Shown here piece after piece: positions 1 to 53,203 of a stretch of DNA of 53,203 bases. The stretch is from Isoptericola luteus. Lineage in GTDB: Bacteria; Actinomycetota; Actinomycetes; Actinomycetales; Cellulomonadaceae. Under the pieces are notes generated by a model, which worked only from the letters and a program-made list of their open reading frames with translations, made no database searches and was not told the DNA's origin. The stretch's first letter is position 1. The number at the start of each line of letters is the position of its first letter. The DNA lies in assembly GCF_020297055.1 (NCBI RefSeq), contig NZ_JAIXCQ010000010.1, forward strand, positions 85,975-139,177, read 5' to 3'. A program made the translations under genes and the position numbers.

Positions 1-58
1 TGTGAGCGCGCGTTTGGCCCACTTTCCGAGATGGAAGTGGGCCAAACGCGCGCTCACA
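1..58. repeat. Long perfect hairpin at the window edge
   Basis: Positions 1-24 and 35-58 are perfect reverse complements (24-bp stem) around a 10-nt loop at 25-34. The arms begin TGTGAGCGCGCG and continue into TTTGGCCCACTT. The hairpin lies just downstream of the copA stop codon, so it could end copA transcription, but there is no T-tract. It may extend beyond the window. A dispersed intergenic repeat is the other reading. Confidence 0.8.
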
Positions 59-86
59 ACGGTCGGGGCGGAGAACGCAGTCGAGG

Positions 87-2723
87 TCAGGCGGCGCGGC
101 GCAGGCGCAGGGAGTTGCCCACGACGATGACGGACGACGCGGCCATGGCCGCCCCGGCGATCATCGGGTTGAGCAGCCCCGCCGCGGCCAGCGGGATCGC
201 GGCCACGTTGTAGGCGAACGCCCAGAACAGGTTCTGCTTGATCACCCGCAGCGTGCGCCGGGACAGCCGGACGGCGGCCGCCGCGGACCGCAGGTCGCCG
301 CGCACCAGCGTGATGTCGCTCGCCTCGATGGCGACGTCCGTGCCGGTGCCCATGGCCAGGCCCAGGTCGGCGGTGGCGAGCGCCGCCGCGTCGTTCACGC
401 CGTCGCCCACCATCGCGACGACGCGCCCCTCGCCCTGCAGGCGCCCCACGACGGCGGCCTTGTCCTGCGGGAGGACCCGGGCGATGACGGCGTCGTCGGC
501 GATGCCCACCTCGCGGGCGGCGACGCGGGCTGCGCCCTCGCCGTCGCCGGTGAGGAGGACCGGGCGCAGGCCGAGGTCACGCAGCTCGCGCACCGCGGCG
601 GCGGAGGTCGCCTTGACCGGGTCGCGCAGTACGACGATGCCTCGCGCGGCGCCGTCCCAGGCGACGACGACGGCGCTCGCGCCGGTCCGCTCGGCGTCGT
701 CGAACGCTGCGGCGAGACCGCCGTCGAGCACGACACCCTGACCGGCCAGCCACGACGGCTGCCCGACCAGCACGCGCCGGGCGTTGAGCCCGCCGTCGGC
801 GGCGAGCCCGGCGAGCCCCGAGTGGGCGCGCCGCACCACCGCCTCGACCCCGCCGCCCGGCGTGGCGCGGAAGTCGAACGCCTGGAGCGCGCCGATGCCG
901 ACGCCGTCGGCCCCGGTCGAGCTGTCAGGATCAGGTGCATCAGAACGTGCACGTGGTCCTGACAGCTCCGTGGCGGCGTCCGCGACGGCCGTGGCGATCG
1001 GGTGCTCGCTGAGCGCCTCGACGGCGCCGGCGTAGGCCAGCACCTCGCGCTCCGCCGCCCCGAGCGAGCTGTCAGGCCCAGGACCACCGGAACGTGCACG
1101 TGAACCTGACAACTCGGGGGAGGTGGGGGTGAGGACCCGCTCCACGCGCATGCGGCCCTGCGTGACGGTGCCGGTCTTGTCCAGCACGACGGTGTCGACA
1201 CGGCGCGTGGACTCCAGGATCTGCGGGCCCTTGATGAGGATGCCGAGCTGCGCGCCCCGGCCGGTGCCGACCAGCAGGGCGGTGGGCGTGGCCAGGCCCA
1301 GGGCGCACGGGCACGCGATGATCAGCACCGCCACGGCGGCGGTGAACGCGAGCTGCAGGTCCGCGCCGGACAGCAGCCAGCCGGCGAGCGTGAGCACCGC
1401 CAGCCCCAGCACCACGGGCACGAACACGGCCGAGATCCGGTCCGCCAGCCGCGCCACGGGCGCCTTGCCGGTCTGCGCGCGGGCGACGAGTCGCCCGATC
1501 TGCGCGAGCGTCGTCTCCTCGCCGACCCGCGTCGTGCGGACCAGCAGGTGGCCCGACGTGTTCATCGTCGCCCCGGTCACGGCGTCGCCCGGCCCGACGT
1601 CCACCGGCACGGGCTCGCCCGTGAGCAGCGACGTGTCGAGCGCGCTCGCGCCCTCGACGACCTCGCCGTCCGTCGCGACCTTCTCGCCCGGGCGCACCAC
1701 GAACACGTCGCCCACGCGCAGCTCCGCGACCGGCACGCGGTCGGTGAGCCGGGCGCCATCAGGCCCGACGGCGGGCGTGCCGTCGCCCGTGAGCCGCACC
1801 CGCTCGGCGTCCTTGGCGCCCAGCTCGAGCAGCGCGCGCAGGGCGTCGCCCGCACGCCGGCGCGAACGGTGCTCGGCGTACCGGCCGGCCAGCAGGAACG
1901 TCGTCACGACGGCGGCGACCTCGAAGTACAGCTCCGGTGCGCCGTCCGACGGCGAGGGCAGCAGCGACGGCCGCATCCGCATGCCGAGCTCGCCCGCGCC
2001 GCCGAGCAGCAGCGCCCACAGCGACCACAGTGTCGCGGCGACGACGCCGAGCGACACGAGCGTGTCCATCGTCGACGCCCCGTGGCGGGCCGCGCGTGCC
2101 GCCGCCGTGTGGAACGGCCACGCCCCCCACGTCACGACCGGCAGCGCGAACGCCGCCACGAGCCACTGCCAGCCCGTGAGCTGCAGCGCGGGGAGCATCG
2201 ACAGCGCGACGACGGGGACGGTGAGCACGGCGGACACCACGAGCCGGCGGCGCAGGTCCGTGCCGCGCAGGTCCGTGTGGCGCAGGCCCTTGGCGTCGTC
2301 GGCCCGGTGAGCGGCGGGGGCGCCGGCACGGCCGTCGGCCACGTCGTGCGACGGCTCGGCCGCGACGGGACCGGCGCCGGCTGTGGACGTCGCTGTGGAC
2401 GTCGCTGTGGACGGGCCTGTGGGTGCGGGCGAAGGCGCGGAGGGCTCGGGCGGCGCGACGTCGCGACGGGCGGTGACGTGCGCGGTGTACCCGGCCTTCT
2501 CGACGGCCTCGACGAGCGCGGCGTCGTCGACGTCGGCCGTGAGCTCGATGTGCGCGCTCTCCAGCGGCAGGTTCACGGTCGCGAGGACGCCGTCGACGCG
2601 GTTGAGGCGCTTCTCGACGCGGGCGACGCACGACGCGCACGTCATGCCGTCGATGGCGAGGTCGATCTCCGCGATCGGCAGGCCGGGGCCGTCAAGGGCC
2701 GTGGATGCGGTGGGGGTGCTCAT
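87..2723 (-). CDS. copA: Copper-exporting P1B-type ATPase (CopA)
   Basis: An 878-residue heavy-metal P-type ATPase that would export Cu(I) across the cytoplasmic membrane at the cost of ATP. One N-terminal metal-binding domain carries MTCASC near residues 27-32. A long Ala/Pro/Thr-rich linker with a short tandem repeat (STATSTATST) follows. Then come the membrane helices, the ion-binding CPC motif near residue 472, the phosphorylation loop DKTGT near 514, SEHP in the nucleotide domain and GDGVNDAAAL near 773. CPC together with the CxxC domain indicates copper rather than zinc or cadmium. It is the last gene of a csoR / copZ-like / copA set, 161 nt after the chaperone gene. Two 50-bp palindromic elements (919-968 and 1066-1115) interrupt the nucleotide-binding domain in frame, adding two related peptides (ELSGxRARS...PDSS). 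Both lie outside the catalytic motifs, so the enzyme may still work. Confidence 0.95.
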   Translation of the reverse strand: MSTPTASTALDGPGLPIAEIDLAIDGMTCASCVARVEKRLNRVDGVLATVNLPLESAHIELTADVDDAALVEAVEKAGYTAHVTARRDVAPPEPSAPSPAPTGPSTATSTATSTAGAGPVAAEPSHDVADGRAGAPAAHRADDAKGLRHTDLRGTDLRRRLVVSAVLTVPVVALSMLPALQLTGWQWLVAAFALPVVTWGAWPFHTAAARAARHGASTMDTLVSLGVVAATLWSLWALLLGGAGELGMRMRPSLLPSPSDGAPELYFEVAAVVTTFLLAGRYAEHRSRRRAGDALRALLELGAKDAERVRLTGDGTPAVGPDGARLTDRVPVAELRVGDVFVVRPGEKVATDGEVVEGASALDTSLLTGEPVPVDVGPGDAVTGATMNTSGHLLVRTTRVGEETTLAQIGRLVARAQTGKAPVARLADRISAVFVPVVLGLAVLTLAGWLLSGADLQLAFTAAVAVLIIACPCALGLATPTALLVGTGRGAQLGILIKGPQILESTRRVDTVVLDKTGTVTQGRMRVERVLTPTSPELSGSRARSGGPGPDSSLGAAEREVLAYAGAVEALSEHPIATAVADAATELSGPRARSDAPDPDSSTGADGVGIGALQAFDFRATPGGGVEAVVRRAHSGLAGLAADGGLNARRVLVGQPSWLAGQGVVLDGGLAAAFDDAERTGASAVVVAWDGAARGIVVLRDPVKATSAAAVRELRDLGLRPVLLTGDGEGAARVAAREVGIADDAVIARVLPQDKAAVVGRLQGEGRVVAMVGDGVNDAAALATADLGLAMGTGTDVAIEASDITLVRGDLRSAAAAVRLSRRTLRVIKQNLFWAFAYNVAAIPLAAAGLLNPMIAGAAMAASSVIVVGNSLRLRRAA
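919..968 (-). repeat. 50-bp palindromic in-frame insert, copy 1 (in copA)
   Basis: The ends are exact inverted 12-mers (GAGCTGTCAGGA / TCCTGACAGCTC). The inner part continues the pairing with one mismatch (CAGGTGCA / TGCACGTG) around an 8-nt loop, so nearly the whole element folds into one hairpin. Read on the copA strand it encodes ELSGPRARSDAPDPDSS. It is closely related to the copies at 1066-1115 and 12051-12100, with the same orientation and reading frame. Confidence 0.85.
1066..1115 (-). repeat. 50-bp palindromic in-frame insert, copy 2 (in copA)
   Basis: Same length and ends as copy 1: GAGCTGTCAGG at one end and CCTGACAACTC at the other, with one G-T type mismatch. It shares the internal stretch GGAACGTGCACGT with the family. 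On the copA strand it encodes ELSGSRARSGGPGPDSS. It lies between the DKTGT loop and the SEHP motif of CopA, about 100 bp from copy 1. Confidence 0.85.
2385..2414. repeat. 12-bp tandem repeat in the CopA linker
   Basis: GTGGACGTCGCT occurs twice in tandem and is followed by a partial third unit. On the copA strand it encodes a STAT-type repeat in the low-complexity linker after the metal-binding domain. The unit is a multiple of three, so length changes keep the frame. Confidence 0.7.
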
Positions 2724-2884
2724 CCGGGGTGACTCCCTGGTGCAGGTGCTGGGCGGAGGTCACCCGCGACGACCCGGGGTGGCGGGGTCGCGGTGGGGGC
2801 GCCGCGGTGGTGGACGGCGGCGCGGCGCGAGGAGCCGGACGTCGTGGGACGACGGGTCGGCCGGCTCCCCGCGGAAGGGGGCGG

Positions 2885-3265
2885 TCAGGCGCGCGGCGGG
2901 ACCGACAGGTCGTACGTCTTGGTGGCAGGCTGCTCCGCGGTGCCGGACGCGCCGCCACCGCCGCAACCGCACGCGCAGCTGTGCGCCTCCTGGCGCGCGG
3001 GAGCCTGCGCCGCCTGCTGGGCGGCGAGGGCGTCGGCCTGGACGGAGACGGACGAGACCTCGTAGCCGGCCTCGTCGACGGCCTCGCGCAGCGCGGCCTC
3101 GTCCAGGGGCTCGTCGGAGAAGACGGCGACCTCGGACTCGCCGCCGACGTTCAGCTCGACGGTCACGTCCTCGACGCCGGCGACATCCTTGAGGTCCGAC
3201 GTCACGTGCGCGACGCAGTTGGCGCACGTCATGCCGGTGACGCCCAGGGTGGTGACTGTGCTCAT
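2885..3265 (-). CDS. copZ: CopZ-like copper chaperone with a Cys-rich tail
   Basis: A 126-residue cytosolic protein with one heavy-metal-associated domain (residues ~1-75) carrying GMTCANC, the Cu(I)-binding CxxC site. After it comes an Ala/Gln-rich linker and a short cysteine cluster (CACGCGGGG, near residues 97-105). That cluster is not part of the standard ~68-residue chaperone and could be a second metal site. The ATG start at 3265 has an AGGAG ribosome site a few bases upstream. It follows csoR by only 24 nt and precedes copA, so it probably delivers Cu(I) to CopA and shares the csoR promoter. Confidence 0.88.
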   Translation of the reverse strand: MSTVTTLGVTGMTCANCVAHVTSDLKDVAGVEDVTVELNVGGESEVAVFSDEPLDEAALREAVDEAGYEVSSVSVQADALAAQQAAQAPARQEAHSCACGCGGGGASGTAEQPATKTYDLSVPPRA

Positions 3266-3289
3266 GAGTTCTCCTTGGCGGTGGTGGGT

Positions 3290-3616
3290 CTAGCTACGGA
3301 CGAGGCGGCCGATGGCGTCGGCGGCCTCCTTGACCTTCGCGGCGCCCTCGGCCTCCGACGCGCGGGCGGCGTCGACGACGCAGTGGCCCAGGTGGTCCTC
3401 GACCAGGCCGATGGAGACGGCTTGCAGGGCCTTGGTCACCGCGGACACCTGGGTGAGGATGTCGATGCAGTACACGTCCTCGTCGATCATCCTCGCGATG
3501 CCGCGCACCTGTCCCTCGATGCGGCGCATGCGCTTGAGGTACGCCCCCTTGTCGGAGGCGTAGCCGTGCGGTCCGTCGTGCTGGTGTCCGACGGCGGGGG
3601 CGGTGGTCTCGGTCAT
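3290..3616 (-). CDS. csoR: CsoR-family copper-sensing repressor
   Basis: A 108-residue all-helical metal-sensing repressor of the CsoR/RcnR family. The Cu(I)-binding Cys-His-Cys set is present with the family spacing: Cys50 in VYCID, then His75 and Cys79 in EDHLGHC. The characteristic RMRRIEGQVRGI stretch, which in the family contributes to DNA binding, is also present. The protein is expected to sit on its operator without copper and release it when Cu(I) binds. It is the first gene of the csoR-copZ-copA set. The ATG at 3616 is 6 nt from a TATGAT -10 box, so the message is probably leaderless. Confidence 0.93.
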   Translation of the reverse strand: MTETTAPAVGHQHDGPHGYASDKGAYLKRMRRIEGQVRGIARMIDEDVYCIDILTQVSAVTKALQAVSIGLVEDHLGHCVVDAARASEAEGAAKVKEAADAIGRLVRS

Positions 3617-3622
3617 GACGCC

Positions 3623-3650
3623 ATCATACCCCTAGGGGGTACACGGTCAA
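3623..3650 (-). promoter_or_regulatory. csoR-copZ-copA promoter with CsoR operator in the spacer
   Basis: Read on the minus strand: -35 TTGACC (3645-3650), a 16-nt spacer, and -10 TATGAT (3623-3628). A G-tract/C-tract palindrome of the CsoR operator type (TACCCC-TAG-GGGGTA, 3627-3641) fills the spacer and touches the -10 box, so a bound repressor would block RNA polymerase. The expected start of transcription falls on or next to the csoR ATG. Confidence 0.82.
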
Positions 3651-3909
3651 GCGTGCGGGTCGCCGTCGCCCAGCCCTCCGTTGACCCGAAGGCTCTCGCG
3701 CAGGCGTCCGCCGCGTCGTCTGACCAGCCCGTCCGGGTACCAGATCAGCGTGTCACCTGTCCCGAGGACTCACGTCTGGTCGGCCCCGCGCTCGCGCCGC
3801 GCGCGGGGCACGCCGTACCGGTGCGTCGCCGGACCGCGCCTCGAGGCCATGCGGTAACATAAGCGCACGGTTACGCCGCTAGACATATGTTTATGGAAGG
3901 GAGGATCGA

Positions 3910-4242
3910 GTGAAACGCCACCGGTCGTACCTGCCGCAGACGCACGCCGCGCTGCGGGCCCTCGGTGGTGAGATCGCGATCGCTCGTCGTGAGCTCGGGT
4001 GGAGCGCTGCTGAGCTCGCCGACAGGCTCGGCTCGAGCCCTGGTCTCGTCGGGCGGATCGAACGCGGCGAGCCCGGGACGGCGGTCGGCACCGTGCTCGA
4101 GGCTGCCGTGCTGTGCGGCGTGCCGCTGTTCGGCGTCGAGGCGCGAGAGCTCGGGAGCGTGGCGTCGCGTGTGATCGACAAGCTCGCGCTGCTGCCCCAG
4201 CGGGTGCGACGTCACGACATCGAGGTGCCCGATGACTTCTGA
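3910..4242 (+). CDS. XRE-family (HipB-like) antitoxin/regulator
   Basis: A 110-residue protein with a helix-turn-helix over residues ~18-75 (IAIARRELGWSAAELADRLGSSPGLVGRIERGEPG). The second helix and the RIERG end are typical of XRE/HipB regulators. It overlaps the following hipA-like gene by 11 bp, so the two are translationally coupled. In HipBA systems the HipB partner binds and neutralises HipA and represses the operon; that role is inferred here. The GTG start at 3910 has a GGAGG-type site upstream (GGGAGGATCGA). The preceding ~50 bp are unusually AT-rich for this genome (TAACATAA, CATATGTTTATG) and probably hold the promoter and autoregulatory site. Confidence 0.85.
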   Translation: MKRHRSYLPQTHAALRALGGEIAIARRELGWSAAELADRLGSSPGLVGRIERGEPGTAVGTVLEAAVLCGVPLFGVEARELGSVASRVIDKLALLPQRVRRHDIEVPDDF

Positions 4243-5524
4243 GCCGCGCGCGCCGGAGCGGGTGTACGTCTGGGTGTGGCTGCGCGGCCAGTCGGAGCCC
4301 GTGGTTGCGGGCGCCCTCCAGGACTCGCACGCGGTTCTCGAGGGGCAGTCGGTGCTCGTGTTCCGGTACGCCGCCAGCTACCGGCGCCGCCCGGAGGCGG
4401 TCTCCCTGTTCACCCCCGAGCTGCCGGTGTCTGACCAGGTGCTGGATCCGCGAGACCGGCCGGGCCGTGTTCCGCTCCCGGTCGCGGGGGTGCTCAGAGA
4501 CGCAGCGCCGGACGCGTGGGGCCGGAGGGTCATCAACGCTCGGCTCGGAGCCGAGGAACGGGACCTGAGCGAGCTGACGTACATGCTCTCGTCCGGGTCG
4601 AACCGGATCGGCGCGATCGACTTTCAGCCAGCGCCGGACGAGTACATCGCCCGTGACCAGGATGCGACGCTCGAGGAGCTGCTCGAGCTGGTCGACCTGA
4701 TCGAGCGGGGTGAGCCGGTTCCAGCCTCGCTCGCCGCGGCTGCGCAGCACGGTACCTCCATCGGAGGGGCACGACCGAAGGCGCTCCTGCAGGACGGCGA
4801 CCGGCAGCTCGTGGCGAAGTTCTCGTCGTCGACGGACACCCGACCGGCGGTGCAGGCGGAAGCCGTGGCGATGCTCCTTGCGCGGAGGGCCGGCATCAAC
4901 GTCCCGGACGTCGAGGTGACGCGGGCCGCGGGCCACGAAGTCCTGCTGCTCGACCGGTTCGACCGTGTCGCGAAGCCAGCGGGAGAGGGGACGGCACGAT
5001 TCGAGCGCCGCCAGATGATCACGATGCTGACGGTGCTGGGCCTGCGCGAGATGAGCTCCTACCAGGCGACGTACGCGCAGCTGGCGGACGCCGTACGCAC
5101 CGGGCCGTGGACCGACGTCCGAGGGACGCTCACGGAGCTGTACACGCGGCTGGTGTTCAACGTCCTCGTCGGGAACAACGACGACCACCTGCGCAACCAC
5201 AGCGCGTTCTGGGACGGGCACAGGCTGTCCCTGACGCCCGCCTACGACCTAGCACCTCAGATGCGGTCCACCCGGACGTCTTCACAGGCGATCGGCATCA
5301 CGCGCGACGGCCGACGCAGCTCGCAGCTGCGCCTGTGCACGATGGTCGCCAGCGACTTCCAGCTGTCGGAGGCGGCCGCGGGCGAGATCGTCGACCGGGT
5401 GCGCGGGGCGATCGACGAGCACTGGGACGACGCGTGCGACCAGGCACGGCTGACCGCGGCCCAGCGCCAGTCGCTGATGGGGCGGGAGTTCCTGAACCCC
5501 TACGTGTTCTACGACGAGGCATAG
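4232..5524 (+). CDS. hipA: HipA-family serine/threonine kinase toxin
   Basis: A 430-residue HipA-type protein, close to the usual length. The N-terminal subdomain (~1-120) is followed by the kinase fold. GTSIGGARPKALL (near residue 175) matches the HipA glycine-rich loop. NVLVGNNDDHLRNHS (near 315) is the catalytic loop with the aspartate, and LTPAYDLAP (near 335) is the metal-binding loop. Known HipA toxins phosphorylate an aminoacyl-tRNA synthetase (GltX in E. coli) and induce dormancy; the target here cannot be told from sequence. The gene is coupled to the HipB-like gene by an 11-bp overlap. All catalytic motifs look intact, so it is probably active rather than a relic. Confidence 0.9.
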   Translation: MTSEPRAPERVYVWVWLRGQSEPVVAGALQDSHAVLEGQSVLVFRYAASYRRRPEAVSLFTPELPVSDQVLDPRDRPGRVPLPVAGVLRDAAPDAWGRRVINARLGAEERDLSELTYMLSSGSNRIGAIDFQPAPDEYIARDQDATLEELLELVDLIERGEPVPASLAAAAQHGTSIGGARPKALLQDGDRQLVAKFSSSTDTRPAVQAEAVAMLLARRAGINVPDVEVTRAAGHEVLLLDRFDRVAKPAGEGTARFERRQMITMLTVLGLREMSSYQATYAQLADAVRTGPWTDVRGTLTELYTRLVFNVLVGNNDDHLRNHSAFWDGHRLSLTPAYDLAPQMRSTRTSSQAIGITRDGRRSSQLRLCTMVASDFQLSEAAAGEIVDRVRGAIDEHWDDACDQARLTAAQRQSLMGREFLNPYVFYDEA

Positions 5525-5536
5525 CGGGTCGAGACC

Positions 5537-5558
5537 CGGCGTGGGGTCGTCCACGCCG
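5537..5558. terminator. Hairpin between convergent hipA and hemL
   Basis: CGGCGTGG (5537-5544) pairs with CCACGCCG (5551-5558) across a 6-nt loop, in the 54-bp gap between the two convergent genes. It has no T-tract; it probably serves both directions. Confidence 0.5.
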
Positions 5559-5578
5559 ACCGTGCGCCGCCCGAGCGG

Positions 5579-6940
5579 TCAGGCGCGCGCCCGCGCGGCG
5601 GCCTTCGCCCCCGCAGGGAGCGCGTCGAGGATGCGCGAGACCGCGTCGTCGTCGTGCGCCGCGGAGACGAACCACGCCTCGAAGACCGACGGCGGCAGGT
5701 TGACGCCCTCGTCGAGCAGCGCGTGGAACAGCGCGCGGTAGCGGAATGCCTCCTGGGCCTGCGCCTGCGCGTAGTCGCGCACGCCGTGCTCGGCCGCGGC
5801 GGGCCCGAAGAACGCGGAGAACAGCGAGCCGGCGCGCTGCACGCGGTGCGGCACCCCCTCCGCGTCGAGCGCGGCCCCCAGGGCGGTGGCCAGGGTGTCG
5901 GCGACGGCGTCCACCCGGTCGTAGACGGCGTCGTCAGCCAGCCGCAGCGTGGTCAGCCCGGCGGCGACGGCCACCGGGTTCCCGGACAGCGTGCCCGCCT
6001 GGTACACCGGCCCGGTCGGGGCGAGCTGGTCCATGATCGCCGCCGGGCCGCCGAGACCCGCCACGGGCATCCCGCCGCCCACGACCTTGCCGAACGTCAG
6101 CAGGTCGGGGTCGTAGCCCTCGCCTCCGGCCGCGTGGATCGCGGCGTTCTCCAGGCCCCACCAGCCGGACGGGCCGACGCGGAAGCCGGTGAGCACCTCG
6201 TCCATGACGAACAGGGCGCCGTGCTCGCGGGTGATGCGGCGCAGGCCCTCGTTGAACCCCTCGGCGGGCGGCACCACGCCCATGTTGGCGGGGCTCGCCT
6301 CGGTGATGACGGCCGCGATGCGGGGGCCGTGCTCCGCGAACGCGGCCTCGACGGCCGCGAGGTCGTTGTACGGGAGCACAAGCGTCTCCGCGGCGGACGC
6401 CTCGGTCACGCCCGCGGTGCCCGGCATGGCGAGGGTCGCGACGCCGGACCCGGCCTCGGCCAGCAGCGCGTCGACGTGCCCGTGGTAGCAGCCCGCGAAC
6501 TTCACGACCAGCGGGCGCCCGGTGACGCCGCGCGCCAGGCGCACCGCCGTCATCGTCGCCTCGGTGCCGGTGGACACCAGCCGCACGCGCTCGGCGAGCG
6601 GCACCCGGCGGCGGATCTCCTCCGCGAGCTCGACCTCGCCCTCGGTCGGGGCGCCGAACGACAGTCCCCGGGCCGCGGCCTCCTGCACCGCGGCGACCAC
6701 GGCCGGGTGCGCGTGCCCCAGCAGCGCCGGCCCCCACGAGCAGACGAGGTCCACGTACTCGCGGCCCGCGACGTCGGTGACGTAGGCGCCGCGCGCGGAC
6801 GCGAGGAACCGTGGGTCGCCGCCCACGGAGCCGTACGCCCGCACGGGCGAGTTCACGCCCCCGGGGATGACGGCCTGCGCGCGCGCGAACGCCGCGCCGT
6901 TGTCGTGGGAGCTGCCGCCGGTCGGGGTCGTGCCGTTCAC
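5579..6940 (-). CDS. hemL: Glutamate-1-semialdehyde 2,1-aminomutase
   Basis: A PLP enzyme that converts glutamate-1-semialdehyde to 5-aminolevulinate, the step after HemA in the C5 haem pathway. Family motifs are present: [11 protein letters not shown] near the N-terminus, [40 protein letters not shown], and [14 protein letters not shown] with the PLP lysine. Length (453 residues) is normal. I prefer GTG at 6940: it overlaps the hemB stop as GTGA, like the other junctions in this cluster, and has GGAG 8 nt upstream. A GTG at 6949 would add three residues. It is the last gene of hemC-hemD-hemB-hemL. Confidence 0.95.
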
Positions 6941-7968
6941 TTGATCCACTCCGCGATCTCGAGGGCCCAGTAGGTGAGGATGATGTCGGCGCCGGCGCGC
7001 TTGATGCCGAGCACCGACTCCAGGACGGACGCCTTGCGGTCGATCCAGCCGTTCGCCGCCGCGGCCTCGATCATCGCGTACTCGCCCGACACCTGGTACG
7101 CCGCGACGGGCACGTCGGACCGGTCCGCGACGCCGCGCAGCACGTCCAGGTACGACCCGGCGGGCTTGACCATCACCATGTCGGCGCCCTCGGCGAGGTC
7201 GAGGTCCGCCTCGCGCAGCCCCTCGCGGGCGTTGGCGGCGTCCATCTGGTAGGTCCGGCGGTCGCCCTGCAGGGCGGAGTCCACGGCCTCGCGGAAGGGG
7301 CCGTAGAACGGGCTCGCGTACTTGGCGCTGTAGGCGAGGACGCTCACGTGCTCGAAACCCGCGTCGTCCAGCGCGTCGCGAATCACGGCCACCTGGCCGT
7401 CCATCATGCCCGACGGCGCGACGACGTCCGCGCCCGCCTTCGCCTGCGCCACGGCCATGGCGGCGTAGCGCTCGAGGGTGGCGTCGTTGTCCACGACCTG
7501 CTCGCCGTCGGGACCGGTGACCAGCACGCCGCAGTGGCCGTGGTCGGTGAACTCGTCCAGGCAGGTGTCGGCCATGACGACGGGCCCGGGGCGTCCGGCG
7601 GTGCCGGGCGCGGCCTCCGCCTCGACGGCGGCGACGGCCTCGCGGGCGGTCCGGATCGCGCGCTGCAGGATGCCGTCGGGCGCCTCGGCGGCCGAGCCGG
7701 TCGCGTCGCGCACGGCGGGGATGCCGAACAGCATGACGCCGCCCAGCCCGGCGCGGGCGGCGTCGGCGACGGCGTCGCGCAGCGTGGCCTCGGTGTGCTG
7801 CACCTGCCCGGGCATGCTCGTGATCGGCACGGGGGCGTCGATGCCCTCCTTGACGAAGAGCGGCAGCACCAGGTCCGCCGGGTGCAGACGGTGCTCGGCG
7901 ACGAGGCGGCGCAGGCGCGGCGTGGCGCGCAGGCGGCGCGGCCGGTAGACGATGCCCGAGGTGCTCAC
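6937..7968 (-). CDS. hemB: Delta-aminolevulinic acid dehydratase (porphobilinogen synthase)
   Basis: Condenses two 5-aminolevulinate molecules to porphobilinogen. Recognised from [16 protein letters not shown], the two Schiff-base lysine regions ([16 protein letters not shown] and [11 protein letters not shown]), [10 protein letters not shown] and the normal 343-residue length. In the metal-site motif the central cysteine of the zinc enzymes (CLCEY) is aspartate (CLDEF), which suggests a Mg- or other non-zinc-dependent type. The GTG start overlaps the hemD stop as GTGA, and its stop overlaps the hemL start. Confidence 0.96.
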
Positions 7969-8822
7969 GGGTGCTCCTTGCTGGTGGTGGGCGCTGAGGC
8001 TGACGTGGGTGGGAGGGCTGGGGAGGTCGCCGCTGGGAGGGCTGGGGAGGTCGCCGCTGGGAGGGCTGGGGAGGTCGCCGCCGGGAGGGCGGTGGCGACG
8101 GCGGCGGCGAGGCCGTCGTCGGTGGGGGTGGCGGCGACGGCGGCCACGGTGAGACCGGCCTCGCGTGCCGCGGCGGCCGACGGGCCGCCGATCGCGACGA
8201 CGGGCGTGCCGGTGCCGACCTGGCGTGCGACCTCGCGCGCCGCGGAGCCGGACGCGACGACGACGAGGTCGAAGCCGCCGTCCGTGGCGCGCCGGGCGAC
8301 GTCAGGGGCCAGCTCGTGGCGCACGGTGCGGTAGGCGGTCACGACGTTGGGCGCCCAGCCGGCGGCGGAGAGGCCGCGGGCGAGGGTCGGCGAGGCGAGG
8401 TCCCCCAGGGGCAGCAGCACGCGGTGCGGCGCCGCGGGCCCGGGCGGGGGGAACGCCGCGACGAGGCCCGCAGCGGTGGCGTCGTCGTCGGCGGGCAGCA
8501 GGTCGACGCGCACGCCGACGTCCTCGAGCGCCGAGCGGGTCGCGGGCCCGACGGCGGCCCAGCGGGTGGCGGCCCGCGCGAGGTCCACCCCGGCGCGGCG
8601 GGCGGCGTCGTGCAGGGCGCCGACGGCGTTGACGCTGGTCACGACCACCCAGCGGTACTCGCCGCCGGCGACGGCACGGGCTGCGGCGTCGAGCGGGGCG
8701 TGGTCGTCGGCGGGGGCCCGCTCGATGACGGGCGCGGCGACGGCGTCGACGCCGGACGCCCGCAGGCGCGCGACCAGCGCCGCCGCGCGCCCGGCGGACC
8801 GCGCCACCCACACCGCCGTCAC
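7965..8822 (-). CDS. hemD: Uroporphyrinogen-III synthase with a repeat-expanded C-terminus
   Basis: Closes hydroxymethylbilane to uroporphyrinogen III. HemD is poorly conserved, so the call rests on the fold pattern ([31 protein letters not shown] at the N-terminus, [50 protein letters not shown]) and on its place between hemC and hemB. GTG at 8822 overlaps the hemC stop as GTGA, giving 285 residues; a much longer open frame upstream is antisense or shadow sequence over hemC. The last ~45 residues contain four TSPALP units, three encoded by a 24-bp tandem repeat (8011-8082), and are probably a disordered tail not needed for activity. Confidence 0.88.
8011..8082. repeat. 24-bp tandem repeat, three units, in the hemD 3' end
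   Basis: Three head-to-tail copies at 8011-8034, 8035-8058 and 8059-8082, identical except for the last base. Each begins GGGAGGGCTGGGGAGG and ends TCGCCGC(T/C). The hemD strand reads AATSPALP. Near-identity of the copies points to recent expansion by slippage. Confidence 0.9.
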
Positions 8823-9814
8823 GAAGGCTCCGGCGCGCCGCCGACGAGCGGCGCGAGCCGCGCGGCTCCCTCGGCGAGCAGGGCCTCCGCCACGCGCACG
8901 CCGAGCGCGAGGGCAGCGGCGTCCTGGGCGGCGTGGTCGTCGGGCACCAGGTCCGTGGCGGCGTCGTGCCGGAGCTGCTCGGTGCCGTCCACCCGGGCGA
9001 CCACGGCCGCGAGCTGCAGCTCCCCGGCGTCGACCCGGGCGAGCGCGCCGATCGGGGCGGCGCAGCCGGCCTCGAGCCGCGCCAGCACCGCCCGCTCGGC
9101 GAGGACGGCCAGGCGTGTCGGGCGGTGGTCCAGCGCGGCGAACGCGTCGGCGAGGACGGTGCCGGGCGCCAGGTCCGCCGTGCGCGCCTCGACGGCGAGC
9201 GCGCCCTGCCCGGGGGCGGGGGCGACGACGATCGGGTCCAGCACCTCGCTGACGACCGCCGTCCGCTCCAGGCGGGCCAGGCCCGCGTAGGCGAGGACGA
9301 CCGCGTCGAGGTCGGCGTCCGGGCCGAGCGCGCGGGCCAGCCGCGTCTCGACGTTGCCGCGGATGTCGACGACCTCCGCGTCCGGCCGCGCGGCCCGCAG
9401 CTGCGCCGCGCGCCGGGGCGAGCCGGTGCCGATCCGGGCCCCTCGCGGCAGGGTCTCGAGCGTCAGCCCGTCGCGGGCGCACAGCGCATCGCGGGGGTCC
9501 TCGCGCTCGGGCGTGACGACGGTCAGGTCGTCGGGCTGCGTGGTCGGCAGGTCCTTGAGGGAGTGCACGGCGACGTCGCAGCGGCCCTGGAGCAGCGCCT
9601 CGCGCAGCGCGGTGACGAACACGCCCGTGCCGCCGAGCGACGCGAGCGAGCCGGTCTTGACGTCGCCCTCGGTGCGCACGCGCACGAGCTCGACCTCGCG
9701 GCCGAGCAGCTCGGTCAGCCGCCGGGCGACGTGCCCCGACTGGGTGGTGGCGAGCGCGCTGCCTCGGGTGCCGAGGCGCAGCGGTGCGGTTCCGGACGAC
9801 GTGGGGGTGCTCAC
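8819..9814 (-). CDS. hemC: Hydroxymethylbilane synthase (porphobilinogen deaminase)
   Basis: Polymerises four porphobilinogens into hydroxymethylbilane. Diagnostic stretches: LRLGTRGSALATTQSGHVA at the start, KTGSLASLGGTGVFVTALREALL, CDVAVHSLKDLPT, GTGSPRRAAQL, and GCAAPIGALA, which carries the dipyrromethane-cofactor cysteine. GTG at 9814 (VSTPTSSGTAPL) gives 331 residues, normal for the family; the open frame runs further upstream but into non-conserved sequence. It starts a tightly coupled hemC-hemD-hemB-hemL unit (each junction GTGA). It is separated from hemY by 85 nt, which may hold its own promoter. Confidence 0.95.
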   Translation of the reverse strand: MSTPTSSGTAPLRLGTRGSALATTQSGHVARRLTELLGREVELVRVRTEGDVKTGSLASLGGTGVFVTALREALLQGRCDVAVHSLKDLPTTQPDDLTVVTPEREDPRDALCARDGLTLETLPRGARIGTGSPRRAAQLRAARPDAEVVDIRGNVETRLARALGPDADLDAVVLAYAGLARLERTAVVSEVLDPIVVAPAPGQGALAVEARTADLAPGTVLADAFAALDHRPTRLAVLAERAVLARLEAGCAAPIGALARVDAGELQLAAVVARVDGTEQLRHDAATDLVPDDHAAQDAAALALGVRVAEALLAEGAARLAPLVGGAPEPS

Positions 9815-9899
9815 CCGTCCAGTGTCGCGCAGTCGCCGCGCCGGTGGGCAACCCACCGGCCGGCAGAGGCCGATCTCACACCACGCCGACGGGGCACCG

Positions 9900-11381
9900 T
9901 CAGAGGGCCGCGACCGTGGACTGCGCGTGGGTGACGATGGCGGCCAGGCCGGTGCCCGCCACCCACCCGCCGGTGACGGCGAGCCCCGGCGTGTGCCCGA
10001 CGGCGGCGGCGAAGCTCGCCACCTGTGCGCGGTACGCCGGGGTGGGCGGGGGCAGGGAGCCGTCCCAGCGCTGCAGCAGGTGGTCGCGGACGCGACCGGT
10101 GAGGTCCACACCGAGCAGCGCGGACGCGTCACGTGCCGCCTCGTCGGCGGTGGGCGGCGTCGTCGGCGACCCGATCCGCCCGTACGACAGCCGCACCACG
10201 TGCACCCCGGGCCCGGCGACGGCGCGCACGCGGTCGGCCAGCCACGGCCACTTCGCCGTGGAGTGCGTCAGGGCCTTGGCCCGCAGGCCGGAACCCTCAC
10301 CCGCCGGGGCTACGAGCAGCCCCGAGCCGCGGGGGGCGTCGTCGAGCTCGGGCGCGTCCGCCAGCAGCGTGACCAACCAGATGTCGGCGCCCTGCTCCGG
10401 CCGCGGCGCCGCGACGTCGACCCAGGGCTCGACCAGCGGTGCGACGTCGGGCGTCGCGACGATCAGCCGCGGGGCGCGCACGACGTCGCCTACCGCGGTC
10501 CGCACGTACCAGTCGCCGCCGGCGCCCGCGGCGGGGTCGCGCGCGACGTCGACCACCCGCTGCCCCACGCGCACCGCCGCGTGGATGGGGCCGGTCTGGT
10601 CCGAGGTGGGGGAGTCCGCGAACTCCTCGGCGCTCGCGGCGACCTCGCCGGTGAGGGCCTCGACCAGCGCGTGGATCCCGCCGCGGATGCCGCGGACGGC
10701 GGACCCGGCGGGCGCGGCGGCGCGCAGCTCGGCCACCGCCCGGGACAGCGAGCCTGTGCGCGCGTACGCCTCGAGCAGGCCCGGGGCGACGGACGCGACG
10801 TCGAGCCGGTCCAGGGGCGCGGAGTGGACGCCGGTCGCGACCGGTGCGACGAGGCGCTCGGCCACGCGGCCGCCAAGCCGCGAGCGCACGAGCGTGCCGA
10901 GGTCGGTGGTGTCGCCGACGACCCGGGGGAGCACCCGGTCGAGCGCCGCGCGCGCGACGCCGGTCCAGCCGATCGCCCGGCGCACGTCCGAGGCCCACGG
11001 CACGGACGGGATGCCGAGCACGCCGGCCGCGGGCAGCGGGAACGCGTCGCCGTCCGCGTAGCCCCACGCGGACAGGTCGGCGGGGGCCACGACGTCGAGC
11101 CCCAGCTCGTCGGCGAGGTCGGTCACCGCGGTGCCGCGCACGGCGAACGACTCGGCGCCGAGGTCGAGGCGCAGCCGGGGCAGCGTCGGGAGCACGCCGC
11201 CGCGGACGGGCCCGCCCACGCGGTCGGACGCCTCGAGCACCACCACCTGCAGCCCGCGGCGCACCAGCGTGCGCGCGGCGACCAGCCCGCCGACCCCGCC
11301 GCCCACGACGACGGCGTGGACGCGCTCCGGGGGCCGCGCGTCGGCGAAGGGCTCGCCGGGGGTCGCCGGCCCGGGCGTCAC
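9900..11381 (-). CDS. hemY: HemY-type protoporphyrinogen/coproporphyrinogen oxidase
   Basis: FAD-dependent oxidase that removes six electrons from protoporphyrinogen IX or, in the coproporphyrin-dependent route typical of Actinobacteria, from coproporphyrinogen III (CgoX). The N-terminal dinucleotide motif is AVVVGGGVGGLVAARTL with VVVLEASDRVGG. AESFAVRG, VATGVHSAPLDRLDVASVAP and the C-terminal TGGWVAGTGLAAIV FAD segment fit the HemY family. Length is 493 residues. GTG at 11381 overlaps the hemE stop as GTGA, so hemE and hemY are coupled. Whether it uses copro- or protoporphyrinogen cannot be decided from sequence alone. Confidence 0.92.
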   Translation of the reverse strand: MTPGPATPGEPFADARPPERVHAVVVGGGVGGLVAARTLVRRGLQVVVLEASDRVGGPVRGGVLPTLPRLRLDLGAESFAVRGTAVTDLADELGLDVVAPADLSAWGYADGDAFPLPAAGVLGIPSVPWASDVRRAIGWTGVARAALDRVLPRVVGDTTDLGTLVRSRLGGRVAERLVAPVATGVHSAPLDRLDVASVAPGLLEAYARTGSLSRAVAELRAAAPAGSAVRGIRGGIHALVEALTGEVAASAEEFADSPTSDQTGPIHAAVRVGQRVVDVARDPAAGAGGDWYVRTAVGDVVRAPRLIVATPDVAPLVEPWVDVAAPRPEQGADIWLVTLLADAPELDDAPRGSGLLVAPAGEGSGLRAKALTHSTAKWPWLADRVRAVAGPGVHVVRLSYGRIGSPTTPPTADEAARDASALLGVDLTGRVRDHLLQRWDGSLPPPTPAYRAQVASFAAAVGHTPGLAVTGGWVAGTGLAAIVTHAQSTVAAL

Positions 11382-12577
11382 AGCGAGTGCACCAGCTCGA
11401 CGACGCGGGTGAGCACGGTGGGATCGGTGTCGGGCGGGACGCCGTGGCCGAGGTTGACGACGTGGCCGGGCGCCCCCGCGCCGCGCGCGACGACGTCGCG
11501 GACGTGCGCCTCGAGCACGGGCCAGGGGGCGCCGAGCAGCGCCGGGTCGACGTTGCCCTGCAACGGCATCCGGCCGACGGCGGCCGCGGCCTCGTCCAGG
11601 GGGGTGCGGTAGTCGACGCCCACGGTCGGGTGGGTGATCCCGGCGTTCGTGAGCACGTTGCGCATGGCGGGCAGCAGGTGCGCCGTCCCGGTGCCGAAGT
11701 GGATGCCCGGCACGCCGGTGTCGCTGCCCGGCACGCGCAGGTCGGCCACGTGGGTCAGCGCCCGCATCGACGACGGCGCCACGTGCGCCTGGTAGTCCGC
11801 GAGCGACAGCGACCCGGCCCAGGAGTCGAAGAGCTGCACCGCGGACGCCCCGGCCAGCACCTGCGCGCGCAGGAACGCCCCGGTGAGGTCCGCGGTCCAG
11901 GCGGTGAGCCGCGCCCACGTCTCGGGGTCGGCGTGCATGAGGGTGCGCGCGGCGAGGTGGTCGCGCGACGGGCGGCCCTCCACCAGGTAGGCGGCGAGGG
12001 TGAAGGGCGCGCCGCCGAACCCGATGAGCGGCGTCGTCGACCCCTCCGGCGAGTTGTCAGGCTCACGTGCACCAGAAGGTGCGCGAGCGCCTGACAGCTC
12101 GTCGAGGCCTGCCACGGTGCGGCGCACAGCGTCCGTGATCGGCGCGAGCGCCTCCTCGGTGAGCCCCCGCTCGACCAGCCGCGCGACGTCGTCGGCCGTG
12201 CGGTACGGGCGGTCCATGACCGGCCCCACACCGGCCTTGATGTCCACGTCCACCCCGGCCAGGCGCAGCGGCACGACGATGTCGCTGAAGAAGATCGCCG
12301 CGTCCACACGGTGGCGCCGCACGGGCTGGAGGGTGATTTCCGCCGCCAGGTGTGGCATGAGGCACGACTCGATCATCCCTACCCCTTGACGGACCTCGCG
12401 GTACTCCGGCAGCGAACGGCCGGCCTGCCGCATGAACCAGACGGGGGTCGTGGCCGGGCGATCGCCCCGCAGCGCACGCACGAGCGGGGAGGTCGACGTC
12501 CGGCCGTCGACCAGCGGGTGGTCGGCGGGCAGGTGGACCGGGGCGGTGGCCGCAAGCGTGGGGGATGTCACGGTCAA
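11378..12577 (-). CDS. hemE: Uroporphyrinogen decarboxylase
   Basis: Decarboxylates uroporphyrinogen III to coproporphyrinogen III. Recognised from TPVWFMRQAGRSLPEYR, AAIFFSDIVVPL, PLIGFGGAPFTLAAYLVEG, QLFDSWAGSLS, GIHFGTGTAHLLP, VGVDYRTPL and LQGNVDPALL. A 50-bp palindromic element (12051-12100) adds ELSGARAPSGAREPDNS just before PLIGFGGAPFTL, a position where I expect only a short loop; total length is 399 residues. TTG at 12577 has a G-rich site 8 nt upstream; GTG at 12571 is an alternative two codons later. Divergent from hemA across about 43 bp. Confidence 0.95.
   Translation of the reverse strand: MTVTSPTLAATAPVHLPADHPLVDGRTSTSPLVRALRGDRPATTPVWFMRQAGRSLPEYREVRQGVGMIESCLMPHLAAEITLQPVRRHRVDAAIFFSDIVVPLRLAGVDVDIKAGVGPVMDRPYRTADDVARLVERGLTEEALAPITDAVRRTVAGLDELSGARAPSGAREPDNSPEGSTTPLIGFGGAPFTLAAYLVEGRPSRDHLAARTLMHADPETWARLTAWTADLTGAFLRAQVLAGASAVQLFDSWAGSLSLADYQAHVAPSSMRALTHVADLRVPGSDTGVPGIHFGTGTAHLLPAMRNVLTNAGITHPTVGVDYRTPLDEAAAAVGRMPLQGNVDPALLGAPWPVLEAHVRDVVARGAGAPGHVVNLGHGVPPDTDPTVLTRVVELVHSL
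12051..12100 (-). repeat. 50-bp palindromic in-frame insert, copy 3 (in hemE)
   Basis: Same architecture and length as the two copA copies, 11 kb away: GAGTTGTCAGGC at the left, GCCTGACAGCTC at the right, and a self-complementary interior (CACGTGCACC / GGTGCGCGAG). On the hemE strand it encodes ELSGARAPSGAREPDNS, aligning residue for residue with the copA peptides, in the same frame and orientation. Confidence 0.85.
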
Positions 12578-12620
12578 CGATTCTGCCCCCAGCCTTCCCC
12601 TCTCTTAAAGTTGGAGCACT

Positions 12621-14030
12621 GTGGCTCTCCTCTCTCTCACCGCATCCCACCGCGAGCTGGACCTCGACGCCCTCGAGCGCCTGTCCACCGGCTCGGCGTC
12701 CGTGGGCAGCGCCGTCGTCGGCGGGTGCGAGCCCGTGCGGGGCGCCGTGGTGATCTCCACGTGCAACCGGTTCGAGCTGTACCTGGACGTCGAGGCGCCC
12801 CTGGACGGCACCGGCGTCCGGCACGCGACCGGGCACGTCGCCGAGCTCGTGGCCGCCGCCTCCGGGGTCTCACCGCGCGTCGCGGCCGCGTCGTTCACCG
12901 TGCGCACCGGCACCGAGGTGACCGAGCACCTGTTCTCCGTCGCCTCCGGGCTGGACTCGATGGTGGTGGGCGAGCGGGAGATCGCCGGCCAGGTCAAGCG
13001 CTCCCTCGCAGAGGCGCGCACCGACCGGACCACGTCCAAGACCCTCGAGCTGCTGTTCCAGACCGCGTCGCGGACCTCCAAGCAGGTGGGCACCCGCACG
13101 GCGCTCGGCGCCGCGGGCCGCTCCGTCGTCTCGCTCGGCCTGGACCTGGCGGAGCGCGACCTCGCCGCGCCGCCGTGGCACGACACGACCGTCGTCCTCA
13201 TCGGGACCGGCTCGTACGCCGGGGCGTCCGTCGCGGCGCTGCGGTCGCGCGGCTGCACCGACGTGCGCGTCTACTCGCAGTCCGGCCGCGCCGAGGCGTT
13301 CGCCGCGTCGCACGACGTCGAGGCCGCCGCCGACCTCGTGACCGCGCTGGCCGACGCCGACCTCGTGGTGTCCTGCTCCGGCGCGCGCGGCCGGGGCCGG
13401 GCCGCGGCCGGCAGCGACGTGCAGCCCGAGGCGTCGCTGGAGTACGTGCTCGACGCCGCCGCGGTGGTGCGCTCGCGCGAGCGCGCGGCGGCGACGGCGG
13501 GCGACCCCTCCACGGGCTCGGGGCGGCGGGAGCCGGAGCGGCCGCTGGTCGTGCTCGACCTGGCGCTGCACCGCGACGTCGACCCGCGGGTCGCCGACGT
13601 CGAGGGCGTGCTGCTCTACGACCTGGGCACCCTCAAGGCGAACGCCCCGGCGGCCGCGAGCGGCGTCGTCACGGCCGCGCGGCAGATCGTGGCCGACGCG
13701 GTCGAGGCCTTCGAGGAGAGCCGGCTGGGCCGTGCCGCGGACGCCGCGGTCGTGGCCCTGCTCGACGAGGCCGAGGTGCGGGTCCGCGCGGAGATCGACG
13801 CCGCGACCGCGCAGCTGACGGCCGAGCTCGAGTCGCGGGGCGAGGAGGTCGACGAGTCCGACCTCGACGCCATCGCGCGCGACGTGCGGCGGCGCGTGCA
13901 CTCCGCGCTGCATGAGCGGATCGTGGCGGTGCGGGCGCAGGCGCTCGCCCGTGCCCGCGCTCACGAGGCGGCCGTCGTCGCGGGCGCGGAGGCCCTCACC
14001 TGCGGCGCCGGGGAACCCTCCGCGCGCTGA
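12621..14030 (+). CDS. hemA: Glutamyl-tRNA reductase
   Basis: NADPH-dependent reduction of glutamyl-tRNA(Glu) to glutamate-1-semialdehyde, the committed step of C5 haem synthesis. The catalytic cysteine lies in VISTCNRFELY (near residue 50). VASGLDSMVVGEREIAGQVKRSL and the nucleotide-binding VVLIGTGSYAG (near 195) are diagnostic, and the C-terminal helical dimerisation region is present. Length is 469 residues. The spot where many family members have a histidine at SHR/NHR is here LTASHRELDLD. A Gly/Arg/Ala-rich stretch at ~255-305 is longer than usual and low in complexity. GTG start at 12621 with GGAG just upstream. Confidence 0.95.
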   Translation: MALLSLTASHRELDLDALERLSTGSASVGSAVVGGCEPVRGAVVISTCNRFELYLDVEAPLDGTGVRHATGHVAELVAAASGVSPRVAAASFTVRTGTEVTEHLFSVASGLDSMVVGEREIAGQVKRSLAEARTDRTTSKTLELLFQTASRTSKQVGTRTALGAAGRSVVSLGLDLAERDLAAPPWHDTTVVLIGTGSYAGASVAALRSRGCTDVRVYSQSGRAEAFAASHDVEAAADLVTALADADLVVSCSGARGRGRAAAGSDVQPEASLEYVLDAAAVVRSRERAAATAGDPSTGSGRREPERPLVVLDLALHRDVDPRVADVEGVLLYDLGTLKANAPAAASGVVTAARQIVADAVEAFEESRLGRAADAAVVALLDEAEVRVRAEIDAATAQLTAELESRGEEVDESDLDAIARDVRRRVHSALHERIVAVRAQALARARAHEAAVVAGAEALTCGAGEPSAR

Positions 14031-14229
14031 CGTCCCGGCGCGGGGCCGTGACCTGGCCGAGCCGGTCGGAACGTCCGGTTCGGCGGTCGTATCCGCGCAT
14101 CAGCCGCTTTCGCCGCGCGGACCGTGCTTTCCCGCACTAGCGTGCGAATCGCGGCGATCCGGTCAGCGTCTCGCGTCTCAGGGGCCGGGTGCCCGCCGCG
14201 ATCCGACGCAACGGAAGGGCGCCACCGAG

Positions 14230-14610
14230 ATGGACAGCTTCTGGGATTACATCTGGTACCTCGTCTGGATCTTCCTCTTCATCGCCTACCTCATGGTGCT
14301 GTTCCAGATCCTCACGGACCTGTTCCGGGACAGGGAGCTCTCGGGCTGGTGGAAGGCGGTGTGGGTGATCTTCCTGATCTTCCTGCCGATGCTGACGGCC
14401 CTGGTCTACCTCATCGCCCGCGGCCGCGGGATGGCGGAACGACAGGTCTCCGCGGTGAGGTCGGCGAAGGCGGACACCGAGGCGTACATCCAGTCGGTGG
14501 CGCAGCAGGCCTCGCCCGCCGACCAGATCGCCTCGGCCAAGGGACTCCTGGACTCGGGTGCGATCACCCCGGAGGAGTTCGAGCGGCTCAAGTCCAAGGC
14601 CCTGGCGTGA
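14230..14610 (+). CDS. Small membrane protein with PLDc_N-like helices and SHOCT domain
   Basis: A 126-residue protein with two N-terminal membrane helices (YIWYLVWIFLFIAYLMVLFQIL and WWKAVWVIFLIFLPMLTALVYLIARG), the PLDc_N pattern. A C-terminal SHOCT domain (DQIASAKGLLDSGAITPEEFERLKSKAL) follows. The SHOCT module is a short helical hairpin often found at the ends of membrane proteins and thought to mediate oligomerisation. ATG at 14230 follows GGAAGGG. The longer open frame beginning inside hemA is not real. Function unknown. It stands alone between hemA and a strong terminator. Confidence 0.82.
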   Translation: MDSFWDYIWYLVWIFLFIAYLMVLFQILTDLFRDRELSGWWKAVWVIFLIFLPMLTALVYLIARGRGMAERQVSAVRSAKADTEAYIQSVAQQASPADQIASAKGLLDSGAITPEEFERLKSKALA

Positions 14611-14652
14611 CGGGGCGCCGGCGCTGACCGGAGGTTCATGACCCGGGCCGAC

Positions 14653-14686
14653 GACGGCGCCCTCCCCCGCGGGGGAGGGCGCCGTC
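14653..14686. terminator. 16-bp perfect stem terminator
   Basis: GACGGCGCCCTCCCCC (14653-14668) pairs perfectly with 14671-14686 across a 2-nt loop, 40 nt after the SHOCT protein and 44 nt before the Ppx/GppA start. It lacks a long T-tract, as is common in high-GC Actinobacteria. Confidence 0.8.
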
Positions 14687-14729
14687 CTCACCTGCCCACG
14701 TACGCTCGGCACCGACCCACGGAGGCACG

Positions 14730-15653
14730 ATGCGGCTCGGCGTGATCGACATCGGTTCCAACACGGTGCACCTGCTCGTCATGGACGCCCGGCCGGGTGC
14801 CCGCCCCGTCCCCCAGGCGTCGGTCAAGACGACCGTGCGCCTCATGCGGTACCTCCAGCCCGACGGCTCCGTGTCCGACGAGGGGGTGGCCGCGCTCGAC
14901 GCGGCGGTGCGGACGGCGGCGTCGGCGGGTCGGGAGCACGCCACCGACGAGACGATGGCCCTGGCGACGTCGGCGCTGCGGGAGGCGACGAACGGGCCGG
15001 AGGTCCTCGCGACCCTGTCCGAGCGGGCGGGGGTGCCGATCGAGGTGCTCTCCGGCACGGACGAGGCGCGGCTGACGTTCCTGGCCGCCCGGCGCTGGTA
15101 CGGCTGGGGTGCGGGCCGGCTGCTCGTGCTCGACATCGGCGGTGGGTCGCTGGAGATCTGCTCCGGGGTGGACGAGGAGCCCGACCTCGCGCTGTCCCTG
15201 CCGTGGGGCGCCGGCCGGGCGACGGTGGAGCACCTGCCCGACGACCCGCCCGGGCCCGAGCGGGTCGAGGCCCTGCGCGGGCTCTTGCGCGCGGCGCTGG
15301 AGCCCGTGGCGCGACAGCTTGCGGCGCTCCCGTCGCCGGACCACGTCGTCGCGACGTCGAAGACGTTCCGTTCGCTCGCACGCCTGGCCGGGTCGCGCGT
15401 CGACACCGTCGGTCCGGGCGACTCCTGGCGGCTGCGGCGCCGCGACCTCGCGGACTGGGTGCCGCGGCTGGCGAAGATCCCTGCCGAGGGCCGCACCGCC
15501 CTGCCCGGCATCACCCCGGAGCGGACCTTCCAGATCGTCGCCGGCGGCGTCGTCGCCACCGAGACGATGCGTGCGCTCGGCGTGGACGAGGTCGAGATCT
15601 GCCCGTGGGCGCTGCGCGAGGGCGCCATCCTGCAGCGCCTCGACCACCTCTGA
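14730..15653 (+). CDS. Ppx/GppA family exopolyphosphatase
   Basis: A 307-residue member of the ASKHA ATPase-fold phosphatases that cleave inorganic polyphosphate or the pentaphosphate pppGpp. The N-terminal MRLGVIDIGSNTVHLLV and the central LLVLDIGGGSLEI are the two phosphate-binding loops. EVLSGTDEARLTF and WALREGAIL also fit. It is the short two-domain form (~300 residues) common in Actinobacteria, without the HD-like C-terminal domains of E. coli Ppx. Substrate preference cannot be read from sequence. Convergent with the downstream CoA-transferase gene. Confidence 0.9.
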   Translation: MRLGVIDIGSNTVHLLVMDARPGARPVPQASVKTTVRLMRYLQPDGSVSDEGVAALDAAVRTAASAGREHATDETMALATSALREATNGPEVLATLSERAGVPIEVLSGTDEARLTFLAARRWYGWGAGRLLVLDIGGGSLEICSGVDEEPDLALSLPWGAGRATVEHLPDDPPGPERVEALRGLLRAALEPVARQLAALPSPDHVVATSKTFRSLARLAGSRVDTVGPGDSWRLRRRDLADWVPRLAKIPAEGRTALPGITPERTFQIVAGGVVATETMRALGVDEVEICPWALREGAILQRLDHL

Positions 15654-15696
15654 CGCGCCCCGACGTCGCCCTGTCCGGCGCGCAGGATGGGCATGG

Positions 15697-17112
15697 TCAC
15701 CAGGTGGCGTGGTCGGTGCCCCACGGGTGGGCTGGGGCGCGGTGGTCGTCGGCGCCCGGCAGGGCGGGGAGCGCCGTCGTGACGCGCGGCCGGTGCCCGT
15801 GGCTGCTGGTGGCGTCCGACGCCGGCCGGCGGGCGGGCGGGTGCGCACGGTCGCGCTCGCCGACGTCGAGCAGCCACGCGCCCGTGCGCGCGAGCGCCGC
15901 GCTCACCTCGCGGCCCAGCCCGTCGCGTTCCCGGGCGGCGAGGGCGTCGACGACGGCGGCGGCGAGCAGGTAGCCGGTGGCGTGGTCCAGGGCCTGGGCG
16001 GGCAGCGCCCCCGGGGCGGCGCCGTCTTGCGACTCGACCAGGGCGATGCCCGACGCCGCCTGGACGATCGAGTCGAAACCCCGACGGTGCGCCAACGGAC
16101 CGTCGTCGCCCCAGGCGCTCACCCGTGCGTGCACGGCCCCGGGCGGGACCCGCAGCCCGAACCGGTCCAGCGCGCCCGGCCGGTAGCCGGTGACGAGCAC
16201 GTCCGCCTCGTCGAGCAGCGCCTGGGCGCGCTCGTGGTCGCCCGGCTCGTGCAGGTCGAGCAGCGCGCTCCGCTTGCCCTGCCCGGTGTCGAGGTGCTGC
16301 CAGCGGATCTCGGCGGGCACCGGCGGGTCCACCCGGAGCACGTCGGCACCCAGCTGGGCCAGGGCCCGCGTGGCCACCGGGCCGGCGACGACGCGCGTGA
16401 GGTCCAGGACGCGGACCCCGGCGAGCACCGCGCCCGGGTCGGCCCCGACGCTCCGCGGCCTGCCGGTACGCGGCCTGCCGGTACGCGGCCTGCCGGTACG
16501 CGGGCTCCCGGCGCCCGGTGCCCCGGCGGCGACCCCGTCCTCGCGCGCGACGACCCGCACCAGCGGCGCACCGCGCAGGGCGGCGGCCGGCGCGGACGCG
16601 CGCCACTCCTGCTCGTCGCGCACCCGCACGACGACGGCGCCCGCCGCGGCGGCGTCGTCCTCGAGCCGGGCACCGGGCACCTGCGCGACGCGTGCAGCGA
16701 CGTCGTCCCGGCCGGCGCCGTCGGTCAGACCGAGCAGGTGCAGCAGCCGTGCCCGGTGGTGCGGGTAGTTCGCGTGCGTGCGGACCCAGCCGTCGGCAGC
16801 GGGGAAGAACCCCGACAGCGAGGCGAACCCCTCCACGGCCCGGCCGTCCAGGAGCAGCAGCCGGTCGGAGCCGAACGCCGCGGCCACCCGCGCCGGGTCG
16901 GGTCCCCGGGTCGTCAGCGGGCCGGTGGCGCCGGCACGGCCGGCGGCGGCGCACAGGGCCGCCACGGAGCCGAGCGCGAGGTCGAGCACGGGCAGGGTCG
17001 CCGCGAGCCAGGCGTCGCGCACGCCGTCGGGCGGGGGCGGGGTCGAGGGATGCGTCACGACGTCGCCGAGGCCCGCCTCGTAGTCCGACACCAGGGTGCG
17101 CCACGGGTCCAT
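15697..17112 (-). CDS. CaiB/BaiF (family III) CoA-transferase, apparently permuted
   Basis: A 471-residue CoA-transferase-related protein. The usual family N-terminus (RVLDLTRVVAGPVATRALAQLGADVLRVDPP, then QGKRSALLDL, ADVLVTGYRPGALDRFGL, FDSIVQAASGIA) begins only near residue 245. The first ~200 residues instead resemble the usual C-terminal part (ADGWVRTHANYPHHRARLLHLLGL, EQEWRA...ALRGAPLVRV). The order of the halves is therefore reversed, or the gene derives from a tandem duplication that lost its outer halves. The CoA donor and acceptor are unknown. A 15-bp triplicate repeat (16456-16500) lies between the two parts. Minus strand, divergent from the kinase-like gene. Confidence 0.82.
   Translation of the reverse strand: MDPWRTLVSDYEAGLGDVVTHPSTPPPPDGVRDAWLAATLPVLDLALGSVAALCAAAGRAGATGPLTTRGPDPARVAAAFGSDRLLLLDGRAVEGFASLSGFFPAADGWVRTHANYPHHRARLLHLLGLTDGAGRDDVAARVAQVPGARLEDDAAAAGAVVVRVRDEQEWRASAPAAALRGAPLVRVVAREDGVAAGAPGAGSPRTGRPRTGRPRTGRPRSVGADPGAVLAGVRVLDLTRVVAGPVATRALAQLGADVLRVDPPVPAEIRWQHLDTGQGKRSALLDLHEPGDHERAQALLDEADVLVTGYRPGALDRFGLRVPPGAVHARVSAWGDDGPLAHRRGFDSIVQAASGIALVESQDGAAPGALPAQALDHATGYLLAAAVVDALAARERDGLGREVSAALARTGAWLLDVGERDRAHPPARRPASDATSSHGHRPRVTTALPALPGADDHRAPAHPWGTDHATW
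16456..16500. repeat. 15-bp tandem repeat, three units, in the CoA-transferase linker
   Basis: CGGCCTGCCGGTACG occurs three times exactly at 16456, 16471 and 16486. On the gene strand it encodes RTGRP repeats between the two halves of the CoA-transferase. It keeps the frame. Confidence 0.9.
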
Positions 17113-17217
17113 CGTCCGACGCTACGCCCGTGCGCCGCCGACGTGACGATCTCTTCGTCTCCCGGCCGGGGAAGCGAAGAGTTCCTGACGTCACCGGGCG
17201 TGCACGCGCGTGCCATC

Positions 17218-18233
17218 ATGACGCTCGTGACCGTCGTGACGTTCGACGTCGGGAAGACCGGCTGCCGCGGTGCGCTCTGGCGCGACGGCGCACGCGTCCA
17301 CGAGGCCGACGGGCCGGGCCCGTCCGGGCTCGCCGACGACGGCGGCGCGCAGGCGGCGGTGCGTTGCCTGGCGGCCGTCTGGCAGGACCTGGCCGCCGCC
17401 CCGGGCGGCGCGGGGACGCCGGACGTGGTCGTCGCCGGTCTCGCGGGCCTGCTCAGCGCGCCGGACCGCGCCGACGAGGTCCGCGCGGGACTGGCCGCCG
17501 GGCTCCCGGGGGCGCGCGTCGTGGTCACGAGCGACGCCGTGACGTCCCACGCGGGCGCGCTCTCCGGGCAGCCCGGCGTGGTGCTCGCCGCGGGGACGGG
17601 CGTGAGCGCGGTCGGCCTGGGGGCCGACGGCGTGCTGCACCTCGTGGACGGCTGGGGCTACCTGCTCGGGGACGCGGGGAGCGGGTACGCGATCGGGCGC
17701 GCCGGCCTGGACGCCGCGCTGCGCCAGGACGACGGGCGGTCCGCGGAGGGCGGCTCCGCGGACCTGCACGCCAGGCTCACCGCGCGCTGGGGAGACGCGC
17801 GCGGGGTGCCCCGGCTCGTGCACGGCGCCGACAACCCCGCGCGGGTCGTGGCGTCGTTCGCCCGGGACGTGTTCGACGGCGCCCGGTCGGGCGACGCCGT
17901 CGCGCTCGGGATCTGCGGGCGGGCCGCGCAGGACCTGGCGCCTCCGTCGCGGTGGCGGCGCGCCGCGCCGGCCTCGGCGCCGCCCCGTCCGTCGCGGTCA
18001 CCGGTGGGCTCTTCGGGGCCGGACCGGTGCTGACCGACCTGTTCGACCGTGCGCTGGGCGCCCGCCTGCCGGGTGCGGTCCGGCAGGAGCCGGACGGCGA
18101 CGCGCTCGCGGGCGGGCATCTCCTGGCGACCCGGCCGGACCTGCCGCACCTGGCGGCCGGCCCGCCCGGCCCGCCCGGCCCGGGGTCGTCGGCGGCGCAG
18201 GTGGCTCCCGGGGCACCGGGGACGCCGGGGTGA
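17218..18233 (+). pseudogene. BadF/BadG/N-acetylglucosamine-kinase-like gene, frameshifted
   Basis: Encodes an ASKHA-fold sugar kinase resembling N-acetylglucosamine kinases. The first part (17218-17940) starts VVTFDVGKTGCRGALWRDG, with VVVAGLAG, VVTSDAVTSHAGAL and the ATP loop VVLAAGTGVSAVGLG plus LLGDAGSGYAIGRAGLDAAL. Homology then jumps frame near 17940: QDLA is followed in the next frame by SVAVAARRAGLGAAPSVAVTGGLFGAGPVLTD, ending at 18233. One missing base (GCGCC where GCGGCC would restore the frame) explains it. In the present frame the protein would run to 18033 and lose its C-terminal domain. The restored end overlaps the anmK start as GTGA, supporting a recently intact gene. A sequencing error is equally possible. 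ATG at 17218 or GTG at 17227 could be the start. Confidence 0.78.
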
Positions 18234-19516
18234 TCGTCGTCGGGCTGATGACGGGTACGTCGGCGGACGGGCTCGACGTCGCGGTCGTCGACCTCACGCT
18301 GCGCGGCTGGTCGGCGGGTGGCCCCGCAACGGGCGGCCGGTCGGCGGGCGACCCCGCAACGGGCGGCGGGCCCGAGGGCGGGGACGAGCTCGTGCTGCGG
18401 CTCCTCGACCACCGCGAGCTGGCGTTCCCGGCGGACCTGACGCGGGACCTGCTGCGACTGCTCGAGCCCCACGACGTGCCGCTCGCACTGGTCAGCGGGG
18501 TCGACGCGCGCCTGGGCCGGTTCTGCGCCGACGCGGTCGCGCACGTCCTGGAGCAGACGGGCGCGCCCGCGGAGCTCGTCGTCTCGCACGGCCAGACGGT
18601 GCGGCACGACGTCGACGGCGGCCGGGTCACGGGCACGCTGCAGCTGGGCCAGCCGGCGTGGATCGCGGAACGCACGGGCGTCCCGGTGCTGTCGGACGTG
18701 CGCTCGCGGGACGTGGCCGCGGGCGGCCAGGGTGCGCCGCTGGTGGGGATCCTCGACCACCTGCTCCTGGCCGGCGTCACCGAGACGACGGCGGCCCTCA
18801 ACCTGGGCGGCATCGCGAACCTCACGGTGGTGGGGCCGGGTCGCGGCACGGTCGCCTACGACACCGGCCCGGCCAACGCCCTGATCGACGTCATGGCGCG
18901 GCGGATCACGGGCGGCGCGCAGCACTACGACACGGGTGGGGCGCTCGCGGCCCGTGGACGGGTGCTGCCCGGCCTGCTCGACGCCCTGCTGGCCGAGCCG
19001 TACTACGCGCGGCCGGCGCCCAGGTCGACCGGCAAGGAGCTGTTCTCCGGGGCGTACCTCGACGCGCACCTCGCCGCCTATGCGGCCGCGGGCGCTGCGG
19101 GCGCCACGGCTGCGGGGGCTGCGACCGTGGAGGCGGACCCGCACGACGTCGTCGCCACGCTCGTGGCGCTCACGGCACGGACGGTGGCCGACCAGTGCCG
19201 TGCGCAGGACGTGCGGTCGGTGCTGGCGTCGGGGGGCGGCACCCGCAACCCCGAGCTCATGGCGGCGCTGCGGCGCGAGCTGGGCGACGTGCCGCTCGGG
19301 ACGACGGACCGGATCGGCCTGCCGGAGGGCGCCAAGGAGGCGTGCCTCATGGCGCTGGTCGGGTGGCTCACCTGGCACGGGCTCCCGGCGACGCTGCCCG
19401 GCGTCACGGGCGCCGACCACCCCACGGTGGCCGGCCGGATCACGCCGGGGGCTGGCCCGCTGCGGCTCGCGTCGCCGCTCGACGCGCTCCCGTCCGCGCT
19501 GCGCGTGGAGGTCTGA
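18230..19516 (+). CDS. anmK: Anhydro-N-acetylmuramic acid kinase
   Basis: Phosphorylates and opens 1,6-anhydro-MurNAc to MurNAc-6-phosphate in peptidoglycan recycling. Motifs: VVGLMTGTSADGLDVAVVDL, LVVSHGQTVRHD, TLQLGQPAWIAERTGVPVLSDVRSRDVAAGGQGAPL, ALNLGGIANLTVV, DTGPANALIDVMARR, LASGGGTRNPELM. Length is 428 residues, a little over the usual ~370, because of a 30-bp duplicated insert near the N-terminus (18309-18368) and Ala-rich loops. GTG at 18230 overlaps the end of the sugar-kinase gene as GTGA, so the two were co-translated and probably serve the same amino-sugar recycling pathway. Confidence 0.94.
   Translation: MIVVGLMTGTSADGLDVAVVDLTLRGWSAGGPATGGRSAGDPATGGGPEGGDELVLRLLDHRELAFPADLTRDLLRLLEPHDVPLALVSGVDARLGRFCADAVAHVLEQTGAPAELVVSHGQTVRHDVDGGRVTGTLQLGQPAWIAERTGVPVLSDVRSRDVAAGGQGAPLVGILDHLLLAGVTETTAALNLGGIANLTVVGPGRGTVAYDTGPANALIDVMARRITGGAQHYDTGGALAARGRVLPGLLDALLAEPYYARPAPRSTGKELFSGAYLDAHLAAYAAAGAAGATAAGAATVEADPHDVVATLVALTARTVADQCRAQDVRSVLASGGGTRNPELMAALRRELGDVPLGTTDRIGLPEGAKEACLMALVGWLTWHGLPATLPGVTGADHPTVAGRITPGAGPLRLASPLDALPSALRVEV
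18309..18368. repeat. 30-bp direct duplication inside anmK
   Basis: Two adjacent 30-bp units at 18309-18338 and 18339-18368 share GGTCGGCGGG and CCCCGCAACGGGCGGC with three differences. They encode SAGGPATGGR / SAGDPATGGG, a Gly-rich insertion after the first strand of AnmK that I do not expect in the core fold. Confidence 0.85.
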
Positions 19517-19569
19517 CGCCGGTCCCGCCCGCGGGGCGAGGTGGACCGCCGCGCGGTCCCGCGAACGGC

Positions 19570-19575
19570 TAGGAT
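19570..19575 (+). promoter_or_regulatory. -10 box for a probable leaderless DUF5926 transcript
   Basis: TAGGAT lies 7 nt before the ATG at 19583, putting the expected transcription start at or next to the start codon. No convincing -35 and no ribosome site are visible in the gap. Confidence 0.5.
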
Positions 19576-19582
19576 CCACGCC

Positions 19583-20407
19583 ATGGCCAAGACTTCTCCG
19601 TCCGACGTCGTGCTGCGCCCGTTCGAGGGTCTCCCCGGGGAGGCGGACTGGGTCGCGCTGCGTGAGATCGTGCCGTCGGCGACGGCGACCGCTCGCACCA
19701 CGGCTGACCAGGGGGCACGTGACGTCGTGGTCACGACGGTGCTGCCCGGGGGCTGGGGCGCACTGCACCGCCAGGACGGCACGGTGCTGCTCGCCCTGCA
19801 GGGCGCGTCGGGGTCCGACGACCTGAGCCGTGACCTCGCGGCGCTGCTGCTCGCGGCGATCGAGGCCGAGCCGGGCACGGGGGTGTTCGCGGACGAGGTC
19901 GAGGTCGGCGAGGCGCGTCTGCAGGACGTGCTCGACCTCGAGGTGCCGTTCGAGGTCACCGTGCACGACGGTTACAACTACTGGCTCGACGCGGACGCCG
20001 AGACCACCGACGAGATCCGTGAGTCGCTCGACGAGGCGGCGGAGTCGACGATCCCGACGGTCAAGCTGGCCGCGGCCCCGTCGGTGTACTGGTGCCGGAT
20101 GTCCAAGGAGTTCGTGCGCTGGGCGCGCACGGAGGACGAGGACCGCGTGGTCGACGGGATCGCCCGCCTGCAGGCCCGCCGCGAGGCAGGGCTCGCGGAC
20201 GGCAAGTTCCTCGGCATGTTCCGCGCGTGCGGCCTGGTGGTGCCCGTGTGGGAGCTGCCCCGCGGCACGGAGGCGTCCGACATCGAGGAGCCCGTGGCCG
20301 TCCTCGCGGCGCGTCTGGACGAGGCGATCGCGCTCGACGCCCCGCTCGACGCGAACGAGCGCCGCGCCCGGGCGGGCATCGTCTCGCGGCAGGTGACGCT
20401 GCGCTGA
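19583..20407 (+). CDS. DUF5926 family protein
   Basis: A 274-residue acidic cytosolic protein recognised as an actinobacterial DUF5926 member from its overall pattern: LRPFEGLPGEADWVALREIVPSATA at the start, FEVTVHDGYNYWLD in the middle, and AAPSVYWCRMSKEFVRWARTEDED near the end. No catalytic motif or membrane segment is evident, and function is unknown. The upstream in-frame codons (from 19541) are non-conserved. ATG at 19583 fits both the conserved start and the nearby -10 box. It stands alone between anmK and the glycosyltransferase. Confidence 0.82.
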   Translation: MAKTSPSDVVLRPFEGLPGEADWVALREIVPSATATARTTADQGARDVVVTTVLPGGWGALHRQDGTVLLALQGASGSDDLSRDLAALLLAAIEAEPGTGVFADEVEVGEARLQDVLDLEVPFEVTVHDGYNYWLDADAETTDEIRESLDEAAESTIPTVKLAAAPSVYWCRMSKEFVRWARTEDEDRVVDGIARLQARREAGLADGKFLGMFRACGLVVPVWELPRGTEASDIEEPVAVLAARLDEAIALDAPLDANERRARAGIVSRQVTLR

Positions 20408-20641
20408 TCCGCTCGACGGTGGTCTCTGCGGCGCTGTGCCGGTGGCGACCCCGAGATCTTCACTCTTCATCCCGAGCGACACCGTTTCTTGACCAGACGC
20501 GGAGACGACTACGGAGTACAGTCGTTCGGGGAAAACCCCGCACATGCGAAGGCCGAGGATTGGGCCAAGAATCGCTGGCGGTACACACGTCATGAGGGCA
20601 ACGGGCAGGGAGTCGTGAACACGGACCAGGGCGCCATCTCC

Positions 20642-21502
20642 ATGGGTGCTGAAACGACGTCCGGCAACGGGGACGGCGCTGGCGCGGGGGTGGCACCGCG
20701 GACAGGTGCGCTCCCGGTGGCCAAGACGCCGCGACCGCCGGTCGGGCACAACCGTCGCAACCCGCAGCGGGTGGCGGTGATCATCCCCGCCAAGGACGAG
20801 GCCGACCGCATCGCGTCGACGGTCCGGGCCGCGCGCGCCATCCCGCACGTGGACCTGGTGCTCGTGGTCGACGACGGCTCCACGGACGAGACCCAGCACG
20901 TGGCCCGCGACGCCGGTGCCGTCGTCGTGCGGCACTCGCACAACCGCGGCAAGGCGGCCGCGATGGAGACCGGCGCGGCGGTGGTCGCGATGCGCGACGC
21001 CGACGGCCGCGCCCCGCGTCTCCTGCTCTTCATCGACGGCGACCTCGGCGACAGCGCCGTGAACACGGCGCCGCTCGTGGGGCCGGTCCGCGAGGGCGTC
21101 GCGGACGTCGCCATCGCGCTGCTGCCGCCCCAGCCCGGGGCCGGCGGGCGCGGCATCGTGGTGGGCACCGCCCGGCGTGCGATCCAGCACCTCACCGGGT
21201 GGTCGCCGACGCAGCCGCTGTCCGGGATGCGCTGCCTCACCCGTGAGGCGTTCGAGGCGGCCACGCCGCTCGCGCACGGCTGGGGCGTCGAGACGGGCAT
21301 GACCATCGACCTCCTGCGCCGCGGGTACGTCGCCGTCGAGGTGCCGTGCGACCTGCGGCACCGGGCGTCGTCGAACGACCTCAAGGGCCAGGTGCACCGC
21401 GCCACCCAGTACCGCGACGTGCTCCTGGCGGTCAACGCGCGTCGTCTGCGCGGCACCGTCGACGCGGTGCGCGGCATGGGCAAGGACCGCGCCTCCCACT
21501 AG
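20642..21502 (+). CDS. Family 2 glycosyltransferase
   Basis: A GT-A fold transferase using a nucleotide-activated sugar. VAVIIPAKDEADRIASTV opens the fold, LVLVVDDGSTDET is the nucleotide-binding region, and LLLFIDGDLGDS carries the DxD-like metal site. SGMRCLTREAFEAA and GWGVETGMTIDLLRRGY match GpgS/DPM-like members. No C-terminal membrane helices are visible, so it is probably peripheral or cytosolic. Acceptor unknown. The start is uncertain: ATG 20642 is used here, GTG 20615 is possible, and the frame is open from 20489. A 12-bp tandem repeat begins 25 nt after the stop. Confidence 0.85.
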   Translation: MGAETTSGNGDGAGAGVAPRTGALPVAKTPRPPVGHNRRNPQRVAVIIPAKDEADRIASTVRAARAIPHVDLVLVVDDGSTDETQHVARDAGAVVVRHSHNRGKAAAMETGAAVVAMRDADGRAPRLLLFIDGDLGDSAVNTAPLVGPVREGVADVAIALLPPQPGAGGRGIVVGTARRAIQHLTGWSPTQPLSGMRCLTREAFEAATPLAHGWGVETGMTIDLLRRGYVAVEVPCDLRHRASSNDLKGQVHRATQYRDVLLAVNARRLRGTVDAVRGMGKDRASH

Positions 21503-21526
21503 GCCGCCGGAGCGCCCGGAGCGGGC

Positions 21527-21598
21527 TCCCACCAGGCCTCCTACCAGGCCTCCTACCAGGCCTCCCACCAGGCCTCCCACCAGGCCTCCCACCGGGCC
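21527..21598. repeat. 12-bp tandem repeat, six units, intergenic
   Basis: Six consecutive copies of TCC(C/T)ACC(A/G)GGCC from 21527 to 21598, with a degenerate seventh. It lies between the glycosyltransferase stop and the ROK gene. No spacer sequences separate the units, so it is a minisatellite and not a CRISPR array. Confidence 0.9.
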
Positions 21599-21727
21599 TC
21601 CTGCCACGGCCGCCGTCGCGGACGGGTGCCCACGTCGACATCCTCCGCGCTCGGTGGATACGCTCAGGCCCCGGCGAGGTCGCCGCGACCTGCGCGCACC
21701 CGCGTCCTATCGCTCGACGGAGGCTTG

Positions 21728-22693
21728 ATGGACACGTCTTCAGCCACGACCCCCGCCCACGACCCGGCAGCCCCGCCCGGCACCCGCGCCGACGGGGCCC
21801 CGGGCGAGCAGTTCGGGCTGGGCCTGGAGGTCGCTCGCGACCGGGTGCGGGTCGCGCTCGTCGACGGGACGGGGAAGGTGCGTGCCCGGGCCGAGCGGCG
21901 CGACGTGCAGCGCACGCCCGCGGCCCGTGCCCGCGCCGCCGCGGTCCTCGCGCACTCGTGCAGCGAGGACGTGGAGGCCCGGCTGGGTGCGGGCAAGGGC
22001 GTGCGGATCCGGCACGCCGTGGCCGCGTTCCCGTCCGTCGTCGCGCCCGACCAGGCGTCGGTGTACCGCGTGCCGGGCTTCGAGAAGGGGGGGACGGCGC
22101 TGCGGGACGCGCTCTCCGACGCCCTCGGGTGCCCCGTCGACATCGAGAACGACGCCAACCTGGCGGCGATCGCCGAGCACCAGCTCGGCGCCGCGGTGGG
22201 CCGGTCGTCGTTCGTCTCCGTCCTGCTCGGCGAGGGCTTCGGGGCCGGGATCGTGCTCGACGGGCGGCTGCACCGCGGTGCGGCCGGGATGGCAGGCGAG
22301 GTGGCGTTCGTCCCGCAGCCGGGCCGGGCGCTCGGCACGCAGGTGCTGGGCGACGTGGCGCTCGCGGCGCTGGCGAAGGAGCACGGGCTGCCAGAGAATC
22401 TTTCGCTGCGCGAGGTGCTCGACCGCGACGAGGCGGGGGACAGGTCCGCGGGAGAGGTCGCCGAGGAGGTCGCGCGCCGCACCGGCGTCATGATCGCGAC
22501 CATGACCCTGGTGCTCGACCCGGCGCTGTTCGTGCTCGGCGACCAGGCCGCCCGCCCGGGCGTCCACGACCGGGTGACGTCGTACCTGCGGGACCAGATC
22601 GCCGTCCTGCCGGTACGGGTCGAGGCGTCGACCCTCGGGTCGGACGCCGTCGTGCTCGGCGCGGCCTGTGCGGTGAGCGAGGTGCTGCGATGA
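21728..22693 (+). CDS. ROK family sugar kinase/regulator-like protein
   Basis: A 321-residue ASKHA-fold protein of the ROK family. GLGLEVARDRVRVALVDGTGKV is the phosphate-1 region, DIENDANLAAIAEHQLG the conserved ROK signature with the catalytic Asp, and VLLGEGFGAGIVLDGRLHRGAAGMAGEVAFV the second loop. The usual Cys-rich zinc site after the GE(x)GH motif is not evident, and no N-terminal winged helix is present, so it is closer to a kinase than to a NagC-type repressor. ATG at 21728 with GGAGGC upstream. Its stop overlaps the deacetylase start (ATGA). The substrate is probably a sugar released by the neighbouring deacetylase pathway (inference). Confidence 0.86.
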   Translation: MDTSSATTPAHDPAAPPGTRADGAPGEQFGLGLEVARDRVRVALVDGTGKVRARAERRDVQRTPAARARAAAVLAHSCSEDVEARLGAGKGVRIRHAVAAFPSVVAPDQASVYRVPGFEKGGTALRDALSDALGCPVDIENDANLAAIAEHQLGAAVGRSSFVSVLLGEGFGAGIVLDGRLHRGAAGMAGEVAFVPQPGRALGTQVLGDVALAALAKEHGLPENLSLREVLDRDEAGDRSAGEVAEEVARRTGVMIATMTLVLDPALFVLGDQAARPGVHDRVTSYLRDQIAVLPVRVEASTLGSDAVVLGAACAVSEVLR

Positions 22694-23646
22694 CGGCCGC
22701 GCACGGCGCGCCGTCGGACCTGACCGCGCGCCTCGGCCTGGAACCGGGGGCGCGCGCGATCATCCTCAACGCCGACGACTTCGGCATGTGCCGCGCGGCG
22801 AACCGGGGGGTGGTGCCGCTGCTGGAGGCCGGTCACCTGGACTCGGCGACGCTCATGGTGCCGTGCGCGTGGGCGCCGGAGGCCCTCGCCTTCGCGGCGG
22901 GGAACCCCGCCGTGGACGTGGGCGTGCACCTCGTGCTCACCAGCGAGTGGACCAGCTACCGGTGGCGACCGTTGACCGGGGCGGGCACGTCGCTCGTCGA
23001 CGCCGCCGGCTACTTCCCCACCCAGGTGGTCGACGTCGAGACGCAGGCCACGGAGGCGGACGTCGCGGCGGAGCTCACGGCCCAGCTGGACGCCGCGCTG
23101 GCCGCCGGCGTGGACGTGAGCCACCTCGACAACCACATGGGTTCGGTCTACGGGTTGGCGACGGGCCGGTCGTTCCTCGGCCCGGTGCTGCGGCTCGCGG
23201 CCGAGCGCGGGCTGCCGTTCCGGCTCCCGCGCTCGCTCGAGCGGCTCGAGGACACGGGCGTCGACCCGGGCGGCTCGAACGCCCAGCAGGTGCTGGACAC
23301 CGCGACGGCGGCGGCCGACGAGCTCGGCGTGGTCATCGTCGACCGGCTGTGGACGCACCCGTTCGCGCTGGCCGGCGAGGGGACCGACGACGTGGAGTCG
23401 TACGAGGACGTCAAGGCGGGCTTCCTCGACCTGCTGCGGGCCGTGGGCCCGGGCGTCACGGAGATCTTCCTGCACCCCATGGTCCCCGGCGACGAGCTGA
23501 CCGACGCCGTCGACTTCGCCGCACCCAAGCGCGGGTACGAGGCCAGGCTGCTCGCGGACCCGGACGTCGCCGCGACGATCGCCGCCGAGGGGCTGGTGCG
23601 CGTCGCGTGGCGCGACCTGCGCGCCGTGCAGCGGGGGGAGCGGTGA
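22690..23646 (+). CDS. ChbG/YdjC-family carbohydrate deacetylase
   Basis: A 318-residue metal-dependent deacetylase related to ChbG/YdjC, which removes an acetyl group from chitobiose-type oligosaccharides. IILNADDFGMCRAANRG carries the metal-binding Asp-Asp pair, DVGVHLVLTSEW and VSHLDNHMGSVYG contain the histidines, and EIFLHPMVPGDE closes the site. ATG 22690 overlaps the ROK stop by 4 bp and the gene's stop overlaps the transporter start as GTGA, so the three genes form a translationally coupled operon. An N-acetylated oligosaccharide is the likely substrate; which one is unknown. Confidence 0.9.
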   Translation: MTAAHGAPSDLTARLGLEPGARAIILNADDFGMCRAANRGVVPLLEAGHLDSATLMVPCAWAPEALAFAAGNPAVDVGVHLVLTSEWTSYRWRPLTGAGTSLVDAAGYFPTQVVDVETQATEADVAAELTAQLDAALAAGVDVSHLDNHMGSVYGLATGRSFLGPVLRLAAERGLPFRLPRSLERLEDTGVDPGGSNAQQVLDTATAAADELGVVIVDRLWTHPFALAGEGTDDVESYEDVKAGFLDLLRAVGPGVTEIFLHPMVPGDELTDAVDFAAPKRGYEARLLADPDVAATIAAEGLVRVAWRDLRAVQRGER

Positions 23647-25010
23647 GCCTCCCGCTCGTGGCGCGGGTGCGCGATCGTCGTCTGGAGGGGGCGCCCACCC
23701 GCGCCCAGACCATCGCGTACGGGGCGTCCGCGTTCCCGGCGAACCTGCTGCTGCAGACGTTCTCGGCGTTCGTCGTGTACTTCTACGTCGACCGGCTGGG
23801 CGTGCCGGCGGGCTGGGTCGCGGGCGCGATGATCGCGCACGGCATCCTCAACGCGCTGCTCAACCCCCTGGTGGGTGCCGCGTCCGACCGGCGCCGCACC
23901 CGGTGGGGCCGGCGCCTGCCGTGGATCGGGCTGGGCGTGGTCCCGCTGGTCGCGGCGTTCGCGCTGGTGTGGATGCCGCCGCCGCTGGAGCCGTCCGGGC
24001 TGGTCGTCTGGTTCCTCGTGGTGGTCGCGATCTACGACGTCGCGTACGTCGCGGTGGTGCTCAACGCCTCCGCGCTGTTCCCGGAGATCTTCCGCACGAC
24101 GGCGGAGCGGGCACGCGGCAACTCGCCGCGGCAGCTGTTCGGCCTGGTGGGCATGATCCTGGGCACCGCGGGCGCGCCGCTGCTGTACGACTCCGTGGGC
24201 TGGGCCGTGATGGGCCTGGTCCTGGCCGTTGTGAGCCTGGGCTTCTTCTGCTGGTCGGTCGTGGGCATGGTCGAGCGGCCCGTCGACGAGGCGGTGGTGC
24301 GCGAGCGGGAGGCGGCCGTCGGCCTGCGCGACCAGCTGCGGTACACGTTCGCGAACCGGGCGTTCGTCACGTACGTGCTGGGCTCGCTGCTGCTGCAGAG
24401 CACCACGGCGATCCTGCTCGCCGCGGTGCCGTTCTACGTGCGGTACACGGTGGGCGGTTCGGACGCCGACGCGACGCTGCTGCTCGCCCCGATCTTCGTG
24501 GCCGCGATCCCCGCCATCGTGGGGTGGTCGTGGGTGGTGCGCCGGGTCGGTCCGCGGACGGCGATGCTCGCCGTCGTCGTGGTCTACGGCCTGGCGACCT
24601 GCCTGTACCTGATCCCGACGACGGTGGGCGGGGCCGCGCTGGCCGGGCTCGCGGTGGGCCTCGGCGTGGCCGGGCTGATGCAGGTGCTCGAGGTCGCCCT
24701 CGCCCAGGTCATCGACGACGACGAGACCCGGACCGGCCTGCGTCGCGAGGGCATGTACTTCGGCGCGAACGGCTTCGTGGTGCGCGGTTCCGTGGTGGTG
24801 CAGGCCGTGGTGCTGGCGGCGGTGCTCGCCGCGAGCGGGTACGTCGAGGGCGCGGCCGGGCAGGTGCCCGAGGTGGCGACCGGCGTCCGGCTGCTGCTCG
24901 GCGGCGTGCCCGTGCTCCTGGCCGCGGGGGCGTTCGTGTGCTTCTGGTTCTACCCGCTGCGCGCGTCGTCGCCGGTGCCCGAACCTGTCGAGGCACCGGC
25001 CGCCCCCTGA
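23643..25010 (+). CDS. GPH-type (MFS) sugar:cation symporter
   Basis: A 455-residue transporter with about 12 hydrophobic segments, resembling the glycoside-pentoside-hexuronide group (MelB-like). Features are AYGASAFPANLLLQTFSAFVVYFYVD, NALLNPLVGAASDRRRTRWGRRLPWI (the loop 2-3 motif with charged residues), YDVAYVAVVLNASALFPEI and GLVGMILGTAG. It would bring a glycoside into the cell by cation symport. GTG at 23643 overlaps the deacetylase stop. As the last gene of ROK / ChbG-like / transporter it probably supplies the substrate for that pair. Confidence 0.88.
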   Translation: MSLPLVARVRDRRLEGAPTRAQTIAYGASAFPANLLLQTFSAFVVYFYVDRLGVPAGWVAGAMIAHGILNALLNPLVGAASDRRRTRWGRRLPWIGLGVVPLVAAFALVWMPPPLEPSGLVVWFLVVVAIYDVAYVAVVLNASALFPEIFRTTAERARGNSPRQLFGLVGMILGTAGAPLLYDSVGWAVMGLVLAVVSLGFFCWSVVGMVERPVDEAVVREREAAVGLRDQLRYTFANRAFVTYVLGSLLLQSTTAILLAAVPFYVRYTVGGSDADATLLLAPIFVAAIPAIVGWSWVVRRVGPRTAMLAVVVVYGLATCLYLIPTTVGGAALAGLAVGLGVAGLMQVLEVALAQVIDDDETRTGLRREGMYFGANGFVVRGSVVVQAVVLAAVLAASGYVEGAAGQVPEVATGVRLLLGGVPVLLAAGAFVCFWFYPLRASSPVPEPVEAPAAP

Positions 25011-25020
25011 GCGCGGTCGT

Positions 25021-25082
25021 GGCGTGAGCGCGGGATCGGGGACAATTCCTTGCGGGGACGTCCCCGAACCCCCGCTCACGCC
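25021..25082. terminator. 23-bp stem hairpin between the transporter and SulP genes
   Basis: 25021-25043 pairs with 25060-25082 with only two mismatches around a 16-nt loop. The outer arms begin GGCGTGAGCG and the inner arms are CGGGGAC / GTCCCCG. It starts 11 nt after the transporter stop and ends 20 nt before the sulP-family ATG. It probably terminates the upstream operon, but its position also makes it part of any SulP leader. Confidence 0.7.
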
Positions 25083-25102
25083 GTCCGCCCGAAGGAATCC
25101 CC

Positions 25103-26656
25103 ATGCCGCAGGACCTGCGCGCCTCACTGCCTGACCCCGCACCTGAACCGCTGCCCGTGGCGGGCGCCCCCGAGGCCACGTCCACGGGCTCGTTCCGGGC
25201 GGCTTTCACGTCGCTCCGCACCCTGCGTACGGAGGTCCTGGCCGGCCTGGTCGTCGGTCTGGCGCTGATCCCCGAGGCGATCGCCTTCTCGATCATCGCG
25301 GGCGTCGACCCGCGCATCGGGCTCTTCGCGGCGTTCACGATGGCGGTGACGATCTCGTTCGTCGGCGGGCGCCCCGCGATGATCTCCGCCGCGACGGGGG
25401 CGGTCGCGCTCGTCGTCGCGCCCGTCGTGCGGGAGCACGGGCTGGACTACCTCGTGGCCACCGTCATCCTCGGCGGGCTGATCCAGGTGCTCCTCGGCGT
25501 CCTCGGCGTCGCGCGGCTCATGCGGTTCATCCCGCGGTCGGTGATGGTCGGGTTCGTCAACGCGCTGGCGATCCTCATCTTCAGCTCCCAGGTGCCGCAC
25601 CTGCTGGGCGTGCCGTTCGCGGTGTACCCGATGGTCGCGGCGGGCATCGCGATCATGGTGTTCTTCCCCCGCCTGACGCGCGTGGTCCCGGCGCCGCTCG
25701 TGGCGATCGTCCTGCTCACGGTCGTCGCCGTCGCCGTGGCGATCGCGGTGCCGACCGTGGGCGACGAGGGCGCGCTGCCGGAGTCGCTGCCCTCGCTGTT
25801 CGTCCCCGACGTGCCGCTGAACCTCGAGACGCTGGGGATCATCGCCCCGTACGCGCTGGGGATGGCGCTCGTGGGCCTCATCGAGTCCCTGCTCACGGCC
25901 AAGCTGGTCGACGACATCACGGACACCCACTCGAACAAGACCCGGGAGTCCTGGGGGCAGGGCGTGGCCAACGTCGTCACCGGGTTCTTCGGCGGCATGG
26001 GCGGTTGCGCCATGATCGGCCAGACGATGATCAACGTGAAGGTCTCGGGTGCCCGCACGCGGCTCTCGACCTTCCTCGCCGGCGTGTTCCTGCTGGTCCT
26101 CGTGGTCGGGCTGGGCGACGTGGTGGCGATCATCCCGATGGCGGCGCTCGTCGCGGTGATGGTCATGGTGTCCGTGGGCACGTTCGACTGGCACTCGGTC
26201 CGGCCTTCGACGCTGCGCCGCATGCCCCGCTCGGAGACGGCGGTCATGCTGTCGACGGTCGTCGTCACGGTCGCCACCAACAACCTGGCGATCGGGGTCG
26301 TCGTCGGCGTGCTGGTCGCGGCGGTGCTGTTCGCCCAGCGGGTCTCGCACCTGACGTCGGTCACCCGGCTGGACGCGTCGGACGACGACGGCGAGCGGGT
26401 GTACGCGGTGGCGGGCGAGCTGTTCTTCGCGTCGTCGAACGACCTCGTCTACCAGTTCGACTACGCGGGCGACCCGCGCCGGGTGGTGATCGACATGTCC
26501 GACGCGCACGTGTGGGACGCCTCGACCGTGGCCGCGCTCGACGCCGTCCAGCAGAAGTTCGCGGCGCGCGGCAAGACCGTGACGTTCCGCGGGCTGAACG
26601 CCGACAGCGCCGCCCGCCTCGAGCGGCTGGCCGGGCACCTCGGCGCCGGTCACTGA
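25103..26656 (+). CDS. SulP family anion transporter with STAS domain
   Basis: A 517-residue SLC26/SulP-type transporter. About 10-14 membrane segments (VLAGLVVGLALIPEAIAFSIIAGVDPRIGLFAAF at the start, GRPAMISAATGAVALVVAPVV, GFFGGMGGCAMIGQTMINVKVSGARTRLSTF) are followed by a C-terminal cytoplasmic STAS domain from ~430 (VYAVAGELFFASSNDLVYQFDY, VVIDMSDAHVWDASTVAALDAV). SulP proteins move sulfate, bicarbonate or other anions. The ATG has a GAAGGA site 6 nt upstream. Its stop overlaps the end of the convergent large membrane-protein gene by 7 bp. Confidence 0.93.
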   Translation: MPQDLRASLPDPAPEPLPVAGAPEATSTGSFRAAFTSLRTLRTEVLAGLVVGLALIPEAIAFSIIAGVDPRIGLFAAFTMAVTISFVGGRPAMISAATGAVALVVAPVVREHGLDYLVATVILGGLIQVLLGVLGVARLMRFIPRSVMVGFVNALAILIFSSQVPHLLGVPFAVYPMVAAGIAIMVFFPRLTRVVPAPLVAIVLLTVVAVAVAIAVPTVGDEGALPESLPSLFVPDVPLNLETLGIIAPYALGMALVGLIESLLTAKLVDDITDTHSNKTRESWGQGVANVVTGFFGGMGGCAMIGQTMINVKVSGARTRLSTFLAGVFLLVLVVGLGDVVAIIPMAALVAVMVMVSVGTFDWHSVRPSTLRRMPRSETAVMLSTVVVTVATNNLAIGVVVGVLVAAVLFAQRVSHLTSVTRLDASDDDGERVYAVAGELFFASSNDLVYQFDYAGDPRRVVIDMSDAHVWDASTVAALDAVQQKFAARGKTVTFRGLNADSAARLERLAGHLGAGH

Positions 26657-29600
26657 GGGGCGGGCGCGTCCTTCGGTGAGCCCGGGGGTGGTTCCGCGCT
26701 GCCAGTGCCCCCGGTGCCCTCGGTGCCTCCGGTGCCCCCGGCGGGCGCCTGCGAGGGATCCCCGGACGGCTCCACGGCGTCGTCGGCGGGCAGGTCGGTG
26801 CGGAGCACCAGCAGGCCGAGCAGCGGCACGCCGGCGCACAGCATGATCGTCACCACGCGGATGCCGTAGTCGTTGGCGACCGCACCGCCGACGCCGGCGA
26901 GCAGCAGGCTGACCAGCACGGGACGCAGCAGCGGCCACTCCGCCTCGGCGCGCACCAGCCAGGCGGCGCGCAGCCGGCGGCCGCCCCACAGGGCGAGGAC
27001 GATGCCGAGGAGGACCGCGAGCGCGAGCCAGGCCGGCAGCCCGCCGCCCAGCGAGCGCAGGGCGTACCCGGCCTTGCGCAGGATCGTCTCGACGGCGCCA
27101 CCGTCGATCACCGACTGCACGAACGCGCCCAGGTGGGTGCGCTGGGCGGCCGGGCGCAGCCAGTCGAGCACGCCGATGACGGCGACCAGGGCGACGCCGG
27201 CGCCGCCCGCCAGCAGGAGCCGGCGCCAGGTGACGCGCGCGCCGAGCACGCCCAGCACGAGCACCACGAAGACGGGCACCAGCACCAGGCCGCCGCCGAC
27301 GTCCGCCCCGAACGACGGCCAGACGCTCACGAGCAGGGTGACGAGCCCGACCGTCGACGCGACGACCGCCGCCGGGACGCGTCCCCAGCGGCGCAGCACG
27401 GCGGTGGCCAGGCCGGCGGCGGCGATGATCGCGACGGTGGCGTAGATGGAGTAGGTCGGGTTGCCGAACCCGTAGTAGCGCCCGCCGAGCGTGGGGGCGG
27501 AGCCCAGCGGGCTCGCACGGTGCAGGGGCGTGCCGAGCACGGCGTCCAGCGTCAGCACGACGAACGTCAGGGTCGCGACCACCGTCGCCCCGGCCCAGAC
27601 GGGCCGCCGCGGGGCCAGCGCGCCCACGAGTGCCACGAGCAGCGTGCTCGCGCCCAGGGTCGCCCAGAGGGCGGTCACGGGGTCGCTGAGGCGCCACCAG
27701 CCCCACGCGGACATGAGGAACGCGGCGGCGGGTACCGACGCGCACGCCAGCAGCAGCCCGTCGAGCGTGCGTGCGAGCACGCTGCCGGCGCCCTCGAAGC
27801 GCCGCCGCAGGCGGGGCAGCACCAGGACGACCAGGCCGAACGCGAGCAGGCCGACGTAGACGGGCAGCATCGTCACCGTGCCGGTGGTGACGCGCAGCAT
27901 GTGGTCGCGCTCGGAGATCAGCGCGAGCTCTCGCACCGTCGCGCCGGTGCCGCCGGGCCGCTCGTCGGCGAGCACCAGCGGAGACCCGGTGAAGTCCGGC
28001 GGCTGCGACAGCCCGAACGCGGTCACGAGGGTCGTGGGCACGTCCAGCAGCCGCACCACGCCGAGCCAGTGGGTCGCGCCCGAGCTGAGGTAGGCGGGCG
28101 CGTCGTCGGCGTCGGGGTCGGCGATCCCCACGCCGAGCGAGGCGCGCGTCGGCGCGGGGTTGCCGACGTCGAGGAGCAGCACGGCCGCGTCGGCGGGGGC
28201 GGCGGCCAGGACGGAGCGCACGGTGGCGTCGACGGCCCGCACCGCCTGGTCGCGCTCCTCGCCGCCCGACGTCACGTCGGCAGGCACGGGGAGCGTGCCC
28301 GAGGACGACCCCGGGTCGGGGTGGTACGGCGCGGATCCGGCGTCGACGACGGTCACGGGGCACGAGAACGCGTCCGCCGGGTCAGCCAGCGCCGCGTCCA
28401 GGTCCCGGTAGCGCGGCACCGTGCCGTCCCGCCCGGCGAGCGCGAGCGCCGCGCCCGGGGCGACGGCGGTCGCGCACACGCCGCCGTCGGTGAGGGTCTG
28501 GCCCAGCACACCGAGGTTCGGGCGGAACTCGGAGGCGGACTGCAGGGCGGCGAGCTCGTCCCAGCCCTCGACGACGGCCGCGCCGTCGGTCGTGGTGCCG
28601 GCGGGCGCACCGTCGGTCGAGGCGGTGACCTCCCACGCCGCGCAGGACCAGGTGCCGTCCACGACCTCGCCGGTGACGGGCGCGCGGCCTGACGAGATCC
28701 CGAGCCAGCCGGCGGCGGGGCACGTGGCGGAGGCGCCCCCGACGGCGGGGGTCACCCCGGCACCGCTGGCGCCGTCGCGCAGCGCGTTCCAGAGGGTGGG
28801 CGTGGCCGTGGGGCTCACGTCCTGCCAGCGCAGGCCCCCGGTGCCGATGATCACCAGGGGATGCTCGGCGTCCACGACGGGGGCGCCGTCGCCGTCCGTG
28901 ATGTCGCCCGCCTGGGCGAGCGCGGAGCCGGGCAGGGCCGTGGCCCCGACGAGCAGCGCGACGAGCAGCCCGGCGCACACGCCCACCACCACGGCGGGCA
29001 TCCGGGACAGCGGCGGCGCCGATGCGCGCCGGCGGCGGGCGGACCGGCCCGGGGCGGCGGCGTGGCGGTGGGCCTCGTCGAGGGTGTGCGTCAGCCGCCC
29101 GGCCAGCAGCACCGGCACTGCGACGGCGAGCATGAGCGACGCGACGGCCACGCCGGAGTCGTTGAGCAGCGTGCCCACCGCGGCGGTGACGAGGAGGGCC
29201 ACGACGGTCTGGCGCAGCAGCGGGTCGCGACGGTACGCGCGGACGACGGCGTCCAGCCGGGCGCGGGCGGGGTCGAGCAGCGCCCAGGCCGCCACGGCGC
29301 AGACGAGCAGGGCGGCGGCGCCGGCGGGGTTGGCGATCGTCGCCCACGCCCCGGCGGCCTTGCCGGCGACGACGCCGAGCGCCCGCCCGTCGACGACGGA
29401 CTGGACGAAGCCGCCGAGGTGGCTGCCGACGCCCGGGAGCAGCCAGTCGGCCACCGCGACCACGACCACGACGCCGACGGTCAGCGCGCCGACCAGCACG
29501 ATGCGGCGCAGCGTCAGCCGCACGTGCGCGACGGCGAGCACGAGCACCGCGAACCCGGGCACGAGGGCCAGGATGCCGCCGAAGTCCGCGCCGAACGCCG

Positions 29601-31422
29601 GAAGGCCGTCGACGGCCACGGTCACGACGCCCACGGCTCCTGCCGTGCAGGCGGCGACCCTGGTGCTGCCGCCGCGGGCCCGCACCGCGGCAGCGAGCCC
29701 CGCGGCGAGCACGATGCCGGTCACGGCGTAGACCGCGAAGACGGTGTTCGAGAAGCCGTAGAAGCGGGCGCCGAGCGAGGGCGCCGGGCCCAGGAGCGAG
29801 CCCTGCTGGAGCGTGGTCCCGGTGAGGCCGTCGAGCGTGACGACCAGCCAGGTCACCCCGGCGAGCGTCGTCGCGAGCCGCCAGGGCGACGGCGGAAGCG
29901 CGCGTCGCGCGACCCAGGCGACCAGGGTGGCGCCGAGGGCCGCCGCGGCGAGCGACAGGTTCAGGGTCGTGGTCGGCACGGCGGACGCCCACCACCGCGA
30001 GAGCGTCGCGAGGGAGGCGGCCACGGGCAGGCTGGCCGCCACGGCGAGCACGGCGACGGCGATGCGCAGCGCGGCCGGCGTGCGCGGCGTCGCGCGGTCC
30101 CGGCTGCGTCGCCGCGCGAGCAGGAGGGAGCCGATCACCACGATGTCGGCGGTGGCGACGAGCCCCAGCAGCAGCGGCGAGAGCCGGGGCACCGTGTCCG
30201 TGAGCACGCCGAGGTACTGCCGGTTCTCGACCGTCCTCGAGACGGGGATCCGGCGTTCGTCGCCACGCTCCAGGGGGGAGCCCGTGAACGGGGTCAGGGC
30301 CTCGGCGAGCGGGTCCTCGCCCGTCTTCTCGGTCTCGAGGTCGTCGGGGGCCGGGGGAGCCGTGCCGGAGAGCGCCCCACCGGTGAGGGTGTCGGCGACG
30401 GTCGCGCTGAGGTCGGCGAGGACGACGACGCCGGGCCAGCGCGACGACGTCGAGCTCAGCCACCGGGCCGACCCGCCGGGGGCGGTCCAGTCCACGACGA
30501 CCTGAAGGTCCGCGGGGCCGAGCGGCGTGTCGGAGATCCCGGCGACGACGAGCCGCCCCCCGCCGGGCAGCAGACCGGCGAGCCGGCCGACCCGTTCGTC
30601 GAGGTCCTCGACGGCGGTGGTGCGGTCACCGGCCGCGTCGGGCAGCACGCCGAGGTCGACGACCGTCACCGCGCAGCCGGCCACCAGGTCGGCGGTGAGC
30701 TGGTCGGCGCTCGAGAGGTAGCGCGCGACGTCCCCCGTGTCGTCGGCGACCGCGACGGCGGCGCCCGGCCCGACGGCGGTGGTGCACGCGCCCGCGACGT
30801 CGGCGAGCTCGCCGATCGCGCCGGGCACCGAGGTGGGCGGGAGCACGGGGTCCTCGACGGCCAGGTCCGCCCAGCCGGGCACGCGCACGGCCTCGACCGG
30901 TCCGTCCGTGGTGCCGGGGACGGGGACGTCGGGGCAGCCTGCGGCGAACGTGTCGTCGTCGCTCGCCTCGGTCGTGTCCTCGTCGAGCGGCTCGGCCGTC
31001 GTCGCCGCCACCTTGCCGCCGGCGGACATGCTGAGCCAGGCGTCGAGCGGGCAGGTCGGGATGAGGGTGCGCACGGCGATCGACGCGACAGACCCGCCGC
31101 CCATGAGCCGCCAGAGGTTCGGCGTGCGGACGGCGTCGACGTCCGACCACTGCAGGCCGGAGACGCCCGCGAGCACCAGCGGGGTGTCGGGGGCGGGCTC
31201 GTCCTGGGGCGCGGCGGCCGCGCGGCCCGCGCCGCCGACCACCAGCACGAGGAGGATCAGCACCGCGGCCGCCGCCGCGAGCACCCGGGACGTCGTGGCC
31301 CGGGATCGCGCGGCCATGGATCGCGCGGCCACGGCGGTCGCGGGGGTGCGGGCAGGGCTGATCACGCGGGCCAGCCTATGCGGGCGTGCCCCGGGAGCCC
31401 GGGTGGTGGCGGCCCTGAGCAC
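26650..31422 (-). CDS. Large membrane protein made of two homologous halves
   Basis: A 1590-residue protein built from two related modules. Each has a signal-like helix (~47-70 and ~808-830) and an extracellular domain starting with a similar strand ([14 protein letters not shown]...TPNLWRL near 82; [14 protein letters not shown]...TPTLWNAL near 854). A multi-helix membrane region follows with a near-identical signature ([16 protein letters not shown] near 550; [16 protein letters not shown] near 1311) and [13 protein letters not shown] / [13 protein letters not shown]. The extracellular part resembles the alkaline-phosphatase-like fold seen in conserved actinobacterial membrane proteins; I see no clear metal-site set, so activity is uncertain. 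The C-terminal tail is Gly/Thr-rich. It lies 93 nt after the lipid kinase gene in the same direction. The true start may be GTG 31365 or ATG 31317. Confidence 0.75.
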
Positions 31423-31515
31423 CGACGTTCACGTGATCGGCCCGTCTTGTGCGCCGGACGCCTGCGTCTGCGCCGTGCACGGGTGCCGCGAGCCTCGGCG
31501 TCGGGCGTCGCGGCC

Positions 31516-32616
31516 TCAGGCCGTCCGCACCACGAGCGCCCCCGGCTCGACCCACGTCACGAGCTCGACCGCCCGGCCGAGCGGGTCGCCGTCGACCTGG
31601 GCCTGCTCGCCCTCGGGCACGCGGATGACGACGTGGCGGGCCCGGATGTGGTCGATGCGCCCGATCTTGCCCGGCAGGTCGTTGCGGACCCCGAGGCCTT
31701 GCGCGACGACCTCGCCGAGCAGCTGGGCCCAGCCCGCGAGCCCGCCGCGGGTGTCGATGGCGGCGACGTCCAGCTCGCCGTCGTCGATGATCGCGTCGGG
31801 CAGCAGGGTGATCCCGCCGGGCAGCCGCCCGCAGTTGCCCACCATGATGCTGCGCAGCCGCGCCGAGACCTCCTCGCCGTCGTCGAGCCGGATCGACGCG
31901 TGCATCCGCCGCCCGTGCAGGTGCCGGGCGCCCGCGAAGAAGTAGGCGATCCACCCCACCCTGGCCTTGAGCTGGTCGTCCGCGTCGGCGACCATCGCCG
32001 CGTCGAACCCCAGGCCCGCGATGACGAGGAAGATGTGCGCGGCGTCGGGCTCGTCGGGCTGCTCGACGTCCGGGGCGAACTCCGTGATCCTGGCCCGGCC
32101 CACGTCGATGGCGCGGTCCTTGCCGCCGAGCACGATCGTCAGCGCCTCGGTCACCGACGTCAGCGGGATGTCGAGGTTGCGGGCCAGGAGGTTGCCGGTG
32201 CCCACGGGGATCAGGCCCATGGGCGTCCCGGTGCCGGTCAGGGCCTCCGCGACGGCGCGGACCGTGCCGTCCCCACCGGCGGCGACCACCACCTCGGCGC
32301 CGTCGGCCACGGCCTGGCGGGCCTGGCCGGTGCCCGGGTCGTCCACGGTCGTGGAGTAGAACCGCGGGCGGGGCAGGGCCGCCTCGGCGCACACGCGCTC
32401 CGCGGTCTCCTGGACGTCGGCGGCGCCCTCCTTCGAGGGATTGATGACGACGGCGATGCGCGGGCCGTGCGCTGCGTCGTCCTCTGCACCGCCGGCGCCG
32501 TCCCGGCCGGGGGCACGGCCGCGCGACCGGGAGCGCGACCACAGCACGAGCGTCACCGTCAGCGCGACGAGGGCCACACCCAGCGCGACGATCCCCACCA
32601 CGAGTTCACCCGGCAT
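31516..32616 (-). CDS. Diacylglycerol-kinase family lipid kinase
   Basis: A 366-residue DAGK-catalytic-domain protein. After one N-terminal membrane helix ([23 protein letters not shown]) comes [13 protein letters not shown], the nucleotide-binding loop [19 protein letters not shown], and [20 protein letters not shown], the family fingerprint. [10 protein letters not shown] is near the C-terminus. It would phosphorylate a diacylglycerol-like or long-chain lipid at the inner face of the membrane; the exact lipid is unknown. Divergent from serS across 165 bp. Confidence 0.9.
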
Positions 32617-32768
32617 GAGGGCAACCTACGAGGTCGGGGGCGGTCTCGCGAGACGGTCCGCCCGTCCGGCGTGGTCGGCGTGGGTCACAGGCGGTCTGCC
32701 GCGCGCGTCCCGGGCGTCGTCCGGCGCGGCACTCAGAATTCCCGCGGCGGCCCGGCCGGGCCGACCGT

Positions 32769-32774
32769 TAGGCT
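32769..32774 (+). promoter_or_regulatory. -10 box for a probable leaderless serS transcript
   Basis: TAGGCT is 7 nt before the GTG start of serS at 32782, with no ribosome site between. No good -35 is visible. Confidence 0.4.
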
Positions 32775-32781
32775 GGCGGGC

Positions 32782-34056
32782 GTGATCGACCTTCGACTTC
32801 TGCGCGACGACCCCGATGCCGTCCGCGCCAGCCAGCAGGCCCGCGGCGACGACCCCACCCTCGTGGACTCGGCCCTCGACGCCGACGCACGCCGTCGCTC
32901 CTCGCTCACGGAGTTCGAGTCGCTGCGCGCCGAGCAGAAGGCGATGGGCAAGCAGGTCGCGAAGGCCCAGGGCGAGGAGAAGGCCGAGCTCCTGACCCGC
33001 ACCAAGCACCTCGCCGAGCAGGTCAAGGCCCGCCAGGCCGAGGCCCAGGGCGCGGAGAAGGAGCTCGACGAGCTGCTCTACGCGATCCCCAACGTCGTCG
33101 AGGGAGCGCCTCCCGGGGGCGAGGCCGACTTCGTCGTGCTGCGCCACGAGGGCGGCACCCCGCGCGACTTCGCGGCCGAGGGTTTCACCCCGCGCGACCA
33201 CCTGGACCTCGGCGAGCGCCTGGGCGCCATCGACACCGCCCGTGGGGCGAAGGTCTCCGGCTCGCGGTTCTACTACCTCACCGGCATCGGCGCGCGGCTC
33301 GAGCTCGCGCTCCTCAACGCCGCGATGGACCAGGCCGTGACCGAGGGCTTCACGCCGATGATCACGCCCACCCTCGTCAAGCCGGAGACCATGCGGGGCA
33401 CCGGGTTCCTCGGTGCGCACGCCGACGAGGTCTACCGGCTCGAGAAGGACGACCTGTACCTGGTCGGCACCTCCGAGGTGGCGCTCGCGGGCTACCACGC
33501 GGACGAGATCATCGACCTGTCGGCCGGCCCCCGGCGGTACGCCGGCTGGAGCGCCTGCTACCGCCGCGAGGCGGGCTCGCACGGCAAGGACGTGCGCGGC
33601 ATCATCCGCGTCCACCAGTTCCACAAGGTGGAGATGTTCAGCTACTGCGCCCCCGAGGACGCCGCGGCCGAGCACCAGCGCCTGCTCGCGTGGGAGGAGG
33701 CCATGCTCGCCAAGGTCGAGCTGCCGTACCGGGTCATCGACACGGCCGCGGGCGACCTCGGGAGCAGCGCCGCCCGCAAGTTCGACTGCGAGGCCTGGCT
33801 GCCCACGCAGGAGCGCTACCTCGAGCTGACCTCGACGTCGAACTGCACCACGTTCCAGGCCCGCCGCCTGGGTGTGCGCGAGCGCACCGAGGACGGCTCG
33901 ACCCGCCCCGTCGCCACGCTCAACGGCACCCTCGGCACCACCCGCTGGATCGTCGCCCTCCTGGAGAATCACCAGCAGGCCGACGGGTCGGTGCGCGTCC
34001 CGGCGGGGCTGCGCCCCTACCTGGGCGGCCTCGAGGTGCTCGAGCCCGTCAGGTGA
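32782..34056 (+). CDS. serS: Seryl-tRNA synthetase
   Basis: Class II synthetase charging tRNA(Ser) (and tRNA(Sec) where present). The N-terminal long coiled-coil arm (residues ~30-105, rich in Glu/Lys/Ala) contacts the tRNA variable arm. The catalytic domain has motif 1 ([29 protein letters not shown]), motif 2 ([27 protein letters not shown]) and motif 3 ([18 protein letters not shown]). Length is 424 residues. GTG at 32782 begins the conserved [17 protein letters not shown]. It is coupled to the following HAD gene by a GTGA overlap. Confidence 0.97.
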
Positions 34057-34856
34057 GCGCGCAGCGACGCCTCGTCGCCCTCGACATCGACGGCACGCTG
34101 ATCGGGTACGACGGCGGCATGTCGGCGGCGGTGCACGACGCCGTGGCGGCGGTCCTCGAGGCGGGCCACCACGTGGTCCTGGCCTCGGGCAGGTCGCTCG
34201 TGGCGATGACGCCGGTCGCCGAGCTGCTCGGCATCACGACCGGGTGGATGGTGTGCTCCAACGGTGCGGTGACCGTGCGGCTGGACCCGGCGGCGGAGCG
34301 GGGCTGGGAGCTGGACCAGGTCGTCACCTTCGACCCGGCGCCCGCGCTGCGCCTGCTGCGCACCGAGCTGCCCGACGCCCGTTTCGCGGTCGAGGACGTC
34401 GGCGTCGGGTTCCGCATGAACGCGCTGCTGCCCGACGGCGAGCTCGAGGGCGAGCACCAGGTCGTCGACTTCGAGCAGCTCTGGGCCCGCGAGGTGACGC
34501 GCGTCATCATCCGTGACCCGGAGCGCACCCCGGAGGAGTTCAGCGAGATGGCCGCGCGCATCGGGCTGGTCGACGTCACGTACGCCGTCGGCTGGACGGC
34601 GTGGATGGACGTCGCTCCGAGGGGCGTCACCAAGGCGTCGGGGCTCGAGCGGCTGCGCGAGCAGCTCGGCGTGGACCCGGCCGCGACGGTCGCCGTCGGT
34701 GACGGGCGCAACGACGTCGACATGCTCCGCTGGGCCGGCCGCGGCGTCGCGATGGGGCACGCGGACGAGGTCGTGCGTGCCGCGGCCGACGAGGTCACCG
34801 GCACGATCGACGAGGACGGCGCCGCCGCCGTCCTGCGCTCCCTGCTGCCGAGATAG
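34053..34856 (+). CDS. HAD-superfamily Cof-type phosphatase
   Basis: A 267-residue haloacid-dehalogenase hydrolase of the Cof/YidA type with a large C2 cap. Motif I is [11 protein letters not shown] (nucleophile Asp), motif [10 protein letters not shown], motif III lysine in [11 protein letters not shown], and motif [27 protein letters not shown]. It probably dephosphorylates a small sugar phosphate or cofactor; substrate unknown. GTG 34053 overlaps the serS stop. Its TAG stop lies inside the first copy of a 21-bp repeat that fills the downstream gap, so the repeat defines the end of the protein. Confidence 0.9.
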
Positions 34857-34972
34857 AGAGGCTCCCCGCCGAGATAGAGAGGCTCCCCGCCGAGATAGAG
34901 AGGCTCCCGCGCGTACTCCGTACGTCGCGGTCCGCCCTCTCTATCTCGGCTGGGAGCCTCTCTATCTCGGCG
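34848..34972. repeat. 21-bp repeat array: three direct and two inverted copies
   Basis: CCGAGATAGAGAGGCTCCC occurs at 34848, 34869 and 34890 with a 21-bp period. Reverse-complement copies lie at 34935-34950 (partial) and 34952-34972. The centre (GCGCGTAC...GTACGTCGC) is itself a small palindrome, so the block can fold into a long hairpin. It occupies the whole gap between the convergent HAD and map genes and probably works as a two-way terminator; an expanded dispersed repeat is the other possibility. Confidence 0.88.
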
Positions 34973-34980
34973 AGGTGCGC

Positions 34981-35763
34981 TCAGCGACGGGCCGTGAGGA
35001 CCAGCGGGCCGTCGTCGGTGATGGCGATGGTGTGCTCGCTGTGCGCGCCGCGGGACCCGTCGGCGGACCGCAGGGTCCAGCCGTCGGGGTCGGTGTAGAT
35101 CTCGTCGGTGGTCTCGAGGAACCACGGCTCGATGGCGATGACGAGCCCGGGCTTCAGCGGGAATCCGCGCCCGGCGCGCCCGTTGTTGGGCACGTGCGGG
35201 TCGCCGTGCATGGTGCGGCCGACGCCGTGCCCACCGAAGTCGGTGTTGATCGAGTAGCCGGCGGCGTGCGCGACCTTCGCGATGGCGGCGGAGATGTCGC
35301 CGACCTTCTTGCCGGGGCGGGCGGCGGCGATGCCCGCCTCGAGCGCGATCTCGGTGGTCTCGATGAGCTTGGAGTCCGCGGCGGCGCGCTGCGGGGTCGC
35401 CGAGCCGCCGACGACGAACGACACGGCCGAGTCGGACACCCAGCCGTCCACCGACGCGGCGAAGTCGATGCTCAGCAGGTCGCCGTCGCGCAGCGCGTAG
35501 TCGTGCGGCAGGCCGTGCAGCACGGCGTCGTTGACCGACGTGCAGATCACCTTGCCGAACGGCATCGCGCCGAACGACGGGTGGTAGTCGATGTAGCAGG
35601 ACTCCGCGCCGCGGTCCTTGATCATCGCGTGGGCGACGGCGTCCAGCTCGAGCAGGTTGACCCCGACGGCCGCAGCGGCACGCACCTCGGTGAGCACCTC
35701 CGCGACGAAGCGGCCCGCGGGGCGCATCTGCTCGATCTCTCGCGGGCTCCTCAGCTCGATCAT
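34981..35763 (-). CDS. map: Type I methionine aminopeptidase
   Basis: Removes the N-terminal methionine from nascent proteins. Metal ligands are present: Asp in SIDFAASVDGW, Asp in VSDSAVSF, His in GHGVGRTMHGDPHVPN, Glu in AIEPWF and Glu in GAHSEHTIAI. Length 260 residues, type I, without a zinc-finger extension. Start IELRSPREIEQMRPAGR fits the family. The gene stands alone, convergent with the serS-HAD pair and divergent from the ABC importer. Confidence 0.96.
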   Translation of the reverse strand: MIELRSPREIEQMRPAGRFVAEVLTEVRAAAAVGVNLLELDAVAHAMIKDRGAESCYIDYHPSFGAMPFGKVICTSVNDAVLHGLPHDYALRDGDLLSIDFAASVDGWVSDSAVSFVVGGSATPQRAAADSKLIETTEIALEAGIAAARPGKKVGDISAAIAKVAHAAGYSINTDFGGHGVGRTMHGDPHVPNNGRAGRGFPLKPGLVIAIEPWFLETTDEIYTDPDGWTLRSADGSRGAHSEHTIAITDDGPLVLTARR

Positions 35764-36000
35764 GACGGTCCTTCCAGGTGGTGCGTCGCGTGGCGGATCA
35801 CGGACGAGACGGTTTCTGGCACCAGGGTGTCACGGATCGTCACCGAGTCGTGACCATGAAACGTGTTGCGGGAACTTGCACCGAGGGCCAGAGGTGCGGT
35901 CGACTCAGGACAGGGGCAAGATCCGAGGTCAGGGGTGATTGAGGATCAGCCCGGCAACAGCCCGTATCGACGGACCACAGAGCAGTGGAGGGGTTTGGCC

Positions 36001-37386
36001 ATGACCAGACGAACGACGACAGCACGACGCCGCATGATGGCGGTCGCAGCCGGCGGGGCGGGTCTTGCGCTCGTCCTCGCCGCCTGCAGCGACCCGGACG
36101 GTGAGGGGGGCGCCGCCGACGAGACCACGTCGGCCGGCGGCATGATCGACTGCGCGCCGTACGAGGAGTTCGGTGACATCGACGGCAAGGAGGTCGACGT
36201 CTACACCTCGATCGTCGACCCGGAGGGTGCCACCCAGCAGGCGTCCTACGACGCCTTCGAGGAGTGCACGGGCGTCACCGTCAACTACGAGGCGTCGCGC
36301 GAGTTCGAGGCGCAGCTCCTCGTCCGCCTCCAGGCGGGCAACGCGCCGGACATCGCCTACCTGCCGCAGCCGGGCCTGCTCAACACGATCGCCAGCGACT
36401 TCCCGGACGCCATCAAGCCGGCGCCGACGCAGGTCGCGGCCAACGTCGACGAGTTCTTCAACGAGACGTGGAAGGGCTACGGCACGGTCGACGGCACCTT
36501 CTACGCCGCACCGCTGGGCGCCAACGCCAAGTCGTTCGTCTGGTACTCGCCGTCGATGTTCTCCGACGCGGGCTACGAGGTCCCGACCACGTGGACCGCG
36601 CTGATGGACCTCACCGAGAAGATCCACCAGGACACGGGCGGCCAGGTCTGGTGCGCCGGTGTGGAGTCGGGCGACGCCACGGGCTGGCCGGGCACCGACT
36701 GGATCGAGGACATGGTGCTGCGCACCGCGGGCCCGGACGTCTACCAGCAGTGGTACACGCACGAGATCCCGTTCGACGACCCGCAGATCCTCGAGGCGTG
36801 GGAGGCCGCAGGGCAGATCCTGCAGAACCCGGACTACGTGAACGCGGGCCTGGGCGGCGTCGACTCGATCGCCACGAAGTCCTGGACCGACGCCGGCAAC
36901 GGCATCCTCGACCAGCAGTGCTGGATGCACCGTGCGGCGAACTTCTACATGACGCAGTGGCCGGAGGGCACCGAGGTCTCCGAGTCCGGTGACGTCTTCG
37001 CGTTCTACCTGCCGACCGACCAGACCGACGTCCAGCCGATGCTGGGTGGCGGCGAGTTCGTCACCGCCTTCGCGGACCGTCCCGAGGTGCAGGCGTTCCA
37101 GACCTACCTCTCGAGCGCCGACTGGGCCAACGAGAAGGCCAAGGCGACGCCGGCCGGCGGCTGGGTCAGCGCGAACAACGGGCTGGACCCGGCGAACCTC
37201 GCCACCGAGTTCGACCAGTACGTCGCGGGCGTCCTGTCCGACCCGAACACCGTGGTCGCGTTCGACGCCTCCGACCTCATGCCGGGCGAGGTGGGTGCCG
37301 GGACCTTCTGGCGGGCCATCGTCGAGTGGCTGACGGGGTCCTCCGCCGAGGAGGTCACCGCGCAGGTCGAGAACAACTGGCCGTGA
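36001..37386 (+). CDS. Carbohydrate ABC importer, solute-binding lipoprotein
   Basis: A 461-residue extracytoplasmic binding protein. A basic N-terminus (MTRRTTTARRR) and hydrophobic segment end in the lipobox LVLAACS, so Cys30 would be lipidated. The mature part shows the family 1 (maltose-type) pattern: VDVYTSIVDPEGATQQASYDAFEECTGVTVNY, LLVRLQAGNAPDIAYLPQPG, GTVDGTFYAAPLGANAKSFVWYSPSMF, and a Trp-rich C-terminal lobe. It probably binds an alpha-glucoside or other oligosaccharide. ATG at 36001 follows GGAGGGG. First gene of an importer operon with two permeases. Confidence 0.92.
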   Translation: MTRRTTTARRRMMAVAAGGAGLALVLAACSDPDGEGGAADETTSAGGMIDCAPYEEFGDIDGKEVDVYTSIVDPEGATQQASYDAFEECTGVTVNYEASREFEAQLLVRLQAGNAPDIAYLPQPGLLNTIASDFPDAIKPAPTQVAANVDEFFNETWKGYGTVDGTFYAAPLGANAKSFVWYSPSMFSDAGYEVPTTWTALMDLTEKIHQDTGGQVWCAGVESGDATGWPGTDWIEDMVLRTAGPDVYQQWYTHEIPFDDPQILEAWEAAGQILQNPDYVNAGLGGVDSIATKSWTDAGNGILDQQCWMHRAANFYMTQWPEGTEVSESGDVFAFYLPTDQTDVQPMLGGGEFVTAFADRPEVQAFQTYLSSADWANEKAKATPAGGWVSANNGLDPANLATEFDQYVAGVLSDPNTVVAFDASDLMPGEVGAGTFWRAIVEWLTGSSAEEVTAQVENNWP

Positions 37387-37495
37387 CACCGCACGTCCGC
37401 GCGGGCGGCCCGGGCCTCGTGCCCGGGCCGCCCGCGCGGACCGCGCCCGGGGCCCCGGTGTTCGATCCCCGCCCCACCCCCGGAGGAGCTCGCCG

Positions 37496-38488
37496 ATGAC
37501 CGGGGTGCGGGGACCCGGGACCTCGACGACGGAGAAGTTCGCGGTGATGCTGGTCGCGATCGCTCTGTTCGTCGTCGTGATGGGACTGATCCTGTTCGCT
37601 GTCGACAGGCCCAAGCGCATCCCGTCCTGGGTGGTCGCGCTGGGCTTCGTCGGCCTCCCGCTGGCGTTCCTCGCCTACGGCCTGGTGCGCCCCGGCCTGA
37701 TCACGCTCTACCAGTCGTTCTTCAACCGGAACGGCACCGAGTTCATCGGCTTCGACAACTACGTGCGGGCGTTCACCGAGGGGCAGTTCCAGCACGTGCT
37801 GCTGGTGACCGCCGCGTGGGTGGTCCTGGCCCCGCTGCTGAGCACGGTGATCGGACTCGGCTACGCGGTCCTGGTGGACCGCACCCGGTTCGAGAAGCTC
37901 GCCAAGGCCCTCGTGTTCGTGCCGATGGCGATCTCCATGGTGGGCGCGTCGATCATCTGGAAGTTCGTCTACGAGTTCCGTCCCGACCAGGTGAACATCG
38001 AGCAGATCGGGCTGCTCAACCAGGTGCTCGTGTGGGTGGGCCTCCCGCCGCAGCAGTTCCTCATCTCCGAGCCGTGGAACACCGGGTTCCTCATCGTCGT
38101 GATGGTCTGGATCCAGACCGGTTTCGCGATGACGGTGCTCTCGGCGGCGATCAAGGCGATCCCGGACGACATCACCGAGGCCGCCCGGCTCGACGGGCTG
38201 CACGGCATGGGGATGTTCCGTCACATCACGGTGCCGAGCATCCGGCCGGCGCTCGTCGTGGTGCTCACCACGATCGCCATGGCGACCCTCAAGGCGTTCG
38301 ACATCGTCCGCACGATGACAGGCGGGCAGTTCGGCACCCAGGTGGTGGCGAACGAGTTCTACACGCAGGCGTTCCGGCAGGGGAACCGCGGGCTGGCCGC
38401 AGCGCTGGCCGTGCTCCTCTTCCTGCTGGTGATCCCGATCATCGCCTACAACGTCCGGCAGATGCGCCAGTCGGAGGAGATCCGATGA
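37496..38488 (+). CDS. Carbohydrate ABC importer permease (MalF-like)
   Basis: A 330-residue inner-membrane permease. Hydrophobic segments are distributed as in CUT1 permeases: two N-terminal helices, a periplasmic stretch with SFFNRNGTEFIGFDNYVRAF, and then the core. The EAA loop, which contacts the ATPase, is DDITEAARLDGLHGMGMFRHITVPSIRPAL (near residue 223). Two extra helices at the N-terminus fit the MalF side of the pair. It starts at ATG 37496 after GGAGGAG and overlaps the next permease by 4 bp. Confidence 0.92.
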   Translation: MTGVRGPGTSTTEKFAVMLVAIALFVVVMGLILFAVDRPKRIPSWVVALGFVGLPLAFLAYGLVRPGLITLYQSFFNRNGTEFIGFDNYVRAFTEGQFQHVLLVTAAWVVLAPLLSTVIGLGYAVLVDRTRFEKLAKALVFVPMAISMVGASIIWKFVYEFRPDQVNIEQIGLLNQVLVWVGLPPQQFLISEPWNTGFLIVVMVWIQTGFAMTVLSAAIKAIPDDITEAARLDGLHGMGMFRHITVPSIRPALVVVLTTIAMATLKAFDIVRTMTGGQFGTQVVANEFYTQAFRQGNRGLAAALAVLLFLLVIPIIAYNVRQMRQSEEIR

Positions 38489-39432
38489 CCACCACCCCCA
38501 CGCCCGGCCCGAACGTCGTCGTCCCGGCCGCCGACGAGGGCGCACCGCGGACCGAGCGCAAGCTCACCCGGCTCGAGAAGCGCGCCATCGCGACGAAGGG
38601 CCGGCTCAGCTCGCCCTGGGCCTCCGGCATCGCGATCGTCATCGCGATCCTGTGGACCATCCCGTCCCTGGGCCTGCTGATCACGTCGTTCCGCCCGGAG
38701 TCGGACATCCGGCGCACCGGCTGGTGGACGGTGCTCACCGGCAACGCCGACCTCACGATGGACAACTACAACGAGGCGTTGTACGGGAACAGCAACGACC
38801 TGGCCACGTTCTTCGTGAACTCGTTCGTCATCACGCTCCCCGCGGTGCTCATCCCGATCACGCTCGCGCTGCTGGCGGCCTATGCGTTCGCGTGGATCAA
38901 GTTCCCGGGTCGCAACTTCCTGTTCGTCGCCGTGTTCTCGCTGCAGGTGGTGCCGCTCCAGATCGCGCTGGTGCCCCTGCTGAGCGACTACGTGAACTGG
39001 AACGTCAACGGCAGCTACTGGACGGTGTGGCTGTCGCACTCGATCTTCGCGCTGCCGCTGGCGATCTTCCTGCTGCACAACTTCATGAAGGACATCCCAC
39101 CGTCCCTGGTGGAGGCGGCCCGCGTCGACGGCGCGGGGCACGTGAAGATCTTCTTCCGGGTGCTGTTCCCGCTCCTGGTGCCGGCGATCGCCTCGTTCGG
39201 CATCTTCCAGTTCCTGTGGGTCTGGAACGACCTGCTCGTCGGCCTGACCTTCGCCGACCCGAAGTACCAGCCGCTCACGGTCGCCATCGCGGAGATGGCC
39301 GGCTCCCGCGGCGGAGACTGGTACCTGCTGTCCGCCGGCGCGTTCATCTCGATGATCGTGCCGCTGGTGGTGTTCCTGGCCCTGCAGCGCTACTTCGTGC
39401 GCGGGATGCTCGCCGGGGCGGTCAAGGGCTGA
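38485..39432 (+). CDS. Carbohydrate ABC importer permease (MalG-like)
   Basis: A 315-residue permease partnering the upstream gene, with six membrane helices after a ~45-residue cytosolic N-terminus. The EAA loop is PPSLVEAARVDGAGHVKIFFRVLFPLLVPAI (near residue 210). The C-terminus ALQRYFVRGMLAGAVKG is typical of MalG-type subunits. No nucleotide-binding subunit gene follows, so the importer must use an ATPase encoded elsewhere, as CUT1 systems served by a shared MsiK-type ATPase do in Actinobacteria. A strong two-way terminator follows. Confidence 0.92.
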   Translation: MTTTPTPGPNVVVPAADEGAPRTERKLTRLEKRAIATKGRLSSPWASGIAIVIAILWTIPSLGLLITSFRPESDIRRTGWWTVLTGNADLTMDNYNEALYGNSNDLATFFVNSFVITLPAVLIPITLALLAAYAFAWIKFPGRNFLFVAVFSLQVVPLQIALVPLLSDYVNWNVNGSYWTVWLSHSIFALPLAIFLLHNFMKDIPPSLVEAARVDGAGHVKIFFRVLFPLLVPAIASFGIFQFLWVWNDLLVGLTFADPKYQPLTVAIAEMAGSRGGDWYLLSAGAFISMIVPLVVFLALQRYFVRGMLAGAVKG

Positions 39433-39448
39433 GCCACGTCCCGCCGGG

Positions 39449-39493
39449 ACGACGACGGCGGCCCGGGCGAGGTGCCCGGACCGCCGTCGTCGT
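39449..39493. terminator. 20-bp stem terminator between the ABC operon and DUF805 gene
   Basis: 39449-39468 pairs with 39474-39493 with one mismatch around a 5-nt loop. It is placed between convergent genes and probably works in both directions. Confidence 0.8.
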
Positions 39494-39503
39494 GCAGGGT
39501 CGC

Positions 39504-39965
39504 TCAGGCGGCGACGGGCGCGGCCGAGGGGGCCTGCGCCAGCTTGGGGTCCGCCCCGTACTGGTTCGCGCCGACGGTGCCCGGCGAGGCGCACATGACG
39601 ATCAGGATGATCGCGCCCACGAACGGGATCAGGGAGAGGAACCAGAAGAGCCCGGACTTGTCCTGGTCGTGGAGACGGCGCACCGTCACGGCGATGGTGG
39701 GCAGCGTGAGGGCCAGGCCCACGAGGCCGGCGACGCCGTAGACCGCGAGGCCGCCACCCAGGGCGGCGCCGGAGATCTCGCCGGTCACCGGGTCGATCGT
39801 CGCGCTGGCGACGCTGCCGGCCATGACCACGGTGAGGACGATCGACAGGATCGCGCCGATGATCGCCTGGAAGAGGAACCAGAACCAGAACTCGGAACGG
39901 CGCGCACGCCCGGAGAACGTGGCGTACTGGGAGAAGACGGACTTGACTGCGTCCGGGAATGACAT
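39504..39965 (-). CDS. DUF805 small membrane protein
   Basis: A 153-residue membrane protein with four hydrophobic segments. The conserved DUF805 opening YATFSGRARRSEFWFWFLFQAIIGAILSIVL and the mid-protein TVRRLHDQDKSGLFWFLSLIPFVGAIILIVMCASPGTVGANQYG are both clear. The latter (RRLHD..KSG) is the family hallmark. Function unknown. ATG at 39965 has GAGG upstream and opens at MSFPDAVKSVFSQYATF; the longer open frame upstream is not conserved. Stands alone, convergent with the ABC importer. Confidence 0.92.
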   Translation of the reverse strand: MSFPDAVKSVFSQYATFSGRARRSEFWFWFLFQAIIGAILSIVLTVVMAGSVASATIDPVTGEISGAALGGGLAVYGVAGLVGLALTLPTIAVTVRRLHDQDKSGLFWFLSLIPFVGAIILIVMCASPGTVGANQYGADPKLAQAPSAAPVAA

Positions 39966-40121
39966 CGGGATATACCTCGTGTGCTCAGGGACGTCGGCGA
40001 CGTCACGGGTGGCGCCGGTCGACGCCGCCGTGAGCGTAGAGGGTCCGTGCACCTGGCGTCCAGGAACCCGTCACATCTTCTCCAGGTTCACGCCCAGTTC
40101 ATGGCCGGTCCCTCACGGGTC

Positions 40122-40157
40122 CATGACCAGACGCACGACCAGACGCATGACCGGTGC
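40122..40157. repeat. 12-bp triplicate, intergenic
   Basis: Three 12-bp units (CATGACCAGACG, CACGACCAGACG, CATGACCGGTGC), the last degenerate, lie in the gap upstream of the EamA gene. They could be slippage products or a regulator-binding cluster. Confidence 0.5.
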
Positions 40158-40192
40158 CGTGATCAGGGGAGGGGCTGCCGCGGCGGCGAACG

Positions 40193-40198
40193 TACACT
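40193..40198 (+). promoter_or_regulatory. -10 box for a probable leaderless EamA transcript
   Basis: TACACT ends 6 nt before the GTG start at 40205, with no ribosome site between. No clear -35. Confidence 0.4.
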
Positions 40199-40204
40199 CC
40201 GTGG

Positions 40205-41077
40205 GTGTCGCCCCTGAGCCCCCGGCCGCGCGCCGGCACCGACCGGGTCCCGGCCCCGGCGATCTTCGCGGTCTCGGGCCTCACCCTCTATGTCGGCGCG
40301 GCCGTGGCCGTCGGGCTGTTCGACACCCTGGGTGCCCCGGCGGTGAGCTGGTGGCGCATCGTGCTGGCCGCCGTCGTCCTGCTCGCCTGGCGCCGGCCCT
40401 GGCGGCGCACGTGGACCCGGCGCAGCCTCGCCGCCGCCGGCCTGTTCGGCATCGTCCTCGCCGCGATGAACATCGCGTTCTACGTCGGGATCGACCGTCT
40501 CCCGCTCGGGGTGGGGGTCGCCATCGAGTTCGTGGGGCCGGTCGCCGTCGCGGCGGTCACCGGGCGGGGCTGGCGGGAGCGGGTCGCGATCGCCGTCGCC
40601 GCGGCGGGCGTCGTCCTGCTGGCCGGCGTGACCCTCGAGTCCGACCTGCCGCGCGAGGACGTGGTCGTCGGTCTGGCGGCGCTGCTCACCGCGGCGGCGT
40701 GCTGGGCCGGCTACATCGTGCTCGGCAAGCGGGTGGCGGGCGCAGGCGCCGGCATCGACGGTCTCGCCGTGGGGATGGCGGCCGGGGCGGTGGTGTTCGC
40801 GCCGTTCTTCGGCGCCTCGGTGGGGCAGGTCGTGCCCGACCCGGGGCTGCTGCTGTTCCTGCTCGTCGTGGCGGTCTGCTCGTCGGTGGTGCCGTACGTG
40901 CTCGACCAGGTCGTGCTCCGCCGCGTGGGCACGGCCACGTTCTCCGTCCTGCTCGCGATGCTGCCCGCGATCGCGGTGCTCGTGGGCGCCGTGGTGCTGC
41001 GCCAGCTCCCGACCTGGCCCGAGGTCACGGGCCTGGTGCTGGTCTCCGGCGCCATCGCGCTGACGGCCCGGTCGTAG
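40205..41077 (+). CDS. EamA/RhtA-type drug/metabolite transporter
   Basis: A 290-residue transporter with ten hydrophobic segments arranged as two EamA repeats. The first repeat (GLTLYVGAAVAVGLFDTLGAPAVSWWRIVLAA, IAFYVGIDRLPLGVGVAIEFVGPVAVA) resembles RhtA-like exporters of threonine/homoserine. The second includes YIVLGKRVAG, CSSVVPYVLDQVVLRRVGTATFSVLLAMLPAIAVLVG. Substrate unknown; amino-acid or metabolite export is the family's usual role. GTG start at 40205. Confidence 0.88.
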   Translation: MSPLSPRPRAGTDRVPAPAIFAVSGLTLYVGAAVAVGLFDTLGAPAVSWWRIVLAAVVLLAWRRPWRRTWTRRSLAAAGLFGIVLAAMNIAFYVGIDRLPLGVGVAIEFVGPVAVAAVTGRGWRERVAIAVAAAGVVLLAGVTLESDLPREDVVVGLAALLTAAACWAGYIVLGKRVAGAGAGIDGLAVGMAAGAVVFAPFFGASVGQVVPDPGLLLFLLVVAVCSSVVPYVLDQVVLRRVGTATFSVLLAMLPAIAVLVGAVVLRQLPTWPEVTGLVLVSGAIALTARS

Positions 41078-41091
41078 CCCGCCGTCGTCGG

Positions 41092-41793
41092 CTACAGGTA
41101 CTGCCCGGGGGACGGGCGGCCGTCCTGGGGCCCCGGCCTCTGCCCATGGGCTGCGGACTCCCCGTGACCGCCCGGACCGAACGGCGCAGCGCCCGCCCCG
41201 GGCGGCAGCGCACGCCGCATCTGCGAGAGCTGGGCCTGAGCGGCCATCTGCTGGGCCACCAGGGCGGTCTGGATGCCGTGGAACAGCCCCTCCAGCCAGC
41301 CCACGAGCTGCGCCTGGGCCACCCGCAGCTCCGCGTCGGACGGCGCGCCGTCGTCCGTGAAGGGCAGCGTGATCCGGTGCAGCTCCTCGACGAGGTCGGG
41401 CGAGAGCCCGTCCTCGAGCTCCGTGAGCGAGCGTTCGTGGATCTCCGCGAGCCGCGTCCGCGCGGCGTCGTCGAGCGGCGCGTCCCGCACCTCGTCGAGC
41501 AGGCGCTTGATCATGGAGCCGATCCGCATCACCTTCGCCGGTTCCTCGATCCGCGAGGCGTCCTCGGCGTCCGTGGCGTCCCCGACGTCCTCGACGTCCT
41601 CGACGTCGCCGGCATCTTCCGGGGAGCCGGTCGAGACCTCCTCGTCCCCGGTCGTCTCACCCCTCGGCGCGGCCGTCCCCGGAGCGGGTGAATTTTCGCC
41701 GTCGGTGACCCGGTCGCCGTCGGGCGTGACGACGCGTCCTCGCCCGGTCTCCACCTGGTCGTCCTGCTCGTTGCTCGGGTCGCTGTGGGTCAT
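41092..41793 (-). CDS. bpa: Bacterial proteasome activator (Bpa/PafE)
   Basis: A 233-residue ATP-independent 20S proteasome activator, which in Mycobacterium forms a dodecameric ring and feeds unfolded proteins into the core. The conserved helical core lies at ~85-205 (AKVMRIGSMIKRLLDEVRDAPLDDAARTRLAEIHERSLTELEDGLSPDLVEELHRI, AQAQLVGWLEGLFHGIQTALVAQQ). The C-terminus ends GQYL, the docking motif for the 20S alpha ring. The N-terminal ~80 residues are acidic and contain a DVEDVEDVGDATDAED repeat. No proteasome, Mpa or Pup genes are in the window, so the partner core must be encoded elsewhere. Confidence 0.93.
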   Translation of the reverse strand: MTHSDPSNEQDDQVETGRGRVVTPDGDRVTDGENSPAPGTAAPRGETTGDEEVSTGSPEDAGDVEDVEDVGDATDAEDASRIEEPAKVMRIGSMIKRLLDEVRDAPLDDAARTRLAEIHERSLTELEDGLSPDLVEELHRITLPFTDDGAPSDAELRVAQAQLVGWLEGLFHGIQTALVAQQMAAQAQLSQMRRALPPGAGAAPFGPGGHGESAAHGQRPGPQDGRPSPGQYL

Positions 41794-41850
41794 AGGACCC
41801 AGTCTGGCCCGGACCGCCGATGCGGGCTCCGCGGGAGCGCGTGCGGGGCG

Positions 41851-42828
41851 CTACGGAACGAGCAGCACCTTGCCGAACGGGACGCCCGACTCCAGCAGCT
41901 CGTGAGCGCGGGCCGCCTCGTCCAGCGGGATCCGGGCGTGCACGACGGGGCGCAGGCGACCCTCGGCGACCATCGGCCACACGTGCTCGCGGACGGCGGC
42001 CACGAGAGCGGCCTTCTCGGCCGCGGACCGGGACCGCAGGGTCGTGCCCGTCACCCAGGCGCGCCTGGCCATGAGGGCGCCGAGGTCGATCTCGCCGCGC
42101 GCCCCCTGCTGGAGCCCGATGACGACGAGGCGCCCGCCGGTCGCCAGCGCGCGCACGTTGTCGCGCAGGCCACAGGCACCGAGGACGTCGAGGACGACGT
42201 CGGCGCCGCGCCCCTCGGTGGCGGCCCGCACGGCCTCGACCACGTCCTCCGCGCGGTGGTCGACCGCCACCTCGGCGCCCAGCCCGAGGCACCGCGCGAC
42301 CCGCTCCGGGCCGCCCGCCGTCGTGATCACGTGGGCGCCGAGCGCGGTCGCGAGCTGGACCGCGACGCTGCCGACCCCGCCGGAACCGCCCTGCACCAGC
42401 ACGTGCTCGCCGGCGCGCAGCCGCGCGGTGTCCACGAGGTTGGTCCAGGCGGTGCAGGCCGCCTCCGGCAGGGCCGCCGCGTCGACCAGGTCGACGCCCT
42501 CGGGAGCGGGGAGCACCTGGGTGCCCCGGACCACGACCTGCTCGGCGTAACCGCCTCCCTCGAGGAGCGCGACGACCCGGTCGCCGGGCCGCCAGGGCGA
42601 ACTTTCGTGGCCGGCGCGGCGCACCGTACCCGAGATCTCCAGGCCCGGCCATGCGGGAGCACCGGCCGGAGGAGGGTAGTGTCCGGTGCGTTGCAGCAGG
42701 TCAGCTCGGTTGATCCCGGCAGCAGCGACGTCGATGAGCACCTCGTCAGGGCCTGGTTCGTCCAGGTTCACCCGAGATGAGGTGAGTTTCGCCGGACCGC
42801 CTGGTGCCGATATCGTGACCGCTCGCAC
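41851..42828 (-). CDS. NAD(P)H-quinone oxidoreductase (zeta-crystallin/PIG3-like)
   Basis: A 325-residue medium-chain dehydrogenase/reductase without zinc ligands. An N-terminal GroES-like domain ([50 protein letters not shown]) is followed by the Rossmann domain ([33 protein letters not shown]). [10 protein letters not shown](x)G(x)YPPP is the PIG3/TP53I3-like quinone oxidoreductase signature. It would reduce quinones with NADPH. GTG at 42828 is the plausible start; the open frame further upstream is antisense to the conservon kinase. Divergent from cvnA across 138 bp. Confidence 0.9.
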   Translation of the reverse strand: [325 protein letters not shown]

Positions 42829-42966
42829 GCTGAAAGAGCCTAACCTGCGACGTCGAGACTTGCTCGGCGTCGCGCGGCACCCGAAGCGTGCGGACCTTAC
42901 CGAAGGGCGACGGGGTCGACGACCGTCCCCGCTCCTTCGACGACATTGGGATGGAGAGAGGTTCAG

Positions 42967-45900
42967 ATGCTCCGCAGGTTGGGCGTTCGCGGGAAGATCC
43001 TTGCGACACTCGCCGTGCCGATCTTCGTCCTTGCGCTGACGGCGGCGTGGATCACCTGGGGGTCCGTCGAGGAGAACCGGCGTGCTGAACAGACGTCGGC
43101 CCTCATGGACTCGCTGGTGCTGCAGGACGAGGCCGGTACGGCCTTCGCGGCCGAGCGTGCCCTGGCCTTCATGATGTTCGAGGATTTCCCGGGGGCCCGC
43201 GAGGACCTCGTCGAGGCCCAGGAGCGCACGGACGCGGCGCTCGACGCGCGTGACGAGGCGCTCGAGGCGCTCGACACGTCGGCGCTGACCACCAACGTCC
43301 AGGACGCCGTCCGTCGCACCCTCGCCGACCGCGCGAAGATCGACCAGCTCCAGCGCTTCGTGACCTCGAACCAGATCAACGAGAGCCGCGCCACGGAGCA
43401 GTACGGCCAGCTCATCGAGAACGCGCTCGAGGTGCCGCGATCGGTGGCACAGAGCACCGAGGACGCCGGTCTCGCGCAGCGCATCAACGCCTACGTCACG
43501 CTCGACGAGGCCATGCTCTCGAACACCCTCGAGCGACCCCTGGTGGCCGCCGCGCTGGCCTCCGCCGGCGACCTCCAGGACGACAGCGACGACAACGTCG
43601 ACACGACCACCGTCAGCCGCATGGTCGCCGCGCTGCAGGACACCGACGACCTGCGGACGGAGTCCCAGGAGCGCCTCGATCTCATCCCGGGCGAGCTGCG
43701 GGTCCCGTCGTACAGCGACGAGCTCGACCAGATGCGCCTGCAGCTGCGGTTCTGGGCCGTCTCCGGTATCGACCGCGAGGTCGTCGGGAGCTGGGCCGAG
43801 CTCTCGCAGGACTGGGTCGACTCGACCCAGCCGGTGCGTGACGAGGTCCGGACCATGACGGCCGACTACGCCGAGGACCGCGCCGGCGACGCCCAGCGGA
43901 CCGCGCTCCTCACGGGTGCCGGCGCGTTCGGCATCGTGGTCGTGTCCCTGCTGCTCGCCCTCCTCATCGCCCGCCGGATCGTGCAGCCGCTGCGCCGCCT
44001 CACCACGGCCACGGCCGACGTGCGCGACCGCCTGCCGCAGATGGTCGAGCAGATGGCGGTGCCGGGCCAGGCACCCGCCATCGACCTCGTCCAGGTGCCC
44101 ATCGAGTCCAGCGACGAGATCGGCCGCCTCGCCGCGGCGTTCAACGAGGTCAACGAGACCACGATGGTCGTGGCCCGGGAACAGGCCGCGCTCCGTGGGT
44201 CCATCGCCGAGATGTTCGTCAACGTGGCACGTCGTGACCAGGTGCTGCTGAATCGCCAGCTGGCCTTCCTCGATGAGCTCGAGCGCTCCGAAGAGGACCC
44301 GGGCACGCTGTCCAACCTCTTCCGCCTCGACCACCTCGCGACCCGGATGCGGCGTAACGCCGAGTCGCTGCTGGTCCTCGCGGGCATCGACTCCGGGCGT
44401 CGTGTGCGCAACCCCATGCCGGTCTCCGACGTGGTCCGTACCGCGTCCTCCGAGATCGAGCTGTACGACCGCGTCCGGCTCAACCTCGGCGTCGACCCGC
44501 ACATGCTGGGCCACAACGCACTGAACGCCGCGCACCTCATCGCCGAGCTCCTCGAGAACGCGACGATGTTCTCCGAGCCGCACACGCCGGTCGAGGTGAC
44601 CACGTCGCGCGACGAGCGCGGTGTCGTCGTCGTCGTGCGGGACCACGGCCTGGGCATGAGCGCGGACGAGCTCGCCGACGCGAACGTCAAGGTCGCGCGG
44701 ACCGCCGCCTCGGACGCCGTGGGCGCCCAGCGCCTCGGCCTCTTCGTGGTCGGCCGTCTGGCCGAGCGCCTCGGCGCCACGGTCCACTTCGCCACCGGCT
44801 CGTCGGGCAGCGGCACCGAGGTCACGGTCGCCTTCCCGGCCGTCCTGTTCCTGCCCGACGACGCGCTGCCGCTGCCGCAGCCGACCGACCCGCTGGCCTC
44901 CAGCACGCAGGCCGCCGTGGCCAGCATGACGCCCGACCCGGCACCGAGCCCTGTTCAGCAGGCGCCGGTCGCGCAGCAGCGCCCCGCCCCGGTGGTCCAG
45001 CAGCCCCCGGCCCCTGCCCCCGCCCCCGTGGCGGAGCGGTTCGAGCCGCAGCCCGCGCAGACCAACGCCATGCCGACCGTCGCGCCCGCGCAGGACCTCG
45101 CGCCCACCGGCACGTTCGAGCACCTCGAGCCGGAGCCGCCGGCCGCGGTCCCGGTCGACCTCGACATGCTGACCGACGGGACCACCTCCGTCGGCATGCC
45201 GCGTCGTCGCCGCTCCGGGCCGGAGCAGCCCGCGGTCGAGCGCACCGACACCGGCCAGATCGTGCTGCCGCCGCTGGCGACGCCGAACCTCCCCGACGTC
45301 ATCGAGGACACCACGATCGAGTCGTGGCGCCCGCCGGCGGACGTGGAGACCTCGACCTCGTCGTCGCTGCCCAGCCGTCGCCGGTCCGAGCCCGAGCCGG
45401 CGCGCGTCGAGCCCGAGCCCGCCCCGGCGCCGGTGCTGGACGTCGAGCAGCGGACCGGCCTGTTCTCGAGCTTCCGGTCGATGAACGTGCTGGACGACCC
45501 CGACACCGAGAGCACCCTGCAGCTCGGTGCGATCACGGAGGACCCGGCCGCGCTGCCCGAGGAGATCGCTCCCCTCGCGCCGGTGGCCCAGCCCGCCCCG
45601 CGGCAGCCCGAGCCGTCGCCCGCGCCGCAGGCGTTCGAGTCGCGGTCCGAGTCCGTGGTGAGCTCCGTGCCCACCGCGCCGGCGCGGCAGTCCGTGGTCC
45701 GCCCGGTCGAGGCGGCTCCCGAGGCCGACCGCTGGTACCAGGAGCAGTCGGCGCCCGTACCGGCACCGGCGCCCGCCGCGCCCGCCGCGCCCGTGGCGTT
45801 CGCAGGGGAGCCGCACCAGCCGGCCCAGGTCGCGTGGTCGCCGACCACCGGCTCCCAGGAGCCCGTCTCCGAGGCGTCGGGCGAGCTGGGCAGCCTGCCG

Positions 45901-46638
45901 GCGTTCGAGGACCTCATGGCCGACCTCCCGTCGCGCAAGAGCACGCGCGAGGCGTCGAACCCGGCGCGCAAGCGTGGCCTGTTCGGCCGCAAGCCGAGCT
46001 CGGACGACGAGCCGGACGCCCCTCAGGGCACGTCCGCCCCGTCGTGGTCGTCGCCTGCGGCCTCGGCGGCCCCGGCAGCCCCGGCGGAGGTCAGCGACTG
46101 GCCCGCCCTCCGGAACGCCGGGCTGTCCGCGCCGGCGCCGTCGGCACCGGCCGCCCCGCCGGTCGACGACGGGTCCCGCGCGTCCACGTCGTACGGCGGC
46201 TCCGTGCTGCCGCTCCGAGCGACGGGGGCCGGCGCCGACGACCCGCTCGACCCGAACTTCGTGCCCGACACTGTCGAGGCACGGTCAGAGTGGATGGCCT
46301 CGGCCGTCCTGTACGAGGAGATGTCGACGCTGCTCCAGCGTGGTGTCTTCCAGGAAGGGAACGTGACCTCGACGAACGACGAGCAGACCTACCGTCCCGC
46401 GAGCGTCGCCAACGGCGCCGCCCCGGGGCTCGTGCGTCGGAGCCGCACCGGCGAGCCGCCGGCTTCGACGACGCGCTTCACGGCGCGCATCGAGCGTGAC
46501 CCCGAGCAGCTGCGTTCGCGCCTTTCGGCCTTCCAGTCTGCGACCAGCCGGGGTCGCGACGACGCCGGTGCGATCTCGGCCTCGACGCGACCCGCCCCGA
46601 CCGTGAATGATGTCCCTGGATCGTCACCGCAGCGGTGA
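42967..46638 (+). CDS. cvnA: Conservon sensor histidine kinase (CvnA-like, NIT-HAMP-HATPase)
   Basis: A 1223-residue membrane kinase-like protein. Helix 1 is at ~14-34; an extracellular helical nitrate/nitrite-sensing-like (NIT) domain fills ~36-310; helix 2 is at ~316-338; a HAMP linker follows. The dimerisation region (EMFVNVARRDQVLLNRQLAFLDELE, LFRLDHLATRMRRNAESLLVLAG) is near 415-475 and the HATPase domain (AELLENATMFSEP; DHGLGM) spans ~480-628. Residues ~630-1223 are a long Pro/Ala/Glu-rich, probably disordered tail ending in a short conserved helix (SEWMASAVLYEEMSTLLQRG near 1108). ATG 42967 has GGAGAGAGG 6 nt upstream. In Streptomyces conservons CvnA assembles with CvnB-D at the membrane; ligand unknown. 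Confidence 0.92.
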   Translation: MLRRLGVRGKILATLAVPIFVLALTAAWITWGSVEENRRAEQTSALMDSLVLQDEAGTAFAAERALAFMMFEDFPGAREDLVEAQERTDAALDARDEALEALDTSALTTNVQDAVRRTLADRAKIDQLQRFVTSNQINESRATEQYGQLIENALEVPRSVAQSTEDAGLAQRINAYVTLDEAMLSNTLERPLVAAALASAGDLQDDSDDNVDTTTVSRMVAALQDTDDLRTESQERLDLIPGELRVPSYSDELDQMRLQLRFWAVSGIDREVVGSWAELSQDWVDSTQPVRDEVRTMTADYAEDRAGDAQRTALLTGAGAFGIVVVSLLLALLIARRIVQPLRRLTTATADVRDRLPQMVEQMAVPGQAPAIDLVQVPIESSDEIGRLAAAFNEVNETTMVVAREQAALRGSIAEMFVNVARRDQVLLNRQLAFLDELERSEEDPGTLSNLFRLDHLATRMRRNAESLLVLAGIDSGRRVRNPMPVSDVVRTASSEIELYDRVRLNLGVDPHMLGHNALNAAHLIAELLENATMFSEPHTPVEVTTSRDERGVVVVVRDHGLGMSADELADANVKVARTAASDAVGAQRLGLFVVGRLAERLGATVHFATGSSGSGTEVTVAFPAVLFLPDDALPLPQPTDPLASSTQAAVASMTPDPAPSPVQQAPVAQQRPAPVVQQPPAPAPAPVAERFEPQPAQTNAMPTVAPAQDLAPTGTFEHLEPEPPAAVPVDLDMLTDGTTSVGMPRRRRSGPEQPAVERTDTGQIVLPPLATPNLPDVIEDTTIESWRPPADVETSTSSSLPSRRRSEPEPARVEPEPAPAPVLDVEQRTGLFSSFRSMNVLDDPDTESTLQLGAITEDPAALPEEIAPLAPVAQPAPRQPEPSPAPQAFESRSESVVSSVPTAPARQSVVRPVEAAPEADRWYQEQSAPVPAPAPAAPAAPVAFAGEPHQPAQVAWSPTTGSQEPVSEASGELGSLPAFEDLMADLPSRKSTREASNPARKRGLFGRKPSSDDEPDAPQGTSAPSWSSPAASAAPAAPAEVSDWPALRNAGLSAPAPSAPAAPPVDDGSRASTSYGGSVLPLRATGAGADDPLDPNFVPDTVEARSEWMASAVLYEEMSTLLQRGVFQEGNVTSTNDEQTYRPASVANGAAPGLVRRSRTGEPPASTTRFTARIERDPEQLRSRLSAFQSATSRGRDDAGAISASTRPAPTVNDVPGSSPQR

Positions 46639-46672
46639 CCTGCGCCTTCGGCGTACCTGACGAGGAGGAAGC

Positions 46673-47122
46673 GTGACCCTCAGTACTGAAGCGACCAACT
46701 TTGGGTGGCTTCTCGACAACTTCGTGCGGACGGTTCCTGGGAGCCGGCACACCCTCGTGGTCTCGGCAGACGGTCTGCTCATGGCGATGTCGGACCAGCT
46801 GGACCGAACGAGTGGTGACCAGCTCGCTGCGATCGTGTCGGGTATGTCGAGTCTGACCCGTGGTGCCTCACGACAGCTGGACGGCGGCAACGTCCGCCAG
46901 GCCGTCATCGAGATGGACAACGGGTTCCTCTTCCTGATGAACGTGTCCAACGGCTCGGTGCTCGCGGTCGTGGCCGAGTCGTCCTGCGACATCGGTCTGA
47001 TCGGCTACGAGATGGCGTTGCTCGTCTCGCGGACCGAGGCGACCCTGACGCCGCAGCTGATCTCCGAGATGCGTGGCAGCCTCCCTGTGGACGGCGCGTC
47101 GCGCTCGACGCAGGTGGGATGA
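46673..47122 (+). CDS. cvnB: Conservon roadblock/LC7 protein (CvnB-like)
   Basis: A 149-residue roadblock/LC7 domain protein (FGWLLDNFVRTVPGSRHTLVVSADGLLMAMSDQLDR, DQLAAIVSGMSSLTRGASRQLDGG, GFLFLMNVSNGSVLAVVAESSCDIGLIGYEM). Such proteins dimerise and bind small Ras-like GTPases as regulators or GAPs (MglB is the best-known relative). GTG at 46673 has GAGGAGGAAG upstream, 34 nt after the kinase gene. It probably regulates CvnD. Confidence 0.95.
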   Translation: MTLSTEATNFGWLLDNFVRTVPGSRHTLVVSADGLLMAMSDQLDRTSGDQLAAIVSGMSSLTRGASRQLDGGNVRQAVIEMDNGFLFLMNVSNGSVLAVVAESSCDIGLIGYEMALLVSRTEATLTPQLISEMRGSLPVDGASRSTQVG

Positions 47123-47132
47123 GGCGAAGGCC

Positions 47133-47549
47133 ATGACGCACGCATCGTTCGGTTCTCTGGGCTCGCAATCCGCGGACGGCTACGAGGCCTCCACGGTGCG
47201 TCCCTACGCCGTCACGGGTGGCCGCGTCCGCTCCGCGCTGTCCGACCTGCCTCTCGAGGCGCTGGTCGAGGTCATGCCGGGAGCGGTCAACAGCGTCGGT
47301 CTCACCCCCGAGAAGCGGGCGATCCTGCAGCACGCGGCGCACACGTATGTGTCGATCGCGGAGCTGTCGGCGCTGCTGCGCCTGCCTCTCGGTGTCGTCC
47401 GCATCTTGGTGGCGGACATGCAGGAGGAGGGGCACATCACCGTGCACACCTCGACCCCGGTCAACGTCCACACGGGGCACGGCAGTTCCCACTCGGGCCT
47501 GTCCCTGAGCGTCTTGGAGAGTGTTCTCAATGGCATTTCCGCCCTCTGA
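47133..47549 (+). CDS. cvnC: Conservon DUF742 protein (CvnC-like)
   Basis: A 138-residue DUF742 protein, almost always found between a roadblock protein and a GTPase in actinobacterial conservons. The core is STVRPYAVTGGRVRSALSDLPLEALVEV and ILQHAAHTYVSIAELSALLRLPLGVVRILVADMQEEGHITVH, which resembles a winged helix. A DNA-binding or protein-contact role is inferred. ATG 47133 has GAAGG upstream, 10 nt after cvnB, and its 3' end overlaps cvnD by 20 bp. Confidence 0.93.
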   Translation: MTHASFGSLGSQSADGYEASTVRPYAVTGGRVRSALSDLPLEALVEVMPGAVNSVGLTPEKRAILQHAAHTYVSIAELSALLRLPLGVVRILVADMQEEGHITVHTSTPVNVHTGHGSSHSGLSLSVLESVLNGISAL

Positions 47550-48432
47550 CAGCGCGGCGCGCGGTGCGTCCGGGGGCATGTCCCCCGCGTGGGCACCCGT
47601 CTCGCAGACCGTCGGCGCCGTGAGCGCGTCGCCGGCGGGCGCCGCACCCGCTGTGGGTGGGACGCCGCAACGCCAGAGCGTGCTCGGCGGTGGTCCGCAG
47701 CAGGCCCCCCAGCAGGCTGCCGCCCCGGTGGCCACGGCGTCCGCGTCGGTCTCCGGCGGGCAGGCCTCGGCCGACGCCCGTCCTGTCGCGCAGCCGGTGC
47801 AGGCTCCGGCCTCGACTGCGCAGCAGCCGGCGGCCACGCAGGCCCAGCAGCCGGCGCAGGGTCCGAAGTCGGCCGCGCCGACGGTCACGAAGATCGTCGT
47901 CGCGGGTGGCTTCGCCGTCGGCAAGACCACGTTCATCGGATCCATCTCGGACGTCGAGCCGCTGAACACCGAGGCCGCGATGACCGAGCACTCGGTCGGT
48001 GTCGACGACGCGGGCGGCGTCTCCGACCGCAAGACGACCACGACCGTGGCGATGGACTTCGGCCGCGTGGCGCTGCCGGGCAACCTGTGGCTGTACCTCT
48101 TCGGCACCCCGGGCCAGGACCGCTTCCTCTTCATGTGGGACGACCTGGTGCGCGGCGCGATCGGCGCCGTCGTGCTGGTCGACACCGACCGGCTCGAGCA
48201 GTGCTTCCCGGCGATCGACTACTTCGAGTCGCGGAACATCCCCTTCGTGGTGGGTGTCAACTGCTTCGACGGCGTGGCCAAGCACCGCCTGGAGGACGTG
48301 CGCGAGGCGCTCCAGATCCCGGCGCACGTGCCGATGCTCTACACGGACGCCCGCTCGCGGGCTGCGACGAAGCAGACCCTCATCGCGCTGGTCCAGCTGG
48401 CCATGCGCCAGCTCCGTGGCGGCGCTGCCTGA
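47530..48432 (+). CDS. cvnD: Conservon small GTPase (CvnD-like) with a long N-terminal extension
   Basis: A 300-residue Ras-like GTPase. The G domain begins near residue 117: KIVVAGGFAVGKTTFIGSISD is the P-loop, TTTVAMDFGRV the switch I region, FGTPGQDRFLFMWDDL the G3 motif, and VGVNCFDG stands where the NKxD base-recognition motif is expected, so base specificity may be relaxed, as in conservon GTPases. The first ~115 residues are Ala/Gln/Pro-rich, without predicted fold, whereas CvnD proteins are usually about 190-200 residues. ATG 47530 fits GGAGAG at 47514 better than GTG 47521. It overlaps cvnC; a strong terminator follows. Confidence 0.92.
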   Translation: MAFPPSDSAARGASGGMSPAWAPVSQTVGAVSASPAGAAPAVGGTPQRQSVLGGGPQQAPQQAAAPVATASASVSGGQASADARPVAQPVQAPASTAQQPAATQAQQPAQGPKSAAPTVTKIVVAGGFAVGKTTFIGSISDVEPLNTEAAMTEHSVGVDDAGGVSDRKTTTTVAMDFGRVALPGNLWLYLFGTPGQDRFLFMWDDLVRGAIGAVVLVDTDRLEQCFPAIDYFESRNIPFVVGVNCFDGVAKHRLEDVREALQIPAHVPMLYTDARSRAATKQTLIALVQLAMRQLRGGAA

Positions 48433-48453
48433 GCGCAACCTCGAACGGCCCTG

Positions 48454-48485
48454 ACGGCCCCCGACGCTCCGGCGTCGGGGGCCGT
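48454..48485. terminator. Terminator after the conservon
   Basis: A 14-bp perfect stem (ACGGCCCCCGACGC / GCGTCGGGGGCCGT) with a 4-nt loop, 22 nt after the cvnD stop. Confidence 0.85.
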
Positions 48486-48599
48486 CGTCGTCGGGCCCCG
48501 GGGCAGCCTCCCGGCCCTCCGGTCGGGGAGGCGGGCGGCCGGGGGCCATGGGGCCGGCCGGTACACTGCTGTGCCGGGCCGCCGCTCGCGGGGGCCTGA

Positions 48600-48684
48600 G
48601 GAGGGCTGACAGAGCGGCCTAATGTGACGGTCTTGAAAACCGTTGTGCAGCAATGCACCGGGGGTTCGAATCCCTCGCCCTCCG
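48600..48684 (+). tRNA. tRNA-Ser (anticodon TGA)
   Basis: Acceptor stem GGAGGGC pairs with GCCCTCC, discriminator G. The anticodon stem-loop ACGGT-CTTGAAA-ACCGT carries TGA. There is a long serine-type variable arm and a GGTTCGAATCC T loop. CCA is not encoded. A TACACT -10 box lies at 48562, about 38 nt upstream. Confidence 0.95.
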
Positions 48685-48696
48685 CCGCCGCCCGCA

Positions 48697-48730
48697 GCTG
48701 CCGCACGTGCTCTCGAGCACGTGCGGCAGC
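48697..48730. terminator. Hairpin between tRNA-Ser and the GMC oxidoreductase gene
   Basis: 48697-48712 pairs perfectly with 48715-48730 (16-bp arms, GCTGCCGCACGTGCTC at the left). It follows the tRNA by 12 nt and ends 3 nt before the convergent gene's stop codon, serving both. Confidence 0.8.
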
Positions 48731-48733
48731 CGG

Positions 48734-50539
48734 TCAGCGGATCTCGACGATCGGCAGGCGCAGCGCCCCGGGCGCCGCCGCCGGGACGACCGGCCGCGCG
48801 GGCGTCGTCGGCGGCACCACGACGTACTCCGCGCCGATCGGCGGCCGTCCGTCCGCGCCGTCACGGTTCGGCCACAGCGCGCACGCCCGCTCCGCCTGCG
48901 CGGTGATCGTCAGCGAGGGGTTGACGCCCAGGTTCGCGGTCACGGCGGAGCCGTCCATGACGTGCAGGCCCGGGTGTCCGTGCACCCGCAGGTACGGGTC
49001 CACCACGCCGGTCTCGGCGGTGGCGCCGATCGTGCACCCGCCGAGGATGTGTGCCGTCATCGGCACGTCGAACGGGTCCCCGACCGTGCCGCCCGCGATG
49101 CCGTCGCCGCCCATGCGTGCCGCCATCGCGCGCACGGTGTCGTGCGCCGCGGGGATCCAGGTCGGGTTGGGTGCGCCGGTGCCCTGGCGGGAGGTCAGCC
49201 GCCGCCCGAACGGACCCCGGCGGGTGAACGTGGTCAGGGAGTTGTCGTGCGTCTGCATGACGAGCGCGATCACGGTGCGCTGCGACCAGCCGCGCAGGTC
49301 GTACAGGGCCGGGAGGTCCCGTCGCCGGCGCCACAGCTCGCCGACCCAGCGCCTCCAGCGCGGCCCCTCGCCAGGACGGACACCGTCCACGAGCACCGTC
49401 TGCAGCAGCCCCATCGCGTTGGACCCGCGGCCGTAGCGCACCGGTTCCACGTGGGTGTGCTCGTCCGGGTAGAACGACGACGTGATCGCGACGCCCCGCG
49501 AGTAGTCGGGCTCGCCGACGTCGCCCCGGCGCACCGGTCGCATCGCGCCCAGGAGGGCCTCGGAGTTCGTCCGGGTGAGGTGACCCAGCCGGTCTGACAG
49601 ATGGGGCAGCGTGCCGGAGTCCTTCATCGCGTGCAGCAGCCGCTGGGTACCGAGCGCGCCGGCCGCGAGCACGACCTGGCGGGCGCGGAACGTCCGACGG
49701 CGCGACCACGGGCGCCCGGTGCGGTGCGTGCGCACCTCGTACCCGCCGTCGGGCAGCGGGACGACGGCGGACGCCGTGGTGAGCGGCTCGACGCGGGCAC
49801 CGGCGCCCTCCGCGAGGTGGAGGTAGTTCTTGACCAGGGTGTTCTTCGCGTTGTGCCGGCACCCCGTCATGCAGGCGCCGCAGTCGAGGCAGGGGCTGCG
49901 CTCGGGTCCGGCGCCCCCGAAGTAGGGGTCCGGCACGGGCGGGCGGGCGGGCCCGTGCGGCCCCGCGGGGGAAGCGTCGTGCGCGCGGGCACCGGTTGCC
50001 TCGCCGTCGGCACCGAGGTAGACGCCCACGCGCACGCGCCGGACGGTGTCTTCCACGCCGAGGTCGCGTGCGGCGTCGCGGATCAGCTCGTCTGCGGGCG
50101 TCGTGCGCGTGTACGTCGTGGCGCCGAGCATGCGCTCCGCCTGGTCGTAGTAGGGCGCGAGCTCGGACTCCCAGTCGGTGATCGCGGCCCAGGCGGGGTC
50201 CGCCCAGAACGCCGGGGGCGGGCGGTACAGGGTGTTGGCGTAGACGAGGGAGCCGCCGCCGACCCCCGCGCCGGCGAGCACCAGGACGTCGCGCAGGCGG
50301 TGGATGCGCTGGATGCCGTAGCAGCCGAGGGCGGGCGCCCAGAGGAACCTGCGCAGGTCCCACGACGTGCGGGGGTACTCGTCGTCGGCGAACCGGCGGC
50401 CCGCCTCGAGCACCCGGACGCGGTAGCCCTTCTCCGTGAGCCGCAGGGCGGCCACGCTGCCCCCGAAGCCCGAGCCGATCACCAGTACGTCGTCGTCGTC
50501 GCGGCCGTGCTCCGGTCCGTGGTCGTCGTCGTCCACCAT
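48734..50539 (-). CDS. GMC-family FAD oxidoreductase (cholesterol-oxidase-like)
   Basis: A 601-residue flavoprotein. The FAD-binding motif is near residue 20 (VLVIGSGFGGSVAALRL). LAGAGVGGGSLVYANTLYRPP, the Cys-rich CLDCGACMTGCRHNAKNTLVKNYLHLAEG near 265, and a C-terminal HILGGCTIG...VDPYLRVHGHPGLHVMDGSAVTANLGVNPSLTITAQAERA complete the family. It would oxidise an alcohol (sterols and choline are family substrates); the actual substrate is unknown. No signal peptide is visible. The four-cysteine stretch is a conserved family feature of uncertain role. ATG 50539. Confidence 0.88.
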   Translation of the reverse strand: MVDDDDHGPEHGRDDDDVLVIGSGFGGSVAALRLTEKGYRVRVLEAGRRFADDEYPRTSWDLRRFLWAPALGCYGIQRIHRLRDVLVLAGAGVGGGSLVYANTLYRPPPAFWADPAWAAITDWESELAPYYDQAERMLGATTYTRTTPADELIRDAARDLGVEDTVRRVRVGVYLGADGEATGARAHDASPAGPHGPARPPVPDPYFGGAGPERSPCLDCGACMTGCRHNAKNTLVKNYLHLAEGAGARVEPLTTASAVVPLPDGGYEVRTHRTGRPWSRRRTFRARQVVLAAGALGTQRLLHAMKDSGTLPHLSDRLGHLTRTNSEALLGAMRPVRRGDVGEPDYSRGVAITSSFYPDEHTHVEPVRYGRGSNAMGLLQTVLVDGVRPGEGPRWRRWVGELWRRRRDLPALYDLRGWSQRTVIALVMQTHDNSLTTFTRRGPFGRRLTSRQGTGAPNPTWIPAAHDTVRAMAARMGGDGIAGGTVGDPFDVPMTAHILGGCTIGATAETGVVDPYLRVHGHPGLHVMDGSAVTANLGVNPSLTITAQAERACALWPNRDGADGRPPIGAEYVVVPPTTPARPVVPAAAPGALRLPIVEIR

Positions 50540-50589
50540 GGCCCCGACCGTATCCGGTCGCCGCGCCGCGCCGCGCCACGCGGCGGCTT

Positions 50590-50619
50590 TTGCTCCGGGG
50601 CACCATGGGCGGTTACTCT
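50590..50619 (+). promoter_or_regulatory. Promoter of tRNA-Ser(GCT)
   Basis: TTGCTC (50590-50595), 18-nt spacer, TACTCT (50614-50619), about 35 nt before the tRNA. Confidence 0.55.
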
Positions 50620-50654
50620 GGGCGCCGCGGTGGTCCGTTCTGTGACCGCCACGA

Positions 50655-50743
50655 GGAGACGTCGCATAGTCTGGTCTAGTGCGCCACCCTGCTAAGGTGG
50701 TAACGGGGCAACCCGTTCGCGGGTTCAAATCCCGCCGTCTCCG
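50655..50743 (+). tRNA. tRNA-Ser (anticodon GCT)
   Basis: Acceptor GGAGACG pairs with CGTCTCC, discriminator G. The anticodon stem-loop CCACC-CTGCTAA-GGTGG carries GCT. The variable arm is long and the T loop is GGTTCAAATCC. CCA is not encoded. Confidence 0.95.
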
Positions 50744-50748
50744 CCAGG

Positions 50749-50780
50749 AAGGCTCCGGTGTTCAGCACCCGGAGCCTTTT
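50749..50780 (+). terminator. Rho-independent terminator after tRNA-Ser(GCT)
   Basis: AAGGCTCCGG (50749-50758) pairs with CCGGAGCCTT (50769-50778) and runs into TTTT, a classic T-tailed terminator, six nt after the tRNA. Confidence 0.9.
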
Positions 50781-50835
50781 CTGTCGCCTCTGTCGGACGG
50801 GGCAGGTGTCCTCCGTCACGATCGCCGGTCCCGGT

Positions 50836-50864
50836 TTGGGGAACGGGCGTGGGGGCGGTAATGT
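50836..50864 (+). promoter_or_regulatory. Promoter of tRNA-Arg(ACG)
   Basis: TTGGGG (50836-50841), 17-nt spacer, TAATGT (50859-50864), 35 nt before the tRNA. The same -10 hexamer recurs in the rRNA leader at 52857. Confidence 0.65.
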
Positions 50865-50899
50865 TTCCGACGGCCGGTGCGAGAGCGCCGATCGGTACT

Positions 50900-50972
50900 G
50901 CGCCCGTAGCTCAACGGATAGAGCATCTGACTACGGATCAGAAGGTTGGGGGTTCGAATCCCTCCGGGCGCA
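50900..50972 (+). tRNA. tRNA-Arg (anticodon ACG)
   Basis: Acceptor GCGCCCG pairs with CGGGCGC, discriminator A. The D arm is GCTCAACGGATAGAGC and the anticodon arm TCTGA-CTACGGA-TCAGA carries ACG (A34 read as inosine, needing TadA). The T loop is GGTTCGAATCC. CCA is not encoded. Confidence 0.96.
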
Positions 50973-50977
50973 CAGCA

Positions 50978-51014
50978 GCCCCTCACCAGGTGACACGCCG
51001 GGTGAGGGGCTTTT
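50978..51014 (+). terminator. Rho-independent terminator after tRNA-Arg(ACG)
   Basis: GCCCCTCACC (50978-50987) pairs with GGTGAGGGGC (51001-51010), followed by TTTT. The 13-nt loop is long. The remaining ~240 nt up to putP hold nothing else I can recognise. Confidence 0.85.
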
Positions 51015-51258
51015 CCGTGCCTGGAGGAGGACGGCGCCCTCCGCGTCGTGCCCCTGCGTGGCCGCCGTCCCGTCCGCGCCGCACCTGTCCCACGGGATCC
51101 CCGAGGCGCGGCGGGGGCGGGGACGGCCCCGCGCGGCGACGTGCGGACCGAGGCCGATCCTGCGACGCTCCGAGGATCGGGTCCACCGCGTCGACGACGC
51201 GCGGTGAGCCGCCGGAGTCTCGCCGTCGTCGTCGACCGACGATCGGGAGCGCGCGGAG

Positions 51259-52767
51259 ATGAGCGACCAGACCTGGCAGACGATTGCGATCGTCGCGTAT
51301 CTCGTGGCGATGCTGTGCATCGGGTACGCGGCGTTCCGCAGCACGGACGACCTCGACGACTACATGCTCGGCGGACGCCGGTTGTCGCCCGGGGTCGCGG
51401 CCCTGAGCGCGGGGGCGTCGGACATGTCCGGCTGGCTCCTCATGGGACTGCCCGGCGCCATCTACCTCTCGGGGCTGATCGAGGCCTGGATCGCGATCGG
51501 GCTCACGATCGGTGCGTGGCTCAACTGGACGTTCGTCGCGCCACGACTGCGGGCCTACACCGAGGTCGCCGCGAACTCGATCACGGTGCCCAGCTTCTTC
51601 TCGAACCGGCTGCACGACGCGCAGCACCTGCTGCGGATCGCGGCCGGCGTCATCGTGCTCGTCTTCTTCACCTTCTACGTCTCCTCCGGCATGGTCGCCG
51701 GCGGGACGTTCTTCGAGAGCTCGTTCGGTTTCGAGTACACGACGGGGCTGTACATCGTGGCGGGGGTGACCCTGGCCTACACCCTCTTCGGGGGCTTCCT
51801 CGGGGCGACGTGGACCGACGTGGCCCAGGGCCTGCTCATGCTGGCCGCGCTGATCGCGGTCCCCGTCGTGTCGATCGTCGAGATGGGTGGCTGGGGGGCC
51901 GTGGTCGACGGGATCAAGGCCGCCGACGCGGGAGCGGGCACCGACCACCTCTCGTTCCTGGTGGGGGCGTCGGCCACCGGGGTCATCTCCGCGGTGGCCT
52001 GGGGCCTGGGCTACTTCGGCCAGCCGCACATCATCGTGCGGTTCATGGCGATCCGGAGCCCGAAGGACACCAAGGCGGGCCGGCGGATCGGCATCGGGTG
52101 GATGATCCTCACCGCGACGGGCGCGGTGCTCACCGGCCTCATCGGGTTCGCCTACATCAACGTCAACGGGCTCACCCTCGACAACCCCGAGACGATCTTC
52201 CTGTATCTCTCGCAGGTGCTGTTCCACCCGGTCGTCGCCGGCCTGGTGCTGGCCGCCGTGCTTGCGGCGATCATGTCCACCATCTCCTCCCAGCTCGTCG
52301 TCTCCTCGTCCGCGCTCGTCGAGGACCTGGTGAAGATGACGGGGCGGACGATGAGCAACCGCGCCGAGGTGATGCTCGGGCGGACCGGTGTCCTGCTGGT
52401 GGCGGTCGTCGCCGGGATCATCGCGCTCGACCGGACGGCGACGATCCTCGACCTGGTCGGTTTCGCCTGGGCGGGCTTCGGCGCGGCATTCGGCCCCATC
52501 GTGCTCCTGAGCCTGTACTGGCGCCGGCTCACCCGCTGGGGCGCGCTGTCGGGCATGGTCGTCGGCGCGACGGTCGCCTTCGTCTGGGGGCAGACGGACT
52601 CCCTGGCGGACACGCTCTACGAGATCGTCCCGGGCTTCGTCGCAGGCCTGGTGGTGGCGGTCGTGGTCAGCCTGCTGACACCGAGGCCCGGCGGCGCCGT
52701 CCTGGAGGAGTTCGAGCGCGCACGCCGTCTGGCGGCGGGCGAGGAGGCGGACGCCGTCCCCGCCTGA
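51259..52767 (+). CDS. putP: Sodium/proline symporter (PutP)
   Basis: A 502-residue sodium:solute symporter (SSS family) with about 13 membrane helices. DLDDYMLGGRRLSPGVAALSAGASDMSGWLLMGLPGAIYLSGL covers the conserved helix 1-2 region with the sodium- and proline-contacting Ser/Asp residues typical of PutP. GWGLGYFGQPHIIVRFMAI-type and LAAIMSTISSQLVVSSSALVEDL motifs also match. It would import proline with sodium, for nutrition or osmotic protection. ATG 51259 with GGAG just upstream. No putA or regulator is adjacent. Confidence 0.93.
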   Translation: MSDQTWQTIAIVAYLVAMLCIGYAAFRSTDDLDDYMLGGRRLSPGVAALSAGASDMSGWLLMGLPGAIYLSGLIEAWIAIGLTIGAWLNWTFVAPRLRAYTEVAANSITVPSFFSNRLHDAQHLLRIAAGVIVLVFFTFYVSSGMVAGGTFFESSFGFEYTTGLYIVAGVTLAYTLFGGFLGATWTDVAQGLLMLAALIAVPVVSIVEMGGWGAVVDGIKAADAGAGTDHLSFLVGASATGVISAVAWGLGYFGQPHIIVRFMAIRSPKDTKAGRRIGIGWMILTATGAVLTGLIGFAYINVNGLTLDNPETIFLYLSQVLFHPVVAGLVLAAVLAAIMSTISSQLVVSSSALVEDLVKMTGRTMSNRAEVMLGRTGVLLVAVVAGIIALDRTATILDLVGFAWAGFGAAFGPIVLLSLYWRRLTRWGALSGMVVGATVAFVWGQTDSLADTLYEIVPGFVAGLVVAVVVSLLTPRPGGAVLEEFERARRLAAGEEADAVPA

Positions 52768-52800
52768 CGGGCGGCAGCTTGCGACGCGAGGGGCGTCCGT

Positions 52801-52830
52801 GGCGGGACGTGGCGCGCGCCACGTCCCGCC
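52801..52830. terminator. 30-bp perfect palindrome after putP
   Basis: GGCGGGACGTGGC pairs with GCCACGTCCCGCC around GCGC. It ends 3 nt before the -35 box of the next promoter, so it would insulate the strong downstream promoter from putP read-through. Confidence 0.75.
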
Positions 52831-52833
52831 ACG

Positions 52834-52862
52834 TTGCGCTCACGCTCGGACCTGGGTAATGT
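52834..52862 (+). promoter_or_regulatory. Probable rRNA promoter P1
   Basis: TTGCGC (52834-52839), 17-nt spacer, TAATGT (52857-52862). It lies immediately after the palindrome and heads a ~340-nt non-coding stretch. Confidence 0.6.
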
Positions 52863-53043
52863 TCTCGAGGTCAGCCCGACGGGCCGACGGACACCGAGGA
52901 GACAACCGCAAGGTTGGGTACCGGTGGCCGGGCCGGAGCTGAAACCCACAATCTTCAGGTTGGACGTACTTCTGTGCGCGCCGATCGGTGGGGCTGCAGA
53001 TTCATTCTCGTCCAGGTTGTCCTGATCTTCGGAACAGGGCGGT

Positions 53044-53072
53044 TTGAGAAGAAGAAAAGGATCTGGTAAGTT
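53044..53072 (+). promoter_or_regulatory. Probable rRNA promoter P2
   Basis: TTGAGA (53044-53049), 17-nt spacer, TAAGTT (53067-53072), about 210 nt after P1. Tandem promoters with ideal spacing are usual for rrn operons. Confidence 0.6.
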
Positions 53073-53079
53073 TGAGGAG

Positions 53080-53203
53080 TTGCCCCGGACGGGATCGGAG
53101 CGGTTGCTTCGGTGTTGGATGGTGTGCGTCGGTTGTTTGAGAACTCAACAGTGTGCTTGATAGATAGTCAATGCCAATAGTTTGTTGGAACCTTTGTTGG
53201 TTC
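53080..53203 (+). promoter_or_regulatory. rRNA operon leader (16S gene just beyond the window)
   Basis: The AT-richer end of the window contains TTGTTTGAGAACTCAACAG (53133-53151), a motif I recognise from actinobacterial 16S leaders, followed by further leader-like sequence. No 16S 5' end (AGAGTTTGATC-type) is reached before position 53203. From 52863 to 53043 no gene is visible. Confidence 0.65.

Follow-up and report, generated by a model that had tools for sequence, protein, structure and literature searches.

A dispersed palindromic repeat of fixed 50-bp length, read in a single frame within conserved genes of Isoptericola luteus and related genomes

How do two conserved enzymes of Isoptericola luteus come to harbour the same short palindrome, read in the same frame? 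The question is raised by the window considered here, the whole stretch of 53,203 nt that was analysed, in which three such elements lie within a copA-like gene and hemE:

87..2723, minus strand: copA-like P-type ATPase gene with HMA, E1-E2_ATPase and HAD hydrolase domains; hosts E1 and E2
919..968, minus strand: palindromic element E1, 50 bp, within copA; encoded reading ELSGPRARSDAPDPDSS
1066..1115, minus strand: palindromic element E2, 50 bp, within copA; encoded reading ELSGSRARSGGPGPDSS
11378..12577, minus strand: hemE, uroporphyrinogen decarboxylase (URO-D), with a putative start codon; hosts E3
12051..12100, minus strand: palindromic element E3, 50 bp, within hemE; encoded reading ELSGARAPSGAREPDNS

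Each element is exactly 50 bp long, begins and ends with GAG(C/T)TGTCAGG and CCTGACA(A/G)CTC, and encodes the peptide ELSG...PDSS/PDNS. An earlier, sequence-only reading had described three 50-bp palindromes at these positions, two in copA and one in hemE, with shared ends, near-complete dyad symmetry, a common reading frame and aligned peptides. This description holds throughout: Pfam domains agree with both hosts (HMA P-type ATPase and URO-D), and single-strand folding generates a hairpin from both strands of every element (z −2.66 to −8.49), with none of 200 shuffles as stable in five of the six folds, and 6/200 for the plus strand of 1066–1115. As the elements are nearly symmetric, their agreement in orientation says little; the informative signal is the common reading frame. 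Elsewhere in the window, positions 1–58, just 3′ of the copA stop, form a perfect inverted repeat with 24-nt arms and 10 nt between them that bears no relation to the 50-bp family, whilst 16455–16499 contains three copies of a 15-bp tandem repeat, GCGGCCTGCCGGTAC.

That the elements belong to a dispersed family, as first proposed from the window, is borne out by the source genome (G000; 3,974,819 bases, 26 contigs), which harbours further copies in number: 34 exact matches and 73 with up to three mismatches. Reversed control patterns return none in either case, so the family is not a product of chance. All 34 exact matches measure 50 bp, although the gap was left free from 20 to 36, and a pattern with a gap of 34 in place of 30, which acts as a length control, gives no matches. 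Within 1,579,683 bases of the same genome, 36 copies of 50 bp are present with up to four end mismatches, versus a single copy in total for ten other lengths between 44 and 56; only 3 of these 36 display three or four mismatches, and thus decayed copies are rare. Across 587,661 bases from eight genomes, exact TGTCAG...CTGACA pairs enclose an inner gap of 30 in 157 cases and no other gap below 46, in a set that was picked for holding 50-bp copies, such that only the own-genome length tests are free from this selection.

The family ends read GAGYTGTCAG and CTGACARCTC, with a consensus for the fetched own-genome copies of GAGTTGTCAGG-(28)-CCTGACAACTC and a core of about CACGTGCACGTTCC. Across 163 copies, 9.58 of the 15 inner pairs conform to dyad symmetry, versus 4.62 at random, and overall palindromicity is much the same in coding (19.0/25 pairs, 47 copies) and non-coding examples (18.7/25, 112 copies). 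Covariation between the arms, assessed copy by copy on oriented copies, is uneven: the observed pairing is reached by 0 of 2000 shuffles in both G017 and G014, and by 19 in G010, 282 in G005, 622 in G004 and 1881 in G000. A conserved RNA structure is therefore not claimed; the claim is confined to dyad symmetry.

With regard to distribution, a relaxed pattern (≤2 mismatches) identifies carriers both in the genus (9/18 genomes, with per-genome matches of 66, 48, 47, 20, 19, 17, 8, 6 and 1, followed by nine zeros) and in a sample of the family (45/200 genomes, representing 11 of 25 genera); the reversed pattern finds none in either set. This pattern would miss genomes whose ends have diverged further, and the single match seen in several family genomes is weak taken alone. 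No exact matches to the element occur in viral_contigs, and among the matches listed in the open-licence literature no title names such an element for actinobacteria. Comparisons between species draw upon fetched stretches of eight genomes, in which 163 copies are recognised by their ends alone (G000, 58; G017, 34; G005, 18; G004, 16; G014, 15; G010, 15; G002, 4; G019, 3). Whole-genome counts, made by other criteria, are higher (73, 47, 20, 17, 48, 19, 6 and 12, respectively), and so the fetched set represents a part only. A palindrome filter of 15/25 pairs yields 155 copies in 118 clusters. Stretches L116 and L124 were removed as duplicates: in the source genome, the elements and their near flanks are identical between L107 and L116 and between L118 and L124, which lie on separate contigs (C1/C3 and C5/C13) and represent either duplicated regions or an assembly effect.

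Coding status was assigned using a codon model trained on these genomes, requiring one open frame and a coding score on both flanks, a rule that is blind to genes broken by a copy. On this basis 41 of the 118 clusters, from seven of the eight genomes, are strictly intragenic, and all 41 are read in frame 0, where the first codon begins at element base 1 and the product is ELSG...PDNS; the suspected preference for one coding frame is therefore upheld. Eight more clusters, intragenic according to a simple gene caller, are likewise in frame 0, and a further four possess coding flanks on one strand without a single strict frame (three intergenic and one intragenic by the gene caller). Stop codons alone do not dictate this choice since, over 310 element orientations, frame 1 (SCQ...LTT) is open in 293, frame 0 in 286 and frame 2 in one. 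The 41 clusters are distributed over 20 protein families, which include CopA, biotin carboxylase, LUD domain, MoeA, HutH, molybdopterin oxidoreductase, AMP ligase, Fpg-type glycosylase, lipoyl E2, TPP enzyme, ABC transporters, GDSL lipase, helicase, GH67, HemD, NHL and XdhC, as well as one without a Pfam match; as 10 of the 20 are occupied in more than one genome, the clusters are not independent events. Tandem pairs within genes have a period of 60 bp (five cases) or 63 bp (one). In the 1.58 Mb own-genome sample, 5 of 20 clusters are intragenic, all in frame 0, and 15 lie outside genes, although the coding share of this sequence is 0.89–0.92; insertion into genes is thus strongly disfavoured. 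Separately, the short peptides GEKGAxRPLT and SExRWAxAHQASDT recur in conserved enzymes (L114 in G000; L141 and L145 in G017), and are perhaps the product of other in-frame repeat families.

The 77 clusters that are not strictly coding comprise 38 between same-direction genes, 19 convergent, 11 divergent, 8 intragenic and 1 at a contig edge. Those in the same-direction class lie a median of 10 bp from the upstream stop and 58 bp from the downstream start, with the upstream stop being nearer in 33/38 (p 4e-6), and within 25 bp in 33/38. Tandem copies outside the strictly coding clusters have a period of 61 bp in 25 cases, 62 bp in four and 60 bp in two. At four loci of G017 (L134, L138, L142 and L147) there are also tandem and dispersed repeats with GCGCTACCTCGGCGA, at a period of approximately 20 bp.

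Such proximity to upstream stops is in keeping with functional sites at the DNA or RNA level, be they 3′ stem–loops or targets of a regulatory or nucleoid protein. Selection would maintain them at each place, and the core would follow a partner whose specificity changes from species to species. The strict 50-bp geometry, the species-specific and mostly symmetric consensus, and the small number of decayed copies would all suit this arrangement. Set against it are the nine genus genomes in which the relaxed pattern finds no copy, the third or so of clusters (41/118) residing within genes of 20 unrelated families, and the lost or reduced sites of close relatives; moreover, no T run follows any of the three window copies, and Rfam returns three tRNAs as its sole matches across the window, with none to the element. 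We regard this explanation as unlikely.

Comparison of individual sites across species begins with HemE, where a 50-bp copy is present in 2 of 18 genus genomes (the source genome and G005), with different cores, and is missing from the remaining 16. From 80 named hemE loci fetched, whose 471,671 bases contain no copies, 39 relatives were aligned, the nearest being Antribacter, Oerskovia, Cellulomonas and Cellulosimicrobium, and the peptide is absent from all 39, some of which possess other short inserts at the same place. The sequence-only reading had proposed aligning HemE with close relatives in search of empty sites, and none of these aligned sequences shares the insert. It had also placed the insert at a loop position, which the structural model of HemE (mean pLDDT 92.7) supports: the insert occupies residues 156–172, between a helix (137–160) and a strand (180–185), and is predicted as a low-confidence loop, with a mean pLDDT of 52 for residues 161–170. 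One might still suppose that the peptides are ancestral protein segments rather than inserted DNA, particularly as several species of the genus have the same sites. However, the empty HemE relatives, the occurrence of the same DNA in intergenic regions and in 20 unrelated families of proteins, and the different cores borne by one site in different species refute this idea, which we consider scarcely credible.

At the site of E1, the second of the two in CopA, examined in 17 of 18 genomes (G001 being left out), 50-bp copies with exact TGTCAG ends are found in G000, G014, G008, G017 and G005; G010 has a copy with a damaged end, G011 a remnant, and nine genomes have none. The E2 site is occupied also in G014 and G010. 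In the copA gene of G004 (L228, 2124–2173) both sites have apparently been fused by an in-frame deletion, with the intervening SEHPIA segment gone from the frame. Of 13 clusters in G004, 11 can be joined to the close relatives G010 or G011 and two cannot; at the joined sites these relatives either have a core that differs, retain a remnant, contain unrelated sequence or have nothing. Judged by flanks, the same or nearly the same site is occupied in at least two genomes for CopA, biotin carboxylase, LUD protein, MoeA, HutH, molybdopterin oxidoreductase, Fpg-type glycosylase, HemE and lipoyl E2.

Sites are therefore common to several species, whilst the 30-bp core is mostly species-specific. Consensus cores differ among the eight genomes compared, and core identity is 0.59–0.73 within genomes and 0.26–0.59 between them, relative to 0.36 at random. 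At orthologous sites the mean is 0.48 (range 0.23–0.77, n=19 comparisons), such that most copies resemble their sisters more than their counterpart at the same site. The exception is the pair G000/G010, whose CopA copies are 0.70 and 0.77 identical, versus within-genome means of 0.68 and 0.59; the mean between these two genomes, 0.59, equals the within-genome mean of G010. Homogenisation is accordingly incomplete.

The common sites could be old vertical insertions without present mobility. In its full form, this holds that all of them are so, that the likeness of the cores is due solely to ordinary homologous gene conversion, and that nothing is mobile now. The nine protein families with sites occupied in at least two genomes are readily accommodated by it, as are the G000 and G010 copies that are alike at the CopA sites, and the greater similarity of adjacent tandem copies (0.85 vs 0.68 in G000; 0.81 vs 0.74 in G017). 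Dispersed copies, however, have in common only about 11 bp per end and part of the core, which is short for homologous recombination, and the family is patchily present across genera. We therefore consider this account improbable.

The explanation preferred here, to which we assign a probability of roughly 60 %, is that of a non-autonomous, REP/RPE-like palindromic family, mobilised in trans and turning over in place. A putative enzyme supplied in trans would recognise the TGTCAG...CTGACA ends at their fixed spacing and insert or rewrite copies. Those landing within genes would persist only as a hydrophilic ELSG...PDNS peptide in a flexible loop, with a net length that preserves the frame, whilst those 3′ of stop codons would persist more freely, often as tandem pairs. 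Ongoing replacement may keep the cores of one genome alike, either because copies re-insert at old sites or because sister copies convert them. Counting against this reading are the absence of observed transposition, the lack of a Y1 transposase in the genus, of a clear target-site duplication and of a longer partner in the 1.58 Mb sample, the failed hairpin-loop target, the common sites themselves, which old vertical insertions could also explain, and the likeness of the G000 and G010 CopA copies, by which homogenisation is incomplete. A bolder version, which we put forward only tentatively, is that a putative non-Y1 enzyme, reading both TGTCAG ends at their set distance, rewrites 30-bp cores in situ throughout the genome, conserved enzymes included; protein loops would then undergo concerted evolution with a selfish DNA family, confined to one tolerated frame.

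As to which enzyme might be responsible, the sequence-only reading had favoured a REP-associated tyrosine transposase (RAYT). The REP-like location, dimers and intragenic copies would accord with this (compare PMC3733652), but a profile search for Y1_Tnp (PF01797) is negative in 18/18 genus genomes with a control positive in 5 of 14 known genomes, the GTAG tag is absent, and the element is longer than REPs. Within the sensitivity of the Pfam model, mobilisation by RAYT is hence refuted for this genus, and we give it next to no credence. Across 83 single-copy clusters, target-site duplication shows a slight excess at 2–4 bp (0.410 vs 0.361, 0.333 vs 0.309 and 0.325 vs 0.316) and none at 5–12 bp. 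No longer element with the same ends is present in 1,579,683 of the 3,974,819 bases (40 %) of the source genome, where the three lone ends found are all beside known copies. It is from this combination, no Y1 transposase, no clear duplication and no longer partner, that we infer a putative enzyme acting in trans, which goes beyond the pattern itself. Insertion into the loop of a pre-existing hairpin was also considered and rejected, as an element's own flanks pair no better than those of different copies, either in the 41 coding clusters (p 0.55) or in the 77 non-coding ones (p 0.32). With that test failed, all that remains is a composition bias, the flanks being pyrimidine-rich 5′ of the element and purine-rich 3′ of it (0.62–0.64 vs 0.36–0.39).

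In two genomes the elements have neighbours of their own, namely repeats with GGCGGGTTCAAGCGGTCGTCGCAACA. In G014, 9 of their 10 ends are separated from an element by 7–8 bp, as are 3 of the 4 in G010; with one weaker end in G017, which has no element beside it, this makes 12/15 listed ends. Five further genomes searched, G000 among them, lack the repeats. We take them to resemble IS30-type ends:

L154, 3050–3182; L157, 3105–3337; L160, 3085–3169; loci L317–L331 (G014 and G010): inverted repeats, presumably IS30-like

The flanks at two G014 loci fit insertion into the 11-bp spacer of an element pair. An IS interior was not found, and in the two loci read end to end the middle is short or N-filled. 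We call these repeats a parasite of the 50-bp repeat.

A title by Ogata et al. in 2002 reportedly presents protein-coding palindromes as unique to Rickettsia. They are now seen in high-GC actinobacteria, in a shorter form of fixed length whose density in several genomes suffices for statistics. With cores being replaced at sites that species have in common, the homogenisation of a dispersed 50-bp repeat becomes directly open to study, and the elements allow one to ask how proteins absorb selfish DNA as loops. For annotation they carry a warning, in that ELSG...PDNS segments are not domains. From the original interpretation, the dispersed palindromic family tolerated by proteins in one frame survives and spread by RAYT (Y1_Tnp, 0/18) does not; to it are added the strictly fixed length, the position just 3′ of genes, the tandem pairs, and the common sites with mostly species-specific cores.

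Amongst known systems, the REPs of the GTAG and CGTC superfamilies (Di Nocera et al. 2013; PMC3733652) are short palindromes of 20–40 bp with family-specific stems, in which the conserved motif is an unpaired tag, GTAG or CGTC, at one of the ends. Most of them lie no more than 20 bp from the 3′ end of a gene, frequently as dimers, and intragenic copies adding amino acids are already on record in several species of other groups, including one case, recB, at about the same site in two species; the main text of that paper contains no occurrence of 'actinobact'. The 50-bp elements are similar in lying mostly near gene 3′ ends (33/38 at ≤25 bp from the upstream stop) and in tandem, with a period of 60–63. 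They differ in their strict length (34/34 exact matches), in a motif that is paired and present at both ends (GAGYTGTCAG/CTGACARCTC), in a spacer of mostly 11 bp, and in having no Y1 transposase (PF01797, 0/18). MITEs (PMC10969869) are matched in that the elements are small, dispersed, built as inverted repeats and apparently non-autonomous; a target-site duplication is not clear here (slight excess at 2–4 bp, none at 5–12 bp, 83 clusters), and 1.58 Mb contain no longer partner sharing the ends. Rickettsia palindromic elements (RPEs), according to PMC10969869 and PMC3733652, insert in frame into many unrelated genes and encode a conserved peptide; they measure about 150 bp and form ten families (PMC10969869), with RPE-4 and RPE-6 classed as CGTC REPs (PMC3733652). 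Compared by description, the present elements share the in-frame position and conserved peptide (41/41 clusters, 20 families), but differ in size (50 bp vs about 150 bp) and in a host that is not Rickettsia, the named HemE relatives being actinobacteria. The 50-bp family fails the REP tests of size, tag and RAYT, yet works like REPs and RPEs.
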